Shown here: positions 1-64,000 of the stretch, piece after piece
Position numbering within the stretch: position 1 is the stretch's first letter
Layout of the letters: every line of letters begins with the position of its first letter
The notes under the pieces: model-generated
The model's database searches: none
Seen by the model: only the letters and a program-made list of their open reading frames with translations
Told to the model about the DNA's origin: nothing
Program-made: the position numbers and the translations under genes
Assembly: GCF_021531055.1 (NCBI RefSeq)
Contig: NZ_JADYTL010000003.1
Coordinates: forward strand, 62,001-126,000
Origin: Collinsella tanakaei
GTDB lineage: Bacteria; Actinomycetota; Coriobacteriia; Coriobacteriales; Coriobacteriaceae
Direction of reading: 5' to 3'
DNA: 64,000 nt

Positions 1-332
1 CACTCGAGCGCTGCCAACTTGCCATCGAACTCCGCACGTCGAGCGTGAAGCGAGCGCGCCTTCGCGCGCACGGTCCGATCGAGTGCATCGCCATCCTCGA
101 GGATGTCCGACACCGCCGATTCGACCTCCGCCAGCGTGAAGCCGGCACGCTTGAGCTGGCCGACGAGATAGAACATGTACAGGTCGCCCTCGTCGAAACG
201 CGAGTACCCGGGCTTGGATACCGCCGGCTCCCAAAAGCCCAGGCCACCGCTTTTGGTGTTGTGATAGCACAGGTCTTGGATCATATGCCGGCTCAGCCCT
301 GTCAGTTTTTCAACCTGCGATCGTTCCCACAT
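1..332 (-). CDS. MerR-type HTH regulator, 3' end outside the window
   Basis: The gene begins with ATG at 332 on the minus strand behind a strong GGAGGGAGG ribosome site and stays open to the window edge, giving about 110 residues. The N-terminus reads MWERSQVEKLTGLSRHMIQD, a winged-HTH start with a GLSRHMIQ recognition segment, followed by a GFWEPAVSKPGYSRFDEGDL stretch and a helical LKRAGFTLAEVESAVSDI segment, as in MerR-family DNA-binding domains. The effector-binding part is not seen. An inverted repeat lies directly upstream, consistent with autoregulation. The family call is by motif only, and the signal is unknown. Confidence 0.7.
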   Translation of the reverse strand, partial: MWERSQVEKLTGLSRHMIQDLCYHNTKSGGLGFWEPAVSKPGYSRFDEGDLYMFYLVGQLKRAGFTLAEVESAVSDILEDGDALDRTVRAKARSLHARRAEFDGKLAALE

Positions 333-358
333 CGTCGCCTCCCTCCCATCACATGCTG

Positions 359-379
359 TACCGTCCGGTAACAGGACGG
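359..379. promoter_or_regulatory. Inverted-repeat operator candidate upstream of the MerR-type gene
   Basis: TACCG-TC-CGGTA (359-370) overlaps a second inverted repeat, CCGTCC-N7-GGACGG (361-379). It lies 27 nt upstream of the MerR-type start codon. MerR regulators bind dyads in their own promoters, so an operator is a reasonable inference; no binding data. Confidence 0.4.
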
Positions 380-565
380 CAAGAATGCCGCGGCGGAGAC
401 GCGCATCGCCCGTCGGTTGGCGATGCGTCTGACGGTGCGGCCATCCTGCCGCACCACGGTTGTCGAGCCTGCCCATATGCAGCCCCTTCCTGGATCATCT
501 CGGCCCAAGATCCACTCGGGCCCTTCCAGAACGGTGCTTGCGATTTTCGCGAACGATAGCGCGGC

Positions 566-590
566 ATTCCTCAGTTCCCAACTGAGGAAT
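566..590. repeat. Perfect 11-bp-arm palindrome with 3-nt centre
   Basis: ATTCCTCAGTT - CCC - AACTGAGGAAT. The arms are perfect and there is no T-run on either side, so it looks more like a protein-binding site or RNA hairpin than a terminator. It stands alone, about 45 bp from the kinase terminator. Confidence 0.6.
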
Positions 591-633
591 CCGACGGGGA
601 TTTGTGCATGGGAGGGCCGACGGGCGCACAAAA

Positions 634-665
634 GGCCCCGCGTGGTAGCCTATCCACGCGGGGCC
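634..665 (-). terminator. Intrinsic terminator of the HTH-kinase operon
   Basis: Perfect 12-bp GC stem (GGCCCCGCGTGG / CCACGCGGGGCC) with an 8-nt loop, followed on the minus strand by TTTTGTG. It lies about 100 nt after the kinase stop codon. Confidence 0.8.
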
Positions 666-761
666 GGTCGGCTTCTATTCGGATTCATCACATGGTGGCA
701 AACGAGCCGGCATTCGACCTGAAGAATCTCTCGGAAATCTATTCCGCGTACCGCATCCCCT

Positions 762-2543
762 TTACCAAGGCATGGCGTACACGTCGATGCTCTCGTATGC
801 CGGTGAACGGTCGAGCGTCACCTCGAAGGTCAACGTCTCGCCCTCGTCCGGCAGCGTCGCATAACCCGTCTGGCCGAACACGATGGCGCCCTGGGCATCA
901 CGCAGCACGACGCACAGCGATACAGTCGAGGGGTCAAGCCACATATCGCCGCCGGCTTCCTCGAGCGTTACCTCTCCGACCACGCTGTCATTGCCGATGG
1001 AATCGGGGACGACCGCCACGTTGTCGACGGTAAACGAACTTTGCCGCTCATCGGTGCGCACGGCGTCCTGCGCTTCGGGGCGCGCGATGGTGAACTCAAC
1101 GGAATCGGGCGCAGTGTCGTTGCCCGCGATGCCTCCGAAATACTGCACCTCGCCGGGGAAGATATCGCTCATGTACTGCGAGTCGACCGACACGATGCCA
1201 CCCGAAGCGTCCCTGCCGGTCAGCGTCACCTTCGTGAAGGTGATCTTGAGGTCCTTGCTCGTGTTCTTGATGCCGTAGGCATAGTGGAACAGTCCGTCGG
1301 TTCCGCGCTCCCACCACGTCTCGACGAGCTCCAGCGAATCGAGCGGGTCGATGTCGGTCGCCGTCAAGGCACCGCTCCCGCCTGCCGGTACATCGTCGCC
1401 GCCGATCTTGTCCTCGACGATATCGCCCGTGCCTGAAGGAGCAGCCGTATCGCCCGCATCGTCGGTCGCCGCACCTGCGCCGGCACCCGCATCCTGCTGG
1501 ACGGTTTCCGCTGCGGGCACAGACGCCCTCGTCACGATCTCGAAGATGATGATGCCCGTCGCGCACAGCGCCATGACGACGGCGAGCGCCAACAGCACAT
1601 ATTTGATGATGCGACGGTCGCGCGACCGGGCCTTTCGCTCGGAATCGTCCGAAGCATGCCTGTCGCCCTGCTTGACCTGCCATCGACGAGACGGCCCCAT
1701 ACCGGGTCGATCGCCCGCGACAGTACCGTCGGAGGCATCCTGCGGCGTGCCCGTCGAAACCCGCCCCTCCCCGACATCCGCGTTCCCCAAACAACAGCGC
1801 ACCGCACACTCCAACGCCTCCGCGCTCGCAAAACGCCGACTCGGCTCGAAATCGCATGCCTGCTCGACGACCTCGCGTAGCACGTGGGGAACACGCGACT
1901 CGTCCGCAAGCTTCGCCTCGTACGCCTCGTCATCCGGGACGAGTCCTGTCAGCATGTAGCCCAGCACGCATCCGATCGCATGCACGTCGCTGCGGGCATC
2001 GGCGCGACCGAAGAACTGCTCGGGTGCGGCGAAGCCGACCGTCCCCTTATGACCGGACCGCTTCTTGCGCGGTGTATCCGACGCCATGCGCGCGATGTCC
2101 ATATCGATCAGATGGGCGCCGTCAGCCGCCAACACGATGTTGCTCGGCTTGATGTCGCAGTGCACGATGTCGTGCGTATGCAGAGCGGAAGCGGCTTCGC
2201 ACAGGTCGAGCACGATGCGGGCTGCCTCGGAAGCGTCCAGAGCGCCCCGCTGCTCGATACGCGTCTCGAGCGTCTCGCCGGGAACGTAGGCGTACACGAC
2301 GACGAACGTATCGGGTAGCTCGTAAGTCGCCGAGATCTGGGGCAGGCGCAGGCTGTCGCAGGCGGCGAGCTTTGCCCATACCGCCCGGTCCACATCGTCG
2401 AGCGGGATCTTCTTGCGGATGAACGGACCGGAGCCGTCGAGCGTCACACGCTCCGTGACGGTCCCGCGCCTGCTCGCAAGCACGCGCTCCACATGGTAGG
2501 CCTCGTCGAGCCCTATCCCATGCATGACCCGCTCGTCATCCAT
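762..2543 (-). CDS. Membrane-anchored eukaryote-like Ser/Thr protein kinase
   Basis: Predicted 593 residues. The cytosolic kinase domain (about 1-250) has the catalytic loop HCDIKPSN at 128-135, an activation segment that starts DMD (147-149) where DFG is usual, and GTVGFAAPE at 167-175. A basic linker leads to one membrane helix (about 312-335), then an Asp/Gly/Ala-rich external linker and a C-terminal beta-type domain of about 150 residues (starting near LDSLELVETWWERG) that resembles FxLYD-like domains. There are no PASTA repeats. I chose ATG 2543 because GAAGGG lies 9 nt upstream; ATG at 2564 or 2633 is possible and would add residues before the kinase core. It follows the HTH gene and ends at the terminator at 634-665. 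Substrate and external ligand are unknown. The glycine-rich loop is degenerate, but HCDIKPSN suggests it is active. Confidence 0.85.
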   Translation of the reverse strand: MDDERVMHGIGLDEAYHVERVLASRRGTVTERVTLDGSGPFIRKKIPLDDVDRAVWAKLAACDSLRLPQISATYELPDTFVVVYAYVPGETLETRIEQRGALDASEAARIVLDLCEAASALHTHDIVHCDIKPSNIVLAADGAHLIDMDIARMASDTPRKKRSGHKGTVGFAAPEQFFGRADARSDVHAIGCVLGYMLTGLVPDDEAYEAKLADESRVPHVLREVVEQACDFEPSRRFASAEALECAVRCCLGNADVGEGRVSTGTPQDASDGTVAGDRPGMGPSRRWQVKQGDRHASDDSERKARSRDRRIIKYVLLALAVVMALCATGIIIFEIVTRASVPAAETVQQDAGAGAGAATDDAGDTAAPSGTGDIVEDKIGGDDVPAGGSGALTATDIDPLDSLELVETWWERGTDGLFHYAYGIKNTSKDLKITFTKVTLTGRDASGGIVSVDSQYMSDIFPGEVQYFGGIAGNDTAPDSVEFTIARPEAQDAVRTDERQSSFTVDNVAVVPDSIGNDSVVGEVTLEEAGGDMWLDPSTVSLCVVLRDAQGAIVFGQTGYATLPDEGETLTFEVTLDRSPAYESIDVYAMPW

Positions 2544-2670
2544 CGTCGCAAACCCTTCAGCCATCACGTCGCATCGGGACGGGACCACCCGACCCGTCAT
2601 AGGATATCGTACAGGAATGTAGTCGGGAGCCATGCCGACAATGTTCCCTATCGAGAGCAGGCGAGCCCGC

Positions 2671-3111
2671 TCACAAGTTGAGTTCGGGGTCGATGAGCGT
2701 CGTCTCCCCCAGACGCCATAGCTCGTCATCGCAGGTGACGAGGTCTCTACCCTGCTCGATGCACCAGATGATGATGGCATCGCGACGCTTTTTGGGCCAT
2801 AGCTCCGCCATGCCGGACAGGCGCAGCAGCCGCTGGGTCTGCTTGAGCGTGCAGCGCAGGCCGAACGCGAGCTTGATGGCGTTGTCGCGCCCCGGCTTGC
2901 ATTTGCCCTTGAACATGTCGTACACGAAGGTGCTGTTGAGCTCGGATTCGCGGATCACGTCCGCCTTCGACATGCCCCGTGCGGCGCGCAGCTGCTCGAG
3001 ATAGTCCGTAAGTTCCTGAGAAACCAGACGCTCGTGGTCGAGATAGTCCTCGGGACGGCCCGCGGCGAGCAACTGCTCCAGCAAGTCCTCCGTCAAGCGC
3101 TCCTCGGCCAT
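2671..3111 (-). CDS. Small HTH (Xre-like) DNA-binding protein next to kinase
   Basis: 146 residues from ATG 3111, preceded by GGGGGAG at a 5-nt spacing. Residues about 40-110 hold an Xre-type helix-turn-helix (LEQLRAARGMSKADVIRES, then LNSTFVYDMFKGKCKPGRD). The C-terminal part, with ELWPKKRRDAIIIWCIEQGR, is helical. It is the first gene of a two-gene unit; the kinase start codon lies 38-128 nt after its stop, depending on the start used. This pairing of an Xre protein with a membrane kinase suggests that the kinase signals to the HTH protein, but that is inference from context. Confidence 0.75.
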   Translation of the reverse strand: MAEERLTEDLLEQLLAAGRPEDYLDHERLVSQELTDYLEQLRAARGMSKADVIRESELNSTFVYDMFKGKCKPGRDNAIKLAFGLRCTLKQTQRLLRLSGMAELWPKKRRDAIIIWCIEQGRDLVTCDDELWRLGETTLIDPELNL

Positions 3112-3173
3112 GGTCACTCCCCCACTCACCCGCATCTTAGGCACTACCTGCGCACCACCATACCATCAACAGA

Positions 3174-3215
3174 GCGCGCCGGCGCATCACCAACTCGTGG
3201 GATGCACCGGCGCGC
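3174..3215. terminator. GC-rich hairpin between leuB and the HTH gene
   Basis: 15-nt arms (3174-3188 and 3201-3215) that pair with one mismatch around a 12-nt loop. There is no clear T-run, so if it terminates the leu operon it does so weakly. Confidence 0.4.
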
Positions 3216-3268
3216 CCTCTGCGCGGGGCATATGCGCCTCGGGCGCTACGGCCCTGACCGTCGCACGC

Positions 3269-4438
3269 CTACCGCAGGCGCGCCACCACCGCGTCGCCCA
3301 TGGCGACGGTTCCGAGGATCTTGTCCTCCGGCGTGTCGGCGTCGGCGATGTCGCGTGTACGCAGCCCGTCGTTGAGCACGGCGGTCACCGCGGCGCGAAT
3401 GGCGTCGGCAGCCTCGGCCATGTCGAAGCTATAGCGCAGCATCATCTCGACGGACAGGATCTGCGCCAACGGATTGGCGATGCCCTTGCCGGCGATATCG
3501 GGCGCGCTGCCGTGGCTCGGCTCGTACAGCGCCACGCCGTCGCCCAAGCTCGCGCTCGCGAGCATACCGAGCGAACCCGTGATCTGCGCCGCCTCGTCGG
3601 ACAGGATGTCGCCGAACATGTTCTCGGTCACCACGACGTCGAAGTCCGCCGGGCGGTTGATGAGCTGCATGGCGGCATTGTCCACGAGCACGTCCTCGAG
3701 CTCGACGTCGGCGTAGTCGGCATCGTGCACGCGATGGACGATCTCGCGCCACATGCGGCTCGTCTCGAGCACGTTGGCCTTGTCCACGCTCGCCACCTTG
3801 CCACGGCGCTTGCGGGCGGCCTCGAAGGCCTGGCGGGCGATGCGCTCGATCTCGTACTCGCGGTACTCGAGCGTATCGTAAGCGCGCTGGCCGGGCTTGC
3901 CATCGGCGCCCGCGCCCTCCTCGTCGTAGAAGCGCTCGCGGACGCCAAAGTACAGGCCGCCGGTGAGCTCGCGTACGATCATCATGTCCACGCCATCGAT
4001 GACCTCGGGTTTGAGCGTCGAGGCGCCGGACAGGGCCGAGAAGATCTGCACGGGACGCAGGTTGGTGTACAGGCCGAGCTCCTTGCGGATCTTGAGCAGA
4101 CCCTGCTCGGGACGGGGCGCCGCGGGATCGGTAGTGTCCCACTTGGGGCCGCCCACCGCCGCCAGCAGCACGGCGTCAGACGCGCGGGCGGCATCGAGGG
4201 TCTCGTCGGGCAGCGCGGTGCCGGTCGCATCGATGGCGGCGCCGCCGATCAGGGCGTCCTCACACTCGAACGCGCAGCCGAAGTGCTTGCCCACGGCGTC
4301 GAGGACCTTCTTGCCCTCGGCCATGATCTCGGGCCCGATGCAGTCACCGGGCAGGGTGCAGATACGGTAGGTTTTCTTCACGTTGCAACTCCAACTCATC
4401 GAACTCGGACCTGATGCGAACGGGTTGTCGAGAGGCAC
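3269..4438 (-). CDS. leuB: 3-isopropylmalate dehydrogenase
   Basis: 389 residues. It oxidises and decarboxylates 3-isopropylmalate to 2-ketoisocaproate with NAD+, the third step of leucine synthesis. The sequence shows [13 protein letters not shown] near the N-terminus, AAVGGPKWD, the ELTGGLYFG substrate loop, and the C-terminal [14 protein letters not shown] of the isocitrate/isopropylmalate dehydrogenase family. GTG 4438 is chosen as the start because AAGGAGG lies 6 nt upstream, which gives an N-terminal extension of about 20 residues before the usual start; ATG 4399 has a poor site. It is the last gene of leuA-leuC-leuD-leuB. A B-type intergenic repeat (4459-4487) sits between leuD and leuB. 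Confidence 0.95.
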
Positions 4439-4458
4439 GACCGCCCTCCTTCCGCGAT

Positions 4459-4487
4459 GGGAAAAAAGTGCCTGTCCCTATTTTCCC
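4459..4487. repeat. Family B intergenic repeat, single copy
   Basis: Arms GGGAAAA / TTTTCCC around an AGTGCCTGTCCC core. It lies in the leuD-leuB gap, just ahead of the leuB ribosome site. Confidence 0.75.
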
Positions 4488-4490
4488 GCG

Positions 4491-4991
4491 CTACTTGCCG
4501 GCGGCGATATTCGCCTTCGTGCGGTTGACGATGCCGCCTGCCTCGATAATCTCGGCAATGAAGGGCGGGAACGGCTCAGAGGCGAAGGTCTCGCCGGTAT
4601 CGAGGTTCGTGATGACGCCGGTCTCGGTATCCACGGAGACCTTCGCGCCGTCCGTGATGGCGTCGACCGCCTCGGAGCACTCGAGGATCGGCAGGCCGAT
4701 GTCGATGGAATTGCGGTAGAAGATGCGCGCGAAGCTCTTGGCGATCACGCAGGACACGCCGGCCGACTTGATGGCGAGCGGCGCGTGCTCACGGCTGGAG
4801 CCGCATCCGAAGTTCTCCTCGGCCACGATGATGTCGCCGGGCTTCATGCGCTCGACGAACGTATCATCCAGATCCTCGAGGCAATGGGACGCCAGATATG
4901 CCGGATCGGAGCTGTTGAGGTAGCGGGCGGGGATGATGACGTCGGTATCGATGTCGCGTCCATAGCGGAACACGGTGCCTTCAAAATGCAT
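4491..4991 (-). CDS. leuD: 3-isopropylmalate dehydratase small subunit
   Basis: 166 residues, normal for LeuD. It forms the swivelling domain of isopropylmalate isomerase and pairs with LeuC to isomerise 2- to 3-isopropylmalate. Visible features are [17 protein letters not shown] at the N-terminus, the substrate-loop [12 protein letters not shown] and [13 protein letters not shown], all typical of the aconitase swivel domain. ATG 4991 follows AAAGGA at an 8-nt spacing. It lies 92 nt after leuC in the same direction, clearly in one operon. Confidence 0.96.
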
Positions 4992-5083
4992 GAGGTTTCC
5001 TTTCTCGGTGTTCGATCCCGGCTAAGCCGATGCGCCGCTTAGCCGTGCCACGCGGCCCTGCAGGCAGCGGGGCCGCGCGAAGA

Positions 5084-6349
5084 CTACAGGTCGGACGGAG
5101 CCGCGATGTGGCCCGCCACGGCGCTCGCCGCGGCGACCGCGGGGCTCGCCAGGTAGACCTCGGAGGCCGGATCGCCCATGCGGCCCACGAAGTTGCGGTT
5201 CGTGGTGGACACGCAGCGCTCGCCGGCGGCCAGGATGCCCATGTAACCGCCCAGGCACGGTCCGCACGTCGGCGTGGAGAACACGCAGCCCGCATCGATG
5301 AAGATGTCCGCCAGGCCCTCGGCCATGCACTGCTTGAAGACCGCCTGCGTCGCGGGAATCACGATGCAGCGCACGTTGGGATCGATCGTGCGGCCACGCA
5401 GGACCTCGGCAGCTGCGCGCATGTCCTCCATGCGGCCGTTGGTGCAGCTGCCGATCACGGCCTGGTCGATCGCGATGTCGCGGCTCTCGCTCACCGGATG
5501 GGTGTTGCCCGGCAGGTGCGGCCAAGCGACGCACGGCTTGATGTCGGCGGCGTCGATATGGATGACCTGCGCGTACTCGGCATCCGGATCGGCATGGTAC
5601 TCCACATAGTCGCGCTGGTTGCGGCCCTCGAGCCATGCGCGGGTCACGTCGTCGACCTCCATGATGCCGGCCTTGCCGCCGGCCTCGATCGCCATGTTGG
5701 AGATGGTCATGCGACCCTCCATCGACATGCTGTGGATGGCCGAGCCGGTGAACTCCATGGCCTGGTACAGTGCGCCGTCCACGCCGATCATGCCGATGAT
5801 GTGCAGGATGACGTCCTTGGCCGTCGCGCCGTCGGTCAGCTCGCCGTCGATCACGAACTTGATGGTCGGCGGGACCTTGAACCAGCAGCGGCCGGTGGCC
5901 ATGCCCACGCCCGCGTCGGTGGAACCCACGCCGGTCGAGAACGCACCCAGCGCGCCGTAGGTGCAGGTATGCGAATCGGCGCCGATAATCAGGTCGCCCG
6001 GCACGACGGTACCCGTCTCGGGCAACAGGGCGTGCTCGATGCCCGCGCAGCCCTGCTCCCAGTAGTGGGTGATCTTCTGCTCATGTGCGAACTCGCGCAT
6101 CTTCTTGGTCTGCTCGGCGCTCTTGATGTCCTTGTTGGGCGCATAGTGGTCGGGCACGAGGCACACGCGGTCGCGGTCGAACACCTCGGTGGCGCCGAGC
6201 TCGCGGAACACGTCGATGGCGATGGGCGCCGTGATGTCGTTGGCGAGCACGATGTCGAGGTCGCACTCGACGAGCTGTCCGGGGCGCACCTCATCGAGGC
6301 CCGCATGGGCGGCCAGGATCTTCTCGGCAACGGTCATGGGTCTTGGCAT
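5084..6349 (-). CDS. leuC: 3-isopropylmalate dehydratase large subunit
   Basis: 421 residues, the length of the shorter, archaeal/clostridial-type LeuC class. It carries the 4Fe-4S cluster of the isomerase; cluster cysteines are visible in GSCTNGR and in [30 protein letters not shown] is the other family signature. ATG 6349 is preceded by AAGGAG at an 8-nt spacing. Two copies of a family A repeat fill the 93-nt gap to leuA, and they could attenuate or stabilise the transcript between the two genes. Confidence 0.96.
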
Positions 6350-6375
6350 GGGTTGTTCTCCTTCGATTGCTCAGT

Positions 6376-6439
6376 GACAAGATGGGGCCGGGTTCAAACT
6401 TGTCGGCAGTGACAAGATGGGGCCGGGTTCAAGCTTGTC
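6376..6439. repeat. Family A intergenic repeat, two copies in tandem
   Basis: Two 29-nt monomers (6376-6404 and 6411-6439) with arms GACAAG / CTTGTC around a TGGGGCCGGGTTC core, in the same orientation. They occupy most of the leuC-leuA spacer. Confidence 0.8.
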
Positions 6440-6442
6440 GGA

Positions 6443-7978
6443 TTACTTGGCTGCAGCCTCGCGCTGATCGGAGATCAGGCGGTTCAGGGCGTTGATGTAG
6501 GCCTTGGTGGAGGACACGATGATGTCGTTATCGCTGCCGCGGCCGATGTACACCTCACCGCCGGCGGCCGTCACGCGCACCGTCACCTCGCCCAGCGCGT
6601 CGATGCCGCGCGTGATGGACTTGATCGAGAACTCGGACAGGTCGTTCTCCACCGCCACGATCCGGTCGACCGCCTTGTAGACGGCGTCCACCGGACCGGT
6701 GCCATACGCGGCGACGGTGTGCTCCTCGCCGTCCTCGTCCACAAGGGTGAGCGTGGCGGTCGGGGTGAGCGGGAAGCCGCAGGAGACCTGCACCGCGCCG
6801 AGCGTCCAGATGGCCGAGCTCACGCGCTCGCGCTCGTGCACGATGGACTCCAGATCCTCGTCGTAGACTTCCTTCTTCTTGTCGGCAACCTCGAGGAAGG
6901 CCTGGTAGATGCCCTCGAACTCCTCATCGTTGAAGGTGTAGCCGAGCTCGGCCATGCGATGGCGCAGCGCGGCGTGACCGGAACGGGCGGACAGGATGAT
7001 CTGGGAACCGGCGGCGCCCACGTCGGCCGGGTCGATGATCTCGTAGGTGTCGCGGGCCTTGAGCACGCCGTCCTGATGGATGCCGGAGGAATGCGCGAAG
7101 GCGTTGGCACCCACGATGGCCTTGTTGGGTTGGACCATGATGCCGGTGATGGAGCTCACGAGCTTGCTGGCATGGCACAGCTCCTTGGTGACGATATCGG
7201 TGTGCGCGTCGAGCTCGGCCTCGTGCATGCGGATGGCCATGACGACTTCCTCGAGCGAGGTGTTGCCGGCGCGCTCGCCCAAGCCGTTGATGGTGCACTC
7301 GATCTGCGTCGCGCCGTTGCGGACGCTCTCGAGCGCGAGCGCGGTGGCCATGCCCAGGTCGTTGTGCGTGTGGACCGAGATGGTCACGTCCTCGATGCCG
7401 TCGACGCGCTCGCGCAGGTCGCGGATGCGCGCGCCGAACTCCCACGGCATGTTGTAGCCCGTGGTGTCGGGGATGTTCACGACCGTGGCGCCCGCCTTGA
7501 CGGCGGCCTCGATGATGCGGACGAGGAAGTCCTGGTCGGCGCGACCGGCGTCCTCGGCGTAGAACTCGACGTCGTCCACGAAGTTGCGGGCGTACTTGAC
7601 CGCATGGATGGCGCGCTCGATGGCCTGGTCCTCGGTCAGGCGGAGCTTGTCGCGCAGATGTGAGGGCGAAACGCCCAGGCCGGTGTGAATGCGCGGACGC
7701 TTGGCGGTCTTGAGCGCCTCTGCCGCGACCTCGATGTCCTTGTCGACGGCGCGCGTCAGGCCGCAGACGGTGCACTTGTCACCCGCAATGCGGCCGATCT
7801 CGGCCACGCTCTTGAAGTCGCCGGGGCTCGAGATGGGAAAGCCCGCCTCGATGACGTCGACGTTCATGCGGATGAGCTGACGGGCGATGATGAGCTTTTC
7901 CTCGGTGTTCATGCTGGCGCCGGGCGACTGCTCGCCGTCGCGCAGGGTGGTGTCGAAGATGGCGATCTTCCTGGTCAT
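6443..7978 (-). CDS. leuA: 2-isopropylmalate synthase
   Basis: 511 residues. It condenses 2-ketoisovalerate with acetyl-CoA, the committed step of leucine synthesis. The N-terminal TIM barrel shows [14 protein letters not shown], the metal-binding HTHNDLGMA and SSGIHQDG; the C-terminal domain (about 390-511) is the LeuA dimer domain that normally binds the feedback inhibitor leucine. The start is ATG 7978 with AGGAGG 5 nt upstream; the frame is open further upstream but lacks a better site. It is the first structural gene of the operon, behind a 33-residue Leu-codon leader and an attenuator hairpin. Confidence 0.97.
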
Positions 7979-8056
7979 GGGGTCCTCCTGTTGCTCGTGA
8001 CGTGGTCGTTGCGTGTCAGGCTTGCAGGAGGTGGCGTTGCCGATTTGCAGCTCTAC

Positions 8057-8122
8057 GGATAAAAGCACCCCGTCGCGCGTCACGCCCTGCAAGGCGTCGG
8101 TCAGATGCGCGGTGGGGTGCTT
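8057..8122 (-). terminator. Attenuator terminator in the leu leader
   Basis: A long stem that begins AAGCACCCC / GGGGTGCTT and continues through GC pairs, with an inner ACGCC/GGCGT hairpin, followed on the minus strand by TTTTATCC. It lies between the leader peptide stop (8162) and leuA (7978). This is the expected place for a transcription attenuator governed by ribosome stalling in the leader. Confidence 0.75.
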
Positions 8123-8161
8123 CTGGAAAGTTGGCTTGAGCCGTACGTGGAACGAAGAACC

Positions 8162-8263
8162 CTAGCGCGCATCGGCGGCTAGTAGCGCTAGGGTTAGGTT
8201 CAGCGACATGCCGAGTACAGGCACCATGACCTGCTCGACCGTGCTGTGATCCCCGCGCACCAT
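8162..8263 (-). CDS. leuL: Leucine-rich leader peptide of the leu operon
   Basis: 33 codons from ATG 8263, with AAAGGA 8 nt upstream. The distal half reads LNLTLALLAADAR and has five leucine codons in nine, four of them CTA, a rare codon in this high-GC genome and including CTA-CTA in a row. The stop codon sits about 40 nt before an attenuator terminator stem. Low charged leucyl-tRNA would stall the ribosome on the CTA run and favour read-through. The reading frame and codons are directly visible; the mechanism is inferred from known leader-peptide attenuation. Confidence 0.8.
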   Translation of the reverse strand: MVRGDHSTVEQVMVPVLGMSLNLTLALLAADAR

Positions 8264-8319
8264 GCGTTCCGTCCTTTCGTGCACGCGACCCGGTACGGGC
8301 CGCCACTGCAATGTAATGC

Positions 8320-8348
8320 AGTTTAGCATGCTAAAGCGACCCAGCCAA
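8320..8348 (-). promoter_or_regulatory. leu operon promoter with overlapping palindromic operator
   Basis: TTGGCT (8343-8348), a 17-bp spacer and TAAACT (8320-8325). The perfect 14-bp palindrome TTTAGCATGCTAAA (8322-8335) covers the -10 and spacer, so a bound dimer would block polymerase. A looser CTGCA-N6-TGCAG dyad follows at 8306-8321. Confidence 0.6.
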
Positions 8349-8497
8349 CCCCCAATCGGTGGCCGCCTTGCACGGGAATCGGCCCCGCAGCACGGGAGGT
8401 AGGTCGTTTTCGGCAGACCGCTGTCCTGTGTACCTGACTGTTTTGGCTGGTTTATTGCCGCAAATTGAGTTTCTCCGGTGCTGGAAGCCGATGGTTG

Positions 8498-8624
8498 CGT
8501 TTACGGTTCGGTTTTGAAGGCACCCCCTGAGTACAAGTGGCGCTCGCTTCAAGGAAAGCGCAGGTACAGCGCTTGCCGTTTTGCGTGCTACTCGCCGAGC
8601 CCCACTAAAACCGAACCATAAACG
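8498..8624. repeat. 127-bp segment bounded by 18-bp inverted repeats
   Basis: Arms at 8498-8515 (CGTTTACGGTTCGGTTTT) and 8607-8624 pair with one mismatch and enclose 91 nt. There is no coding potential inside. It could be a MITE-like remnant or a structured RNA. Confidence 0.5.
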
Positions 8625-8682
8625 GGCTTTTCTTTCCCGGCACGGCAACAGCGCCCCGCGTCCCTGCCCATTTGTCAGGTAT

Positions 8683-8742
8683 GGGAAAATAGTGCCTGTC
8701 CCCTTTTTCCCACGGGAAAATAGGGACAGGCACCATTTTCCC
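8683..8742. repeat. Family B repeats, inverted pair
   Basis: Two monomers (8683-8711 and 8714-8742) with GGGAAAA...TTTTCCC/TTTCCC arms face each other, so the whole 60 nt is nearly palindromic. It ends 15 nt before the aldolase start codon. Confidence 0.8.
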
Positions 8743-8757
8743 GCGAAGGAGCGAGCC

Positions 8758-9801
8758 ATGATCGACCTGAGAAGCGACACCCTCACCAAGCCGACCCCCC
8801 ACATGCTGCAGACCATCCTCACCGCCTCGCTTGGCGACGACGACCGCACCCACGAGCTTGGCCGCGGCGAGGATCCGACCGTCAACGAGCTCGAGGACCT
8901 TGCCGCCCGGATCACCGGCAAGCAGGCAGCCGTGCTCGTGCCTTCCGGCTGCATGGCCAACACCGCCGCAGTACTCGCCCAGGTCAAACCCGGCAGCACC
9001 CTGCTCGTCGACGAGCAGCAGCATCTTCTACTCAGCGAAAAGTACCTGTTCGATCCCGATTTCGGACGCATGCAACTCAAGACCTATCGGCACGATGAAC
9101 ACGGCCAGCCGAACCTCGATGACATCGCCGCCGCCCTGGATGCCGGCGGCGTCGACCTGATCTGCGTCGAGAACTCCCATAACTACGCGGGCGGCGCCGT
9201 CGTCACGTGCGATCGCTTGGCGGCTGTCCACGAGCTCGCGCAGGCGCACGGCGTCCCAGTCCATATGGACGGCGCACGCCTGTTCAACGCGGCGACCGCG
9301 CTCGGCGTGCCCGCCGCCGACATCTGCGTGCATGTCGACAGCCTGATGTTCTGCCTTTCCAAGGGCCTCGGCGCGCCAGTCGGTTCCGTCATCTGCTCCG
9401 ATCAGGAGACGATTCTCGCGGCACGGCGGATCCGCAAAGCGCTCGGCGGCGCCATGCGCCAAGCTGGCATCATCGCCGCCCCGGGCATCTACGCTTTGCG
9501 CCATCACGTCGAGCGCCTGCAGGAAGATCACGACAACGCGCGCGCCTTCGCCGACGCGATCGCCGGTCTCGCGTGCACTCGCATCGTCGGTGACGTGGTC
9601 ACCAACATCGTGGTCGTCGACGTCAGCGGTATCACCGACGACCCGCTCGCCTATTGCGAGCGCGCCGCCGAACACGGCCTGATCATCCGCCCGGTCATGA
9701 AGCGCTACATCCGCTTCGTCTTCTACCTCGGCATTACGCATGATGACGCCCTCGAAGCCGCTCGCATCGTGCGCGAGCTCGAGAGCGCGTTCGCACGCTA
9801 G
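8758..9801 (+). CDS. ltaE: Low-specificity L-threonine aldolase
   Basis: 347 residues, the usual length. This PLP enzyme of the beta-eliminating lyase family cleaves L-threonine or L-allo-threonine to glycine and acetaldehyde. MIDLRSDTLTKPT at the N-terminus, GDDDRTHELGRGEDPTVNEL, VPSGCMANTAA and the Schiff-base lysine in CLSKGLGAPVGS are all visible. ATG 8758 follows AAGGAG at 6 nt; upstream in-frame ATGs lie inside the repeat and have no site. It is monocistronic and transcribed away from the leu operon. Some relatives act on other beta-hydroxy amino acids. Confidence 0.93.
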   Translation: MIDLRSDTLTKPTPHMLQTILTASLGDDDRTHELGRGEDPTVNELEDLAARITGKQAAVLVPSGCMANTAAVLAQVKPGSTLLVDEQQHLLLSEKYLFDPDFGRMQLKTYRHDEHGQPNLDDIAAALDAGGVDLICVENSHNYAGGAVVTCDRLAAVHELAQAHGVPVHMDGARLFNAATALGVPAADICVHVDSLMFCLSKGLGAPVGSVICSDQETILAARRIRKALGGAMRQAGIIAAPGIYALRHHVERLQEDHDNARAFADAIAGLACTRIVGDVVTNIVVVDVSGITDDPLAYCERAAEHGLIIRPVMKRYIRFVFYLGITHDDALEAARIVRELESAFAR

Positions 9802-9812
9802 CCCCGCCCACA

Positions 9813-9845
9813 TGCGACGGGGCGCCGGTGTCCCGACGCCCCGCA
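9813..9845. terminator. GC hairpin between the aldolase and sensor genes
   Basis: GGGGCG / CGCCCC core flanked by TGCG / CGCA pairing, with no T-run. It probably separates two convergent transcripts, weakly supported. Confidence 0.4.
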
Positions 9846-9884
9846 TGAAGAGCAATCTTGTGGTAATGGAGCCGCTATCCGCCG

Positions 9885-11057
9885 CTAGTCCCATTCCGCA
9901 CGATCGACCACATGCTCGATGAAGTCGTTGCGGTACATGTTCTTGACCTTCAGCGTGTTCCAGCCATCCTCGCTCACCAGATCGGCGTTCAGCGTCACGC
10001 CGAACATCTCCTCCATCATCTGGCGCGTGAAAACATAGTGCTCCTCGTCGTAGGGGTCGTCGCTCTCGCTCAGACGCACCTGGACCTCGTCGACGTCGGA
10101 GACCGCGCACATGATGGCCGCAACATCGTACACCAGGGCAGCGTCGACCGAATCGCCGTCATAGCGCTCGGGCACCGCCTCGTAGGAAATGCCGAGCGCA
10201 CCGGCGTTGCCGGTCGTGTCGACCTGGCTCACCCACTCGCCCATGGGCAGCGAACGCACAAGTTCGTCGACCTGCGACGTATCGGCAAGGGCCATGCCCG
10301 CATAGGACGACACGTCGCTGTACGGATCGTTCACCACGGCGGTGAGCAGCTCGTCGGCGATGTCACCGTCGATGCGCAGATTGCCGTCGGCATCGAGATA
10401 GATCTCGTCCTCGCCGCTCTCCAGATGGATGCCCGACGACCCGATCTCCACGCTGGAGCCCTTACCGTCATCGAGCTTGAGGCCGTCTTTGTCGAAGGTG
10501 ATGCTCGCGTCATCGGATCGGCCACCGTCCGTCGACGACTGCGCCTGGTTCTGCCCCTGCGTGGTCCCGCCCGTCGTCGCACCGACGAACAGCAGGCTCA
10601 TGCCGAACGCGATGAGCGCGAGCAGCACGAGCACGCCCGCGACGATGCCCACGACGATCGGCCACTTCTTGCGCGGCTGCGCCGCAGGCTGGCTGGGCGT
10701 GGCCGCCGCATACGAAGGTGGGGTCGGCGCCTGCTGCACGCCGGGCGCCGCCGCGGGCATCTGCTGCGTCGGGGCGACCGGCGGGATCTGCGTCGTCTCG
10801 GCGGCGGTTCCGGCGGGAGTCGCATCCGCTGTCGCCGCGGCACCGGCATCGTCAGCGCCCTCGTCCAGCATATCGTCGATGCTCGTCATGCTCGCCTTGG
10901 TACGCGCCAGCGCCTCCGCCTCGCTCAGGCCCTGCGCGAGATAATCCTCATAGCGCGCCGTGAGGTTGCCGTAGATCTCCTCTTTGAGCTCGATGTTCTC
11001 GGCAGTCAGCATCTTGCCTTCGAACAGGCGCTCCACATACATGCGAAGTTCGTTCAC
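9885..11057 (-). CDS. Membrane protein with HAAS-like N-terminus, partner of PadR (module 1)
   Basis: 390 residues. Residues 1-62 (NELRMYVERLF, LKEEIYGNL, QGLSEAEALARTKASM) form the alpha-helical HAAS/DUF1700-like domain usually encoded beside PadR regulators. Then come an Ala/Pro-rich linker (63-130), one membrane helix (132-158) and an external C-terminal domain of about 230 residues that includes short repeated beta-strand-like units (LKLDDGKG, IHLESGED, LRIDGD). It starts with GTG 11057, preceded by GGGGGAG, and overlaps the padR stop in GTGA, so translation is coupled. It is paralogous to the protein at 11662-12849. The likely role is sensing envelope or metabolite state; the ligand is unknown. 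Confidence 0.8.
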   Translation of the reverse strand: MNELRMYVERLFEGKMLTAENIELKEEIYGNLTARYEDYLAQGLSEAEALARTKASMTSIDDMLDEGADDAGAAATADATPAGTAAETTQIPPVAPTQQMPAAAPGVQQAPTPPSYAAATPSQPAAQPRKKWPIVVGIVAGVLVLLALIAFGMSLLFVGATTGGTTQGQNQAQSSTDGGRSDDASITFDKDGLKLDDGKGSSVEIGSSGIHLESGEDEIYLDADGNLRIDGDIADELLTAVVNDPYSDVSSYAGMALADTSQVDELVRSLPMGEWVSQVDTTGNAGALGISYEAVPERYDGDSVDAALVYDVAAIMCAVSDVDEVQVRLSESDDPYDEEHYVFTRQMMEEMFGVTLNADLVSEDGWNTLKVKNMYRNDFIEHVVDRAEWD

Positions 11058-11407
11058 CGTGCTCCCCCATCCTGACGGATCAGCAGGCGGTCGATGATGT
11101 TGCGGACCCGGATCCACCGGTCGATCGCCTCTGTCAGCTCAACTGTACCCGATTTCGTGATGCGATAGTACTTCCTACGGGCACCCTGTGTCTCGTTGCC
11201 CCAGTAGCTCTCGACGAAGCCCTGGCCCTCCAGCCGCTTGAGGCTCGTGTAGAGCGACTGTTCCTTCATCTCGTACTCACCGCCGCTTGTCTCGGCGATC
11301 TCCTTGAGGATCTCGTAGCCGTAGTTGTCTCCGTCAAGAAGCGTGCACAGGATGATGGCGTCGATATTGCCCCTGATCAGGTCGCTCACGGCGTCGCGTG
11401 TCGCCAT
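11054..11407 (-). CDS. PadR-family transcriptional regulator (module 1)
   Basis: 117 residues. The PadR winged helix shows RGNIDAIILCTLLDGDNYGYEILKEI, the recognition region MKEQSLYTSLKRLEGQGFVESYW, and TQGARRKYYRIT of the wing; a C-terminal helix would dimerise. ATG 11407 has a near-perfect GGAGGTGA site. The gene overlaps its membrane partner by 4 nt. It is about 70% identical by eye to the second PadR at 12846-13196. An AGTACT motif lies upstream, as in module 2, so the two regulators may share operator half-sites. Confidence 0.92.
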   Translation of the reverse strand: MATRDAVSDLIRGNIDAIILCTLLDGDNYGYEILKEIAETSGGEYEMKEQSLYTSLKRLEGQGFVESYWGNETQGARRKYYRITKSGTVELTEAIDRWIRVRNIIDRLLIRQDGGAR

Positions 11408-11583
11408 CCCATCACCTCCCGGTATCCTTTCGGCATCATACCCGATCTGTCTTCCATAGTACTCCGTGCGTCGATGCAATACTTCACTCGAGAGGATGCG
11501 CGCGGGCAGCACCCCGGGTCCTCAACGAAAAGCAACGTCGCCGAACAGACCGTCCGGCGACGCGTCGCGCTGTTTCGCAGTCG

Positions 11584-11614
11584 GCCGGACGCCCGTTTGC
11601 GGCGGGCGTCCGGC
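11584..11614 (-). terminator. Hairpin between the two PadR modules
   Basis: Perfect 12-bp stem GCCGGACGCCCG / CGGGCGTCCGGC with a 7-nt loop. It lies after the module 2 membrane gene on the minus strand; there is no T-run. Confidence 0.5.
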
Positions 11615-11661
11615 GAGGCTATGGCGCGATCATCCGTTCCGGTCGATACGTGCCGTCGCGA

Positions 11662-12849
11662 TCAGTAGTCGAGCTCCGCGTAGTCGGTCACGTTGTCGAA
11701 GAAGCGATAGGTCGCCACGTTGTTGAACACCTTGTTCCACGCGTTCTTGGACTCGAGCATGCTTCCCGTGATCTTCGTGTACTCGTTGGAGCTCACGCTG
11801 GCGAGCATGTCCTCCACCATCGCGCGATCGAAGATGTAGGTGTCGACGTCGTAGGAATGGTCGTCGCTCTCGTGCAGCTCGATCTTGACGGTGTCGACGC
11901 TGTCGCCGTAGGTCGCCATGATCGCGACCACGTCGTAGGCAAGTGCAAGGTCGATCGCATCGCCATCGATGTTGTGGTTCACCGAGGAGTAATCGATGGC
12001 GAGCGTACCGTTGCTGAAGCTGCTGGCGGTCACATAGTCGCCCAGGGGAAGCGCGCGGACGAACGCGGCGCGGTTATCGGCACTGCTCGGTTTCGTGCTC
12101 GCGTACTTGGTCAGGGTGCTGAGCGGGCTGTTCAGCACTTCGTCGGCCAGGGCCTCGGTCGCCTGACGCTCGCGCGGACCGTCGTCGTCGGTAAGGCGCG
12201 GCATCGAGCGCAGCGTCGTCGTGTTCGACGTGGTGGTCTTCTGCGTGGTCGAGGTCTTGGCCTCCGCCGTCTGGTCGTCCGTGGACGTCGCCGGCTCGGT
12301 CGCCTGTTCCTCTGCGGGCTCCTGCTCGACGGTCGCGGCTTCGGCCTCGGTCTTCTGGACATCCTGAGCCGTGTCGTCGACGGTCGTGTCATCGACGGTC
12401 ACCGTCGCCTCGGGCACCTGCCCTTGCGTCTGCTTGGGCATGATGTTCATGCCGATCGCCACGCCGCAGATCAGCACGAGGATGACGGCGGCTGCGGCCG
12501 CTGTGATCACCCAGGGCTTGCGGCGCTTCGGCGCCGGATCGCCGGCGGGAGGTGCTGCTCCGGGCTGGGAGACTGCGATGGGCATCTGCTCGGTTACGTT
12601 CGCGTTCGGGTTCTGGTTGGCGTTCAGGTTCTCGTTCTTCATTGCTTCCTCACCACTCATCACGTCGTCGATACTGGTCATGCTTTCCTTCGTACGCCGC
12701 AGCGCCTCCTCGTGGCTCAGGCCCTGGGCAACGTAATCCTCGTAGCGGGCGATCAGGTTGCCGTAGATCTCTTCCTTGAGTTCGATGGTGTCGGACGTAA
12801 GAACCCTGTTTTGGAAGAGCTGCTCGACGTACATACGAAGTTCGTTCAT
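11662..12849 (-). CDS. Membrane protein with HAAS-like N-terminus, partner of PadR (module 2)
   Basis: 395 residues, same plan as the 9885-11057 protein: HAAS-like helices 1-62 (NELRMYVEQLF, LKEEIYGNL, QGLSHEEALRRTKESM), an Asn/Pro linker, a membrane helix at 113-136, then an external Thr/Glu-rich low-complexity stretch (about 140-240) and a C-terminal globular domain. The N-terminal domains of the two paralogues are nearly identical while linkers and external parts have diverged. ATG 12849 overlaps the PadR stop in ATGA and has AGGGGAG upstream. The conserved C-terminal pattern (A-Y-DV-AIM, then a DTY-F motif) occurs in both and is not one I recognise. Confidence 0.8.
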   Translation of the reverse strand: MNELRMYVEQLFQNRVLTSDTIELKEEIYGNLIARYEDYVAQGLSHEEALRRTKESMTSIDDVMSGEEAMKNENLNANQNPNANVTEQMPIAVSQPGAAPPAGDPAPKRRKPWVITAAAAAVILVLICGVAIGMNIMPKQTQGQVPEATVTVDDTTVDDTAQDVQKTEAEAATVEQEPAEEQATEPATSTDDQTAEAKTSTTQKTTTSNTTTLRSMPRLTDDDGPRERQATEALADEVLNSPLSTLTKYASTKPSSADNRAAFVRALPLGDYVTASSFSNGTLAIDYSSVNHNIDGDAIDLALAYDVVAIMATYGDSVDTVKIELHESDDHSYDVDTYIFDRAMVEDMLASVSSNEYTKITGSMLESKNAWNKVFNNVATYRFFDNVTDYAELDY

Positions 12850-13196
12850 CGGTCTCCCCTTTCCTGTGTCAGCAAACGATCGATGATGTTCCGGACGCGT
12901 ACCCAGCGCTCGGTGGCTTCCCCAAGTTCCCCAGCTCCCGCATCGGTCATCCGGTAGTACTTGCGTCGAGCGCCCTGGGTCTCGTCCCCCCAATAGCTCT
13001 TGACGAACCCTTGCCCTTCGAGACGTTTGAGGCAGGTGTAGAGCGACTGCTCCTTCATCTCGTACTCGCCCCGGCTCGTGGCTGCGATCGCTTTGAGGAT
13101 CTCGTAGCCGTAACTGTCGCCTCCGGAAAGCGTGCACAGGATGATGGCATCGATGTTTCCTCTGATCAGATCGCTCACCGCATCCCGTGTGGACAT
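12846..13196 (-). CDS. PadR-family transcriptional regulator (module 2)
   Basis: 116 residues, with the same RGNIDAIILCTL, GYEILKAI, MKEQSLYTCLKRLEGQGF and TQGARRKYYRMT signatures as the module 1 PadR. ATG 13196 is preceded by AGGAGGTGA at 5-8 nt; a GTG three codons upstream overlaps the ribosome site and is less likely. It is the first gene of a two-gene unit. A clear AAAGTACT-N11-AGTACTTT dyad lies 55-81 nt upstream and is the obvious operator candidate. Confidence 0.92.
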   Translation of the reverse strand: MSTRDAVSDLIRGNIDAIILCTLSGGDSYGYEILKAIAATSRGEYEMKEQSLYTCLKRLEGQGFVKSYWGDETQGARRKYYRMTDAGAGELGEATERWVRVRNIIDRLLTQERGDR

Positions 13197-13250
13197 CGTT
13201 GTCACCTCCTGATCAGTGCTCGTCTCTTCTTGACACTGCTACTGTAACAC

Positions 13251-13277
13251 AAAGTACTATGTGTGTTAGAGTACTTT
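13251..13277. promoter_or_regulatory. PadR operator candidate
   Basis: Inverted repeat AAAGTACT (13251-13258) - 11 nt - AGTACTTT (13270-13277) upstream of the module 2 padR. The spacer holds ATGTGTGTT. The AGTACT core also occurs upstream of the module 1 padR at 11458-11463. Confidence 0.5.
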
Positions 13278-13714
13278 TGCTGACAGAGATGAACGGTATA
13301 AATAACAAGGTGAGCGGTGGGTTATTATTGTTTGCGCAGCTCGATGGGCATTATGAATGGCTACGTCCCGCATAGAACGACAGAACCCGCCGTAGAACCG
13401 GATCTGATATGGATGCCTGAAACGTTCATTCTGCCGGTAAGTGACGAAAATGAACGGTTGTTAGTTGGCTGAAAGCGTATGCAGAGACGTGTACGGCTCA
13501 AATTGCTGTAGATCACATATGTTGGCCGTCTTATACGGTCGTAACGGTCATATCAGACACACATGCAGATGAGTTCTCTGCATCACAACGACAAACGCTC
13601 CGCGGTGTCCGCAGTTTAACTACAAAACGTTCGATTGTGTGACTCGACTACCGAATGAACAAATCGCGTCGTCTCGGGTGCGTATAAAACGACCGATAAT
13701 CTGTCAGCTTATGC
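13278..13714. other. AT-richer intergenic block between padR2 and rplA
   Basis: About 440 nt that is visibly less GC-rich than its surroundings. It holds GAACGGT at 13291 and 13452, a CGTTCATT (13423-13430) / AATGAACG (13449-13456) dyad, and no gene I can support. A 28-codon frame starting ATGAACGG near 13289 lacks a ribosome site. Base composition hints at foreign or regulatory DNA. Confidence 0.5.
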
Positions 13715-13752
13715 AAAAACCCGGCTTCACGCTGAGCGCGAAGCCGGGTTTT
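13715..13752 (-). terminator. Terminator of the rpmG-rplA operon
   Basis: AACCCGGCTTC / GAAGCCGGGTT stem with A-run and T-run on opposite sides, so it can work in both directions. It lies about 30 nt after the rplA stop. Confidence 0.85.
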
Positions 13753-13782
13753 CATGCGACACCGGATTATGCGGTACCTGCG

Positions 13783-14490
13783 TTACTCCTCCATGAAGTT
13801 ACGCTGGATGGCGGAGTCCACCTTGATGCCGGGGCCCATGGTGGAGGTCAGCGTGATGCTCTTCACATAGCGACCCTTGGCGGAAGAAGGCTTGACGCGC
13901 AGGATCTCGGTGTAGAGCGCAGCGTAGTTCTCGACGAGCTTCTGATCGTCGAAGGAGCACTTGCCCAGGGGCACGTGGCAGATGCCGTAACGGTCGGCAC
14001 GGTACTCGACGCGGCCGGCCTTGAGCTCGCCGACCATCTTGGCGACGTCCATGGTGACGGTACCGAGCTTGGGGTTGGGCATGAGGCCACGGGGGCCGAG
14101 GATCTTACCGATGCGACCGACCTTAGCCATCATGTTGGGGGTGGCGATAGCGGCATCGAAGTTGATCTCGCCCTTCTGGATGTCGGCGATCAGCTCGTCG
14201 GAACCGACGATGTCGGCACCGGCCTCACGAGCCTCATCGGCCTTGGCACCATCGGCGAACACGGCGACGCGAACGGTCTTGCCGGTGCCGTGGGGCAGGG
14301 AGATGGAACCGCGGATGTTCTGATCGGCCTTACGGGTATCGATACCCAAGCGGAAGTGGACCTCGACGGTCTCGTCGAACTTAGCGGGAGCGAGCTCCTT
14401 GACGAGCTTCACGGCCTCGAGCGGCGTGTAAAGGTTGAAGCGGTCAACCTTCTTGGCGACGTCGAGATACTTCTTTCCATGCTTAGCCAT
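13783..14490 (-). CDS. rplA: 50S ribosomal protein L1
   Basis: 235 residues, normal for L1. It binds 23S rRNA at the mobile L1 stalk and often represses its own operon by binding mRNA. The start [18 protein letters not shown], the central [27 protein letters not shown] signature region and the C-terminal GPGIKVD are characteristic. ATG 14490 is preceded by AGGAGG at 8 nt. It is the last gene of rpmG-tRNA(Trp)-secE-nusG-rplK-rplA; a GC hairpin in the rplK-rplA gap could be an L1 target, but I could not match a known site. Confidence 0.98.
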
Positions 14491-14603
14491 GATACATACC
14501 TCCTGTGGTCAAACGGGCAGCGCCCTCCCACAACGATGTGTGCCGGATTGCACACGATCGGGCGCAAGACCTTCCCGCGCCCGAAGAAAACGAACGGATA
14601 TCG

Positions 14604-15032
14604 CTACTCGGCGATGGTGACGCCCATGGAACGGGCGGTGCCGGCGACGATCTTCTTAGCGGCCTCGATGTCGTTGGCGTTGAGGTCCGGCATCTTGATC
14701 TCGGCGATCTTGGTGAGCTGCTCGTCGGTGAGCTGGCCGACCTTGTCGCGCTGCGGCACAGCGGAGCCGCTCTTGAGCTTGAGCTCCTTCTTGATCAGGT
14801 GAGCCGCAGGCGGGGTCTTGCAGATGAAGTCGAACGAACGATCCTCATAGACGGTGATCTCGACGGGGATGATGTCGCCGGACTTGTCCTGCGTGGCGGC
14901 GTTGAACGCCTGGCAGAACTGCATGATGTTGACCTGAGCGGCACCCAGGGCGGGACCGACGGGAGGAGCGGGGTTCGCAGCGCCAGCGGGAATCTGGAGC
15001 TTGATGACGGTGGCAACCTTCTTCTCAGCCAT
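14604..15032 (-). CDS. rplK: 50S ribosomal protein L11
   Basis: 142 residues, the normal size. L11 binds the GTPase-associated region of 23S rRNA. The proline-rich [34 protein letters not shown] and the C-terminal [10 protein letters not shown] are diagnostic. I chose ATG 15032 because the ribosome site AGGAAGGA directly abuts the other ATG two codons upstream. It is followed by rplA. Confidence 0.98.
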
Positions 15033-15153
15033 TGTCATTCCTTCCTAAACACGAACGTGTCGAACAATCCATATCGTCAGCGCGAGCACGTTAGAAGCAT
15101 GCCGGTCCGGTGAGCAGCCGGAAGGCGCAGCGTGGACGCGCGGATACGACAAC

Positions 15154-15690
15154 CTAACTGATGACCGCGATCTGGTCGAACGCAAGCTCGACCGGGGTCT
15201 CGCGACCGAAGATGAGCAGGGTGACCTTGACCTTGCCGGCCTCGGCATTGACCTCGGACACCTTGCCGTCGAAATCGGACAGCGGGCCGGAGATGACCTT
15301 GACGGGCGTTCCGACCTCGATGCTGACGGACGTGCGCTTGGGCGTACCGCCCTTGTCCGTCTTGCGCATCATCTTGTTGTACTCGTCGCGGGACAGCGGC
15401 GCAGGCTTGCCGTTGGCGCCAAGGAAACCGGTGACGCCGGGCGTGTTGCGCACGCAGGTCCACGCGTCATCGTCCATCTCCATGCGGACGAGCACATAGC
15501 CGGGGAAGATCTTGGAATCCTTGACCTCGCGCTTACCGCCTTCTTTGATCTCGGTCACGCGCTCGGTCGGAATCTGGATATCGAAGATGCGATCGGACAT
15601 GCCCATGGTCTCGATGCGATGCTCGAGATCGGACTTGACGCGATTCTCATAGCCGGAGTAGGTGTGGACGACATACCAACGCTTGGACAT
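15154..15690 (-). CDS. nusG: Transcription termination/antitermination factor NusG
   Basis: 178 residues. It couples RNA polymerase to Rho or the ribosome. The NGN domain begins KRWYVVHTYSGYENRVK and contains KIFPGYVLVRMEMDDDAW; the C-terminal KOW domain reads VGTPVKVISGPLSDFDGKVSE. ATG 15690 lies 4 nt downstream of the secE stop and has AGGGGGT upstream, so secE and nusG are translationally linked as in most bacteria. Confidence 0.98.
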   Translation of the reverse strand: MSKRWYVVHTYSGYENRVKSDLEHRIETMGMSDRIFDIQIPTERVTEIKEGGKREVKDSKIFPGYVLVRMEMDDDAWTCVRNTPGVTGFLGANGKPAPLSRDEYNKMMRKTDKGGTPKRTSVSIEVGTPVKVISGPLSDFDGKVSEVNAEAGKVKVTLLIFGRETPVELAFDQIAVIS

Positions 15691-15693
15691 GGA

Positions 15694-16077
15694 CTACCCC
15701 CTCAGACCGGAGAAGAGCACCAGGCCCTCGCTGATGAGCGCGTCGAGACCGGCGATGACCACGCCGACGACGAGCAGCGAGATGACGACGGTGACGGAGT
15801 AGTTGACCAGCTCCTTCTTGGAGGGCCACACGACACGCTTCATCTCGGAGCGGACCTGGGCGAAATACTTCTTAGTGCGGGCGAAGAAGCCGGGCTTGGC
15901 GTCCTTCTTCTTGCCCTTGGTGGCCTTCTTGGCAGATGCCTTCTTAAGATCGGCACCCTTCTTGGAGGCGTCGGCCTTCTTGGCGGAAGCCTTCTTGGGC
16001 GCAACCTTCTTGGTCTCGGTTGCCGCAGAAGCGGGCGCGGACTGAGCGCTCTTCTTCTTGGACTTCTTGTTGGCCAT
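15694..16077 (-). CDS. secE: Preprotein translocase subunit SecE with Lys/Ala-rich extension
   Basis: 127 residues. The conserved C-terminal part has FFARTKKYFAQVRSEMKRVVWPSKKELVNYSVTVV, followed by one membrane helix; it clamps SecY in the translocon. The N-terminal ~65 residues are a low-complexity KK/AKKA repeat, longer than the minimal single-helix SecE (60-65 residues). ATG 16077 has GGAGG at an 8-nt spacing; an in-frame ATG 33 nt upstream lacks one. It lies between tRNA-Trp and nusG. The extension may bind rRNA or lipid, which is inference. Confidence 0.95.
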   Translation of the reverse strand: MANKKSKKKSAQSAPASAATETKKVAPKKASAKKADASKKGADLKKASAKKATKGKKKDAKPGFFARTKKYFAQVRSEMKRVVWPSKKELVNYSVTVVISLLVVGVVIAGLDALISEGLVLFSGLRG

Positions 16078-16116
16078 GATGCTTACCTCCGGCCTAAACC
16101 ACCTATACATTAGAAA

Positions 16117-16143
16117 CCGTAAGCCTCGCGAGGAGGCTTACGG
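16117..16143 (-). terminator. Hairpin between tRNA-Trp and secE
   Basis: CCGTAAGCCTC / GAGGCTTACGG with a 5-nt loop, followed on the minus strand by TTTCTAAT. It is a possible partial terminator or processing signal after the tRNA. Confidence 0.5.
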
Positions 16144-16152
16144 ATACAAGAC

Positions 16153-16228
16153 TGGCACGCCAGGAAGGACTCGAACCCTCAACACTCGGTTTTGGAGACC
16201 GATGCTCTACCAATTGAACTACTGGCGT
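16153..16228 (-). tRNA. tRNA-Trp (CCA)
   Basis: ACGCCAG / CTGGCGT acceptor stem, anticodon loop with CCA, T-arm GGTTCGAGTCC, and an encoded 3' CCA after discriminator G. It lies between rpmG and secE, the usual place for tRNA-Trp in this operon. Confidence 0.97.
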
Positions 16229-16240
16229 ATGTACAAGAGA

Positions 16241-16390
16241 CTAGCGGGTCTCCTTGTGCACGGTATGACGACGGCACCAGGGGCAATACTTCTTGATTTC
16301 CATGCGATCGGGCATGTTCGCCTTATTCTTGGTCGTCGTATAGTTGCGACGCTTGCACTCGGTGCAGGCAAGTGTAACGAGAGTACGCAT
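16241..16390 (-). CDS. rpmG: 50S ribosomal protein L33
   Basis: 49 residues, too short for many gene callers. It reads [20 protein letters not shown] and ends [15 protein letters not shown]; two CxxC pairs (CTEC and CPWC) make this the zinc-binding form of L33. ATG 16390 has GGAGG 11 nt upstream. It is the first gene of the rpmG-tRNA(Trp)-secE-nusG-rplK-rplA operon, driven by a TTGACA promoter at 16437-16466. Confidence 0.97.
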
Positions 16391-16436
16391 GTGTCTAATA
16401 ACCTCCATTTACCGTCCCATGCGGGCACGGTGGAAC

Positions 16437-16466
16437 ACAATATCATTGAGCGGGCGGACGTGTCAA
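16437..16466 (-). promoter_or_regulatory. Promoter of the rpmG operon
   Basis: TTGACA (16461-16466), an 18-bp spacer and TATTGT (16437-16442), about 47 nt upstream of the rpmG start. Confidence 0.75.
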
Positions 16467-16532
16467 GCCCGCACGGATTCCCATCTCCATCTGCAGATTC
16501 GTTACACAACCTCAACAAATGGGAATCGGCAG

Positions 16533-16564
16533 AAAAAACCCGGCTCCCCCGAAGAGGAGCCGGG
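16533..16564 (-). terminator. Terminator of tuf
   Basis: CCCGGCTCC / GGAGCCGGG stem followed by six T on the minus strand; it lies 33 nt after the tuf stop. Confidence 0.9.
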
Positions 16565-16596
16565 TGCATACAAGCGATCAGCTACGAGTAGCTAAG

Positions 16597-17787
16597 TTAC
16601 TCGATGATGGTGCTGACGACGCCGGAGCCTACGGTGTGGCCACCCTCGCGGATAGCGAAGCGCAGGCCCTCCTCCATGGCGATCGGGTGGATGAGGTCAC
16701 CCTCGATGGTGATGTGATCGCCAGGCATGGCCATCTCGGTGCCCTCGGGCAGCTTGACGGAGCCGGTCACGTCGGTGGTGCGGAAGTAGAACTGCGGACG
16801 ATAGCCGTCGAAGAACGGCGTGTGGCGGCCGCCCTCCTCCTTGGTCAGGACGTAGACCTCACCGGTGAACTTGGTGTGCGGAGTGACCGAACCGGGCTTG
16901 GCCAGAACCTGACCGCGCTCGATCTGCTCGCGCTTGATACCACGGAGAAGGATGCCGACGTTGTCGCCAGCCTCGCAGAAGTCCATGGTCTTGCGGAACA
17001 TCTCGATGCCGGTGGCGACGGTGGACTGGGTCTCCTTGATGCCGACGATCTCGACGGGCTCGTTCAGCTTGAGCTGACCGCGCTCGACACGACCGGTGGC
17101 GACGGTGCCGCGGCCGGAGATGGTCATGACGTCCTCGACGGCCATCAGGAACGGCTTGGCGTCGTCACGCTCGGGGGTCGGGATGTAGGTGTCGACAGCG
17201 TTCATGAGCTCGCGGATGGAGTCATACCACTTCTCCTCGCCGTTGAGGGCGCCGAGAGCGGAACCACGGATGACGGGGATGTCGTCGCCGGGGAAGTCGT
17301 ACTCGGAAAGGAGCTCACGGGTCTCCATCTCGACGAGGTCGATGAGCTCCTCGTCGTCAACCATGTCGCACTTGTTCAGGAAGACGACGATGTAGGGAAC
17401 GCCGACCTGACGGGCGAGCAGGATGTGCTCGCGGGTCTGGGCCATGGGGCCGTCGGTGGCGGCGATGACCAGGATAGCACCGTCCATCTGGGCAGCACCG
17501 GAGATCATGTTCTTGATGTAGTCGGCGTGGCCCGGGCAGTCGACGTGAGCGTAGTGACGCGTAGCGGTCTCGTACTCGACGTGAGCGACGGAGATGGTAA
17601 TACCACGCTCGCGCTCCTCGGGAGCCTTGTCGATGTTCTCGAACGCGGTGAAGTCGGCCTTGCAACCGTCGGTCTCGGAGAGAACCTTGGTGATGGCAGC
17701 CGTCAGCGTGGTCTTGCCGTGGTCGACGTGACCGATGGTGCCGATGTTGACATGCGGCTTAGTGCGCTCGAACTTTTCCTTGGCCAT
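16597..17787 (-). CDS. tuf: Translation elongation factor Tu
   Basis: 396 residues. It delivers aminoacyl-tRNA to the ribosome as a GTPase. G-domain motifs [17 protein letters not shown] and NKCDMVD are all present, and the C-terminal domains read through [21 protein letters not shown] 17787 follows AGGAGGAGG. It is transcribed with three upstream tRNA genes (Tyr, Thr, Met), an arrangement known from other bacteria. The str operon genes rpsL, rpsG and fusA are not adjacent. Confidence 0.99.
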
Positions 17788-17875
17788 GAAGCCTCCTCCT
17801 TAAGGTCGTCCCCGGTGGGACATGCCTTTAAACCTAAGTGGCCTCCCTAGATTCTAGGAAAGCCACCGTGTTACC

Positions 17876-17952
17876 TGGTAGCGGTGACTGGATTCGAACC
17901 AGTGACGCCACGGGTATGAACCGTGTGCTCTAACCAGCTGAGCTACACCGCC
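17876..17952 (-). tRNA. tRNA-Met (CAT), probably elongator
   Basis: GGCGGTG / CACCGCT acceptor stem with a G-U closing pair, anticodon loop TTCATAC, T-arm GGTTCGAATCC and encoded CCA. The paired first position argues for an elongator rather than initiator tRNA, though CAT could also be a tRNA-Ile2 precursor. Confidence 0.9.
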
Positions 17953-17956
17953 GTAC

Positions 17957-18032
17957 TGGAGCCTGCAACCAGACTTGAACTGGTGACCTCTTCGTTACCA
18001 ACGAAGTGCTCTACCGACTGAGCTATACAGGC
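17957..18032 (-). tRNA. tRNA-Thr (GGT)
   Basis: GCCTGTA / TGCAGGC acceptor stem, anticodon loop TTGGTAA, T-arm AGTTCAAGTCT, encoded CCA. It lies 4 nt upstream of tRNA-Met. Confidence 0.96.
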
Positions 18033-18038
18033 AAGAAC

Positions 18039-18123
18039 TGGTGGGAGCTATAGGATTCGAACCTATGTAGGCATAGCCAACGGGTTTACAGCCCGTCCCC
18101 ATTAACCACTCGGGCAAACTCCC
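18039..18123 (-). tRNA. tRNA-Tyr (GTA)
   Basis: 85 nt with the long variable arm of class II tRNAs; anticodon loop CTGTAAA, T-arm GGTTCGAATCC, encoded CCA. It is the first gene of the tRNA-tuf operon. Confidence 0.96.
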
Positions 18124-18173
18124 ACTGTGTCCTCACTCGCTTGCTCGGCTCAGCCGCGCTCACGAGCAAAAGG

Positions 18174-18203
18174 ATATTACGACGCGCGAGGGCCGGATGT
18201 CAA
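18174..18203 (-). promoter_or_regulatory. Promoter of the tRNA-tuf operon
   Basis: Consensus TTGACA (18198-18203), an 18-bp spacer and TAATAT (18174-18179). A GC-rich discriminator leads to tRNA-Tyr about 50 nt downstream. Confidence 0.85.
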
Positions 18204-18673
18204 CCAGAATCCTCAAATACACGGTGCCGGGCGTATCCTATTCCCTACCGCACCGCTTCTGAGCTGCGGTTTCACCACCTGATGCCATGGATGTCCTGTG
18301 AAAACACTATGGAAGGACGCCGGTGTCCTTGAATCGGGCCGACACCCTCGTCGGGGGATCCAGCGGGTGGCTCGCGCCGTTGGCTTCGCTCCGCACCCGG
18401 AACCGGGTTCGATCCCTGTCGGCCTCTTAACGAAGCGGGCCCGGCACCGCGACGGCGCCGGGCCCGAGACCCTCCTATGGAGCCAGCGACAGGAATCCGC
18501 GCGGCTTGACGCCGCGCGTGCGCTGCGGGCGGCTGGCGCCGCCCTTGCGTGCTGTGCGGCCAACGGCTCGCGCCGTTGGCTTCGCTCCGCACCCGGAACC
18601 GGGTTCGATCCCTGTCGGCCTCTTAACGAACCGGGCCCGGCACCGCGACGGCGCCGGGCCCGAGACCCTCCTA
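18204..18673. other. Non-coding region with duplicated tRNA-associated element
   Basis: No gene is supported; the open frames that cross this region encode tRNA-arm-like repeats. It contains two copies of a 129-bp unit (18369-18497 and 18565-18693) and, between them, hairpins joined by linkers that recur near tRNA-Val at 52906-53045. Confidence 0.65.
18369..18497. repeat. 129-bp direct repeat, copy 1 (partial tRNA-Thr 3' end included)
   Basis: Identical to 18565-18693 except for one base (GAAGCG versus GAACCG). Its last ~24 bp are the 3' end of tRNA-Thr(TGT), and its middle carries GGGTTCGATCCCTGTC, an inverted copy of the same tRNA's T-arm with one change, and a CGGGCCCGGC / GCCGGGCCCG hairpin. 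Confidence 0.85.
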
Positions 18674-18693
18674 TGGAGCCAGCGACAGGAATC
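18565..18693. repeat. 129-bp direct repeat, copy 2 (runs into the intact tRNA-Thr)
   Basis: Offset from copy 1 by 196 bp. The end of this copy is the real 3' end of tRNA-Thr(TGT). The 67 bp between copies hold CGCGCGGC/GCCGCGCG and GCGGC/GCCGC hairpins. Confidence 0.85.
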
Positions 18694-18748
18694 GAACCCG
18701 CAACCCAGTGATTACAAATCACTTGCTCTACCGTTGAGCCACGCTGGC
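18674..18748 (-). tRNA. tRNA-Thr (TGT)
   Basis: GCCAGCG / CGCTGGC acceptor stem, anticodon loop TTTGTAA, T-arm GGTTCGATTCC, encoded CCA. Its 3' end is repeated 196 bp downstream (minus direction). Confidence 0.96.
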
Positions 18749-18844
18749 ACGCTTGGCGCTTGCGCGCGAAGCTTCTACAGGATACTGAAACGCGGATGCG
18801 TCTGCAAGACGCCGCCGAGCGTAGCCCTTCTATATATGTAGGGG

Positions 18845-19528
18845 TTACGCGTTGCGAAGCGACTGGAGCTTGGCCAGGCTCTCGGGCGACAGGCGGCTGC
18901 CGAGCGTCATCTTGACCTGCGGGGCCTCCTCCGCCTCCGCCACGTCGGCGTCGACCTGCCGTATCTCGTCCACGAACATCCGCGCCGAGATGCGCGCCAC
19001 ACCCTTCCCCATCACAGTCGCCTGGATCGTGCCGTCGCTCGTGACCACGGTGCAAGCGCGGCCGGCCTCGCGCGCCTCGGTGCACAGGCGCTGCACCACC
19101 GTGTCGGCCGACACGCCCGTCGGCGAGAATTCGATGCGCACGCCCGCTTGCGGCAGGTTGGGACGATCGGCCGAGACGTTGCCGGCCCCGTCGAACACGA
19201 TGACGGGTTCGTAGCGCCCCTGCGCAAATGCCGCTACATCGGCGATCAGCGAGGTGCGGGCGCGATCGTACACGTCGCCCGAGTACGGATCGTCCGAGTG
19301 GTCGAAGATGAGCCGCTCGTAGCGCGGCGTCGCGTGAATCACGTTGTAGCCGTCGACCACCAGCAGCTCGCGCTGACCGCTCACGTTGGAGCCGCGCGGA
19401 ACGTCCGGCGTGGAGAACGCGGCGGAAAACGCGTTGCCCACGCCGTAGGTGCTGGCGTCGACGAATTTCTGCGCGGAGCCCTCGCCAAAGCGCTTCGCCT
19501 TGGACTTGGCCCGGTTCTTCTTGGTCAT
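18845..19528 (-). CDS. NYN-domain ribonuclease of the YacP/Rae1 family
   Basis: 227 residues. After a basic N-terminus of ~45 residues comes the NYN/PIN-like nuclease fold: LLVVDGYNVIHATPRYE with the first acidic residue, IVFDGAGN, and VVTSDGTIQATVMGKG with the distal acidic residue. In Bacillus the homologue YacP (Rae1) cleaves mRNA on the ribosome. ATG 19528 follows AGAGGA. It sits directly after rlmB, as in Bacillus, with only a family C palindrome between. The family is clear; the precise target is inferred. Confidence 0.88.
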   Translation of the reverse strand: MTKKNRAKSKAKRFGEGSAQKFVDASTYGVGNAFSAAFSTPDVPRGSNVSGQRELLVVDGYNVIHATPRYERLIFDHSDDPYSGDVYDRARTSLIADVAAFAQGRYEPVIVFDGAGNVSADRPNLPQAGVRIEFSPTGVSADTVVQRLCTEAREAGRACTVVTSDGTIQATVMGKGVARISARMFVDEIRQVDADVAEAEEAPQVKMTLGSRLSPESLAKLQSLRNA

Positions 19529-19550
19529 CTCATCCTCTCGCGTGAAATAT

Positions 19551-19573
19551 AAAATAACCCCAGGGGTTATTTT
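19551..19573. repeat. Family C palindrome at the rlmB stop codon
   Basis: AAAATAACCCC-A-GGGGTTATTTT. The TAA stop codon of rlmB is part of the right half of the palindrome. Confidence 0.8.
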
Positions 19574-20460
19574 ACATTCTGGCGCATCCACTCAAAGCAC
19601 AGGGCGGTCGCCGCCTGCGCCACGTTCAGGCTCTCGGTCTCGCCGCGCTGCGGAAGCTTGGTCAGAAAGTCGCACTTCTCGAGCACGAGGCGCGAGATGC
19701 CGTCGCCCTCCGAGCCCATGACGAGCGCGATGCGTCCCTGCATCGGGGCGTCCCAGCACACCTGCTCGGCGTGTTCCGAGGCACCGCAGGCCCAGAAGCC
19801 GGCTTCTTTGAGATCTTCGAGGGCGCGCGCGATATTGGGGACCTGCGCGATGGGCAGGTGCATGACCGCGCCGGCGCTCGTCTTGTAGGTGGCCACGGTC
19901 ACCTCGGCGGCACGCTTGGACGCGATGACAACTCCCGCCGCGCCCACGACCTCGGCCGAGCGCACGATGGCACCGAAGTTGCCGGCGTCGGTCACGTGAT
20001 CGAGCACGACCACGAGCGCCGGTCCGTCGCCCGCACGGGCGATGATGTCGGCGAGGTCGGCATACGGATAGGCACCGACCTCGAGCGCGATGCCTTGGTG
20101 CGCGCCATGGCTCGAGATGGCCTCGAGCTGATCGCGCCCCACGAACTGCACGGGGATGTTCGCCGCGTAGAGCGCCTCGACCAGCTGGTTGAGCGTCACG
20201 TCCTTGGACGCGCCCTCGCCCACGAGCGCCCGCTTGATCGGAAAGCCCGTGCGCAGGGCCTCGGCTGCCGCGCGGCGTCCCTCGATGAAGTTGCCCACGG
20301 GACGGGGTGCCTCCTGCCGCGCACGTGACTGCCCGCCGCGCACGTCGCGGCTGGAACGCTTCTGGTCACCCTTGGGCCCGCGTGCCTGATTCGGCCTGCC
20401 GGTGCGAGGCTGGCCCGACTTTGCGGTGGGGCGACCCTGATTCTTCCGTCTCTCTGCCAT
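19567..20460 (-). CDS. rlmB: TrmH/SpoU-type 23S rRNA 2'-O-methyltransferase (RlmB)
   Basis: 297 residues with a basic, Arg/Gln-rich N-terminal tail (~50), then a substrate-binding domain (VGNFIEGRRAAAEAL) and the SPOUT knot: VLDHVTDAGNFGAIVRSA, ALVMGSEGDGIS and SLNVAQAATALC. RlmB methylates G2251 in 23S rRNA; relatives act on tRNA, but position between cysS and the NYN gene matches RlmB (YacO) in Bacillus. The start is ATG 20460. The last residues and stop (VK, TAA) lie in a family C palindrome, the same ending as cysS. Confidence 0.92.
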   Translation of the reverse strand: MAERRKNQGRPTAKSGQPRTGRPNQARGPKGDQKRSSRDVRGGQSRARQEAPRPVGNFIEGRRAAAEALRTGFPIKRALVGEGASKDVTLNQLVEALYAANIPVQFVGRDQLEAISSHGAHQGIALEVGAYPYADLADIIARAGDGPALVVVLDHVTDAGNFGAIVRSAEVVGAAGVVIASKRAAEVTVATYKTSAGAVMHLPIAQVPNIARALEDLKEAGFWACGASEHAEQVCWDAPMQGRIALVMGSEGDGISRLVLEKCDFLTKLPQRGETESLNVAQAATALCFEWMRQNVK

Positions 20461-20528
20461 GGACTCTCTTTCTCTCGTTGCCGCACCCAGTATAGCGTGA
20501 GCGGTTCGATGAGCCTACGAGGGCAATG

Positions 20529-20553
20529 TAATAAAACCCCTGGGGTATTTTTA
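20529..20553. repeat. Family C palindrome, variant copy
   Basis: TAATAAAACCCC-T-GGGGTATTTTTA in the cysS-rlmB gap. It is nearly the same as the copy at 20613-20639, which lies on the other side of the cysS terminator. Confidence 0.75.
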
Positions 20554-20569
20554 CGGGTACTCCGTATGC

Positions 20570-20602
20570 AAAAAGCCGCCCTTCCTGCTGGAACGGCGGC
20601 TT
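20570..20602 (-). terminator. Terminator of cysS
   Basis: AAGCCGCC / GGCGGCTT stem with TTTTTG after it on the minus strand. It is flanked on both sides by family C palindromes. Confidence 0.85.
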
Positions 20603-20612
20603 GTCTTGCGAT

Positions 20613-20639
20613 GTAATAAAACCCCTGGGGTTATTTTAC
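20613..20639. repeat. Family C palindrome at the cysS stop codon
   Basis: TAATAAAACCCC-T-GGGGTTATTTTAC. The cysS codons GTA AAA TAA lie in its right half. Confidence 0.8.
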
Positions 20640-22100
20640 GTGCTTGATGCGGGAGCCGGCGGCGGTGTCCTCGATCATGAGACCCATATCGCGCAGCTGA
20701 TCGCGGATGGCGTCGGCCGTATCCCAATCCTTGGCGGCGCGCGCCTCGGCGCGGGCGGCAAGGATGCGCTCGGCGGCCTTGTTGACGTCGTCGCCCGTGT
20801 AGGCGCACAGGCCTGCAGCCACGCCGAGCAGCCCGACCGGCAGCTCCTCCTCGGGCTCCGGAAGCTCGATGCCCAGAACCGCAAACGCACCGGCGATGCT
20901 CACGGCGGCACCGGCGACGACATCCGTGTCGACCGCCGAACCCGCCTGATCGAGATACGTGTTCGCCTCCGTCACCAGCTGGAAGTACGCAGCCACCGCG
21001 CCCGCCGTGTTGAAGTCGTCGTTCATCTGCGCCTCGAACTCGGCCTTCGCCGCATCGACGGCAGCGTCGAGCTTCGCCGCGAGGGTGGCATCCGGCTCGC
21101 CCTCGGCATGCGAGACCGCCCAGCGCAGGTTCTGCACCGTGCCGGCGATGCGCGCGAGCGAATTCTCGGCGCCTTCGAGGCGCTCCCACGAGAAATCGAG
21201 CGGCGAGCGGTAGTGCGTCTGCAGCATGAGCAGGCGAAGCGCCGCCGCGGAGTGCTTCTCGAGCACCTCCTCGAGCGTGAAGAAGTTGCCGAGCGATTTG
21301 CTCATCTTCTCGCCGTCGACCAGCAGCATGCCCGTGTGCATCCAGGTGTTGGCGAAGCCCTCGTGCCAGGCGCAGGTCGCCTGAGCGCACTCGTTCTCAT
21401 GATGCGGGAACGCGAGGTCGGAGCCGCCGCCGTGAATATCGATCGGCGTGCCCAGATAGCGATGGACCATCGCGGCGCATTCGGTGTGCCAGCCGGGACG
21501 ACCCTTGCCCCACGGCGAGTTCCACATGGGCTCGCCGGGCTTGGCCGCCTTCCACAGGGCAAAGTCGAGCGGATCGTTCTTGTCCTCGTTCTCCTCGATG
21601 CGCGCGCCCACCATGAGGTCGTCGATCTTGCGACCCGACACCTCACCGTAACTCGGGTCGCTGCGCACCGCGAAGTACACGTCGCCGTTGTCGGCCGCAT
21701 AGGCGTGACCCTGCTCGATGAGCGTCTTGATCATGCCGATCATGGGGCCGATCTCCTTGGTCGCACGCGGGCGCACGTCGGGGTCCATCACGTTGGCCTT
21801 GTGCATGACGGCGATGAACTTGTCGGAAAACTCGATCGCGACCTCCTCGGCCGTACGGCCCTGCTCGTTGGCGCGGTTGATAATCTTGTCGTCCACGTCG
21901 GTGAGATTCTGCGCGAACGTGACCTCGTAGCCGGCGGCGATCAGCCAGCGGCGGATCACGTCGAAGCTGATGAACGTGCGCGCGTTGCCGATGTGGATGT
22001 TGTCGTAGACGGTAGGGCCGCACACGTACATGCGGACCTTGCCCTCCTCGATGGGCTGGAAGTCTTCCTTCTTGTGCGTGCTGCTGTTGTAGATCTTCAT
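20631..22100 (-). CDS. cysS: Cysteinyl-tRNA synthetase
   Basis: 489 residues, a full class I enzyme. Visible are YVCGPTVYDNIHIGNARTF (zinc cysteine and HIGH-like HIGN), the zinc ligands in GRPGWHTECAAM and FPHHENECAQ, and KMSKSLGNF. The C-terminal anticodon-binding region ends in AKDWDTADAIRDQL. ATG 22100 follows GAAGGG. It has an unusual 250-nt leader with a 22-bp inverted repeat whose right arm ends just upstream of the ribosome site, and a 64-codon frame ending in ATGA at the start codon. Its own terminator lies downstream. Confidence 0.97.
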   Translation of the reverse strand: MKIYNSSTHKKEDFQPIEEGKVRMYVCGPTVYDNIHIGNARTFISFDVIRRWLIAAGYEVTFAQNLTDVDDKIINRANEQGRTAEEVAIEFSDKFIAVMHKANVMDPDVRPRATKEIGPMIGMIKTLIEQGHAYAADNGDVYFAVRSDPSYGEVSGRKIDDLMVGARIEENEDKNDPLDFALWKAAKPGEPMWNSPWGKGRPGWHTECAAMVHRYLGTPIDIHGGGSDLAFPHHENECAQATCAWHEGFANTWMHTGMLLVDGEKMSKSLGNFFTLEEVLEKHSAAALRLLMLQTHYRSPLDFSWERLEGAENSLARIAGTVQNLRWAVSHAEGEPDATLAAKLDAAVDAAKAEFEAQMNDDFNTAGAVAAYFQLVTEANTYLDQAGSAVDTDVVAGAAVSIAGAFAVLGIELPEPEEELPVGLLGVAAGLCAYTGDDVNKAAERILAARAEARAAKDWDTADAIRDQLRDMGLMIEDTAAGSRIKHVK

Positions 22101-22117
22101 GACTGGAACCCTTCTGG

Positions 22118-22228
22118 GGAGGTCTGCTGGATTCGCCCGGCGCTCGGGCAGTCCTGACTCGCGACGAAGGCGCCGCTGGCGCCTTCTGCTCGTGCGGAAC
22201 TCGCGGCGGGCGAATCCAGCAGACCTCC
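22118..22228 (-). promoter_or_regulatory. Structured leader of cysS with 22-bp inverted repeat
   Basis: Arms at 22118-22139 (GGAGGTCTGCTGGATTCGCC...) and 22207-22228 are perfect reverse complements and enclose 67 nt with a GAAGGCGCC / GGCGCCTTC hairpin. The arm near cysS ends 17 nt from its ATG. I see no T-box antiterminator consensus. Whether it acts in RNA or as DNA is unknown. Confidence 0.55.
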
Positions 22229-22262
22229 TTGCATGTCGAATCGATAAAGGCGACTAATCCCC

Positions 22263-22301
22263 GCCCTCCTCGATGAACCTTGCAGGCTCATCGAGGAGGG
22301 C
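22263..22301 (-). terminator. Hairpin after ispF
   Basis: Perfect 14-bp stem GCCCTCCTCGATGA / TCATCGAGGAGGGC with an 11-nt loop. There is no T-run; it may end or pause ispF transcripts. A GAATTCAGC-GGA-GCTGAATTC palindrome lies next to it at 22328-22348. Confidence 0.5.
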
Positions 22302-22354
22302 AGCTCCTTGGCGGAGAGGAAGATGGCGAATTCAGCGGAGCTGAATTCCCAATA

Positions 22355-22846
22355 CTAGATACATCGTGTGAGGAGGCAGACGGCCCAGGCTCCGATGCCT
22401 TCGCCTTGGCCTTCCCAGCCGAGCTGCTCGGTGGTGGTGGCCTTCACGCCGATCTGCTCGACATCCACGCCGAGCGCGCGGGCCAGGTTGGCGCGCATGG
22501 CATCGCGGTGCGGGGTGATTTTGGGTGCCTGCGCGGCGATCGTGCAGTCGGCGTCCACGAGCTCAAAACCCAGCTCGCGGGCGAACGCCATCGTGCGCTC
22601 GAGCAACACGAGCGAGTCCGCGCCCTCGTAGGCGGGGTCGGTGTCGGGGAACAGCTTGCCGATGTCGCCTCCGCGACAGGCGCCGAGGATGGCGTCGGCG
22701 AGCGCGTGCGCGAGCACGTCGGCATCCGAATGGCCGAGCAGGCCCTTCTCGTACGGGATGTCCACGCCACCGATGATGCAGCGTCGTCCTTCGACGAGTC
22801 GATGCACGTCGTAGCCATGTCCTATGCGCAATGCAGGCAGCTGCAT
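22355..22846 (-). CDS. ispF: 2-C-methyl-D-erythritol 2,4-cyclodiphosphate synthase
   Basis: 163 residues. This MEP-pathway enzyme releases CMP to form the cyclodiphosphate. RIGHGYDVHRLVEGR with the zinc His-Asp-His, GLLGHSDADVLAHALADAILGA and the C-terminal VKATTTEQLGWEGQGEGI are diagnostic. ATG 22846 has GAGG at 6-7 nt. It lies 97 nt after ispD, the preceding step but one. Confidence 0.97.
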   Translation of the reverse strand: MQLPALRIGHGYDVHRLVEGRRCIIGGVDIPYEKGLLGHSDADVLAHALADAILGACRGGDIGKLFPDTDPAYEGADSLVLLERTMAFARELGFELVDADCTIAAQAPKITPHRDAMRANLARALGVDVEQIGVKATTTEQLGWEGQGEGIGAWAVCLLTRCI

Positions 22847-22943
22847 GAGGAGCCTCTTTCGATCGCGATTCTCAAACCAGCATCATAGCATGCGCCGCAC
22901 ACGGTGCCCAATGCCCGCAGCGGGCGGAAAACGTGCGGAAACC

Positions 22944-23645
22944 CTATCCGCGCGCCCGCAGCATGGCCTCGATGGGCACCAGATCCTCCGGCAACGTCAC
23001 CTTGAGGTTGTCGCGCGGGCTCTCCACCACGCGGACGCGCCCGCCGGCACGCTCCACGAGCGAGGCGTCGTCGGTCCCCACGAATCCCGTCGCGTCGACC
23101 ACGTCGTACGCGCGGCGCAGCGCCTCCACCGAAAAGACCTGCGGGGTCTGCACCGTCCAAAACCGCGCGCGATCGGGCGTGTCTGTGATCGCACCGTCCT
23201 CCACGACCTTGAGCGTGTCGACCGCGGGCTGGCCGCAGACGACCCCGTCGAGCGATTCGTCGTCGCGCAACGCAGCGATCGCCGCCTCGATGGTCTCGAC
23301 CGCGATCAGCGGGCGCGCGCCGTCGTGCACCGCCACGTAGCGCATCGACGCCGGCGTCGCGCAGAGCCCGGCGCGCGTGGAATCCTGACGCGTGGCACCT
23401 GCAGGCGCAAAGGTGATAGGCGTTGCGAACCCGAACGGCGCGATCGCGCGGCTGCGTACCTCATCGGTCTGTGCGGCAGGACACACCACGACGATATGGC
23501 CCACCGAAGGCGCACGGTCGAACGCCTCGATACACCAGGACATGAGCGGTCGGCCGGCGACCTCCATGAGTTGCTTGCCACCGGGATTACCGAAGCGCGA
23601 CCCGCTGCCACCGGAGACGATAACGGCGCAAACGTCGGCGGCCAC
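22944..23645 (-). CDS. ispD: 2-C-methyl-D-erythritol 4-phosphate cytidylyltransferase
   Basis: 233 residues. It transfers CMP to methylerythritol phosphate in isoprenoid synthesis. The nucleotide loop reads AVIVSGGSGSRFGNPGGKQ; VHDGARPL and QTPQVFSVEALRRAY follow. It starts with GTG 23645, with AAGGAG upstream, and begins 1 nt after the disA stop, so disA, ispD and ispF are probably one unit. The terminal ispE of the same pathway lies elsewhere in the window at 47460-48356. Confidence 0.96.
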   Translation of the reverse strand: MAADVCAVIVSGGSGSRFGNPGGKQLMEVAGRPLMSWCIEAFDRAPSVGHIVVVCPAAQTDEVRSRAIAPFGFATPITFAPAGATRQDSTRAGLCATPASMRYVAVHDGARPLIAVETIEAAIAALRDDESLDGVVCGQPAVDTLKVVEDGAITDTPDRARFWTVQTPQVFSVEALRRAYDVVDATGFVGTDDASLVERAGGRVRVVESPRDNLKVTLPEDLVPIEAMLRARG

Positions 23646-23646
23646 C

Positions 23647-24711
23647 TTAGGCTCCTTCGCGCTTGCCCTGCATCCGTGCGAGCGAATCCGCCAGGATCGC
23701 AGGGTTGTTGACGCCGAAATCGCCCAAGCGCGCCGGGTCCTTTTGGATGTCGCCCATGAGCTCCTGCAGCGAGCCGTACTCGTCCACGATCTTCTCGGCC
23801 ACGCCGTCGCGGACGACCGACACGCGCGACAGCGTGCGCAAGCCGAGCGGCGTCATGATGGAGTCCTCGTCCAGGTCGTCGAAGCCCAGAGCGCAGGCAA
23901 CACGCGACGGGTTGGACAGCTCCTCGGGCGTCATCTCGCTGAAACGCTTACGGATGCGCTGGGCGTTGTCCTCGGAGGAGTCGCTCGCGTAGTCGCGGAT
24001 CATCAGGTCGTATTCGGTGTCCATGCTCGTACCGGCGAGCTGCTCCATCTGCATCTGGACGAGCTTGCCCTGGTTACCAAGCTTGACGATGCAGCGCTTG
24101 AGCTCGGTTTTGGCCTGCTGCATGATCTCGAAACTCGAAAAGATATCGGTGATGTCGGCGAGCGTGACGTAATCGTCGAGCTCGAGCGCGGTCAGGCGCA
24201 CGAGCGAACGGTCGAGCGTGCTGCGCGTGGTCTGCAACGTGGCGATGAGCTGGTTCACCGAACCCATGATGGTCGACACGGGCTGCAGCTCATAGGCCTT
24301 GCCCTTGACGTACACGTTCACCACCGAGCGGCGCGACGACACCGAGATCATGATGGCGTCGGTGAGCACGCTCATGCGAGCTGCGGTGCGATGGCGCATG
24401 CCGGTCTCGTTGGTCGCGAGCGACGAATCGGGGTTCAGGTGGAAGTTCGCGCGGAGAATATGCGACATATCCTCGTCGATCACCACGGCGCCGTCCATCT
24501 TGGACAGCTCGAACAGACGGTTGGACGTGAACGAGATGTTGAGCGGGAAGCCGTCGTTGCCGGCCGCGAGCACGTTGTCGGTATCGCCGACGCATATCAA
24601 GGCGCCCAGATGGCCCGCGATGATCATATCGAGGGCGGTTCTGATCGGCTGGCCGGGAGCGGTCAACCTGATCGCCTTGTCCATACGCTTTTGAATCTCT
24701 TCCTTATCCAA
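23647..24711 (-). CDS. disA: DNA-integrity scanning diadenylate cyclase DisA
   Basis: 354 residues. It makes cyclic di-AMP from two ATP. The DAC domain shows DGAVV at 73-77 and RHRTA at 106-110; a helical linker and a C-terminal helix-hairpin-helix DNA-binding domain (about 285-354, GVAEKIVDEYGSLQELM) follow. Length and order match DisA of Bacillus. It sits downstream of clpC, but radA, which normally lies between the two, is missing here. ATG 24711. Confidence 0.97.
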   Translation of the reverse strand: MDKEEIQKRMDKAIRLTAPGQPIRTALDMIIAGHLGALICVGDTDNVLAAGNDGFPLNISFTSNRLFELSKMDGAVVIDEDMSHILRANFHLNPDSSLATNETGMRHRTAARMSVLTDAIMISVSSRRSVVNVYVKGKAYELQPVSTIMGSVNQLIATLQTTRSTLDRSLVRLTALELDDYVTLADITDIFSSFEIMQQAKTELKRCIVKLGNQGKLVQMQMEQLAGTSMDTEYDLMIRDYASDSSEDNAQRIRKRFSEMTPEELSNPSRVACALGFDDLDEDSIMTPLGLRTLSRVSVVRDGVAEKIVDEYGSLQELMGDIQKDPARLGDFGVNNPAILADSLARMQGKREGA

Positions 24712-25008
24712 TGTGCTACTCCGTCTGCTCCGTTTTCCCAGTCATGGATGTATTGTCTCATGCCGAACACGCACATATTCACACGATTTGAAACTCAAAG
24801 AAAAACTGACGTGGGGCTGACAACATATTGAAATGCGGCGGTAACGGGACGGTCATCCGGCGTCGAACGCCTCTTTGCACCGCGTTCAGAGGCCCTGCCG
24901 CGACAAGATGGTGCCAGGTACAAACTTGTCACAGTGACAAGTTTGTACCTGGCACCATCTTGTCGCGGCAGGACATGCATCAACCTACACAAAACCGCAG
25001 CAAAACAA
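24712..25008. other. clpC-disA spacer with family A palindrome
   Basis: It holds the 79-bp palindrome (24894-24972) and the disA promoter region; no gene. Confidence 0.6.
24894..24972. repeat. Perfect 79-bp palindrome made of two family A repeats
   Basis: Two monomers (24902-24930 and 24936-24964) in opposite orientation; the flanking CCTGCCGC / GCGGCAGG also pairs, so 39 bp on each side of one central base match perfectly. Confidence 0.9.
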
Positions 25009-25038
25009 CGGGCCGGATGCATACGTGCATCCGGCCCG
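25009..25038 (-). terminator. Terminator of clpC
   Basis: GGGCCGGATGCA / TGCATCCGGCCC with loop TACG, followed by TTGTTTTG on the minus strand. Confidence 0.85.
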
Positions 25039-25065
25039 TCGAAAGCGGGACTGTAATCCTCGGGA

Positions 25066-27693
25066 CTAGTGCGCGCCCGACGCGGTTTGTGCCACGCCGC
25101 CCGAACCGCCACCGGCAAGCGCGGGCGCTCCGCCGGCGTTGCGCGGCGCAGGCTCGAACGAAGCACCGAGCGTGCCCTTGGCGCGCGGCGCGGGGATCTC
25201 GCCCGTGCCGTGGCTGAACACGAAATGCCCGTCGGCGATGTCGGCGAGCACCGTGTCGCCCTCGTGCCACTCGCCTGCCAGCAGCTCCTCTGACAGCGGG
25301 TCCTCGATGAGGCGCTGGATGGCGCGGCGCAGCGGACGGGCACCGTTGGTGAGGTCGGTTCCCTCGGCCACGATCTTGTCGATCGCGGCGTCGGTGAGCT
25401 CGATGTTCATGCCGTTGGCGATCAGACGCTGGCGCAGGTCGTCCACGAGCAGCTCGGCGATCTTGGTGAGCGACTCACCCGTGAGCTTGCTGAACACCAC
25501 GATGTCGTCCACGCGGTTCAGGAACTCGGGGCGGAACAGGCGCTTGAGCTCGCCCATCGCACGCGTCCGGATCTCGTCGGTCGAAAGCCCCGCCTCGCCG
25601 GTGGTGCCGAAGCCCACGCTGGCGTCCTGCGCGATCTCGCGCGCGCCGACGTTGGACGTCATGATGACCACGGTATTGCGGAAATCGACCGTCTTGCCCT
25701 GACCGTCGGTCAGACGGCCCTCATCGAGCACCTGCAGCAGGATGTTGAAGATATCCGGATGCGCCTTCTCGATCTCATCGAACAGCACGACCGAATACGG
25801 ATGGCGGCGCACGGCCTTGGTGAGCTGGCCGCCCTCCTCGTGGCCGACGTAGCCCGGAGGCGAACCGATCAGCTTGGAGACCTCGTACTCGCTGGAGAAC
25901 TCGGACATGTCGAAGCTGATCAGAGCGTCCTTGCTGCCGAACAGGTACTCCGCGAGCGTCTTGGCGAGCTCGGTCTTACCCGTGCCGGTGGGGCCGAGGA
26001 AGATGAACGAGCCGCCGGGGCGACGCGGGTCCTTGAGCGGCGAGCGCGAGCGGCGGATGGCCTTGGCAACGGCACGCACGGCCTCGTCCTGGCCGATGAT
26101 GCGGGTCTTGAGCACGTCCTCGCAGGCGAGCAGGCGGCGCGACTCGTCCTCGGTGAGCGAGGAAACCGGCACGCCGGACGCCACGGACACGATGTCGGCG
26201 ATCTGCGGCACGTCGATGGTGAGCGGGCTCGCCTCCATGTCGGCGTTCCACGCGGCGCGCGCCTCGGACAGCTCGATCTCGGCGGCGTGCTGCTGCTCTT
26301 TGAGCTCGGCGGCGCGGTTCATGTCGTCGGCCTCGGTCGCCTCCTCGACGGACGCTTTGAGCTCGGCCACGCGGTTCTCGGCCGTGCGCACCGGCTCCGG
26401 CGCGCGGTTGGCGGCGATGCGGGCGCGAGCGCCGGCCTCGTCGATGAGGTCGATGGCCTTGTCGGGTAGGAACCGATCCTGGATGTAGCGGGACGACAGG
26501 TTGACCGCCGCCTCGACCGCCGCGGGCGTGTAGCGCACGTGGTGATGCTCCTCGTAGCGCGGCAACAGGGCGTTCAGGATCTTGATGGTGTCCTCGGGGC
26601 TCGGCTCGTCGATGTCGATCGACTGGAAGCGACGCTCGAACGCCGGGTCCTTCTGCAGGTGCTTGCGGAACTCCTCGGCGGTCGTCGCGCCGATGATCTG
26701 GAAGGCGCCGCGGGCGAGCACCGGCTTGAGCATGGAGCTCGCGTCGATGGAACCCTCGGCGGAACCCGCGCCGATCAGCGTGTGCATCTCGTCGATGAAC
26801 AGGATGATGTCGTCTGCCTCGGTCGCCTCGGCGATGACGTTCTTGAGGCGCTCCTCGAACTCACCGCGATACTTGGCACCGGCCACGAGACCGGGCAGGT
26901 CGAGCGACCAGATGTTCATGTTGAGCAGGTTCTCGGGTACGTCGTTGGCGGCGATCTTCTGCGCCAAGCCCTCGACGATGGCCGTCTTGCCCACACCCGG
27001 GTCACCCAGGATGAGCGGGTTGTTCTTGGTGCGGCGGGACAGGATCTCCATCATGCGGGAGATCTCGTGCTCACGGCCGATGACCGGGTCGAGTTTGCCC
27101 TCGCGCGCCTCGGCGGTCAGGTTGGTGCCGAACTGCTCGAGCGTGCTCGCCGACGAATCCTGCCCGCGGGCGGACTCGCCCGAGAAGAACGGCAGACCCG
27201 CACCGGGACGACCCGAGGCCGAGCCGGCCATGGGGCGCTTGCTGCCCTGGTCCTTGGCGGTGAGCTTGTCCACCGCGCCGCGGACCGAGGCGGCCGACAC
27301 GCCCAGGCGCTGGAGGATGTCCATGGCCATGCCGTCGCCCTCGTCCACGATGCCCTGCAGCAGGTGCTCGGTGGACACGTAGGTCTGGTTGTTCTCGCGC
27401 GCGAGCCGGAAGCTCCGCTCCATGACCGAGATGACCCGCGGGGTGAACGCGAGCTTGGCGGACTCGGCCGGCTCCTCCTGCGGAACCGTGGTGCGGATCT
27501 CCTCGAGCTGCGACTGGATGTCGTCGTAGGTGATCTCGAGCGAGCGCAGCGCCTCGGCGGCGATGCCCTCCTGCTCCTTGGCGAGCGCGAGCAGCAGATG
27601 CTCGGTGCCCACCTTGGAGGAATGCTGCGCGAGCGCCTCCTCCTTGGCGAGGGACATGACGCGGCGCGCGCGGTCGGTGAATCGATCTAGCAT
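25066..27693 (-). CDS. clpC: ATP-dependent Clp protease ATP-binding subunit ClpC
   Basis: 875 residues. Two Clp_N repeats (about 1-140), an AAA+ domain with GDPGVGKTA, a UVR-like middle domain ([20 protein letters not shown]), and a second AAA+ domain with GPTGTGKTE, then a Gly/Ala-rich tail of ~50 residues. It unfolds substrates for ClpP. I chose ATG 27693 because AGAGG lies 7 nt upstream; an ATG two codons earlier is too close to it. No ctsR, mcsA or mcsB gene precedes it, so control differs from Bacillus. The upstream gap is filled with family A repeats, not with an obvious CIRCE or HAIR operator. Confidence 0.97.
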
Positions 27694-27839
27694 GCGCATA
27701 CCTCTTACGTGCTATAGATGTGGTGCGTCGTTTCGCACAACCTCTACCCTAAAGAGAATTATCTTAACCGAACGCGCCGCATTCACGCACGAAACACACG
27801 TATCACCGCGATCGGGGCGGCGCCAGCCCCGCCGAGACC

Positions 27840-27945
27840 GACAAGTTGGCGACAAGTTGGTGCCACGACAAGTTGGTGCCAGGTACAAACTTGTCGGTCT
27901 CGCCGCCTTGTCGCCTGACAAGTTGGTGCCAGGTACAAACTTGTC
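27840..27945. repeat. Cluster of family A repeats upstream of clpC
   Basis: Complete monomers at 27867-27895 and 27917-27945, plus two truncated GACAAGTTGG units at 27840-27865. The cluster lies between the rbsK stop and the clpC promoter, and CGAGACCGACAAGTT / AACTTGTCGGTCTCG pair across part of it. Confidence 0.85.
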
Positions 27946-27962
27946 GCCTTGCCGCCCGTCGC

Positions 27963-28883
27963 CTAGCGGCGCACGACCATGAGCGCGGCGACCTCGTCGG
28001 CGGCGGGGACGGCCTGCTGGGCGCCGAGACGGGCGGTGGCGAGCGCCGAGGAGCAGGTCGCCCACTCCACGGTCTCGTCGAGGGACAGCCCTCGTGCGCG
28101 GCCCATGGCGAGTGCGCCGATGTAGGTGTCGCCAGCGCCCGTGGTGTCGATGACGCGCACCGCCGGAGGCCTCGAGTCGATCGTCCGGCCCTCGCACAAC
28201 ACACGCGAGCCCTGGGCTCCGAGCGTAAGCGCCACCATCCCGACGCCCCAGTCCGCCAGCAGCTCCAGCGCGTGCTCGATTGCCAGCTCATCGCCGGGGA
28301 ACACCCCCGTCACGATCTCGCACTCCGTCTCGTTCAGGCAGATCGCGTCGACGGATGCCCAGACCTCGCGGGGGATCGGGACGGCCGGAGCCGGGTTGAG
28401 GATGGTGTACAGCCCGCGGGCATGCGCCGCGGCGAGCGCCTCCCACGTGGCGGCAAGGTCGCATTCGAGCTGCGTCACGAACACGTCGCCGGCAGCCGCG
28501 ACCTCGTCGAGCACGACCGTGACGTCGTGCCCCGTGAGCACGTGGTTCGCGCCCGGATCGAGCACGATGCAGTTGTCGCCGCCCACGCGCGTGATGGAGG
28601 CCACGCCGGTCGAGACTCCGTCGATATGACGGATGCGCCCGCAGGCGACCCCCGCTCCCTCCAACGACGCCACGAGGGCATCGCCGAACACGTCGACGCC
28701 CACCGCACCGATCATGACCGTGTCCGCCCCGAGACGCGCCGCGGCGACGGCCTGGTTCGCGCCCTTGCCGCCGGGGTTGAGCAGAAAGCCGCTTCCCGTG
28801 ACGGTCTCGCCCATGCGCGGCTGCCGCGGACACTCGATCGTCAGGTCCATGTTGAGGCTGCCGAAAACGATTACCTTGCCCAT
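27963..28883 (-). CDS. rbsK: Ribokinase
   Basis: 306 residues of the PfkB family. It phosphorylates D-ribose at O5. The N-terminal VFGSLNMDLTIECPRQPRMGET, NPGGKGANQAVAAARLGA and C-terminal DTTGAGDTYIGALAMG signatures are all present and resemble RbsK rather than other sugar kinases. ATG 28883 has AAGGCAGG upstream. No ribose transporter or rbsR is adjacent. It stands between two groups of family A repeats, and close relatives include deoxyribokinase and ribitol kinase-like enzymes. Confidence 0.88.
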   Translation of the reverse strand: MGKVIVFGSLNMDLTIECPRQPRMGETVTGSGFLLNPGGKGANQAVAAARLGADTVMIGAVGVDVFGDALVASLEGAGVACGRIRHIDGVSTGVASITRVGGDNCIVLDPGANHVLTGHDVTVVLDEVAAAGDVFVTQLECDLAATWEALAAAHARGLYTILNPAPAVPIPREVWASVDAICLNETECEIVTGVFPGDELAIEHALELLADWGVGMVALTLGAQGSRVLCEGRTIDSRPPAVRVIDTTGAGDTYIGALAMGRARGLSLDETVEWATCSSALATARLGAQQAVPAADEVAALMVVRR

Positions 28884-28952
28884 CGTGCACCTGCCTTCAT
28901 GCCCGCGCCCGCCACGCGTTACGTCGGATCATCGGTAGCATACCCTCCCACC

Positions 28953-29016
28953 GACAAGTTTGAACCTGGCACCATCTTGTCGCTGCCGACAAGTTTGTAC
29001 CTGGCACCATCTTGTC
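28953..29016. repeat. Family A repeats, two copies plus a fragment
   Basis: 28953-28981 and 28988-29016, both in the reverse orientation relative to the leuC copies, followed by a truncated ACCATCTTGTCGG unit. It lies between the divergent rbsK and activase genes. Confidence 0.85.
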
Positions 29017-29140
29017 ACCATCTTGTCGGCGGGAAATTTGTAATGTACCTAAATGTTTTTGAAAACTACTTCTATTTCCAGCGCGATTGGGTATCGTGTA
29101 CAGGTCATTCAACCGTTCGTGGAAAATAGGTCCCCGCGTC

Positions 29141-33610
<4,470 letters not shown>

Positions 33611-33618
33611 CCTGCGTA

Positions 33619-33696
33619 AAAACACCCCAGGGGTTATTTTGCATGGAGCCATGTCGACATGGCTCCATGCAAAATAACCCCTGGGGTGTTTTTAAT
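33619..33696. repeat. Perfect 78-bp palindrome (family C) after the activase gene
   Basis: Arms of 39 nt meet at GTCGAC. Each arm carries AAAAACACCCC-AGGGGTTATTTT and then GCATGGAGCCAT. Start is 9 nt after the activase stop. With T-runs at both ends it could also terminate transcription on either strand. Confidence 0.9.
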
Positions 33697-33738
33697 TTCA
33701 TATGTCATGGTAGGGTGCTCATCGAATCGTTAATGGAC

Positions 33739-33767
33739 TGGTTAACGTGGGTACAAGCCGGTATAGT
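33739..33767 (+). promoter_or_regulatory. Promoter of the small Gly/Leu-rich protein gene
   Basis: TGGTTA (33739-33744), a 17-bp spacer and TATAGT (33762-33767), 44 nt upstream of the start codon. Confidence 0.55.
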
Positions 33768-33811
33768 CTCAGACGGGCTCTAGCCCGTATACCGACCCTG
33801 AAAGGATCATC

Positions 33812-34126
33812 ATGGACATCAAGGCTATCACGGACCAGGTTATGGAGCACCTCGGCAACAGCCCCGAGACCATCAAGGACATTCTCTCCGATCCCGCCGG
33901 CGCCATCGAGGGCATCACGGGCCATCAGCTCGAGGGCGCCGATCTTTCCGGCGTCGTCGACCACGTCAAGGACGCCGTCATGGGTGGCGGCATCGAGCTA
34001 CCCGAGGGGCTCGACCTCGGCAACCTTAATCTTGGCAGCATCGCCGAGAACCTGGGCGGCATCCTCGGCGACTCCCCGCTCTCCGGCATCGCCGAGGGTC
34101 TGGGTGGCCTGTTCGGCAAGAAGTAG
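33812..34126 (+). CDS. Small Gly/Leu-rich protein of unknown function
   Basis: 104 residues, not recognised. ATG 33812 has AAAGGA at 5 nt, a promoter upstream and a strong terminator downstream, so it is very likely expressed alone. The N-terminal half is acidic and helical (DIKAITDQVMEHLG, PETIKDIL), and the C-terminal half has repeating Leu/Ile-Gly units (LDLGNLNLGSI, LGGILGD, GLGGLFGKK) with a basic end. No signal peptide or cysteine. Composition recalls amphipathic surface-seeking or bacteriocin-like peptides, but I would not assign that. The codon use fits the genome. Confidence 0.8.
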   Translation: MDIKAITDQVMEHLGNSPETIKDILSDPAGAIEGITGHQLEGADLSGVVDHVKDAVMGGGIELPEGLDLGNLNLGSIAENLGGILGDSPLSGIAEGLGGLFGKK

Positions 34127-34167
34127 GATTGTCGCTTTTCGGCGATATATCGATGCGTATTGTTTCT

Positions 34168-34210
34168 AGCGCACCGGACGCACAGCTTCACTGCGTCCGG
34201 TGCGCTTTTT
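34168..34210 (+). terminator. Strong terminator after the small protein gene
   Basis: Perfect 15-bp stem AGCGCACCGGACGCA / TGCGTCCGGTGCGCT, then TTTTTA on the plus strand. Confidence 0.92.
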
Positions 34211-34228
34211 ATACAACTGTTTTACAAA

Positions 34229-34344
34229 GTGAGTGTTTTATTCCGTGACTGCCGAGTATACGGCGCGGCGTGCATCGCAAAAGCCCTGCTCAGCGAATTG
34301 CTATCGCAACGGCATACAAAGGGTTTTCAAAATAAAACACTCAC
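34229..34344. repeat. 116-bp segment bounded by 14-bp inverted repeats
   Basis: GTGAGTGTTTTATT (34229-34242) and AATAAAACACTCAC (34331-34344) are perfect reverse complements 88 nt apart. The interior has ATCGCAA twice, and a third ATCGCAA follows just outside. No coding potential. Confidence 0.55.
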
Positions 34345-34522
34345 ATCGCAAAACCCGCATGTTCCGTTCCCGTGTTCGGCGAGACGGAAGGGTGACGGAA
34401 CACTCGATGGTTCTCACGTGCCCCGAGGGGCCGGACGCGCCCTGACGCTCGCTTGTGCAGTTTCGGAACGTTTTATTTGCTAAAACGCTCCGCAGATGCA
34501 CAGTGGGCGACGGCGGTCCGAA

Positions 34523-34591
34523 TGTCCCAAACTTCTCCTGGCCCTTTTTGGACACCGGTGTCCCACTTTTCTCCTGGCCCCTTTTGGGACA
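34523..34591. repeat. Family F repeats, two copies in tandem
   Basis: 34523-34554 and 34559-34591, arms TGTCCCA / TGGGACA (first copy slightly degenerate) around a TTCTCCTGGCCC core, separated by CCGG. They end at the MFS stop codon (34592-34594). Confidence 0.8.
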
Positions 34592-35887
34592 TCAGCCCTT
34601 GAGGCGGATGCTTGCGAAGAATTGCAGCAGCAACCCCAGCGCCGCCACGGCCCACAGCGCGAGGTAGCCGCCCGCCGTCAACACGGCACCGCCGAGGGCG
34701 GACCCCACGCCGCCACCCGCGAAGACGCCGAAACCGATCAGGCCGGTGCAAAGCCCCACCTGCAACGGGTCGGCGTCCATCGACAGCGTCACCAGCGAGG
34801 GCTGCACCGATATGTAGCCGAACCCTAAACACGCCGCGGCCACGAGGGCAGGGACCCACGAGCCCGTGGCCGTCGAAACCATGAGCGCACAGACCGCCAG
34901 CACACCCGACAGCTCGCCGATTCGAATGACCCCGACGATCCCTCGACGCGCCCCGAGCTTGCCCGACACGGATCCCCCGAGCAGGCAGCACACGCCGTAG
35001 AACATCATGACGAGCCCCGCCTGGGTCGAGCTCAGGCCGCATACCTGGTTCAAAAACGTGCCCATGAGCCCGTAGACGCCCAAAAACAACAGGCCCGTCG
35101 AGCAGGCGAGCAGATACACCGTCCGGCGCGTCCCCAAAAAGATGCGCACCGCCGACCGGAGGAACACCGCGATCGGGTTACCCGCACGAGAGGCATCCGA
35201 CGCGGCGGCCGGGCGCGCGGGCTCGGAATGCGAGACACTGGATGCAGCGTCCGCACGCGTGGAACCGTCATCTGCCGCGGCACGGTGCGACGGCTCGCGC
35301 AAACCCAACAGCCCTACCCACGCCAAGGCGGCCAGCACGCCGAACGTCGCGAACGCGGCACGCCAGCCCACGACGTCGGTCAGAATACCGCCGAGTCCCG
35401 CCGAGAGTCCCTGGCCGGTAAAGGTGATCCCCATGAGGATGCCCACCGCTCCCCCACGCTGCTCGAGTGCCACCACGTCGCTCACGAACGCCTGCGACAC
35501 CGCGATGATGCCCGCCGCAAAGCAGCCGGTCACAATGCGCGCGATGACCAGCAACGGCAAACTCGGCACGACGGCGCACAGAAACGTCCCGGCGCACAGC
35601 CCCGCCACGATGATGCGCAGTAGGCGCAACCGCCCGATGCGGTCCGCGATGGAGCCGCATACCGGCTGCAAGGTGCCGTAGGGCAGCATGTACGCCGTCA
35701 GGATGATCGTCGCCGCCACGGGCGCCACCGAGAGCGTCTGGGCGATGGCGGGCAGCGCCGGCGACACGAACCAGTTGTCTGCCGCTGACACGAGCCCGCA
35801 AAACCCCAGCGTCGCCACGACGCGCAACTGCACCGATGTCAATCCGGCAGCCATGTGCTGTGAAACACCATCCGTTCCATGTTCCAT
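34592..35887 (-). CDS. Major facilitator superfamily transporter
   Basis: 431 residues with 12 predicted membrane helices and a central cytosolic loop rich in Ala/Ser (about 195-230). The loop 2-3 motif reads GSIADRIGRLRLLRI, and NWFVSPALPAIAQTL lies after helix 1, like drug/H+ antiporters and sugar-efflux carriers. ATG 35887 has AGGGGGAG at 7-8 nt. It follows the CitMHS gene on the same strand but is separated by a terminator and a family B palindrome, so it is probably transcribed alone. The substrate cannot be told. Confidence 0.85.
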   Translation of the reverse strand: MEHGTDGVSQHMAAGLTSVQLRVVATLGFCGLVSAADNWFVSPALPAIAQTLSVAPVAATIILTAYMLPYGTLQPVCGSIADRIGRLRLLRIIVAGLCAGTFLCAVVPSLPLLVIARIVTGCFAAGIIAVSQAFVSDVVALEQRGGAVGILMGITFTGQGLSAGLGGILTDVVGWRAAFATFGVLAALAWVGLLGLREPSHRAAADDGSTRADAASSVSHSEPARPAAASDASRAGNPIAVFLRSAVRIFLGTRRTVYLLACSTGLLFLGVYGLMGTFLNQVCGLSSTQAGLVMMFYGVCCLLGGSVSGKLGARRGIVGVIRIGELSGVLAVCALMVSTATGSWVPALVAAACLGFGYISVQPSLVTLSMDADPLQVGLCTGLIGFGVFAGGGVGSALGGAVLTAGGYLALWAVAALGLLLQFFASIRLKG

Positions 35888-35903
35888 ATCCACGCTCCCC
35901 CTA

Positions 35904-35980
35904 GCGGCGGTGGGAAAAGGTGCCTGTCCCCATTTTCCCACGTGGGGAAATGGGGACAGGCACCTTTTTCCCACCGCCGC
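35904..35980. repeat. Family B repeats, inverted pair upstream of the MFS gene
   Basis: Monomers 35912-35939 and 35944-35972 face each other and share flanking GCGGCGGT / ACCGCCGC, so 77 bp is almost palindromic (two one-base differences in runs). Confidence 0.85.
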
Positions 35981-35982
35981 AA

Positions 35983-36022
35983 AAGAAGCGGGCCGCCCGG
36001 TTTCCCAAGCGACCCGCTTCTT
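35983..36022 (-). terminator. Terminator of the CitMHS gene
   Basis: AAGAAGCGGG / CCCGCTTCTT stem followed by TTG on the minus strand, 34 nt after the gene's stop. Confidence 0.7.
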
Positions 36023-36055
36023 GCGTAAGAAAAGAGAGGATGACGTTGTTCGGCC

Positions 36056-37423
36056 CTAGTACGGCAGGGAACCGACGGCGCCGTAGACCACAAGGTATAC
36101 AGCGAGCAGAATCAGGCCGTAATACTTGCCGTACTCCTTCATGAACTCGGCGAAGTTGAGCTTGCACTCGCCGCACAGCATGTACAGGGCGGGAATAACC
36201 GGGCTTACCAGACGGAACGCCTGGCCCACCATCGAGGCGACGGCGGCCTGTGTGGCAGTGATGCCGAACTGCGCCATGACATCCTTCATGACCGACGCAA
36301 TTCCGAAATAGAACGCATCCTGCGGCAGGAAGCAGATGGCAGGCGTGGCGATGATGGCATAGATGGGCGCCATGTGGCTCGAAAGCTGCGTCGGAATGAT
36401 ACCGGCGATGAAATTCGCCAGTGCCGTCGCCATGCCGGAACCCGTCAGCACGCCGGAGAACACGCCTGCACCGAGCGTGATCACCGCAGTCGGCAGCACA
36501 TCGGCGGCGAGGTCCTCGAGACGCTGCGAGCTTTCATCGACGTTCGGGTAGTTCACCACGAGCGCGATGGCCGAGGCGAGCATGAAGATAATCGAGCCGT
36601 GGATCTCACCCTGGATGAGCAATACGACCGCGACAAGCGTCAGCACGAGATTGAACACGAACAGCTTCGGGCGCTTGAGCTCGACATCCTTGTCGCGCAC
36701 GGCGGCGATCATGCGATCGAGCTGCTCGGGCGAGACGGATTTGGCGTCATCAGGCGACCAACCAAGACGCTTGCGCTCCTTACGACCGATGAAGTACGTG
36801 ATGGCGATGACGGTGACCTGCGCGGCGATAAGACCGGGGAGCAGCGTGGCGAACAGCTCGTTGACCTCGATACCCTGCGCGGTGGCCGCCGCGATGGTCG
36901 GGCCGCCCCACGGAAGCTGGTTCCAGATGCCGATGGGCGCCACGATGATGATCGCCAGGTAGATCAACTTGAGACCCAACTGCTTGTACAGGTTGATGAA
37001 CGCCGACACGCAGATGATGATCGTCGTCGTGGTATCGCCGTTGAACGCGACGACCGACGAGACCATGACGGTGGACATGAGCACCTTGAGCGGGTCGCCC
37101 TTGGCCATCTTGATAAAGAACGCGGCGACGGGATCGAACAGGCCGACGCCGAGCATAAGGTCGAAGTAGAGGATCGAGAACAGGATGGTCAAACCGGGCG
37201 AGATGACGCCCATCGACGCGCTCTGCGTCTCATAGTCAACCGTGTAGAATATGCCCTCTTTGATCCACGTGAACAGATCGGAGAAACTCGCACCGGTGAC
37301 GAACATCGCGATGACGCCGAAGACGAGCGGGACCAAGGTGAGCGCGTTGAAAACCGAGAGCTTCTTCATGGACAGCAACACGATGAAGCACACGATCATG
37401 GCGAGAGCCAAAACGGTCAGCAA
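36056..37423 (-). CDS. CitMHS-family carboxylate symporter
   Basis: 455 residues, about 12 membrane helices. It resembles the citrate-Mg2+:H+ symporters CitM/CitH: the N-terminal hydrophobic helices, FNGDTTTTIIICVSAF, WNQLPWGGPTIAAA and CFLPQDAFYFGI fit the family. TTG 37423 is the chosen start since AGGAGGTG lies ~10 nt upstream. It follows ttdB on the same strand after 220 nt that hold a 12-bp GC hairpin (37518-37560). Position next to the tartrate dehydratase genes suggests it imports tartrate or a similar dicarboxylate rather than citrate, which is inference. Confidence 0.85.
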   Translation of the reverse strand: MLTVLALAMIVCFIVLLSMKKLSVFNALTLVPLVFGVIAMFVTGASFSDLFTWIKEGIFYTVDYETQSASMGVISPGLTILFSILYFDLMLGVGLFDPVAAFFIKMAKGDPLKVLMSTVMVSSVVAFNGDTTTTIIICVSAFINLYKQLGLKLIYLAIIIVAPIGIWNQLPWGGPTIAAATAQGIEVNELFATLLPGLIAAQVTVIAITYFIGRKERKRLGWSPDDAKSVSPEQLDRMIAAVRDKDVELKRPKLFVFNLVLTLVAVVLLIQGEIHGSIIFMLASAIALVVNYPNVDESSQRLEDLAADVLPTAVITLGAGVFSGVLTGSGMATALANFIAGIIPTQLSSHMAPIYAIIATPAICFLPQDAFYFGIASVMKDVMAQFGITATQAAVASMVGQAFRLVSPVIPALYMLCGECKLNFAEFMKEYGKYYGLILLAVYLVVYGAVGSLPY

Positions 37424-37517
37424 GGGGAAAGCACCTCCTATAACAGCGAGCTATCGAATTGTCGAAACACATGGGATCCGCTCCGATCCGGAGCGTCATG
37501 CCTCGGAAATGAGGAGT

Positions 37518-37560
37518 GGGCGCGGCGAGATGATGATCGACGCAATGGCTCGCCGCGCCC
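37518..37560 (-). terminator. Hairpin between ttdB and the CitMHS gene
   Basis: GGGCGCGGCGAG / CTCGCCGCGCCC stem with a 19-nt loop and no T-run; it may lower expression of the downstream carrier. Confidence 0.45.
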
Positions 37561-37643
37561 GGCAAAGGAAAGAAGCGCTGCTCGTCTGCACACGGGTATC
37601 TCAGCGCTGAAGGGAAGGCGATTTCGTCTCCGAAGGCGAGGCG

Positions 37644-38264
37644 CTACTTGATGAAGTGCACCTTGTCGTACAGCTCGTCGAGCACGTCCTCCTTGCGCTC
37701 GTTGTACGTGACCTTATTCTGCTCGAACAGGTTGTTGCCCTCGGCGTCGATGGAGACGATCAGCGGACCGAGCTCGTTCACACGGCAGGTCCACAGGGTT
37801 TCGGGCATACCGAGTTCACGCCAATTGGCATCCTCGATCTCCTCGACCTCGGTGGCGGCGAGCACCGCGCAACCGGCAGGGAACACGCAGTGGATAGCGG
37901 GACCGATCTTGCAGCCCGCCTCAGTGTTCGGACCCATGCCGCCCTTGCCGACGATGACCTTGACGCCGGTCTGCTCGATGAACTCCTTCTCGAACTTCTC
38001 CATGCGCATGGAGGTGGTGGGTCCGAGCGAGATCATCTCGTGCGTCTCGGTGCCATCCTCGTTTTTCGTGCTGCGCACGATGGGGCCGGCGTGGAAGATG
38101 GCACCCCCCTCAAGGTCGATGGGCAGCTCGCGACCGAGCTCGATGAGGCGACGATGCGCGACATCGCGACAGGTGGTGATGTGGCCGGTCAGATAGACGA
38201 CATCGCCGACGTGGATGTCCTTCAGATCTTCAGCGGAAACCGGCGTGTGGAGTACCTTTTTCAC
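37644..38264 (-). CDS. ttdB: L(+)-tartrate dehydratase beta subunit
   Basis: 206 residues. Matches E. coli TtdB closely in order of motifs: [75 protein letters not shown] and VGKGGMGP. With TtdA it forms an Fe-S class I fumarase-like enzyme that dehydrates L-tartrate to oxaloacetate. Class I two-subunit fumarase is the alternative, but the residue pattern favours tartrate. It starts with GTG 38264 and overlaps the ttdA stop (GTGA). Confidence 0.9.
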
Positions 38265-39160
38265 AGTTCAACCCCCTTGTGGGTAAGAAGCTCGTAGTTG
38301 AGGTCGGAATCGATCACGATGGTGCCGCGGCGATGCGACCAACAGCCCACGTTGACCGCGCAGGACAGCACCGACGGATGACGCGCGGAGTTCTCGATAT
38401 GCACGTCCATGACCGAAGCGGAACCGCCCAGACCCTGCGGACCGAGCCCGACCTTGTCGATGGCGTCGATGAGCTCCTCCTCGAGCTGCGCGGCCAGCGG
38501 ATTGCCGTTGCGGCTGCCCACCGGGCGCATGAGCGCGAGCTTGGACATGTAGGCCGCAGAATCGATCGAGGTGCCGATACCGATGCCGACCATGAGCGGC
38601 GGGCAGGCGTTCAGGCCGTAGGACGTCATGAGGTCGAGCACGAACTTCACGACCGCCTCGTAACCCTCGCCCGGCATGAAGGTCTTGCCGGAACCGGGCA
38701 GCGAGCAACCGCCGCCCGCCATGTACACGTGGATCTTGACCTTGTCATCGCCCGGGACGATATCCCAGTACAGCCACGGGGACTTGGTGCCGACGTTGGT
38801 GTAGGTGTTCTTCTCATCGAAGGTCTCGACGGTGTTGTGGCGCAGCGGGGCCTTCTGCGTGGCGCGGAACACCGCCTCCTTGAGCACGTCGGCAAGTTCG
38901 TCGATGTAGGGGAACTTGCTGCCCACGCTCACGAACATCTGGATGAGGCCCGTGTCCTGGCACGACGGACGGTTGAGCTCCCACGCCTTTTCCTGGTTGG
39001 CGGCCATGGTCTTGTAGATCATCTGCGCCATGGGGACCGTCTCCGCGTCGGCAAGCTCCTTGAGCTTCGCCGTGACGTCGTCGGGCAGACGCTTGCCCAC
39101 CAGACTGGTGAAGTCGGCGACGATGTTCGTCAACCGCTCCAAGCTCTCGTTGTTCTCCAC
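38261..39160 (-). CDS. ttdA: L(+)-tartrate dehydratase alpha subunit
   Basis: 299 residues. Follows E. coli Ttd[43 protein letters not shown] (cluster cysteine), [46 protein letters not shown] and the C-terminal [12 protein letters not shown]. The start is GTG 39160 with GGGAGG 8 nt upstream. It is the first enzyme gene after the araC-type regulator on the same strand, with a 425-nt leader that holds a 9-bp dyad. Confidence 0.9.
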
Positions 39161-39585
39161 CTGCTCTACCTCCCTTATCTGGATGGGATTTGATTGCCCG
39201 CATGCCGTGACCTGCAGGTTATCTGCTGTCGTCGGGTTTTTTCGGGCTTCGACGATTTGAAGATTACGGCGTGGGGAAGCGAGGTTCCTTCCAATTTTGC
39301 AGGCGCTCTCCCGTCACGGCGATGCGCCGGGCGAACGGTGCGACACCACGACGCAGCACCCTGGATATAAAGGGCGCCTTTCGACGCAAAGCATCATCTA
39401 GCTGCGATTATTTGGTATTATTGTCGATGAGGACGGGAGATTCGACATGCACGGGAGCTAAAGATGTGCCGCATGTCGATTCATTGGAAAACAGAATTCC
39501 CCGTACGTCAGGCGACACGCGGCGAACGGTCGACAAGCGCCGGTAAGCGGAGATGCACGATGCGGGCTAGAATGTCGGCGACCGT
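39161..39585. other. Control region between the araC-type gene and ttdA
   Basis: No gene. It has a TCGACATGC-N20-GCATGTCGA dyad (39442-39479), an AT-rich stretch near 39400-39425, and then a GC-rich leader to ttdA. Confidence 0.6.
39442..39479. promoter_or_regulatory. Operator candidate of the ttd cluster
   Basis: TCGACATGC (39442-39450) and GCATGTCGA (39471-39479), perfect 9-bp arms separated by 20 nt, about two helical turns centre to centre plus. A likely site for the adjacent AraC-family regulator, by position only. Confidence 0.45.
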
Positions 39586-40665
39586 TCAGTGCGTTGTAAG
39601 CTCGGCGGCAATCGCCGTCGCCTGCTCGAGCGAGGAGCGCATCTCCTCGAGCGAACGCCGCAAATCGTCCAACGCCTTGTCATCGAAGGGAGTCGTTTTC
39701 CGCGTAACGGCCGCGGCGTCCCCATCCGATCGCCCGGCGATGTATCCCGCCAGCTTCATGCCGACGTATTCATCATCGGCGGAGACGAATACCTGTTTAA
39801 AGACCGTATCGGTCGCTCGATTGTCAGCGGACAGCAACCCGCGGTATTCCGTAGGCGACTTCCCGAAGGTCTTTTTAAACGCGGCATTGAACGCCTTGAG
39901 GTCGGCGAATCCATACTCGGCGGCGATATCGCTCACACGCGCATCGCTCGAGCTCAACGCCGCAGTCGCCGCCGCCAGGCGCACGCGCGTGAGGTAATCC
40001 GAGAAATTGATGCCGAGTTTGTCCTTGAACAATTGGGAGATGTAGCTCGTGTTGTAGCCGGTTTTGCGTGCAAGATCGGCCAAGGTGACGCGACGACGAT
40101 AGTTCCTCTCGATATAAGCGACCAACTTGTTGACCACGTCGTTGCCACCATGGTCGATCCGGAACGTATCGGCGTCTTCGCGCCCGGACCCCTCTGGGAC
40201 GATCGCCGACATCAGGCGATAGAACGATGCGTCGTAGTGAAGACGCGATGCGGGGTCGCTCCGAGCGCTCAGCACCATCAGCTGCGCCAGGCAGCGGCGG
40301 ATGGTCGCCAAACGCGGGTCGGATCGCCGCGCGGGATCGGACACGAGCCGCAGCGACACCATCTCATCGGTACCGAAATACCCACGGAAGAACGCAGGGT
40401 CGATATGGAGGACCATGGCGGTGTTGTCCTGCCTCAAGCCGAGCGTCGCATGGCCCTCATTGGGGTTGATGAGAATCATATCGTCCTCGTCGAGCACGTA
40501 ACGCGCACCGCTCGCGCACAGCTCGACCGAACCCTTCACGACCACCAGCAGCTCGAAATCGGTGTGCCAGTTGTAGTGGTACGAACCGATTCGATATACG
40601 TAGTGCTCGAGCCTGAGATTCGCACTCGCGTTCTCGTAGCGATAATGAAGCTGTCCGTCCTGCAT
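39586..40665 (-). CDS. AraC-family transcriptional regulator
   Basis: 359 residues. An N-terminal cupin-like domain (about 30-90: HYNWHTDFELLVVVKGSVEL, INPNEGHATLGL) probably binds the inducer, and the AraC double HTH spans about 177-278 (RVTLADLARKTGYNTSYISQLFK, DIAAEYGFADLKAFNAAFKKTFG, PTEYR). An extra C-terminal tail of ~80 residues ends in a charged helix (KALDDLRRSLEEMRSSLEQ), which most AraC proteins lack. ATG 40665 follows GGAGG at 10 nt. The gene lies upstream of ttdA, so it probably activates the tartrate genes; E. coli uses a LysR protein for that instead. Confidence 0.88.
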   Translation of the reverse strand: MQDGQLHYRYENASANLRLEHYVYRIGSYHYNWHTDFELLVVVKGSVELCASGARYVLDEDDMILINPNEGHATLGLRQDNTAMVLHIDPAFFRGYFGTDEMVSLRLVSDPARRSDPRLATIRRCLAQLMVLSARSDPASRLHYDASFYRLMSAIVPEGSGREDADTFRIDHGGNDVVNKLVAYIERNYRRRVTLADLARKTGYNTSYISQLFKDKLGINFSDYLTRVRLAAATAALSSSDARVSDIAAEYGFADLKAFNAAFKKTFGKSPTEYRGLLSADNRATDTVFKQVFVSADDEYVGMKLAGYIAGRSDGDAAAVTRKTTPFDDKALDDLRRSLEEMRSSLEQATAIAAELTTH

Positions 40666-40724
40666 ATCTGCGGCACCTCCCCACCCCTGCATGGTAGCGC
40701 AGCGAAAGGGAACATGGGGACAGC

Positions 40725-40767
40725 GGGAAAATAGGGACAAGAAAATAGGGACAGACACTCTTTTCCC
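40725..40767. repeat. Family B repeat with internal duplication
   Basis: GGGAAAATAGGGACA occurs as a partial unit and again 14 nt later before the TTTTCCC arm; it looks like a slipped or partly duplicated monomer upstream of the araC-type gene. Confidence 0.7.
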
Positions 40768-40782
40768 ATCGACAGGACAAAC

Positions 40783-40848
40783 AGGCCGCCCGGTTCCCGT
40801 GGGAAAATGGGGACAGTCCCCATTTTCCCACGGGAGACCGGGCGGCCT
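40783..40848 (-). terminator. Terminator of lysS with a family B repeat inside its stem-loop
   Basis: Outer stem AGGCCGCCCGGT / ACCGGGCGGCCT (40783-40794, 40837-40848); the loop is itself a palindrome, GGGAAAATGGGGAC-AG-TCCCCATTTTCCC. On the minus strand the structure ends in TGTTTGT. The repeat seems to have been inserted in, or recruited as, a terminator. Confidence 0.75.
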
Positions 40849-40882
40849 GCGTTAGCGTGCGGTATATCGCAGTCGCAGCCTC

Positions 40883-42865
40883 TTAGTACAGCTTGGCGCC
40901 CGCCGGGATGGCGTCGTCGAGCATGAGGAGGTTCAGACGCTCCTCGTCGCCCTCCTGATGGATGGCGCTGATCAGCATGCCGCAGCTCTCGATGCCCATG
41001 AATTTGCGCGGCGGCAGGTTGGTGATGGCCACGCAGGTGCGGCCGACCAGATCCTCGGGCTCGTAGTAGTCGTGGATACCCGACACGATGGTGCGGTCGG
41101 TGCCCGAACCGTCGTCGAGCGTGAACTGCAGGAGCTTCTTGCTCTTGGGCGGCAGCACGCAATCCTTGACCTTGACCACGCGGAAGTCCGAACGGCTGAA
41201 CGTCTCGAAGTCCACGGAGTCGGCGAACAACGGCTCGACGGCGATCTTGGAGAAGTCGATCGTCGGCTTGCGGTTGGGCGCGACGTTGGATGCGGCGGCG
41301 CCGGCGGCCTTAGCATCCTTGGCGCGTGCGGCGGCGGCACCGTTGGCGCTGCCGCGCTCGGGCTTCATGTGCGGGAACAGCAGCACGTCGCGGATGGACG
41401 CCGAATCGGTGAGCAGCATGACCACGCGGTCGATGCCGATGCCGATGCCGCCGGCCGGCGGCATGCCGTACTCGAGCGCGCGCACGTAGTCCTCGTCGTA
41501 CTCCATGGCCTCGTCGTCGCCGCCGGCCTTCTCCTCCATCTGGCGGGCGAAGCGCTCGGCCTGGTCGACGGGATCGTTGAGCTCGGAGAAGGCGTTGGCG
41601 TACTCATGGCCGGCGATCACGAGCTCGAAACGGTGCGTGAGACGCGGATCGTCCTCGAAGCGCTTGGCGAGCGGGCTCACCTCGACCGGATAGTCGCACA
41701 CGAACGTGGGGTTCACGATGGAGTCCTCGCCGCGCTCGTCGTAGATCTCGGCGATGAGCTTGCCGGGGCCCCATTCGGGCTTGACCTCGATGCCGCACTC
41801 CTCGGCGGCGGCGCGCAGCTCGTCGATCGGCGTGTCGAGGTTGAGTTCGCGGCCCATGACCTCCGAGACGATCTCGGTCATGGGGCGGCTCGGCCAGGTG
41901 CCGGACAGGTCGATCACGGTGCCCTGGTACTCGATCTGCTCCGAATCGTTCACCGCGGCGTTGGCGGCCTTGATGACGCCCTCGGCGAGCTCCTTCATGC
42001 CCTCGAGGTCGGAGTAGGCGCGATACGCCTCCATGGTGGTGAACTCGGGGTTGTGCGTCTGGTCCATGCCCTCGTTGCGGAAGATGCGACCCAGCTCGAA
42101 CACGCGCTCGTAGCCGCCCACGAGCAGACGCTTGAGGTGCAGCTCGGTGGCGATGCGCAGGTAGTTTTCCTGGTTGAGCGCGTTGAAGTGCGTGATGAAC
42201 GGCTTGGCCGTGGCGCCGCCCTGGATGGTCTGCAGGATGGGCGTCTCGACCTCCATGTAGCCGTTGTCCTCCATGTAGCGGCGGAAGGCGCTCACGATGC
42301 GGGAACGTTTGGCGAAGGTCTCGCGCACGTCGGCGTTGACGATCAGGTCGACGTAGCGCTGGCGGTAGCGGGTCTCCTTGTCGGACAGGCCGTGGAACTT
42401 CTCGGGCAGCGGGCGGACCGCCTTGGACAGCAGGGTGAGCTTCTTCGGGGCGACGGACAGCTGGCCGCGCTTGGTGCGCACGACGACGCCCTCAGCGCCC
42501 ACGATGTCGCCCAGATCGAGCTCGCCGAGCAGCTCCCAGGCGTCGGCGGGCATATCGTTGATGCGGCAGAACAGCTGGATGTCGCCGGTCGGGTCGCGCA
42601 GGACCACGAACATGATCTTGCCCTGACCGCGCTTGGCGACCACGCGGCCGCCGATCTTCACGACGTCGTCGGTGTCCTCGCCCGCGGGCAGCTCCGCATA
42701 GGCCGCCTCGATGTCGGCGACGTGGTGCTCCACGTCGGAGTGCTCGGGATAGGGGTTCTTGCCCGCCTCGAGCATCGCGGCGCGGTCGGCGAGGCGACGG
42801 GCGCGCTCGTCGTTGAGCGTCGAGGCGGACGCGGCGTCCGTCTGGGCGTTCTGGTTGGCTTCCAT
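40883..42865 (-). CDS. lysS: Lysyl-tRNA synthetase fused to a C-terminal tRNA-binding domain
   Basis: 660 residues. Residues ~65-170 form the OB-fold anticodon domain, and ~180-500 the class II core with motif 2 ([25 protein letters not shown] region) and motif 3 ([14 protein letters not shown]). An Ala/Lys-rich linker leads to ~550-660, an EMAP II/Trbp111-type tRNA-binding domain ([42 protein letters not shown]). That module is usually appended to MetRS or stands alone; LysRS alone is ~490-510 residues. ATG 42865 has GAGGAG at 5 nt. The gene follows greA, with a terminator between them. Confidence 0.95.
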
Positions 42866-42885
42866 GGCTTCTCCTCTACGAAAAA

Positions 42886-42916
42886 CGCTCCCCGAGGCCC
42901 AAGGTCCCAGGGAGCG
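42886..42916 (-). terminator. Terminator between greA and lysS
   Basis: CGCTCCC / GGGAGCG stem followed by TTTTTC on the minus strand; lies between the greA stop and lysS start, so it may also attenuate lysS. Confidence 0.8.
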
Positions 42917-42946
42917 AGCGAACTGCGTGGCGCGGGACCTTATGGC

Positions 42947-43420
42947 CTAGCGCGTGATCTTGGTGATGGTGTAGACGCGGGACTTGCCGGACGGCGTGAT
43001 GACCTCGACGGTCTCGCCCTCGCCGTGACCGATGATGGCACGGCCGACCGGGGACTCGTTGGAGATCTTGTGCTCGAGCGAGTTGGTCTCGGTGGTACCC
43101 ACCAGGGTGACGTCGGTGGCCACACCGTCGCCGTCGACCAGCGACACCGTGCAGCCGATGGAGACGGTCAGGCCGTGGGCACCCGCCTCGACCTCGCGCG
43201 CGTTGGCGAGGATGGCCTGGATCTCGGCGATGCGGGAGGCGTTCTTGGCCTGCTCCTCCTTGGCGGCATCGTACTCGGCGTTCTCGGAAAGGTCGCCGAA
43301 GGCGCGGGCCTCCTTGATGTGCTCGACGATCTCACGGGTCTTCTCGCCCTCGCGCCACTCGAGCTCCTCGACGAGCTTCTGGCGGCCCTCAGCTGTCAGT
43401 ACGATCTCGCTTGCATCCAT
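42947..43420 (-). CDS. greA: Transcript cleavage factor GreA
   Basis: 157 residues, the normal size. The N-terminal coiled coil carries LTAEGRQKLVEELEWREGEK and the acidic tip ARAFGDLSENAEYDAAKEEQ that restarts stalled RNA polymerase by transcript cleavage; the C-terminal FKBP-like domain ends ISNESPVGRAIIGHGEGETVEV. ATG 43420 has AAGGAG at 8 nt; upstream in-frame starts do not. It lies between tatA and lysS. Confidence 0.97.
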   Translation of the reverse strand: MDASEIVLTAEGRQKLVEELEWREGEKTREIVEHIKEARAFGDLSENAEYDAAKEEQAKNASRIAEIQAILANAREVEAGAHGLTVSIGCTVSLVDGDGVATDVTLVGTTETNSLEHKISNESPVGRAIIGHGEGETVEVITPSGKSRVYTITKITR

Positions 43421-43486
43421 GCGTGCTTCTCCTTGCAACGTTTCCGTCATCGGCGCCGCGCGGCGCCGGGTACTCCAAAACACAAA

Positions 43487-43520
43487 ATGACCGGCTCGCC
43501 CCACCGGGGAAGCCGGTCAT
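43487..43520 (-). terminator. Terminator after tatA
   Basis: ATGACCGGCT / AGCCGGTCAT stem followed by TTTTGTG on the minus strand. Confidence 0.8.
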
Positions 43521-43544
43521 CGCTCACCCCGTATCGAGGCGGGA

Positions 43545-43805
43545 CTAGTCCTCGTCGATCGGGCCCTCGTCCTTCTTGGCCTTGGCCTCCTTGGCCTCGG
43601 CGAGCTTGGCCTCGAGCTCGCGGATCTCCTTGTCCTCCTCGGACTCGGGCTCCTCCTCGGACTCGACGTCGTCGGTGGACATGCCCTCGCGGATGTTCTT
43701 CACCGTCTTACCCAACGAAGCACCGAGCTTCGGAAGGTTCTTGGGGCCGAAGATCAGCAGCGCGACGATGAGGATGACAACCCACTCGAAACCCTTAGGG
43801 AACAT
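43545..43805 (-). CDS. tatA: Twin-arginine translocase subunit TatA
   Basis: 86 residues. One N-terminal membrane helix (FEWVVILIVALLIF), the FGPKNLPKLGASLGKTVK hinge and amphipathic helix, then an acidic Glu-rich tail (SEEEPESEEDKEI, AKLAEAKEAKAKK). This is the pore-forming part of the Tat pathway; tatC is not in the window. ATG 43805 follows GGGAGG. TatB is the alternative, but the short length and FGP motif favour TatA. Confidence 0.92.
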   Translation of the reverse strand: MFPKGFEWVVILIVALLIFGPKNLPKLGASLGKTVKNIREGMSTDDVESEEEPESEEDKEIRELEAKLAEAKEAKAKKDEGPIDED

Positions 43806-44059
43806 ACTTTTCCTCCCATGTTACATGGCAAACTCGACGGGAAGCACCGGCCGCGGGCGGCCCGCGGGGCGCATTCCAGCTCGAACGAGTATACAACGCC
43901 GATTCGGTACGGACAACATCGCCATATTATACACGCGAGTTTCGCGGGTCGGCATCGCGAACATGGGGCGAAACGGACGGGTCCCATGCCCGATCCGCTC
44001 CGCCCCGTCCCGTTCGGCTGCATAACGTGACCGAACGGAATCGCTGTCTCAGACGGCCG

Positions 44060-45520
44060 CTACAGGAACAGCATCAGCACCGTCAGCACCGCGGCGGTCA
44101 CGACGGTGAGCGCCACGAAGAACTTGAGCGTGAGCTTGAGGAAGCTCGTGTAGCTCGTATGCGCGAGCTCCAGACCGGACACGATGACGCCGTTGGTCGG
44201 CGTGATCATGGCCACCACGCCGTGCGCCGCCACGTAGATCATGATCATGATCTCGGGCGAGAAATGCAGGCTGTCGGCCAGCGGGCCCATGATAGGCATG
44301 GAGACCGTCGCCATGCCGGAGCTCGACGGGATGAGGAACGACAGCACGAAGTACAACGCGTAGCTCGCCGGGGCGAAGACCACGGCGGACACGCCGGCCA
44401 GCGCGCTCGCGGCGGCGTTGAGCACGAACACGTCCAAGCCGGTCTCGGACATGAGCACCGAGATGGCGCGCGCCACGGCGATCACGAGCGCCGTCGAGAT
44501 CATGGTCGAGGCGCCGTCGATGAAGGTGTTGACGATCTCCTTCTCGGACAAGCCGCCCACGATGCCGATCACGATGGAGATCACGAAGAACCAGATACCG
44601 CATTCGGTGAAGTACCACTGGCCGAGCGGCAAGCCGGTGAGCACGGCGCTCCACGCGGTGCTCGGGTCGTCGGCGGTCCCGCCGATGGCGAACACGCCGA
44701 TCCCGAAGCTCTCCCACGGGATGAACGACACGATCATGACCACGAAGGACAGGGCGAACAGCACGAGCACGAACTTCTGCTTGGCGGTGAGCGTGGCGCC
44801 CGCGAGGTCGGAGGCGTGCTCGGAGCCCTCCGCATACGCCGCATCCATGCGCGCGAGCTCCTCGGAGGTCATCGCGGAGGCGGCGCGGTCGGCCTTGACC
44901 TTTTTGGCATAGCGCATGACGAACACGATGCCCATGGCCTCGGCGATCACGAACAGCAAAAAGCCGACGCCGATGTTGATGCCCTGGTTGACCTCGATGC
45001 CCATGTCGGTGAGCGCGGCCGACGCGATGGCGACCGAGAACGGGTTCACCGTGGAGCCGAGCGTGCCCAGGCCGGCACCCATGAGGATGACGAGCGCACC
45101 GACCATCGAGTCGAAGCCCATGGCGTAGGTCACCGACGCGAGCAGGATGTAGAAGGGAATGGTCTCCTCCATCATGCCGTACGTGGACCCGCAGATGCCG
45201 AACGCCAGCATGAGCACCGGGATGAGCAGCGTGTCGCGATCGCCCAGCTTGCGCACGAGCGTGGCGATACCCGCGTCGAGCGCACCGGTCTTGTTGACCA
45301 TAGCCAAAAAGCCACCGAGCACGATCACGAACAGGCACACGTCGATCGCGTTCTTGAAGCCCGCGAACGGCGCCTGCATGACCTGCGCGAGCGTGGCGCC
45401 CGTCACGTCGGGCGTGAACGCCGCGACGACCCACGTGCACAGCGCCACGAACACAAGGCAGCCGAACAGGATGGTAAACGACGTGGGCATGCCCCGTTTC
45501 TTCTTCGCTTTCTCCGCCAT
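44060..45520 (-). CDS. YfcC/DcuC-like carboxylate or amino-acid carrier
   Basis: 486 residues with about 12 membrane helices. Matches the C4-dicarboxylate anaerobic carrier-like (YfcC) family: GGFLAMVNKTGALDAGIATL, GSTYGMMEETIPFYILL, GAGLGTLGSTVNPFSVAIAS, SFLIPSSSGMATVSMPIMGPL and ITPTNGVIVSGLELAHTSY. ATG 45520 follows GGGAGG at 6 nt. It lies 120 nt after an M20 amidohydrolase on the same strand, so import of an N-acyl or peptide-like substrate followed by hydrolysis is plausible, but inferred. Confidence 0.85.
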   Translation of the reverse strand: MAEKAKKKRGMPTSFTILFGCLVFVALCTWVVAAFTPDVTGATLAQVMQAPFAGFKNAIDVCLFVIVLGGFLAMVNKTGALDAGIATLVRKLGDRDTLLIPVLMLAFGICGSTYGMMEETIPFYILLASVTYAMGFDSMVGALVILMGAGLGTLGSTVNPFSVAIASAALTDMGIEVNQGINIGVGFLLFVIAEAMGIVFVMRYAKKVKADRAASAMTSEELARMDAAYAEGSEHASDLAGATLTAKQKFVLVLFALSFVVMIVSFIPWESFGIGVFAIGGTADDPSTAWSAVLTGLPLGQWYFTECGIWFFVISIVIGIVGGLSEKEIVNTFIDGASTMISTALVIAVARAISVLMSETGLDVFVLNAAASALAGVSAVVFAPASYALYFVLSFLIPSSSGMATVSMPIMGPLADSLHFSPEIMIMIYVAAHGVVAMITPTNGVIVSGLELAHTSYTSFLKLTLKFFVALTVVTAAVLTVLMLFL

Positions 45521-45640
45521 AAGGTTCCTCCCTCTTTAAAGGGGACGTGCCACGTGCGGGCAAGATGCCCGCGACGGACGCGTCCCGAAACTCGGACGTG
45601 GTGGCCGGCGCCGCATCGCCTTGGCATCGGCGGTAGCGAT

Positions 45641-46837
45641 CTACTCGGTGCGATGCGAGAGGTACTCAATCGCGCTGTTGGCGAGTAACGCCGCGCCCTT
45701 CCAGAAGACCGACTCGTCGAAGTCGACGTTCGGATGGTGCATGCCGCAGCCCTCGTGGCCGGGCAGCGTGCCCGTGCCCAGGATGAAGTACGTCGTGGGC
45801 ACGACCTGCGACAGGATCGCCAGGTCGTCGGTGCCCGAGAACGGCTTGGCAAGCGTCTGCACCGGCTCGCCGAACAGCTCGTCGGCGTATCCGGACAGCT
45901 CACAGGTAAGCTCGGGATCGTTGTAGGTGTTGGGCACGCCGCGCAGGAAGCGCACGGTCGCCTCGCCGCCGAAGGCGTCCGCGATGCCCGCGACCATGCG
46001 CTCGGCATGCTCCTTGAAGCCCTGACGGACCTCGGCGTCCTGCGTGCGCAGCGTGCCGAGCATATGCGCCGTCTCGGGCAGGACGTTGGCGGCGCGGCCG
46101 GCCTCGATCTTGCCGAAGGTGGCCACGCAGACCTGCGTGGGGTCGACCTCGCGGGCGATGAGGTTCTGGAAGCCCTCGTATATATGGCAGGCGATGTTGA
46201 TGGGATCGATGCCCATATGGGGCGTGGAACCGTGTGCACCCTTGCCGGTGATCTCGACGTCGATGTCGTCGATGGACGAGAAGATCGTGCCCTCGCGCGT
46301 GTACAGCGCGCCGCTCTCAAAATCGATCGCCTGGACGTGCAGGGCGGTTACGGCATCGACGTGCGAGTTCTCGAGCACGCCGCCGGCGAGCACCGCGTCG
46401 CCGCCGCAGATGTCCACCGGCGCGCAGCCCTCCTCGTCGGGCTGGAACAGCAGCTTGACGCAACCCTTGAGCTCCGCCTCGTGATCTTTGAGGATACGCG
46501 CGGCGCCGAGCAGCATGGCGGCATGCGTGTCGTGACCGCACGCGTGCATGTTGCCGTTGTCGGATGCGAAGGGCAGGCCCGTCTCCTCCTCGACGGGTAG
46601 CGCGTCGTAGTCGGCACGCAGTAGGATGCACGGACCGCTCGCCGGGTCGCCGACCTGGGTGAGCAGGCCACCATCGCACGGGACGCTCACCTCGTAGCCC
46701 ATGGCTTCCAGACGCTCGCGGACATAGGTCTGGGTTTGGGGCAGGTCGAAACCGATCTCCGGATGCCTGTGCAGCCAGCGTCGGTCCTCGACGATCGTCT
46801 CCTGTAGGGCTTTCGCCTCGTCGATGATGGTCTTCAT
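45641..46837 (-). CDS. M20-family amidohydrolase
   Basis: 398 residues. It shows HRHPEIGFDLPQTQTYV, RADYDALPVEEETGLPF, the metal-binding HACGHDTHAAM and QPDEEG, and a dimerisation insert (about 180-290, KGAHGSTPHMGIDP). These are typical of the M20D aminoacylase/hippurate hydrolase/IAA-amino-acid hydrolase type. ATG 46837. It forms a pair with the YfcC-like carrier downstream. The exact substrate (N-acyl amino acid, N-acetyl-diaminopimelate or aminobenzoyl-glutamate) cannot be told. Confidence 0.88.
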   Translation of the reverse strand: MKTIIDEAKALQETIVEDRRWLHRHPEIGFDLPQTQTYVRERLEAMGYEVSVPCDGGLLTQVGDPASGPCILLRADYDALPVEEETGLPFASDNGNMHACGHDTHAAMLLGAARILKDHEAELKGCVKLLFQPDEEGCAPVDICGGDAVLAGGVLENSHVDAVTALHVQAIDFESGALYTREGTIFSSIDDIDVEITGKGAHGSTPHMGIDPINIACHIYEGFQNLIAREVDPTQVCVATFGKIEAGRAANVLPETAHMLGTLRTQDAEVRQGFKEHAERMVAGIADAFGGEATVRFLRGVPNTYNDPELTCELSGYADELFGEPVQTLAKPFSGTDDLAILSQVVPTTYFILGTGTLPGHEGCGMHHPNVDFDESVFWKGAALLANSAIEYLSHRTE

Positions 46838-47303
46838 GGTTCACGCTCCCATCGTGTCGCGGTGTGACGGCTCGATTCGTACACGGTACTATGGTAGAGC
46901 AAAACGCGTGGGGCGGCGGCCTTCTGCTTCACACCGTTTCGGTATGCCAAGGGGATCCTCTTGCCCGGGCGCGCGGCGCAAAAGGGCGATTCCCACGGCC
47001 TCCGCGGCGATTCGGACCGCATTGTGAGGAACGCAGCCACCCCTTTAGGGCAATTTGTTCAGATATGAAGGTTTCGGCCCTGTGCGGACCCTTAAAACAC
47101 TGTCGTTTTGACCGTCTTGCGGCTTCTCAGCGAACTCTGCCGACTCGCTATCCAGAGTGCACAAAACAAGCTATTGCTAAGTTAGCTTTTTTCTCAAGCC
47201 AAATCAGTTGCCGACCTTCATATCTGAACAAATTGCCCACCTTGCCCCGCGCGTGGGCCCATGTGCAAGAGCGTCAGACGTGATTCCTCGCGCTACATAG
47301 CAA
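46838..47303. other. Intergenic region with a MITE-like element
   Basis: No supported gene. It contains the M20 promoter region, then the 191-bp terminal-inverted-repeat element (47048-47238), then a short spacer to the tRNA-Pro terminator. Confidence 0.65.
47048..47238. mobile_element. 191-bp element with 25-bp terminal inverted repeats
   Basis: Left end GGGCAATTTGTTCAGATATG plus AAGGT (47048-47072); the right end (47214-47238) is its perfect reverse complement. The interior of ~141 bp has no open frame of note and is AT-richer than the genome. The same end sequence recurs at 63974-63998. It fits a MITE or a small non-autonomous IS derivative; I see no clear target-site duplication and the parent IS is not in the window. 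A structured small RNA is the alternative. Confidence 0.65.
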
Positions 47304-47336
47304 AACAGGCCAGTGCGGAAGCCGCACTGGCCTGTT
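47304..47336 (-). terminator. Terminator after tRNA-Pro
   Basis: Perfect 15-bp stem AACAGGCCAGTGCGG / CCGCACTGGCCTGTT with a 3-nt loop, followed by TTG on the minus strand. Confidence 0.85.
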
Positions 47337-47345
47337 CACATTCAC

Positions 47346-47422
47346 TGGTCGGGTTGACTGGATTTGAACCAGCGACCCCCGCGTCCCGAACGCGGTGCTC
47401 TACCAAACTGAGCCACAACCCG
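47346..47422 (-). tRNA. tRNA-Pro (CGG)
   Basis: CGGGTTG / CAACCCG acceptor stem, anticodon loop TTCGGGA, T-arm GGTTCAAATCC, encoded CCA. Confidence 0.96.
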
Positions 47423-47459
47423 AAAGCTCGATTATCCTAACACACTCCGCGCGCGAAAG

Positions 47460-48356
47460 CTAGCACACAGTTACCTTCGGTCCCGACTTCTCCATCTTTG
47501 TCGCGCAGGACCACCAATCGTGTCGGTCGCGCGCCTGGCACGCGATACGTTCGGCATCCTCGCGGGTCTCGCAGATGGCAAAGACCGTCGCGCCCGAACC
47601 GGACACCTCCGCTGCGCGCACGCCGGGCAGTCCGCGCAGCCATGAGCGGATCTCACCGATGACGGGCAGGATCTCGATCGCAACGGGGGCAAGGTTGTTG
47701 AAAACACCGGCGACGATCGCATCCCGATCGCGCGAACGCATCGCATCGAGCATGCGCGGCAGGTCGCCGAGCTGCTGCGGCGTGGCATCGAACGTGCGGT
47801 AGGCCTCGACCGTGGACACTCCCCCACTCCGAGGCTTGACGAGCACCACGGGAAGCTCCCCTGCAGGTTCGAACACCTCGACGAGCTCATCGCCGGCACC
47901 GGCGAGGTAGGCGGGCGGGCCGTACAGGAAAAACGGGACATCCGCGCCGATGCCGCGGGCGACATCGACGACGCGCGGGTCGGTACGCTCGACATCCCAA
48001 TACGCGCAGATGCCCGCGATCGCCGCGGCGGCATCGCCGGAAGGTCCGCCAAGGCCGCTTTGCAGCGGGATGTTCTTCTCCACGGTGATCGCGAAATCCA
48101 CCGCGCGCCCGAATGCCTCGCCCATGGCGAGCGCGGCGCGGTACACGCTGTGGCGCTCCATGGGAATGCCGGCATCCGGCACGGTCGTCACCTCGAGCGC
48201 ACCGGAGGGCGTGAACGTCAAGGTATCCGCCAGGTCGAGCGCCGTCATGACGGTATCGACCCGGTGGTAGCCGCGCGCATCCTTTACGGTATGGATACCC
48301 AGGTACAGGTTGACCTTGGCGGGCGCGGTCACCTGCAGGCGCGCGGCGCGATCCAT
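47460..48356 (-). CDS. ispE: 4-diphosphocytidyl-2-C-methyl-D-erythritol kinase
   Basis: 298 residues of the GHMP kinase superfamily. It phosphorylates CDP-methylerythritol in the MEP pathway. TAPAKVNLYLGIHTVKDARGYHRVDT at the N-terminus, the ATP-binding PLQSGLGGPSGDAAAAIAG and the C-terminal AAEVSGSGATVFAICET are diagnostic. ATG 48356 lies 1 nt after the veg stop with GAGGAG upstream, so veg and ispE are one unit. Confidence 0.96.
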   Translation of the reverse strand: MDRAARLQVTAPAKVNLYLGIHTVKDARGYHRVDTVMTALDLADTLTFTPSGALEVTTVPDAGIPMERHSVYRAALAMGEAFGRAVDFAITVEKNIPLQSGLGGPSGDAAAAIAGICAYWDVERTDPRVVDVARGIGADVPFFLYGPPAYLAGAGDELVEVFEPAGELPVVLVKPRSGGVSTVEAYRTFDATPQQLGDLPRMLDAMRSRDRDAIVAGVFNNLAPVAIEILPVIGEIRSWLRGLPGVRAAEVSGSGATVFAICETREDAERIACQARDRHDWWSCATKMEKSGPKVTVC

Positions 48357-48357
48357 A

Positions 48358-48654
48358 CTAGTGCTCCTCGAGCTGGTTTCCGAGCGGTGTGAACAGGTGC
48401 TCGCCCGACTCGGGATCGAACAGCTCCACGGTGCCGGTCAGCACGTCGACGTACTGGTAGGACTGACGCGACTTGCGGCCGCGACGCTCGTCGACCTCGA
48501 CGATGAACACGGACGGATGGACGGTCTTGATGCAGCCCATGCGCTCCACGACGCGCGTGCGGCCCATGTTGGCCTTGACCTTGACACGCTGACCGATCAT
48601 ATCCGACAGCTTCTCGTGGATCTCGTCCACATGATTGACTTCGAGCTCTTCCAT
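48358..48654 (-). CDS. veg: Veg protein
   Basis: 98 residues. Contains HEKLSDMIGQRVKVKANMGRTRVVERMG and VHPSVFIVEVDE, the conserved core of Veg (DUF1021), which in Bacillus promotes biofilm formation, with a longer acidic C-terminal tail here. ATG 48654 has GAGGAGG at 4 nt. Bacillus also has veg next to ispE, so the pairing is ancient. The upstream promoter has a TATACT -10 at 48718-48723. Confidence 0.88.
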   Translation of the reverse strand: MEELEVNHVDEIHEKLSDMIGQRVKVKANMGRTRVVERMGCIKTVHPSVFIVEVDERRGRKSRQSYQYVDVLTGTVELFDPESGEHLFTPLGNQLEEH

Positions 48655-48794
48655 AGCGCCTCCTCGTGCGTGGGCGGAAATGCACAGAATAACCCCACTG
48701 TATTCACAAACGCACCGAGTATAGCAGGCTGAAATCGATATTGCACGACAGCGCGACGGAGCACGCAATAACCCCAGGTCTCCGTCACGCCATG

Positions 48795-48846
48795 ACAAAG
48801 CGGCGTGCCCCCGTGCCGCATCCGACACGGGGGCACGCCGCTTTGT
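48795..48846 (-). terminator. Terminator of the murI-dtd side
   Basis: 21-bp perfect stem (starting AAAGCGGCGTGCCCCCGTG on one side) with a 10-nt loop and AAA/TTT at its ends; can work on both strands. Confidence 0.85.
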
Positions 48847-48900
48847 TCTCGAATCTCACGCGTGCGGACGGCAAGCCCATGGAGGGCGCCGGGCGCTGCG

Positions 48901-49350
48901 CTACGCGAGCTGATCGGTATCGAGCACGATGGTGAACGGCCCGTCGTTGACCAGCTCGACCTGCATGTTCGCCGCGAACGTCCCCGTCGCGACACGCTCC
49001 ACGTCCGCACGCACGAGACCCACGAAGTACTCGTACAGCTCGTTGGCGAGTGCGGGGTCCGCCGCATCGGTGAACGACGGCCGCCGCCCGCGTCGGCAGT
49101 TCGCGTACAGCGTGAACTGCGACACGACGAGCACCTCACCGTCGACGTCGGCAAGCGACAGGTTGGTCTTGCCCGCATCGTCCTCGTTGATGCGCAAGCC
49201 GCGCAGCTTGCCCCACAGCGTATCGGCCTGCACGCGCGTGTCGTGCTGCCCGACGCCAAGCAGCACGACGTATCCCGCGCCGATCCGGCCGGTCACCTCG
49301 CCGTCGATCGTCACGCTCGCACGCGTGACGCGCTGGACGACCGCCCTCAT
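48901..49350 (-). CDS. dtd: D-aminoacyl-tRNA deacylase
   Basis: 149 residues. It removes D-amino acids from tRNA. MRAVVQRVTRASVTIDGEVTG, VVLLGVGQHDT, the catalytic SQFTLYA and a C-terminal NDGPFTIVLDT (cross-subunit Gly-Pro motif, where NxGPVT is usual) are visible. ATG 49350 overlaps the rdgB stop in ATGA, so it is translated with rdgB. Confidence 0.95.
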   Translation of the reverse strand: MRAVVQRVTRASVTIDGEVTGRIGAGYVVLLGVGQHDTRVQADTLWGKLRGLRINEDDAGKTNLSLADVDGEVLVVSQFTLYANCRRGRRPSFTDAADPALANELYEYFVGLVRADVERVATGTFAANMQVELVNDGPFTIVLDTDQLA

Positions 49351-49991
49351 GCGTCCTCGCCCGAAAGCTTGGCGGACAGCGCCTGCAGCGCATGGAAGCG
49401 ATGGCTGATCGAGTTCTTCTCGTCCGGGGTGAGCTCGGCCATCGTCTTGCCGGGCGTGTCATCGGGCAAAAACAGCGGATCGTAGCCGAAGCCGTTCTCG
49501 CCGCGTCCCTCATGGGCGATCGTGCCCTCGCAGGTCCCCTCGCCGTAGGTCACCAGACCGTCGACGTCGATCAGCGCCACGACGCTCACGAAGCGCGCGG
49601 TCCGCTCGGAATCGTCCACGTCGGCGAGCTTGTCGAGCAACTTGGCGTTGTTGGCCGCATCGTCGCCGTGCACGCCCGCGTAGCGCGCCGAGTACACACC
49701 CGGCTCGCCGTCCAGCGCGTCCACCGCCAGGCCCGAGTCGTCGGCAATGGCGGGAAGGCCCGTCGCCTCGACCGCCGCCTGCGCCTTGATCAGCGCGTTC
49801 TCCAAAAACGTCGTGCCCGTCTCCTCCGGGTCGTCGAACTCGCCGAGCTGCCCCAAGGCAACGAACGCCACATCGGGCAGAACGCGCGACAGGATCTCCT
49901 CGATCTCGGTGAGCTTGTGCATGTTGCCCGTCGCCACCACGATGGTGCGCGCCGGGTCGAGCGTATCGATATCGATCTTCTCCAGGGCCAT
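49347..49991 (-). CDS. rdgB: XTP/dITP diphosphatase
   Basis: 214 residues of the HAM1/RdgB family. It removes non-canonical purine triphosphates. VVATGNMHKLTEIEEIL, TGTTFLENALIKAQAA, LPAIADDSGLAVDALDGEPGVYSARYAG and GFGYDPLFLPD are diagnostic. ATG 49991 follows AGGGAGG at 3 nt; the frame extends far upstream but only antisense-like sequence is there. It lies 32 nt after rph and overlaps dtd by 4 nt. Confidence 0.96.
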   Translation of the reverse strand: MALEKIDIDTLDPARTIVVATGNMHKLTEIEEILSRVLPDVAFVALGQLGEFDDPEETGTTFLENALIKAQAAVEATGLPAIADDSGLAVDALDGEPGVYSARYAGVHGDDAANNAKLLDKLADVDDSERTARFVSVVALIDVDGLVTYGEGTCEGTIAHEGRGENGFGYDPLFLPDDTPGKTMAELTPDEKNSISHRFHALQALSAKLSGEDA

Positions 49992-50023
49992 CGCGCCCTC
50001 CCTTCCTTTCGGCGCGGCGGCGT

Positions 50024-50764
50024 CTAGTCGTCGTCGCGGAACAGCGTGACCTGGTTTTGCAGGTCGATAAGCTCGCGGATACCCGCGTCGCCCAGATCGA
50101 GCAGGCGGCCCAGGCGCTCGCGCGAAAACGGCGTGCGCTCGCCGGTGCCCTGGATCTCCACGATCTCGCCGGTGTCGGTGGCGACGAGGTTCATGTCGAC
50201 CTCGGCACGGGAATCCTCGACGTAATCGAGGTCGAGCAGCTCGGCGCCGTCGACCACGCCCATGGACACCGCGGCGACCTGGCCGGTGAGCGGCAGGCGC
50301 GGAATCTTGCCGGCCTCGACCCAGGTCATGAGCGCGTCGTGCAGCGCCACCCAGGCGCCGGTGATGCTCGCCGTGCGGGTGCCGCCGTCGGCCTGGATCA
50401 CGTCGCAGTCGACCGTGACCGTGTACTCGCCGAGCGCGCGCAGGTTGGTGACCGTGCGCAGGCTGCGGCCGATCAGGCGCTCGATCTCCATGGAGCGGCC
50501 CTTGCGCGAGCCCGTCTCGCGCTTGCTGCGGCGGTTGGTGGATGCAGGCAGCATGGCGTACTCCGCCGTCACCCAACCCTGGCGGCTCGCACGACGCCAT
50601 GCGGGCAGGCCCTCCTCGATCGTCGCCGCGCACAGCACGCGGGTGTCGCCGAACTCGACCAGACACGATCCGAGTGCGTGCTTCATGACCTCGCGCGTGA
50701 GCTTGACCGGGCGCAGCCTGTCCGCTGCGCGCCCGTTCGCGCGGTTGATCTCCATATGCTCCAT
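50024..50764 (-). CDS. rph: Ribonuclease PH
   Basis: 246 residues. A phosphorolytic exonuclease that trims tRNA 3' ends. [57 protein letters not shown], the active-site RSLRTVTNL and [17 protein letters not shown] are typical. ATG 50764 has AAGGAG at 10 nt. murI, rph, rdgB and dtd run head to tail, with family D repeats in the murI-rph gap. Confidence 0.97.
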
Positions 50765-50793
50765 AATCCGTCTACTCCTTTGCGGTGAATCTC

Positions 50794-50915
50794 GATGGGT
50801 TGATTGGGGACGTGTTCGATTCAACCCATCTGATGGGTTGAATGGGTTGAATGGAACACGTCCCCAACCAACCCCAACCAGCCATGGGTTGGATGGAACT
50901 CGTCCCCAACCAACC
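50794..50915. repeat. Family D repeats, three copies
   Basis: Unit 1 at 50794-50830, unit 2 at about 50845-50875 and unit 3 at 50885-50915, with arms GGGTTG / CAACCC around a GGAACACGTCCCC-like core in direct or inverted orientation. The run ends 2 nt before the murI stop codon. Confidence 0.8.
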
Positions 50916-50917
50916 CA

Positions 50918-51802
50918 TTAGGACCGGTCGAGCTCGTCCAGGCTGATGTGCTCGATGCTCTTGAGCGGCTGCCCGAAGATGAAGCTGCCCGCCGCGGCGA
51001 ACTCGGCGATGTTGTCCGACGTCGTGGCGAAGCGATGCTCGGGCACCACGTCGTCGCCCGCCAGCTGCTCGCGGCGCATGAGGATGTCGATGAGCTCGCG
51101 CGTGGTCTCCTCGGCCGACGACACCACGCGGACGGACGGTCCGAGCGCATGGCGGATCGGGTTCACGAGCAGCGGGAAATGCGTGCAGCCCAGCACGACG
51201 GTATCGACCTGCGCGTTGGACTCGATGATCGGCTTGAGCGTGCGCGCCACCTCGGCACGGTTCTCGGGCGTGTCGAACACGTCGCCGTCCTGCAGCCAGC
51301 GCTCCTGCAAGTGCGCGCCGGTCGCAAGCTCGTTCTCGACGATCTCGACGAAGCTCGGCGCGGGACAACCGTAGACCGACACGCCGGCATCCAGATCGCG
51401 GATGGCACGGGTGTACGCGCCGGAACGGACCGTGAGCTCGGTGGCGAGCACGCCGACCTTGCGCGTACGCGTGCTGTTGATGGCCGCGCGGGCACCCGGC
51501 GCGATCACGCCGATGACCGGAATCGGTAGCAGCTGCTGGGCGATGCGCAGGCCGGCGGCCGTCGCGGTGTTGCATGCGATGATCATGATCTTGATGTCAC
51601 GCGCGGCGAGCCACCGTCCCGCCTGCAGGACGAACGAGCGCACTTCGCTTTCGGTGCGGACGCCGTACGGGCAGCGCTTGGTGTCGCCCACGTAGTAGAT
51701 GGATTCGTGCGGCAGCGTCGTCGCGATGGCGCGCGCCACCGTCAGGCCGCCCAAGCCCGAATCGAACACGCCGATGGGCCGATTGTCTCCCAAATCCGCC
51801 AT
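50918..51802 (-). CDS. murI: Glutamate racemase
   Basis: 294 residues. It makes D-glutamate for peptidoglycan. PIGVFDSGLGGLTVARA, the catalytic cysteines in ACNTATA and LGCTHFPLL, and YVGDTKRCPYG are present. ATG 51802 has a purine-rich but not canonical site. It is the first of murI-rph-rdgB-dtd; the HAD hydrolase lies 18 nt upstream on the same strand. Confidence 0.96.
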   Translation of the reverse strand: MADLGDNRPIGVFDSGLGGLTVARAIATTLPHESIYYVGDTKRCPYGVRTESEVRSFVLQAGRWLAARDIKIMIIACNTATAAGLRIAQQLLPIPVIGVIAPGARAAINSTRTRKVGVLATELTVRSGAYTRAIRDLDAGVSVYGCPAPSFVEIVENELATGAHLQERWLQDGDVFDTPENRAEVARTLKPIIESNAQVDTVVLGCTHFPLLVNPIRHALGPSVRVVSSAEETTRELIDILMRREQLAGDDVVPEHRFATTSDNIAEFAAAGSFIFGQPLKSIEHISLDELDRS

Positions 51803-51820
51803 AGACCCCGTCGCCCCTTC

Positions 51821-52726
51821 CTACGCGAGCGCCGCGAGCAGGCAGCGCATGCCCTGAACCCAACCGTCGACGATACGCCCGCGCGTGACGAACGCGTTGT
51901 CGTGGGCCGCCAGGAACTCCTCGGCCGTCGGGTTCTTGAGACCATTTTCGACCAAGAAGAACGTATCCACGTAATCCGCCATGAGAAAATCGGACGTCGC
52001 GTCGCCGATGGCGAGCGTCTGCGCAAGGTCGATGCCGCGCAGCTCGCAGAACCGCTCGATGCCGCGCCCCTTGTTGAGGCCACGCGGCATGATGTTGAAC
52101 GCCCGGCCCTTAACGCCTTCGGGCAGCTTGAGCGTCGTGGGAGCGGAGATGTAGTTGAGATACCCGTTGTCGCCCCAATCGAGCTCCGCACCGGATGCGC
52201 GGATGATCTCCCACGCCTCCTCGTCGGGAATCTCGCCGCGCAGGCCGACCGTCACCTCGCGGTGCTTGTAGCCCGTCGACATGTCGTTGTGGTACTCGAG
52301 CAGGCCGGGCCAGCGGTTGGAGAACTCGTCGAGGATGCCGGTGGCCTCGATGCACTCGTGCGGCGAATAACCCCAAATGGGATTGAACGGCATGTCGGCG
52401 CAGAAGTACTCCCAGCGCGAGTCGCCGCGGTCGAGCATGAGCAGGCCGCCCATCTCGCCGATATAGGAGTTGAGGCCGAACACGCGCGAGTCCTCGTGCA
52501 GCATGGAGCGGTTGCGCCCCGAGCACGGGATGACCTCGACGCCGGCGCGTTTGAGGTCGACGAGCGTGGCGACCAGATCGAGGCTCGGGTTACCCGCAGC
52601 ATCGGTGAGCGCGCAGGAACCCGGCGCGAGCATGGTGCCATCGAGGTCAGTGAACACGTAGCGCACGCGGGAGAGTCGCTCACGGAGCTCGCCGGTGGGA
52701 ATATCGGGCAGCACGGTATGGGGCAT
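51821..52726 (-). CDS. HAD-superfamily (Cof-type) sugar or acyl phosphatase
   Basis: 301 residues. Motif I is FTDLDGTML, motif II lies in VIPCSGRNRSM, motif III is the KGRGIERFCE lysine, and motif IV GDATSDFLMADYVD, in the order of type-IIB HAD hydrolases such as Cof or mannosyl-3-phosphoglycerate phosphatase. ATG 52726 has AAGGAGG at 4 nt. It stands 18 nt before murI, so probably the same transcript. The substrate is unknown. Confidence 0.85.
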   Translation of the reverse strand: MPHTVLPDIPTGELRERLSRVRYVFTDLDGTMLAPGSCALTDAAGNPSLDLVATLVDLKRAGVEVIPCSGRNRSMLHEDSRVFGLNSYIGEMGGLLMLDRGDSRWEYFCADMPFNPIWGYSPHECIEATGILDEFSNRWPGLLEYHNDMSTGYKHREVTVGLRGEIPDEEAWEIIRASGAELDWGDNGYLNYISAPTTLKLPEGVKGRAFNIMPRGLNKGRGIERFCELRGIDLAQTLAIGDATSDFLMADYVDTFFLVENGLKNPTAEEFLAAHDNAFVTRGRIVDGWVQGMRCLLAALA

Positions 52727-52789
52727 GGGCCCTCCTTGGTCGCGGGGAACCGTCGCGCACCATTGTAGCCCGAACCGCGCGAATCGCCC

Positions 52790-52851
52790 GACAAGATGGT
52801 GCCAGGTACATTCTTGTCGCCGTGACAAGATGGGCCCGGGTTCATTCTTGT
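52790..52851. repeat. Family A repeats, two copies
   Basis: 52790-52818 and 52823-52851, same orientation. Each has ATTCTTGTC instead of AAACTTGTC at its right arm, so this is a sub-type. Confidence 0.8.
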
Positions 52852-52884
52852 CAAAACGGTACCGCCGCGACGCCGTTACCTAAG

Positions 52885-52905
52885 CAATGGTGGGCGATGA
52901 GGGAT
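52885..52905. repeat. 21-bp copy of the tRNA-Val 3' end
   Basis: CAATGGTGGGCGATGAGGGA plus T matches 53077-53097 exactly. It contains the CCA and acceptor/T-stem 3' part of tRNA-Val and lies 192 bp downstream of it in the minus direction, as in an attachment-site pair. Confidence 0.85.
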
Positions 52906-53045
52906 ATCACCGCCGCGCTGCGCGCGCCGGTGACGCTGCGGATGCCTTCGGCATCCTTGCGTGCTCCGCTGGAAAATGCTCAACGCATTTTCTCAGCTTC
53001 GCGCCCCAGGGGGTTCGAATCCCTCTGCACTGGGCGCTGACAAGA
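52906..53045. repeat. tRNA-associated composite element (tRNA-Val copy)
   Basis: Three hairpins (TCACCG/CGGTGA, GATGCC/GGCATC, AAAATGC/GCATTTT) are joined by CGCTGCGG, CCTTGCGTGCT and CTTCGC, and followed by GGGGTTCGAATCCCTC, an exact inverted copy of the tRNA-Val T-arm. The same linkers, with other stem sequences, occur at 18498-18620. Confidence 0.6.
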
Positions 53046-53079
53046 AACGGCACCGTTGCCGGTGCCGTAAATCGTTCAA

Positions 53080-53155
53080 TGGTGGGCGATGAGGGATTCG
53101 AACCCCCAGCCTTGTGCGTGTAAAGCACCTGCGCTAACCGTTGCGCCAATCGCCC
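53080..53155 (-). tRNA. tRNA-Val (TAC)
   Basis: GGGCGAT / ATCGCCC acceptor stem, anticodon loop TTTACAC, T-arm GGTTCGAATCC, encoded CCA. Its 3' end is duplicated 192 bp away. Confidence 0.97.
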
Positions 53156-53273
53156 TTGCGCGGACAAGTATAGCGTAAAGCGCCGCGCGAGGCACAGGAC
53201 AGGTTCGCGATGGGCGGATTCTTGTCTACCCACCCCCTGAAACCTGTCGCGCGAGCGACGACGCAGGAGTACA

Positions 53274-54341
53274 ATGGGGCGCCCGTACCGCACCTTCCAT
53301 GGGAAAGCTGACCTGCGTATGCCATCCACCACCCCGCGTCCGCGCATCGAGCTGTTCGACAACATCAAAGGCGTGCTCATCTTCCTCGTGGTCTTCGGCC
53401 ACGTCATGATCCCCATCCAAAACGACAACCCGGCCATGAGCACCGTGTTCGACCTCATCTACCTGTTCCATATGCCGCTGTTCGTGTTCATGTCCGGCCT
53501 GTTCGCCAAAGGCGCCTACCGCAACGGCCGGCTCGACATCAACCGCATCATCTCGTTCGTGCTACTCGGCATCGTCTTCCAAGAGGCGATCCTGGCGGTC
53601 AACGGCTCATCGAAGATGCTCGAGAAGATCTTCCTGTTCAGCTCGGCACCGTGGTACATGATCGCCATGGCGTGGTGGTACGCGGCAACGCCGCTGCTCG
53701 CCCGCGTCCACCCGGCGGTCGGCATCGGCGCAAGCTACGTCGTCGCCCTGCTCTGGGGTCCGGTCGACCTCTCGAACGGCCTGTTCGCCATCAGCCGCGC
53801 CATCGAGTTTCTGCCCTGGTTCGCCGCGGGCTACTACCTCGATCCCATGCGCGTCACGCACATCAAGGCAAAACGTTGGGCGTGGGCGGCCGTCGCACTC
53901 GCAGCCGTCATCGCGGCGGCGCGCATCGCCGATCCCCGCGTATTCGACTGGTTCTTCCAGCGCGCCTACGGCGATGCCCCCTATCAGCACGGGTTTGTGA
54001 ACGGCATGGTCGAGAAGACCGTCGCCACCGCGATCGCCGTCGTCTTCTCGGTCGCCGCCATCAAACTCACCCCACAGGGGGGGGTCTTGCCTCTGAGCCG
54101 TTTGGGGCAGGCGACCCTCAAGGTCTACATCCTGCATCGCCTGATCCGTGCCGCGATGGTCTACCGGCTCGGCTTCTACAAGCTACCGATCCTGCTCGAC
54201 CCGCTGTGGGGCATGCTCATCGCGATCGTCGCGAGCATCGCCATCACCTTGCTGTGCATGGCGATCCCGCTGGATAAGCCCCTTGATTTCCTGATGCGCC
54301 GCCCCTGGATCCCGCAGCTGCAGCCGCAGTCCAAGCGCTAG
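53274..54341 (+). CDS. Membrane acyltransferase, family 3
   Basis: 355 residues with about 10 membrane helices. The start, with RIELFDNIKGVLIFLVVFGHVM, and FHMPLFVFMSGLFAKGAY match the acyltransferase-3 family (O-acetylation of sugars, such as OatA membrane domains or Fuc4NAc-type enzymes). The catalytic His is probably the one in VVFGHVM. ATG 53274 follows AGGAG at 4 nt. It is monocistronic and its stop overlaps the argD stop by 4 nt on the other strand. The acceptor (exopolysaccharide, cell wall or lipid) is unknown. Confidence 0.85.
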   Translation: MGRPYRTFHGKADLRMPSTTPRPRIELFDNIKGVLIFLVVFGHVMIPIQNDNPAMSTVFDLIYLFHMPLFVFMSGLFAKGAYRNGRLDINRIISFVLLGIVFQEAILAVNGSSKMLEKIFLFSSAPWYMIAMAWWYAATPLLARVHPAVGIGASYVVALLWGPVDLSNGLFAISRAIEFLPWFAAGYYLDPMRVTHIKAKRWAWAAVALAAVIAAARIADPRVFDWFFQRAYGDAPYQHGFVNGMVEKTVATAIAVVFSVAAIKLTPQGGVLPLSRLGQATLKVYILHRLIRAAMVYRLGFYKLPILLDPLWGMLIAIVASIAITLLCMAIPLDKPLDFLMRRPWIPQLQPQSKR

Positions 54342-55621
54342 GACAGCACCTTCGTAAGCGCCGCCGCAAGCGCGTCGACATGCTCGCGCTCGCAGATGAG
54401 CGGCGGCAGGAAGCGCAGCGTGTGAGCGCCGGTCGCGTTGATTACGAAGCCCTCGTCGAGCATCGCGGCAACGACATCGTGCGCATCGGAGACCGTGTCA
54501 TCCACGTCGCAGCCCACCATGAGACCCGAACCGCGCACCTCCACCACGTGCGGCACACCTGCCAGCGCCTCGGCGAAGTAGGCGCCCACCTCGGCGGCAT
54601 GCTCGTCGTAGGCACCGCAGATCAGCTCGGCGAGCACCGCCGAGGCCGCGGCGACGGCCAAGCAGCTGCCACCGAAGGTCGTGCCATGGTCGCCCGGGCG
54701 GAACACGTCGGCGACCTCGCGCTTGGCCATGCATGCGCCGCACGGCACGCCACCGGCGATACCCTTGGCCAGGCTCATGATGTCGGGCTCGACGCCGACC
54801 GTCTGGAACGCGAACGGCTTGCCGGAGCGGAAGATGCCCGTCTGTACCTCGTCGGCGATCAGCAGACCGCCCACACCGTGCACGAGCTCGGCGGCGGTGC
54901 GCATGAACTCCGGTGTGAGCGGATGCACGCCCGACTCGCCCTGGATGGGCTCGAACATGACGGCGCAGATCTCGCCACCCAGCCGGTCGAAGATCGCCCG
55001 CAGCTCGTCGACGTCGTTGGGCGTGCAGGCCACGAAGCCGCCAGGCAGCGGCTTGAAGCTGTCCTGCAGCCAATCCTGCATGGTGGCGGCGATGGTCTCG
55101 AGCGTGCGCCCGTGGAAACCGCCGCGCAGGCACACGATGGTGTTGCCGCCGTTGCCGACACGCCTGGCGTACAGGCGGGCGAGCTTCATGGAGCCCTCGT
55201 TGGCCTCGGCGCCCGAGTTGGCGAAAAACGTCTCCCACACCTGCTCATCCTCGGCGGGCACGGCCGCGGCAGCCGCCGTCTCGGGATCGCCCGCACGGAC
55301 GGCCTCGGCCACGGCGCGCGCGCCGGCCATATCGCCGCTCGCGAGCTTGGACAGCATCGCCGCCACCTCGCCGCGGTGCTCGATGTAGAAGTAATTGGAC
55401 ACGTGCAGCAGGCGGTCCACCTGATCGTGCAGCGCCGCGCTCAGCACCGGATCGTCATGTCCCAGGCAACACACGCCGATACCGGCGAGGAAGTCCAGGT
55501 ACTCGCGACCCTCGTCGTCGACGAGCGTCATGCCGTGCCCGCCCACGAAGTCGACCGCCGAACGGCCGAAGGTGTGCATCACATAGGACGACTCGAGCTG
55601 TTGCTGCAGGGCAAGGGACAT
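54338..55621 (-). CDS. argD: Acetylornithine aminotransferase
   Basis: 427 residues. PLP class III aminotransferase of arginine synthesis. VDFVGGHGMTLVDDEGREYLDFLAGIG, the GFHGRTLETIAAT loop, VMFEPIQGESG, LIADEVQTGIFRSGKPFA and the lysine in SLAKGIAGGVP are visible. An Ala-rich insert of ~30 residues (about 100-135) makes it longer than most ArgD. ATG 55621 has AAAGGA at ~10 nt. It is the last gene of argC-argJ-argB-argD. Confidence 0.93.
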   Translation of the reverse strand: MSLALQQQLESSYVMHTFGRSAVDFVGGHGMTLVDDEGREYLDFLAGIGVCCLGHDDPVLSAALHDQVDRLLHVSNYFYIEHRGEVAAMLSKLASGDMAGARAVAEAVRAGDPETAAAAAVPAEDEQVWETFFANSGAEANEGSMKLARLYARRVGNGGNTIVCLRGGFHGRTLETIAATMQDWLQDSFKPLPGGFVACTPNDVDELRAIFDRLGGEICAVMFEPIQGESGVHPLTPEFMRTAAELVHGVGGLLIADEVQTGIFRSGKPFAFQTVGVEPDIMSLAKGIAGGVPCGACMAKREVADVFRPGDHGTTFGGSCLAVAAASAVLAELICGAYDEHAAEVGAYFAEALAGVPHVVEVRGSGLMVGCDVDDTVSDAHDVVAAMLDEGFVINATGAHTLRFLPPLICEREHVDALAAALTKVLS

Positions 55622-55683
55622 GGCGATCAGATCCTTTCGTCGGTTCACGGCGCGCGCAAAGGCGCCGTGTGGGTGCGGGTGCG

Positions 55684-56637
55684 CTAGATGTTCTCGGACA
55701 GACGCGCGGCGAACGTCGTCAGCGGGTGGGGATGGGTGTCCTGCTCGTAGGCGTACTGGGTGGAGTGGATCACCGTACCCACACCCGCGTCGGTCAGCAG
55801 CTCGAGCAGCAGCGAGTGCGGCGTCGTACCGTTGATGATGTGCGCGCGGAACACGCCCGCGGCGAGCGCGTGCACGCAGCTCTCGAGCTTGGGGATCATG
55901 CCGCGGTCGACGCTCTGCTCGTCGAGCATCGTCTGCGTCTCCTCGAGCGTCAGGTTGGAGATGAGCGAATCCTTGTCCGCGAAATCCTCGTACAGACCGT
56001 CGACGTCGGTCAGGAAGATCACCTTGTGCGCGCGCACCGCGGCGGCGATATGCCCGGCGGCGACGTCGGCGTTGATGTTGTAGAACCCGCCGTCCTCGCC
56101 CTGGGCGACCGTCGCCACGACGGGGATGTAGTCGTTGTCCATCAGGCTGTTGAGGTAATCGGCGTTGATGCGGCTGATCTTGCCCACACGCCCCAGGTCG
56201 GGGTCGAGCTGCTCGGCCACGATGGTGCCCGCGTCGGCGCCGGCCACGCCCACAGCCAGATTGCCGTGCGCATTGATCGCCGCGACCAGGTCCTCGTTCA
56301 CCTTGCCCACGAGCACCTGGCGCACGATCTCCATCGTCGCGTCATCGGTCACGCGCTGGCCGTCCTTGAACGCGACGGGGATGTCGTAGTGCGCGAGCGC
56401 GGCGTTGATGTCCTTGCCGCCGCCGTGCACGATGACCGGCTTCATGCCGATGATCTTGAGCAGCACGATGTCGCTCATCACGTCGGCGCGCAGCCGAGGG
56501 TCGACCATGGCGGCACCGCCGTACTTGATGACGACCGTCTTGCCGGTCAGGCTCTTGATCCACGGCAGCGCCTCGAACAGCAGCTTGGCGGTCTGCTCGG
56601 TGGATTGAGGGGAACGCGAGTCGCGTGCGTACTTCAT
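55684..56637 (-). CDS. argB: Acetylglutamate kinase
   Basis: 317 residues. Phosphorylates N-acetylglutamate. VVIKYGGAAM, VHGGGKDINAALAH, GLVG-type loops and the C-terminal DGRIPHSLLLELLTD-like GTTPHSLLLELLTDAGVGT are characteristic; the N-terminal helical extension of ~15 residues before VIKYGG occurs in arginine-feedback-regulated hexameric enzymes, so feedback control is plausible. ATG 56637 with AAAGG at 8 nt. Between argJ and argD. Confidence 0.96.
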   Translation of the reverse strand: MKYARDSRSPQSTEQTAKLLFEALPWIKSLTGKTVVIKYGGAAMVDPRLRADVMSDIVLLKIIGMKPVIVHGGGKDINAALAHYDIPVAFKDGQRVTDDATMEIVRQVLVGKVNEDLVAAINAHGNLAVGVAGADAGTIVAEQLDPDLGRVGKISRINADYLNSLMDNDYIPVVATVAQGEDGGFYNINADVAAGHIAAAVRAHKVIFLTDVDGLYEDFADKDSLISNLTLEETQTMLDEQSVDRGMIPKLESCVHALAAGVFRAHIINGTTPHSLLLELLTDAGVGTVIHSTQYAYEQDTHPHPLTTFAARLSENI

Positions 56638-56745
56638 GGGAGGCGCCTTTCGAGAACGCGGAACGAATCGGAGCAGCCGCGGTGCGTCAACCAGCGGCAG
56701 GCGGGCCGCGCCGACTCGGACTCCGGCACGGCTCCACACTGGCGA

Positions 56746-58017
56746 TTACGTGCGGTAATCCCCGTTGATCGAGACGTAGTCGTGCGTGAGGTCGCAGGTC
56801 CACACGCGAGCGATGCCCTCGCCGGCGCCAAGGTCGGCCGAGATGGTGATCTCAGGCGCCTCGAAGCGGCGCAGGGCGTCATCCTCGTCGAAGGGGACCG
56901 TCAGGCCGTCGCGGCACACGGGGATGTCCATGATGTCGATCGATACGTCGTTCTGGTCGAACACGACACCGCACTTGCCGAGCGCCATGGCGATGCGTCC
57001 CCAGTTGCAGTCGCGCCCCGCGATGGCGGTCTTGACGAGCGGCGAGTTGGCCACGGCGCGAGCCGCCGTATCGGCATCCTCGTCGGAGGGGGCGCCCGTC
57101 ACCGTGACCGTCACCAGGCGCGATGCACCCTCGCCGTCGCCGGCGATGGCGCGCGCGAGGGCCTCGCAGACCACGTGGACCGCATAGGCGAGCTCCTCGT
57201 AGGCCTCGGTGCCCTCGCAGATGGGCGCCTCGTCGGTCGCGGCCGCACCGGACGCCAACATGATGCACGTGTCGTTGGTTGACGTATCGGAATCGACGGT
57301 GACCTTGTTGAACGTGGTGTCGACGCACGCCTTGAGCAGGGTATGGAGGGTCGCCGGCTCGACCGGCGCGTCGGTGGTGATCACGGCGATCATCGTGGCC
57401 ATGTTGGGCATGATCATGCCGGAGCCCTTGCACATGCCACCCACGGTGAAGCGGCAGCCCACATAGTCGAGCACGCCGCTCTCGTACGAGACGGCGAACT
57501 CCTTGGGATGGGTATCGGTGGTCATGATGGCGCGGGCAGCATCCGAGCCGCCCTCGTGCGACAACTGCTCATAGGCGGCCGGGATACCCGTCTCGAACGG
57601 CGCGATCTCCATCTGCTGGCCGATCACGCCCGTCGAGGCGACGAGCACCTCCTCGGGTGCGCACCCGACGACCTGCGAGGTGATGTCGCAGGTCTCGTGC
57701 GCGAGCGCCAAGCCGGGCTCACCCGTCGCGGCGTTCGCGTTGCCGGAGTTGATGGCGATCGCCTGCACGCGACCGGAGCCGCACGACGCGCCGCCGAGAT
57801 GCTCGCGGCACACCGTGACCGGCGCCGCGCAGAAGCGGTTGGTCGTGAACACGCCCGCCGCGCTCACCGGCTCATCGGCCACGACGAGGGCGAAGTCCGC
57901 GCGCTCGGGGTTCTTGCGAAAACCGGCGTGAATGCCCGCCGCGCGAAAACCGCGGGCGCTGGTCACGCCGCCGTCCGCGACGGCGCGGAGTTTGGTATCA
58001 AAGGCCTCGATGTCCAT
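56746..58017 (-). CDS. argJ: Bifunctional ornithine acetyltransferase/N-acetylglutamate synthase
   Basis: 423 residues. It recycles the acetyl group from N-acetylornithine to glutamate. GGVTSARGFRAAGIHAGFRKNPERADFALV, GNANAATG, the self-cleavage region KGSGMIMPNMATM with its threonine nucleophile, and the C-terminal RDCNWGRI are all visible. Presence of argJ means the cyclic arginine pathway is used. ATG 58017 has AGGGAG at 6 nt; the in-frame ATG 84 nt upstream does not. Confidence 0.97.
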   Translation of the reverse strand: MDIEAFDTKLRAVADGGVTSARGFRAAGIHAGFRKNPERADFALVVADEPVSAAGVFTTNRFCAAPVTVCREHLGGASCGSGRVQAIAINSGNANAATGEPGLALAHETCDITSQVVGCAPEEVLVASTGVIGQQMEIAPFETGIPAAYEQLSHEGGSDAARAIMTTDTHPKEFAVSYESGVLDYVGCRFTVGGMCKGSGMIMPNMATMIAVITTDAPVEPATLHTLLKACVDTTFNKVTVDSDTSTNDTCIMLASGAAATDEAPICEGTEAYEELAYAVHVVCEALARAIAGDGEGASRLVTVTVTGAPSDEDADTAARAVANSPLVKTAIAGRDCNWGRIAMALGKCGVVFDQNDVSIDIMDIPVCRDGLTVPFDEDDALRRFEAPEITISADLGAGEGIARVWTCDLTHDYVSINGDYRT

Positions 58018-58107
58018 CGGATGCTCCCTGGAAGTTTGCGGATACGTGTTGGAACAGTGTAGCGCAGCGCCCGGATACACGGGCGCGCCGGACGGGGTCA
58101 CCCGCGA

Positions 58108-59178
58108 CTACACCGGCATGGCGAACAGCGGCAAGCCGCATCGCTCGTCGAGGCCGAACACGATATTCGCGCACTGGATCGCCTGGCCGGCGGCACCCTT
58201 GCACAGGTTGTCGATGGCCGAGGTGATAACCAGCATGCCCGCACGCGCGTTGACGGCAAGGCCGATCTGGCATGCGTTGGAGCCGGCGACCGAGCTCGTC
58301 TTGGGCTGCTGCCCCGCGTCGAGCACGCGGACGAAGGGACGACCGGCGTAGAAGGCGCGGTAGCGCTCGACCGCCTGCTCGGCCGTGAGGGTCGAGGCGA
58401 CCTCGAGCGCGAGCGGGATGGTAACCGTGGAGAGCAGACCGCGCTTGAGCGGCGCCAGGTGCGGAGTGAAGACGACATGATCGGGCAGGCCCAGGATCTG
58501 CTCGATCTCGGGGGTGTGGCGGTGCTTGCACACGCCGTAGGCCTCGACGTTCTCGTCGGCGCTGCAGTAGTGCGTACGCGCGTTGGCCGATTTACCGGCG
58601 CCCGTCACGCCCGAGATGGCGTCGACGATGGCGACGCCGCCCTCGGCCATCCAGCCGGCATCGATCGCGGGGTAGGCGCCGAGCGAGGTGGCGGTGGGAT
58701 AGCAGCCCGCGCAGGCGACGAGCACCGAGGATCCTTCGTCGCGCCGAGACGCAGCGGCTGCCAGGTCGTCGGCGAACAGCTCGGGCAGACCGAAGGCGCG
58801 CGTCGCCAACAGCTCGGGCGAGGTATGCGGCGTGTTGTACCAGCGCTCGTAGACATCCGGATCCGACAGGCGGTAGTCGGCGGACAGGTCGAACACCGAC
58901 ACCCCGGCGGCCAGGAGCCCGGGCGCCGCGGCGAGCGCGGCGGTATGGGGCACCGCGAGGAACACGGCGTCGCAGGTGGCGAGCTGCGGATCGTCGTGCG
59001 TCGTGAAGACGAGGTCGCTCACGCCGGCAAACGACGGATAGACGCTCGCGAGCGCCTGGCCCGCATCGGCGTTGGACGTGATGGCGACGAGTTCGAACTC
59101 GGGATGGGAAAGCAGCAGCCGAACGAGCTCGACGCCCGCATATCCGGCAGCTCCGACGACTCCGACGCGATAAGACAT
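58108..59178 (-). CDS. argC: N-acetyl-gamma-glutamyl-phosphate reductase
   Basis: 356 residues. NADPH-dependent reductase. RVGVVGAAGYAGVELVRLL at the N-terminus, FLAVPHTAAL, the catalytic cysteine in ACAGCYPTA, and TPHLAPLKRGLLSTV. ATG 59178 with GGGAG at 8 nt; an ATG five codons upstream lacks a site. First gene of argC-argJ-argB-argD, behind a TTGCAT-17-TATTCT promoter with ARG-box-like sites. Confidence 0.96.
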   Translation of the reverse strand: MSYRVGVVGAAGYAGVELVRLLLSHPEFELVAITSNADAGQALASVYPSFAGVSDLVFTTHDDPQLATCDAVFLAVPHTAALAAAPGLLAAGVSVFDLSADYRLSDPDVYERWYNTPHTSPELLATRAFGLPELFADDLAAAASRRDEGSSVLVACAGCYPTATSLGAYPAIDAGWMAEGGVAIVDAISGVTGAGKSANARTHYCSADENVEAYGVCKHRHTPEIEQILGLPDHVVFTPHLAPLKRGLLSTVTIPLALEVASTLTAEQAVERYRAFYAGRPFVRVLDAGQQPKTSSVAGSNACQIGLAVNARAGMLVITSAIDNLCKGAAGQAIQCANIVFGLDERCGLPLFAMPV

Positions 59179-59226
59179 AGCTCCATCTCCCATTTGTATT
59201 TTTTCGGCTCAATCATGCATACAGAC

Positions 59227-59288
59227 GCACGATTGAGCCGATTCATTGAACAGGTTGAGAGAATACCCCTCTTGATATACAGATGCAA
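59227..59288 (-). promoter_or_regulatory. argC promoter with ARG-box-like operators
   Basis: TTGCAT (59283-59288), a 17-bp spacer and TATTCT (59260-59265). On the minus strand a GCATCTGTATATC segment overlaps the -35, and a GCGTCTGTATGCATGAT segment follows downstream; both share GC(A/G)TCTGTAT, spaced as a pair of ArgR-type boxes. The site is inferred from position and pairing. Confidence 0.5.
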
Positions 59289-59340
59289 GCCTTATTCGCG
59301 AAAGGCCCCAACCCGAAACACGGACCCCCCGCGGGAAACC

Positions 59341-59430
59341 GGGGACAGGCACCGGGAAAATGGGGACAGGCGCTATTTTCCCAGGCCTGGGAAAATAGCG
59401 CCTGTCCCCATTTTCCCGGTGCCCGTCCCC
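59341..59430. repeat. 90-bp near-perfect palindrome of family B repeats
   Basis: Monomers 59354-59382 and 59389-59417 face each other around AGGCCT, with GGGGACAGGCACC / GGTGCCCGTCCCC continuing the pairing (one mismatch). It lies between the argC promoter and the flavin-protein gene's stop. Confidence 0.88.
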
Positions 59431-59449
59431 CGATCTGCCCGCGCGGAGC

Positions 59450-59869
59450 CTAGAACGTGAGTCGGCGCTCGCTGCCGTCGATGTCGCAGAAACGCGCCTG
59501 GCCGCACCTCACGCTGAAGAACGCGAGGCGTCCGTCATGCGCGGAGTCGTGATGCTCGCCGATGCCCACCATGTGCTCGAATCCCGCCTGCCGAACCGCT
59601 TCGCTCACCTGCGCGTCGTCGGCAAGATCGGCCTCGCCCGACACGACGATCCAGTACGCGCCGGGCTTCCAGCCCGACAGCTCGAACTTGGGATGCACGG
59701 AAAGCTCGCGCCAGACGTCCTTGTCGCGCGAGGTGCAAAACCACAGCTTGCCGGCATCGGCACAGGCAAACGAGAACGGCCGCACGCGGGGTTGACCGGG
59801 GTCGTGTTCATCGATGGTTGCAAGGTACCACGCGGGGATCCCCCGCAGGTAGGCGACGATCTCGTCCAT
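59450..59869 (-). CDS. Pyridoxamine 5'-phosphate oxidase-like flavin protein (copy 2)
   Basis: 139 residues. Shows a split-barrel PNPOx-like fold signature: AYLRGIPAWYLATIDEHDPGQPRVRPFSFA, LWFCTSRDKDVWRELS, FELSGW and a C-terminal beta-strand run. Such small proteins bind FMN or F420 and act in many reductions; the substrate is unknown. ATG 59869 with AAAGGAG at 6-7 nt. It is a tandem paralogue of the gene at 59915-60352, 45 nt away, and follows it in the same direction. Confidence 0.8.
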   Translation of the reverse strand: MDEIVAYLRGIPAWYLATIDEHDPGQPRVRPFSFACADAGKLWFCTSRDKDVWRELSVHPKFELSGWKPGAYWIVVSGEADLADDAQVSEAVRQAGFEHMVGIGEHHDSAHDGRLAFFSVRCGQARFCDIDGSERRLTF

Positions 59870-59914
59870 AGTCCGCTCCTTTCGGTCCCAGCGTCGGGTC
59901 TGGGCTTCGGTCCG

Positions 59915-60352
59915 TTACAGATCGAGGGGCTTCCATTCGTCGTGGTCGCAGATCCAGGCATGCGGTTCCTCGACGCTGAAAAACACGAGCGTCGGGTCGT
60001 CGGGCCCCTCGTACCGCTCGCTCAACCCCTCGAGGTGTCGCCACCCCGCCTCGCGGATCTCGGGACACGCACGGTCTTCCAGCCCCGCCACGCCGCGCAG
60101 GATGAGCCAGCCGTGGCCCGGCCACCATGCGGTCGCCTCGAAACGCTGGTTTATCAGCAGCTCGTCCCACACGTCCTTGGTCGTCGCCGTGCAAAACCAC
60201 AGCTTGTTATCCTGCACCGCCGCGAACGAGAACGGCCGCACATGCGGCTGACCGTCCACGCTGGTCGCGAGGTACCACGCGGGAATCGACGTGAGGTACT
60301 CCAGGGCGGTCAGCAGACCCTCGGAGGCCTCTCCGTATACGATGCGCTCCAT
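59915..60352 (-). CDS. Pyridoxamine 5'-phosphate oxidase-like flavin protein (copy 1)
   Basis: 145 residues. ALEYLTSIPAWYLATSVDGQPHVRPFSFAAVQDNKLWFCTATTKDVWDELLINQRFEATAW matches the other copy over its whole length, so the pair comes from a tandem duplication. The variable middle (VAGLEDRACPEIREAGW) has diverged. ATG 60352 follows AAGGAG at 6 nt. The gene lies after ecfT on the same strand, separated by a family A repeat. It may use FMN, consistent with the nearby riboflavin transporter, but this is inference. Confidence 0.8.
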   Translation of the reverse strand: MERIVYGEASEGLLTALEYLTSIPAWYLATSVDGQPHVRPFSFAAVQDNKLWFCTATTKDVWDELLINQRFEATAWWPGHGWLILRGVAGLEDRACPEIREAGWRHLEGLSERYEGPDDPTLVFFSVEEPHAWICDHDEWKPLDL

Positions 60353-60404
60353 ACATTTCTCCTTATCTTGCAAAGGGGACGCCCGCCGCAATGCCCCGGA
60401 CGGC

Positions 60405-60433
60405 GACAAGTTTGTACCCGGCACCATCTTGTC
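60405..60433. repeat. Family A repeat, single copy
   Basis: Arms GACAAG / CTTGTC, core TACCCGGCACC, between ecfT and the first flavin-type gene. Confidence 0.75.
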
Positions 60434-60438
60434 GCCCC

Positions 60439-61230
60439 CTAACCGCACGCCACGACGGCGACGGCGAGCTCGGTCAAGACGGCCGCGGCGATCGCGTCGC
60501 GGCGGGCGAACGCCAGCGGGTGCAGCCGCGTACGGCCCTGTTCGCCATGGTAGCAGCGGGCATCCATGGCGGCCGACAGCGTCTCGGCGTGCCGGAAGAT
60601 ACTCGTGAACAGCGGGATCGACACGCTCGACAGCATACGCACCGCGCCCAGCGGACCGGACGCCACGCGCGCGCCACGGCTCACCTGCGCGCGGTAGGTG
60701 ACCTGCAGCTCCGTGGCGAACTGCGGCATGAAGCGCAGGGCGATCCCCAGCATCATGCCCAGCTCGTGGGCGGGCAACCCCACACGCGAAAACGGCGCGA
60801 GCAACCGCTCGACGGCATGCGTCAGATCGAGCGTCATGGTCGTCATGGTCACCAGGCTCATCGCGCACATCATGAGCAGCATGCGCGCGCCCATGAACGC
60901 GAACGCGTGGATACCGCCCTCGTAGATGCGGATGAACCCGAACTGCGCCACCACCGCACCGTCCTGATCGGTGAAGAGGTTGAGCAGCGACACGATCACC
61001 ACGATCGCGAGCAGCGGCGCCAGCGACCGCACGGCGCGGCCCGCCGGTACACCCGCCAGCACGTACAGCACGCCGACGAACACCGCGATGACGCCGAGTG
61101 CGGCAAACGAGCCCGCGAGCAGCGAGATGATCAAAAACGCCAGACCGCCCAGCAACTTGGTGCGCGGGTCGAGCCGGTGGAGCACACCGTCGCCCGGATA
61201 ATAGCTTCCGAAGGAGAACACCTCGTTCAT
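60439..61230 (-). CDS. ecfT: ECF transporter membrane component EcfT
   Basis: 263 residues, 5-6 membrane helices. The coupling motif appears as ETLSAAMDARCYHGEQGRTRL, the Ala-x-Arg-type pair near the C-terminus that contacts the ATPases. YYPGDGVLHRLDPRTKLLGGLAFLI at the N-terminus is typical. ATG 61230 overlaps the ecfA stop in ATGA. Last gene of ribU-ecfA-ecfT. Confidence 0.92.
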   Translation of the reverse strand: MNEVFSFGSYYPGDGVLHRLDPRTKLLGGLAFLIISLLAGSFAALGVIAVFVGVLYVLAGVPAGRAVRSLAPLLAIVVIVSLLNLFTDQDGAVVAQFGFIRIYEGGIHAFAFMGARMLLMMCAMSLVTMTTMTLDLTHAVERLLAPFSRVGLPAHELGMMLGIALRFMPQFATELQVTYRAQVSRGARVASGPLGAVRMLSSVSIPLFTSIFRHAETLSAAMDARCYHGEQGRTRLHPLAFARRDAIAAAVLTELAVAVVACG

Positions 61231-63080
61231 CGCGCGTCCCCCTCCTCCATGCCGGCGAGTTCGGCCGCCAGACCGTCGATGTCGTACAGGCGATCGCTAT
61301 GCAACGCCACACCGCGATCCGCCAGCTCGCGGGCCATCCGCGCCGCCGCAGGCAGACCCAGGCCCACGCGATGGAGTTCCGAGCCGCGCTCGAACACCTC
61401 GGCGGGTGTGCCGTCGAGCAGCACCGCGCCCTCGTTGAGCACGACGACGCGGTCGCATAGCGCCGCGAGGTCGTCCATGCTGTGCGACACCATGACCACC
61501 GTCAGGCCCGATCGATGCAGCCGCGCGATGAGCCCTAGAAAGTCGCGGCGGGCCGCGGGATCGAGCCCGGCGGCGGGCTCGTCGAGCACAAGCACCTCGG
61601 GCTCCATGGCGAGCACGCCGGCGAACGCCACGCGGCGCTGCTGGCCGCCGGACAGCGAAAACGGGCTCTTGTCGGCGATATCGGCACGGGAAAGCCCGAC
61701 CGCATCGAGCGCCCGACGCACGCGCTCCTCCACCTCATCGGCGGAACATCCGAGGTTGCGCGGACCGAACGCCACATCCTCGAACACCGTGGCCGCGAAC
61801 AGCTGATGCTCGGGATACTGGAAGACCAGGCCGACCTTCGTCTTGACCGAGGCGTCCGCGCCACGGTCGGCCAGATCGCGGCCGAAGGCACGCACGCGCC
61901 CCATGGTCGGTTGCACAAGCCCGTTCATGTGCTGGATAAGCGTCGACTTGCCCGAACCGGTATGCCCGGCGAGCCCCACGAACTCGCCGCGCCGGATCGC
62001 GAGGTCGACGTTGTGGAGCGCCCAGACCTCGTCGGGGTCGTTGCCCCACGCCGCCTGCCGTGCGCGACGTGCACGTCGGCGCTTGCGGGCGCGCTCGCGC
62101 ACGGAACGCTCGTAGCTGTAGCTCACATGCTCGAAGGACAGGAGGACCTCGTCCGTCCGCGGCTGCGAAGTGAATGAGGCTCCGGCGCGCTCCTTCTCAA
62201 CGGCATCCGAGCCGACAGCGGTGCCTAGGTCGGTGGCGCCATCCGAGCCGGCATGCGCCCCCGCTCCCGTCACCGCGCCGGCGACCTCGTCCAGCAGCGC
62301 GCGCTCGTCCACGTGCACCGGCACATCGACGCCACGCGCGCGCAGTGCCAGCGCCAGCCGACACGCCGGCGGAACCTCGAGGTTCAACCGCTCGAGCACC
62401 TCGACCTGCGTCAAGACCTCCTCCGGCGTTCCCTCGAGCGCCACGCGCCCGGCTTCGAGCACGAGGACGCGGTCGGCCGCGGCAGCCTCCTCCATATCGT
62501 GCGTGATCATGACGATCGTCATGCCCTGGTCGCGCAGCTCGCGGCATACGCGCATAAGCCCGCTGCGTCCGCGCGGGTCGAGCATGGAGGTCGCCTCGTC
62601 GAGCACGAGGACGCGCGGACGCATCGCAAGCACGCCGGCGATCGCCACGCGTTGCTTCTGACCACCGGACAGCGCGTGGGTCTCGCGGCGCTCGAAGTCC
62701 ATGAGGCCCACGGCGGTGAGCGCCTCGCGCACGCGCTCGACGAGTCCTTCGGGCTCCACGCCGAGGTTCTCGGGCCCAAAGGCCACATCGTCCTCGACAA
62801 GGGTGGCGACCAGCTGGTCGTCGGGGTTTTGGAACACGAAGCCCACGCGGGCGCGGATGTCGTACACGTACTCGGGGTCGCGCGTATCGAGCCCGTCGAT
62901 CACGACGCGGCCCTCGTCGGGCACAAGCAGGGCGTTCAGATGCTTGGCGAGCGTCGACTTACCCGAGCCGTTTCCGCCCAACAGGCACACGAACTCGCCT
63001 GCGGCAACCGATAAGCTCACCCCGTCGAGGGCGCGCGTGCGGCCGTCGTACGAATAGCAGACGTTCTCGCACGTGATCAT
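61227..63080 (-). CDS. ecfA: Fused ECF transporter ATPase EcfA1-EcfA2
   Basis: 617 residues, two ABC ATPases in one chain. Half 1 (about 1-240): Walker A GGNGSGKST, signature LSGGQKQR, Walker B VLVLDEATSMLDP. Half 2 (about 310-617): GHTGSGKST, LSGGQQRR, VLVLDEPAAGLDP. The linker is acidic then Arg/Lys-rich (RSVRERARKRRRARRARQ). ECF modules normally have two separate genes; fusion fixes a 1:1 heterodimer. ATG 63080 overlaps the ribU stop in ATGA and has GAAGGG at 6 nt. Confidence 0.93.
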   Translation of the reverse strand: MITCENVCYSYDGRTRALDGVSLSVAAGEFVCLLGGNGSGKSTLAKHLNALLVPDEGRVVIDGLDTRDPEYVYDIRARVGFVFQNPDDQLVATLVEDDVAFGPENLGVEPEGLVERVREALTAVGLMDFERRETHALSGGQKQRVAIAGVLAMRPRVLVLDEATSMLDPRGRSGLMRVCRELRDQGMTIVMITHDMEEAAAADRVLVLEAGRVALEGTPEEVLTQVEVLERLNLEVPPACRLALALRARGVDVPVHVDERALLDEVAGAVTGAGAHAGSDGATDLGTAVGSDAVEKERAGASFTSQPRTDEVLLSFEHVSYSYERSVRERARKRRRARRARQAAWGNDPDEVWALHNVDLAIRRGEFVGLAGHTGSGKSTLIQHMNGLVQPTMGRVRAFGRDLADRGADASVKTKVGLVFQYPEHQLFAATVFEDVAFGPRNLGCSADEVEERVRRALDAVGLSRADIADKSPFSLSGGQQRRVAFAGVLAMEPEVLVLDEPAAGLDPAARRDFLGLIARLHRSGLTVVMVSHSMDDLAALCDRVVVLNEGAVLLDGTPAEVFERGSELHRVGLGLPAAARMARELADRGVALHSDRLYDIDGLAAELAGMEEGDAR

Positions 63081-63667
63081 GGACGGCCCTTCACCTGGTC
63101 CTTCTCGGGCGCGATGAGGTTGGAGACCACCTTGTACACCACGAGCGTCAGCGCCGAGTTGAGCACGGTCTTCACCAGATTGAACGGGATGACCGCAGGC
63201 AACATGAGCGGCAGGATGGCATCGGCCGACCCGTACCAGAACCACACGCCGATCGTCAGGTTGGACACGATCGAGGCGGCGGTGGCGAGCGCGACGCCGA
63301 GCACGAGGCCGATGATGGCGCCACGATACGTGTGCAGCTTGCGGTAGACCAGCGCCGCGGGCAGGATGTAGCAGACCGTCGCCACGATGTTCATGAGCGC
63401 GCCGACCCAATCGCCGGTCGTGAGTGCGTGGATGACCACCGCGAGCACGCCGACCGCGATGCCCGAGCCCGGTCCGTACGCGAAGCCAGCCACCATCGCC
63501 GGCACGAGCGACGGATCGTAGGTCAAAAACGTCGCCGCGGGGATGATGGGGATCTGGAGGAACATGAGCAGGGCGCTCACGGCGCACATAAGCGCCATGG
63601 TCACCAGCTGTTCGGTGCTCCACCTGTTCGTATTCTCGAAATGGATATGCGTGGGCTGCTCCGCCAT
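63077..63667 (-). CDS. ribU: Riboflavin ECF transporter S component RibU
   Basis: 196 residues, about six membrane helices. TEQLVTMALMCAVSALLMFLQIPIIP and FLTYDPSLVPAMVAGFAYGPGSGI match the riboflavin-specific S component, and the FMN riboswitch directly upstream confirms the vitamin. ATG 63667 with AGGTGAT at ~5 nt, which lies in reach of the riboswitch, so translation control is possible. First gene of ribU-ecfA-ecfT. Confidence 0.93.
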   Translation of the reverse strand: MAEQPTHIHFENTNRWSTEQLVTMALMCAVSALLMFLQIPIIPAATFLTYDPSLVPAMVAGFAYGPGSGIAVGVLAVVIHALTTGDWVGALMNIVATVCYILPAALVYRKLHTYRGAIIGLVLGVALATAASIVSNLTIGVWFWYGSADAILPLMLPAVIPFNLVKTVLNSALTLVVYKVVSNLIAPEKDQVKGRP

Positions 63668-63680
63668 GGGAAATCACCTG

Positions 63681-63856
63681 CCTCTTCCATCCGGACTGTG
63701 ACCGTTGGCTCCGGATTTCCACCGGATCGGCCTGCAGACAACCCAATGCCTGACAGGTTCGCGGGCTCACCGGTCCGCGCTCGGGCCCCATGCCCGGCGC
63801 CCGGGCACACGCCCGGCCGGCTCACCGCCAGTGAGGAATTCCACCTCGCCCTGAAA
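63681..63856 (-). promoter_or_regulatory. FMN riboswitch (RFN element)
   Basis: Minus-strand order: AGGGCGAGGTGGAATTCC, CGGTGAG, AGCCCGCGA, GATCCGGTGGAAATCCGGAG, GGTCACAGTCCGGATGGAAG. These are the conserved joining regions and base stem of the FMN aptamer. The variable hairpin at 63785-63830 is an extended GC stem. It lies directly upstream of ribU, whose ribosome site is 15-20 nt after the aptamer. FMN binding should shut off riboflavin uptake. Confidence 0.95.
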
Positions 63857-63973
63857 CAGCGACTTCATCCTAGCACGTTTTGCCCGCATCGCGCCGGGGC
63901 GTGAAAATACGACTGACGTTTCTTCACCTACGTGACGTTATTTCAGCTGTGGCGACGGTTTGGAACCGCAGGT

Positions 63974-63998
63974 GGGCAATTTGTTCAGATATGAAGGT
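63974..63998. mobile_element. Terminal repeat of a second copy of the 191-bp element, cut by the window end
   Basis: Starts GGGCAATTTGTTCAGATATG and continues AAGGT, identical to the left end at 47048-47072. The rest lies outside the window. Confidence 0.7.
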
Positions 63999-64000
63999 TC

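Follow-up and report, generated by a model that had tools for sequence, protein, structure and literature searches.

What is the array of hairpins that lies beyond the 3′ ends of tRNA-Thr(TGT) and tRNA-Val(TAC) in a 64,000-nucleotide stretch of the Collinsella tanakaei genome (hereafter, the window)? The initial annotation left three answers standing: a structured RNA, a mobile hairpin with tRNA 3′ ends as its target, or a scar of integrase activity. Direct reading of the loci, together with repeat and tRNA scans, confirmed that the linkers CGCTGCGG, CCTTGCGTGCT and CTTCGC follow in identical order at both, and that the stems between them are unlike yet paired: GGGCGGC/GCCGCCC at Thr versus GGATGCC/GGCATCC at Val in the second hairpin (hp2), and CCAACGGC/GCCGTTGG versus AAAATGC/GCATTTT in the third (hp3). 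The minus strand encodes both tRNAs. Along the plus strand each locus consists of a duplicate of the tRNA 3′ end in antisense orientation, three hairpins (hp1, hp2 and hp3), a fourth (hp4) formed by an inverted T-arm of the adjoining tRNA, the terminator and the true tRNA 3′ end (Table 1). The element is thereby flanked by direct repeats made of the tRNA 3′ end and terminator, and the reported spacing of the tRNA-end repeats was reproduced at 196 bp (Thr) and 192 bp (Val).

The inverted T-arm copies of each gene's own tRNA were likewise verified (Thr, 18 nt, 94%, 17/18; Val, 17 nt, 100%, 17/17). Because both genes are encoded on the minus strand, these copies present the T-arm in sense orientation when the plus strand is read, and they lie 65 nt from the true T-arm at both loci. 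The Thr locus comprises a full unit (18498-18693) and a truncated second unit (18369-18497) beside it, which accounts for the 129-nt length of the repeat there. Plus-strand folding of both loci greatly exceeded that of dinucleotide shuffles (z of -5.9 and -3.7; 0/200 shuffles as good), and a covariance model trained on 11 copies, with both window copies left out, recovered them from the whole genome at E values of 7e-12 and 5e-7. The likeness of the two loci is far beyond chance. Just distal to the Val element, at 52790-52852, a palindrome, GACAAGATGG...CATTCTTGTC, is present in two copies, and a related pair occupies the equivalent place in genome G021; it looks like a REP-like repeat unrelated to the element.

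Table 1. Components of the tRNA-Thr and tRNA-Val loci in the window (coordinates count from the first nucleotide of the window).
Feature	Position	Strand	Evidence
Target gene tRNA-Thr(TGT)	18674..18748	-	ARAGORN; Rfam tRNA 67 bits
Proximal copy of duplicated tRNA-Thr 3′ end, to the T-loop GGANTC boundary	18673..18693	-	Repeat scan, 99% with 18477-18497
tRNA-Thr terminator hairpin, within the duplicated stretch	18632..18662	-	Inverted repeat; duplicated along with tRNA end
Thr hp4, inverted T-arm copy (core 18600-18617)	18592..18618	+	17/18 to own T-arm; family-wide match
Thr hp3, variable stem CCAACGGC/GCCGTTGG, fixed flanks	18555..18591	+	Fold; covariation
Thr hp2, CGC-TGC-[GGGCGGC/GCCGCCC]-TT-GCG	18521..18549	+	Fold; covariation
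Thr hp1, starting inside T-loop remnant	18498..18519	+	Fold; boundary analysis
Distal copy of tRNA-Thr 3′ end	18477..18497	-	Repeat scan
Thr truncated second unit: hp3 end, inverted T-arm (18404-18421), terminator	18369..18476	+	129-nt repeat; weak model match, E 2
Target gene tRNA-Val(TAC)	53080..53155	-	ARAGORN
Proximal copy of duplicated tRNA-Val 3′ end	53077..53097	-	Repeat scan, 100% with 52885-52905
tRNA-Val terminator	53047..53068	-	
Val hp4, inverted T-arm core 53009-53025 in a longer hairpin	53004..53036	+	17/17 to own tRNA; fold
Val hp3, stem AAAATGC/GCATTTT	52967..53003	+	Fold; covariation
Val hp2, stem GGATGCC/GGCATCC	52934..52961	+	Fold; covariation
Val hp1	52908..52932	+	Fold; boundary analysis
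Distal copy of tRNA-Val 3′ end	52885..52905	-	Repeat scan; filled/empty orthologous sites

The window loci are members of a large, apparently undescribed family of palindromic DNA elements of about 120 bp. An 11-base linker search revealed the matching arrangement at many tRNAs within the genus; the suspected association of the linkers with tRNA genes was recovered in related genomes, the named records being from Collinsella and close relatives, including Enorma massiliensis. The covariance model returned 13 good matches in the C. tanakaei genome and 1-16 in relatives, and copies were detected in 40 out of 43 Collinsella-group genomes. Across the class, 49 of 396 genomes carry them, 48 belonging to the same taxonomic family and one (G096) to another. 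The distribution is patchy even inside a single genus, with copies in just one of the g22 genomes listed, and G031, G015 and G065 are without the element.

Of 148 copies, 140 were found within 400 bp of a tRNA encoded on the other strand, the great majority of them 40-60 nt away or one tandem unit further, and the targets span 22 anticodon types. Three copies adjoin the 3′ end of tmRNA (L142 in the C. tanakaei genome, L256 and L252), and the other five comprise two next to disrupted tRNA genes, one that is the third unit of a tandem array, one cut off by a contig end and one orphan; the last, L250 (G029:C3:217211-217296), is the sole clear case with no tRNA close by. In a 1.1-Mb stretch of G087, all four copies are at tRNAs, and the 11-mer T-arm core GGTTCGANTCC occurs there at 11 sites, nine of them within tRNAs, so that recognition of this 11-mer would account for targeting of both tRNA and tmRNA genes. 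In L052 and L096, from Collinsella aerofaciens, the proximal repeat of the array breaks off in the acceptor stem of tRNA-Glu (GGTGCCCC, followed by unrelated DNA), reflecting either a rearrangement or another mobile element.

A search of Rfam yielded tRNAs and chance matches only, with no family covering the element, and in phage, plasmid and viral collections the only matches were due to tRNA similarity, apart from a single Collinsella record and the edge of one prophage. No description emerged from a literature search whose reach took in a minority of subscription journals; an earlier description elsewhere is possible. Fremin and Bhatt 2021 (PMC8040213) present Collinsella motifs, and none of those in the main text fits the element.

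Comparison of orthologous sites bears on movement. At tRNA-Val(TAC), a single-copy and fully conserved gene, 12 species carry the element, and in five the site is empty. For 92 of 146 copies, the closest relative of the hairpin part resides at a different tRNA; for the remaining 54, it is found at the same tRNA in another species, and much of the distribution is therefore inherited. Within the C. tanakaei genome, hairpin identity reaches 96.9% between the Gly-CCC and Arg-CCT copies and 94.8% between Arg-CCT and Ala-TGC. Such near-identical hairpins at different tRNAs are each followed by the end and terminator of their own tRNA, since the direct repeat is local DNA. Judged from these filled and empty sites and from near-identical hairpins at different tRNAs, the element is mobile, and the proposal of a mobile hairpin targeting tRNA 3′ ends is well supported by the 148 copies, the 22 tRNA types plus tmRNA and the local duplication.

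Insertion duplicates about 65-80 bp of local DNA, the direct repeats measuring 67-105 nt with a variable far end. At the single-copy loci L152, L232 and L294, the proximal and distal repeats (77-79 nt) are 100% identical, terminator included. In almost every copy the left edge falls in the T-loop, directly behind GGAN or GGANTCG, and orientation and offset to the target are constant. As the tRNA 3′ end and terminator are both duplicated, insertion spares the gene and leaves its T-loop available to additional units; such arrays, two or three units long, were indeed observed, some mixing clearly different element types (Ser-TGA in the C. tanakaei genome; Val in G016).

The sequence of hp4 follows the target. 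Position 59 of its T-arm agrees with the adjoining tRNA in 97.6% of distinct cases versus 37% after shuffling (z 15), and positions 57, 59 and 60 jointly match in 96.8% versus 66.7%. Unusual T-loops are copied as well, namely those of Leu-CAG (GTTCAAGTCC), Leu-CAA (GAGTTCGAGTCTCGCC) and tmRNA (GGAGTTCGATTCTCCGCGC). Between the nearly identical Lys-TTT and Thr-CGT copies of G013, the left half of hp4 is common, and from position 60 onwards each equals its own tRNA. The distal repeat extends as far as hp4, and in many loci (L232, L294, L261, L213, L307, L278 and L279) its last base coincides with the limit of the T-arm match; the inverted half of the T-arm therefore arrived with the insertion. 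The distal repeat of single-copy loci lacks hp4, which makes slow gene conversion improbable as the sole cause of the match. To our knowledge, a target-matched inverted T-arm is familiar from no other element.

The stems covary, as had been anticipated for a conserved fold: in 22 of the 25 pairs both partners vary, with 335 double-change cells versus 96 after shuffling (0/500), in an alignment that was fitted to the model and hence tilts the count toward structure. Together with the strong fold and the resemblance of hp4 to an acceptor/T-arm minihelix, this is what would be expected of a structured regulatory RNA whose gene adjoins a tRNA gene and whose 3′ end mimics a T-arm. The type of change in the stems argues otherwise. 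Among 2153 plus-strand pair cells of hp2 and hp3, 2101 are Watson-Crick, 11 are G-T (0.5%) and 41 are A-C, whereas controls from the same loci gave G-T:A-C counts of 48:4 in tRNA stems and 121:22 in tRNA terminators, and wobble reaches 6-10% in the adjoining tRNA stems and terminators (10% in terminators). The Fisher p values, 5e-14 against tRNA stems and 2e-16 against terminators, are a rough guide, the related sequences being non-independent. Read on the minus strand, the mismatches lean toward wobble (41 G-U vs 11 A-C), as an RNA would have it; half of these mismatches come from one pair, and the wobble frequency, 1.9%, is far below that of the controls. Strand bias is absent from hp1 (31:26), no promoter match was found at the element, Rfam offers no match, a terminator stands between the element and tRNA transcription, and an RNA would leave the target duplication unexplained.

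Covariation with almost no plus-strand wobble thus makes a plus-strand RNA unlikely, and we consider a structured regulatory RNA very improbable. Our conclusion is that the hairpins persist as palindromes at the DNA level, maintained by an enzyme needing them, by template switching, or by both; template switching makes inverted repeats uniform in other organisms (PMC8604942). One hp3 pair (alignment A3, columns 68/99) reads A-C or C-A in 21 of the 106 copies, equivalent to G-T on the other strand and found in both orders, and may mark the folding strand.

No mobilizing enzyme was identified among the integrase, RAYT and reverse transcriptase candidates checked. The C. tanakaei genome contains six phage-integrase family genes above the cut-off, of which one, compared with NCBIfam, fell far under the integron-integrase cut-off and the other five were classed by eye, with no integron integrase recognized. 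The tyrosine recombinase P0001 (280 aa; L318 1450-2292, G000:C10:166706-167545) is a stand-alone, XerA-like gene beside ssrA, divergent from it and near the tmRNA-associated element, and homologues are sparse across the order. It was rejected as the mobilizer, being present in 19 of 197 genomes, one of them element-free, and not located near tRNAs elsewhere. Beside another copy, at a prophage edge, L356 5602-7281 (IMGVR_UViG_2921084881_000004) encodes a large-serine-recombinase-like protein; this prophage is apparently inserted in the 3′ end of tRNA-Lys. According to the Islander paper (PMC4383910), tRNA genes are known as targets of tyrosine integrases only.

RAYT (Y1_Tnp) genes were also considered. 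REP/BIME sequences with their RAYTs (PMC2817692) share with the element imperfect hairpins, conserved unpaired bases and clustering. Unlike them, the element is located only at tRNAs, and RAYTs, common in the genus, are absent from G032, G025 and G005, which carry 11, 5 and 3 elements, respectively. Of the four RAYT-like genes in the C. tanakaei genome, those examined carry other palindromes (GGGAAAATAGGGAC-type) rather than element hairpins, and the elements nearest to RAYT genes are 2-5 kb off, at tRNAs. Two of these Y1 transposase genes map to L370 (G000:C8:232500-237500) and L367 (G000:C9:166500-171500); the former is flanked by TGGGAAAATAGGGAC/GTCCCTATTTTCCCA palindromes, which are probably its cognate REPs. 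Reverse transcriptase and target-primed reverse transcription were discarded with the absence of RVT_1 from the C. tanakaei genome. The TRE retrotransposons of Dictyostelium (PMC5391098) similarly spare the host by targeting tRNA genes; unlike the element, they are autonomous retroelements and insert outside the gene. No autonomous copy or linked transposase was found in a search covering part of the transposase families, and the element is therefore filed in no transposase family.

Could the whole unit of about 190 bp (tRNA 3′ end, terminator and hp4 to hp1) instead be a cassette, moved by a tyrosine recombinase in trans with crossover in the T-loop, in an integron-like manner and with the folded hairpins as attachment site? 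Integron cassettes form tandem units with a folded attC site between inverted cores and insert next to a fixed anchor, and the element is alike in these respects: its units stack in tandem, and hp4 and the far junction form inverted repeats comparable to R'' and R' of attC. The core is nevertheless GTTCGAN, deviating from RYYYAAC...GTTRRRY, and what the 'cassette' holds is the end of the anchor gene itself. Genomic islands in tRNA genes show a duplicated 3′ end, an intact gene, a T-loop subsite and tandem arrays, as the element does; the T-loop is a known crossover subsite of tyrosine integrases, whose integration reconstitutes the tRNA gene and leaves behind a fragment of its 3′ end (PMC4383910). 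Here, too, a tDNA fragment lies at the far end in the same orientation; the units, however, are gene-free and contain no tyrosine integrase. The element further differs from such islands in its size of 120-190 bp and in hairpins that move between tRNA types, and a foreign cassette would not bring a species-specific terminator, duplicated here at 100% identity, nor would near-identical hairpins each carry their own tRNA end. A tyrosine-integrase route, conceivable in view of that subsite, predicts neither the duplicated terminator nor the spread between tRNA types. As the local terminator is duplicated, unlike in an ordinary island, and no co-distributed integrase was detected, a scar of integrase activity was not demonstrated, and we regard a recombinase-driven cassette as doubtful.

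The nearest class is that of small non-autonomous palindromic elements. In common with MITEs and small palindromic bacterial repeats (class in PMC2229807), the copies are short, gene-free, non-coding, palindromic and dispersed, have direct repeats from target-site duplication and filled and empty orthologous sites, and are presumably mobilized in trans. Unlike MITEs, they use one defined spot in tRNA and tmRNA genes, possess a direct repeat of 65-80 bp that is longer than usual, show no recognized terminal inverted repeat of a known transposase and carry an inverted copy of the target. They stand apart by their T-loop target, by the great length of the duplication and by the inverted T-arm that they capture. 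On balance, we hypothesize, with somewhat better than even confidence, that the element is a non-autonomous, MITE-like unit of about 120 bp composed of DNA palindromes (hp1-hp2-hp3 plus the inverted T-arm), targeted to the T-loop and mobilized in trans by a putative enzyme.

We infer that this enzyme, supplied in trans, would recognize the 11-bp T-arm core GGTTCGANTCC, in these genomes almost confined to tRNAs, and would nick the two strands 65-80 bp apart, one nick producing the observed T-loop break at GGAN-TC(G). A strand of the element would be joined at the T-loop nick, its 3′ end (..GGTTCGA) would be extended by a few bases on the target T-loop to give the inverted, target-matched half of hp4, and gap filling would produce the direct repeat. 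The hairpins would afterwards be kept perfect by template switching from one inverted arm to the other. A nick spacing of 65-80 bp would be unusual for a transposase and speaks against this explanation, as do the inherited share of the distribution, the lack of a mobilizing enzyme among the candidates checked and the fact that neither an excision product nor a recent transposition was observed directly.

The main rival dispenses with an enzyme. During replication, a nascent strand ending in the conserved T-loop would jump to the element of another tRNA via the shared bases GGANTCGA, copy its hairpins, return through TTCGA to the T-loop of its own tRNA, now in the inverted sense, and then resume upstream of the terminator, duplicating it. 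Every junction indeed lies at a short sequence common to all tRNAs, and the scheme accounts for the inverted target patch, the variable far limit of the duplicated stretch (67-105 nt), the missing enzyme and the perfect palindromes, the last with the precedent in other organisms mentioned above (PMC8604942). It is harder to reconcile with an architecture and orientation that recur unchanged across dozens of species and 22 types of tRNA; the conserved unpaired bases (TGC/TT, TTGCGTGCT and CTC) suggest protein binding, and three switches per event are much to ask. We therefore consider enzyme-free template switching unlikely, if less so than a recombinase-driven cassette. Beyond a trans-mobilized MITE-like element, we tentatively raise the possibility, which we would not yet call probable, that the element represents a novel class of mobile DNA that transposes by a chemistry of its own. 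Its hairpins would recognize the T-arm, insertion would duplicate the tRNA end and terminator, and at each move the element would copy into itself, in inverted form, a short stretch of the new target. If so, hairpin arrays would grow beside tRNA genes as repeats and spacers do beside a CRISPR leader.

These results have consequences for the detection of mobile elements. The wobble test is a cheap discriminator between DNA palindromes and structured RNAs, which are often confused in RNA motif discovery. Islander discards candidates that are shorter than 2 kb or lack an integrase (PMC4383910), and this class of element would therefore be missed; island finders requiring an integrase and more than 2 kb are blind to such elements, and similar ones may exist elsewhere. 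The natural insertion series described here provides material for working out the transposition mechanism. In Collinsella, a common human gut genus in which the elements are apparently unannotated, they reside beside up to about a dozen tRNA genes and, in some species, tmRNA, and they illustrate how an element of 120 bp can parasitize essential genes without damage.
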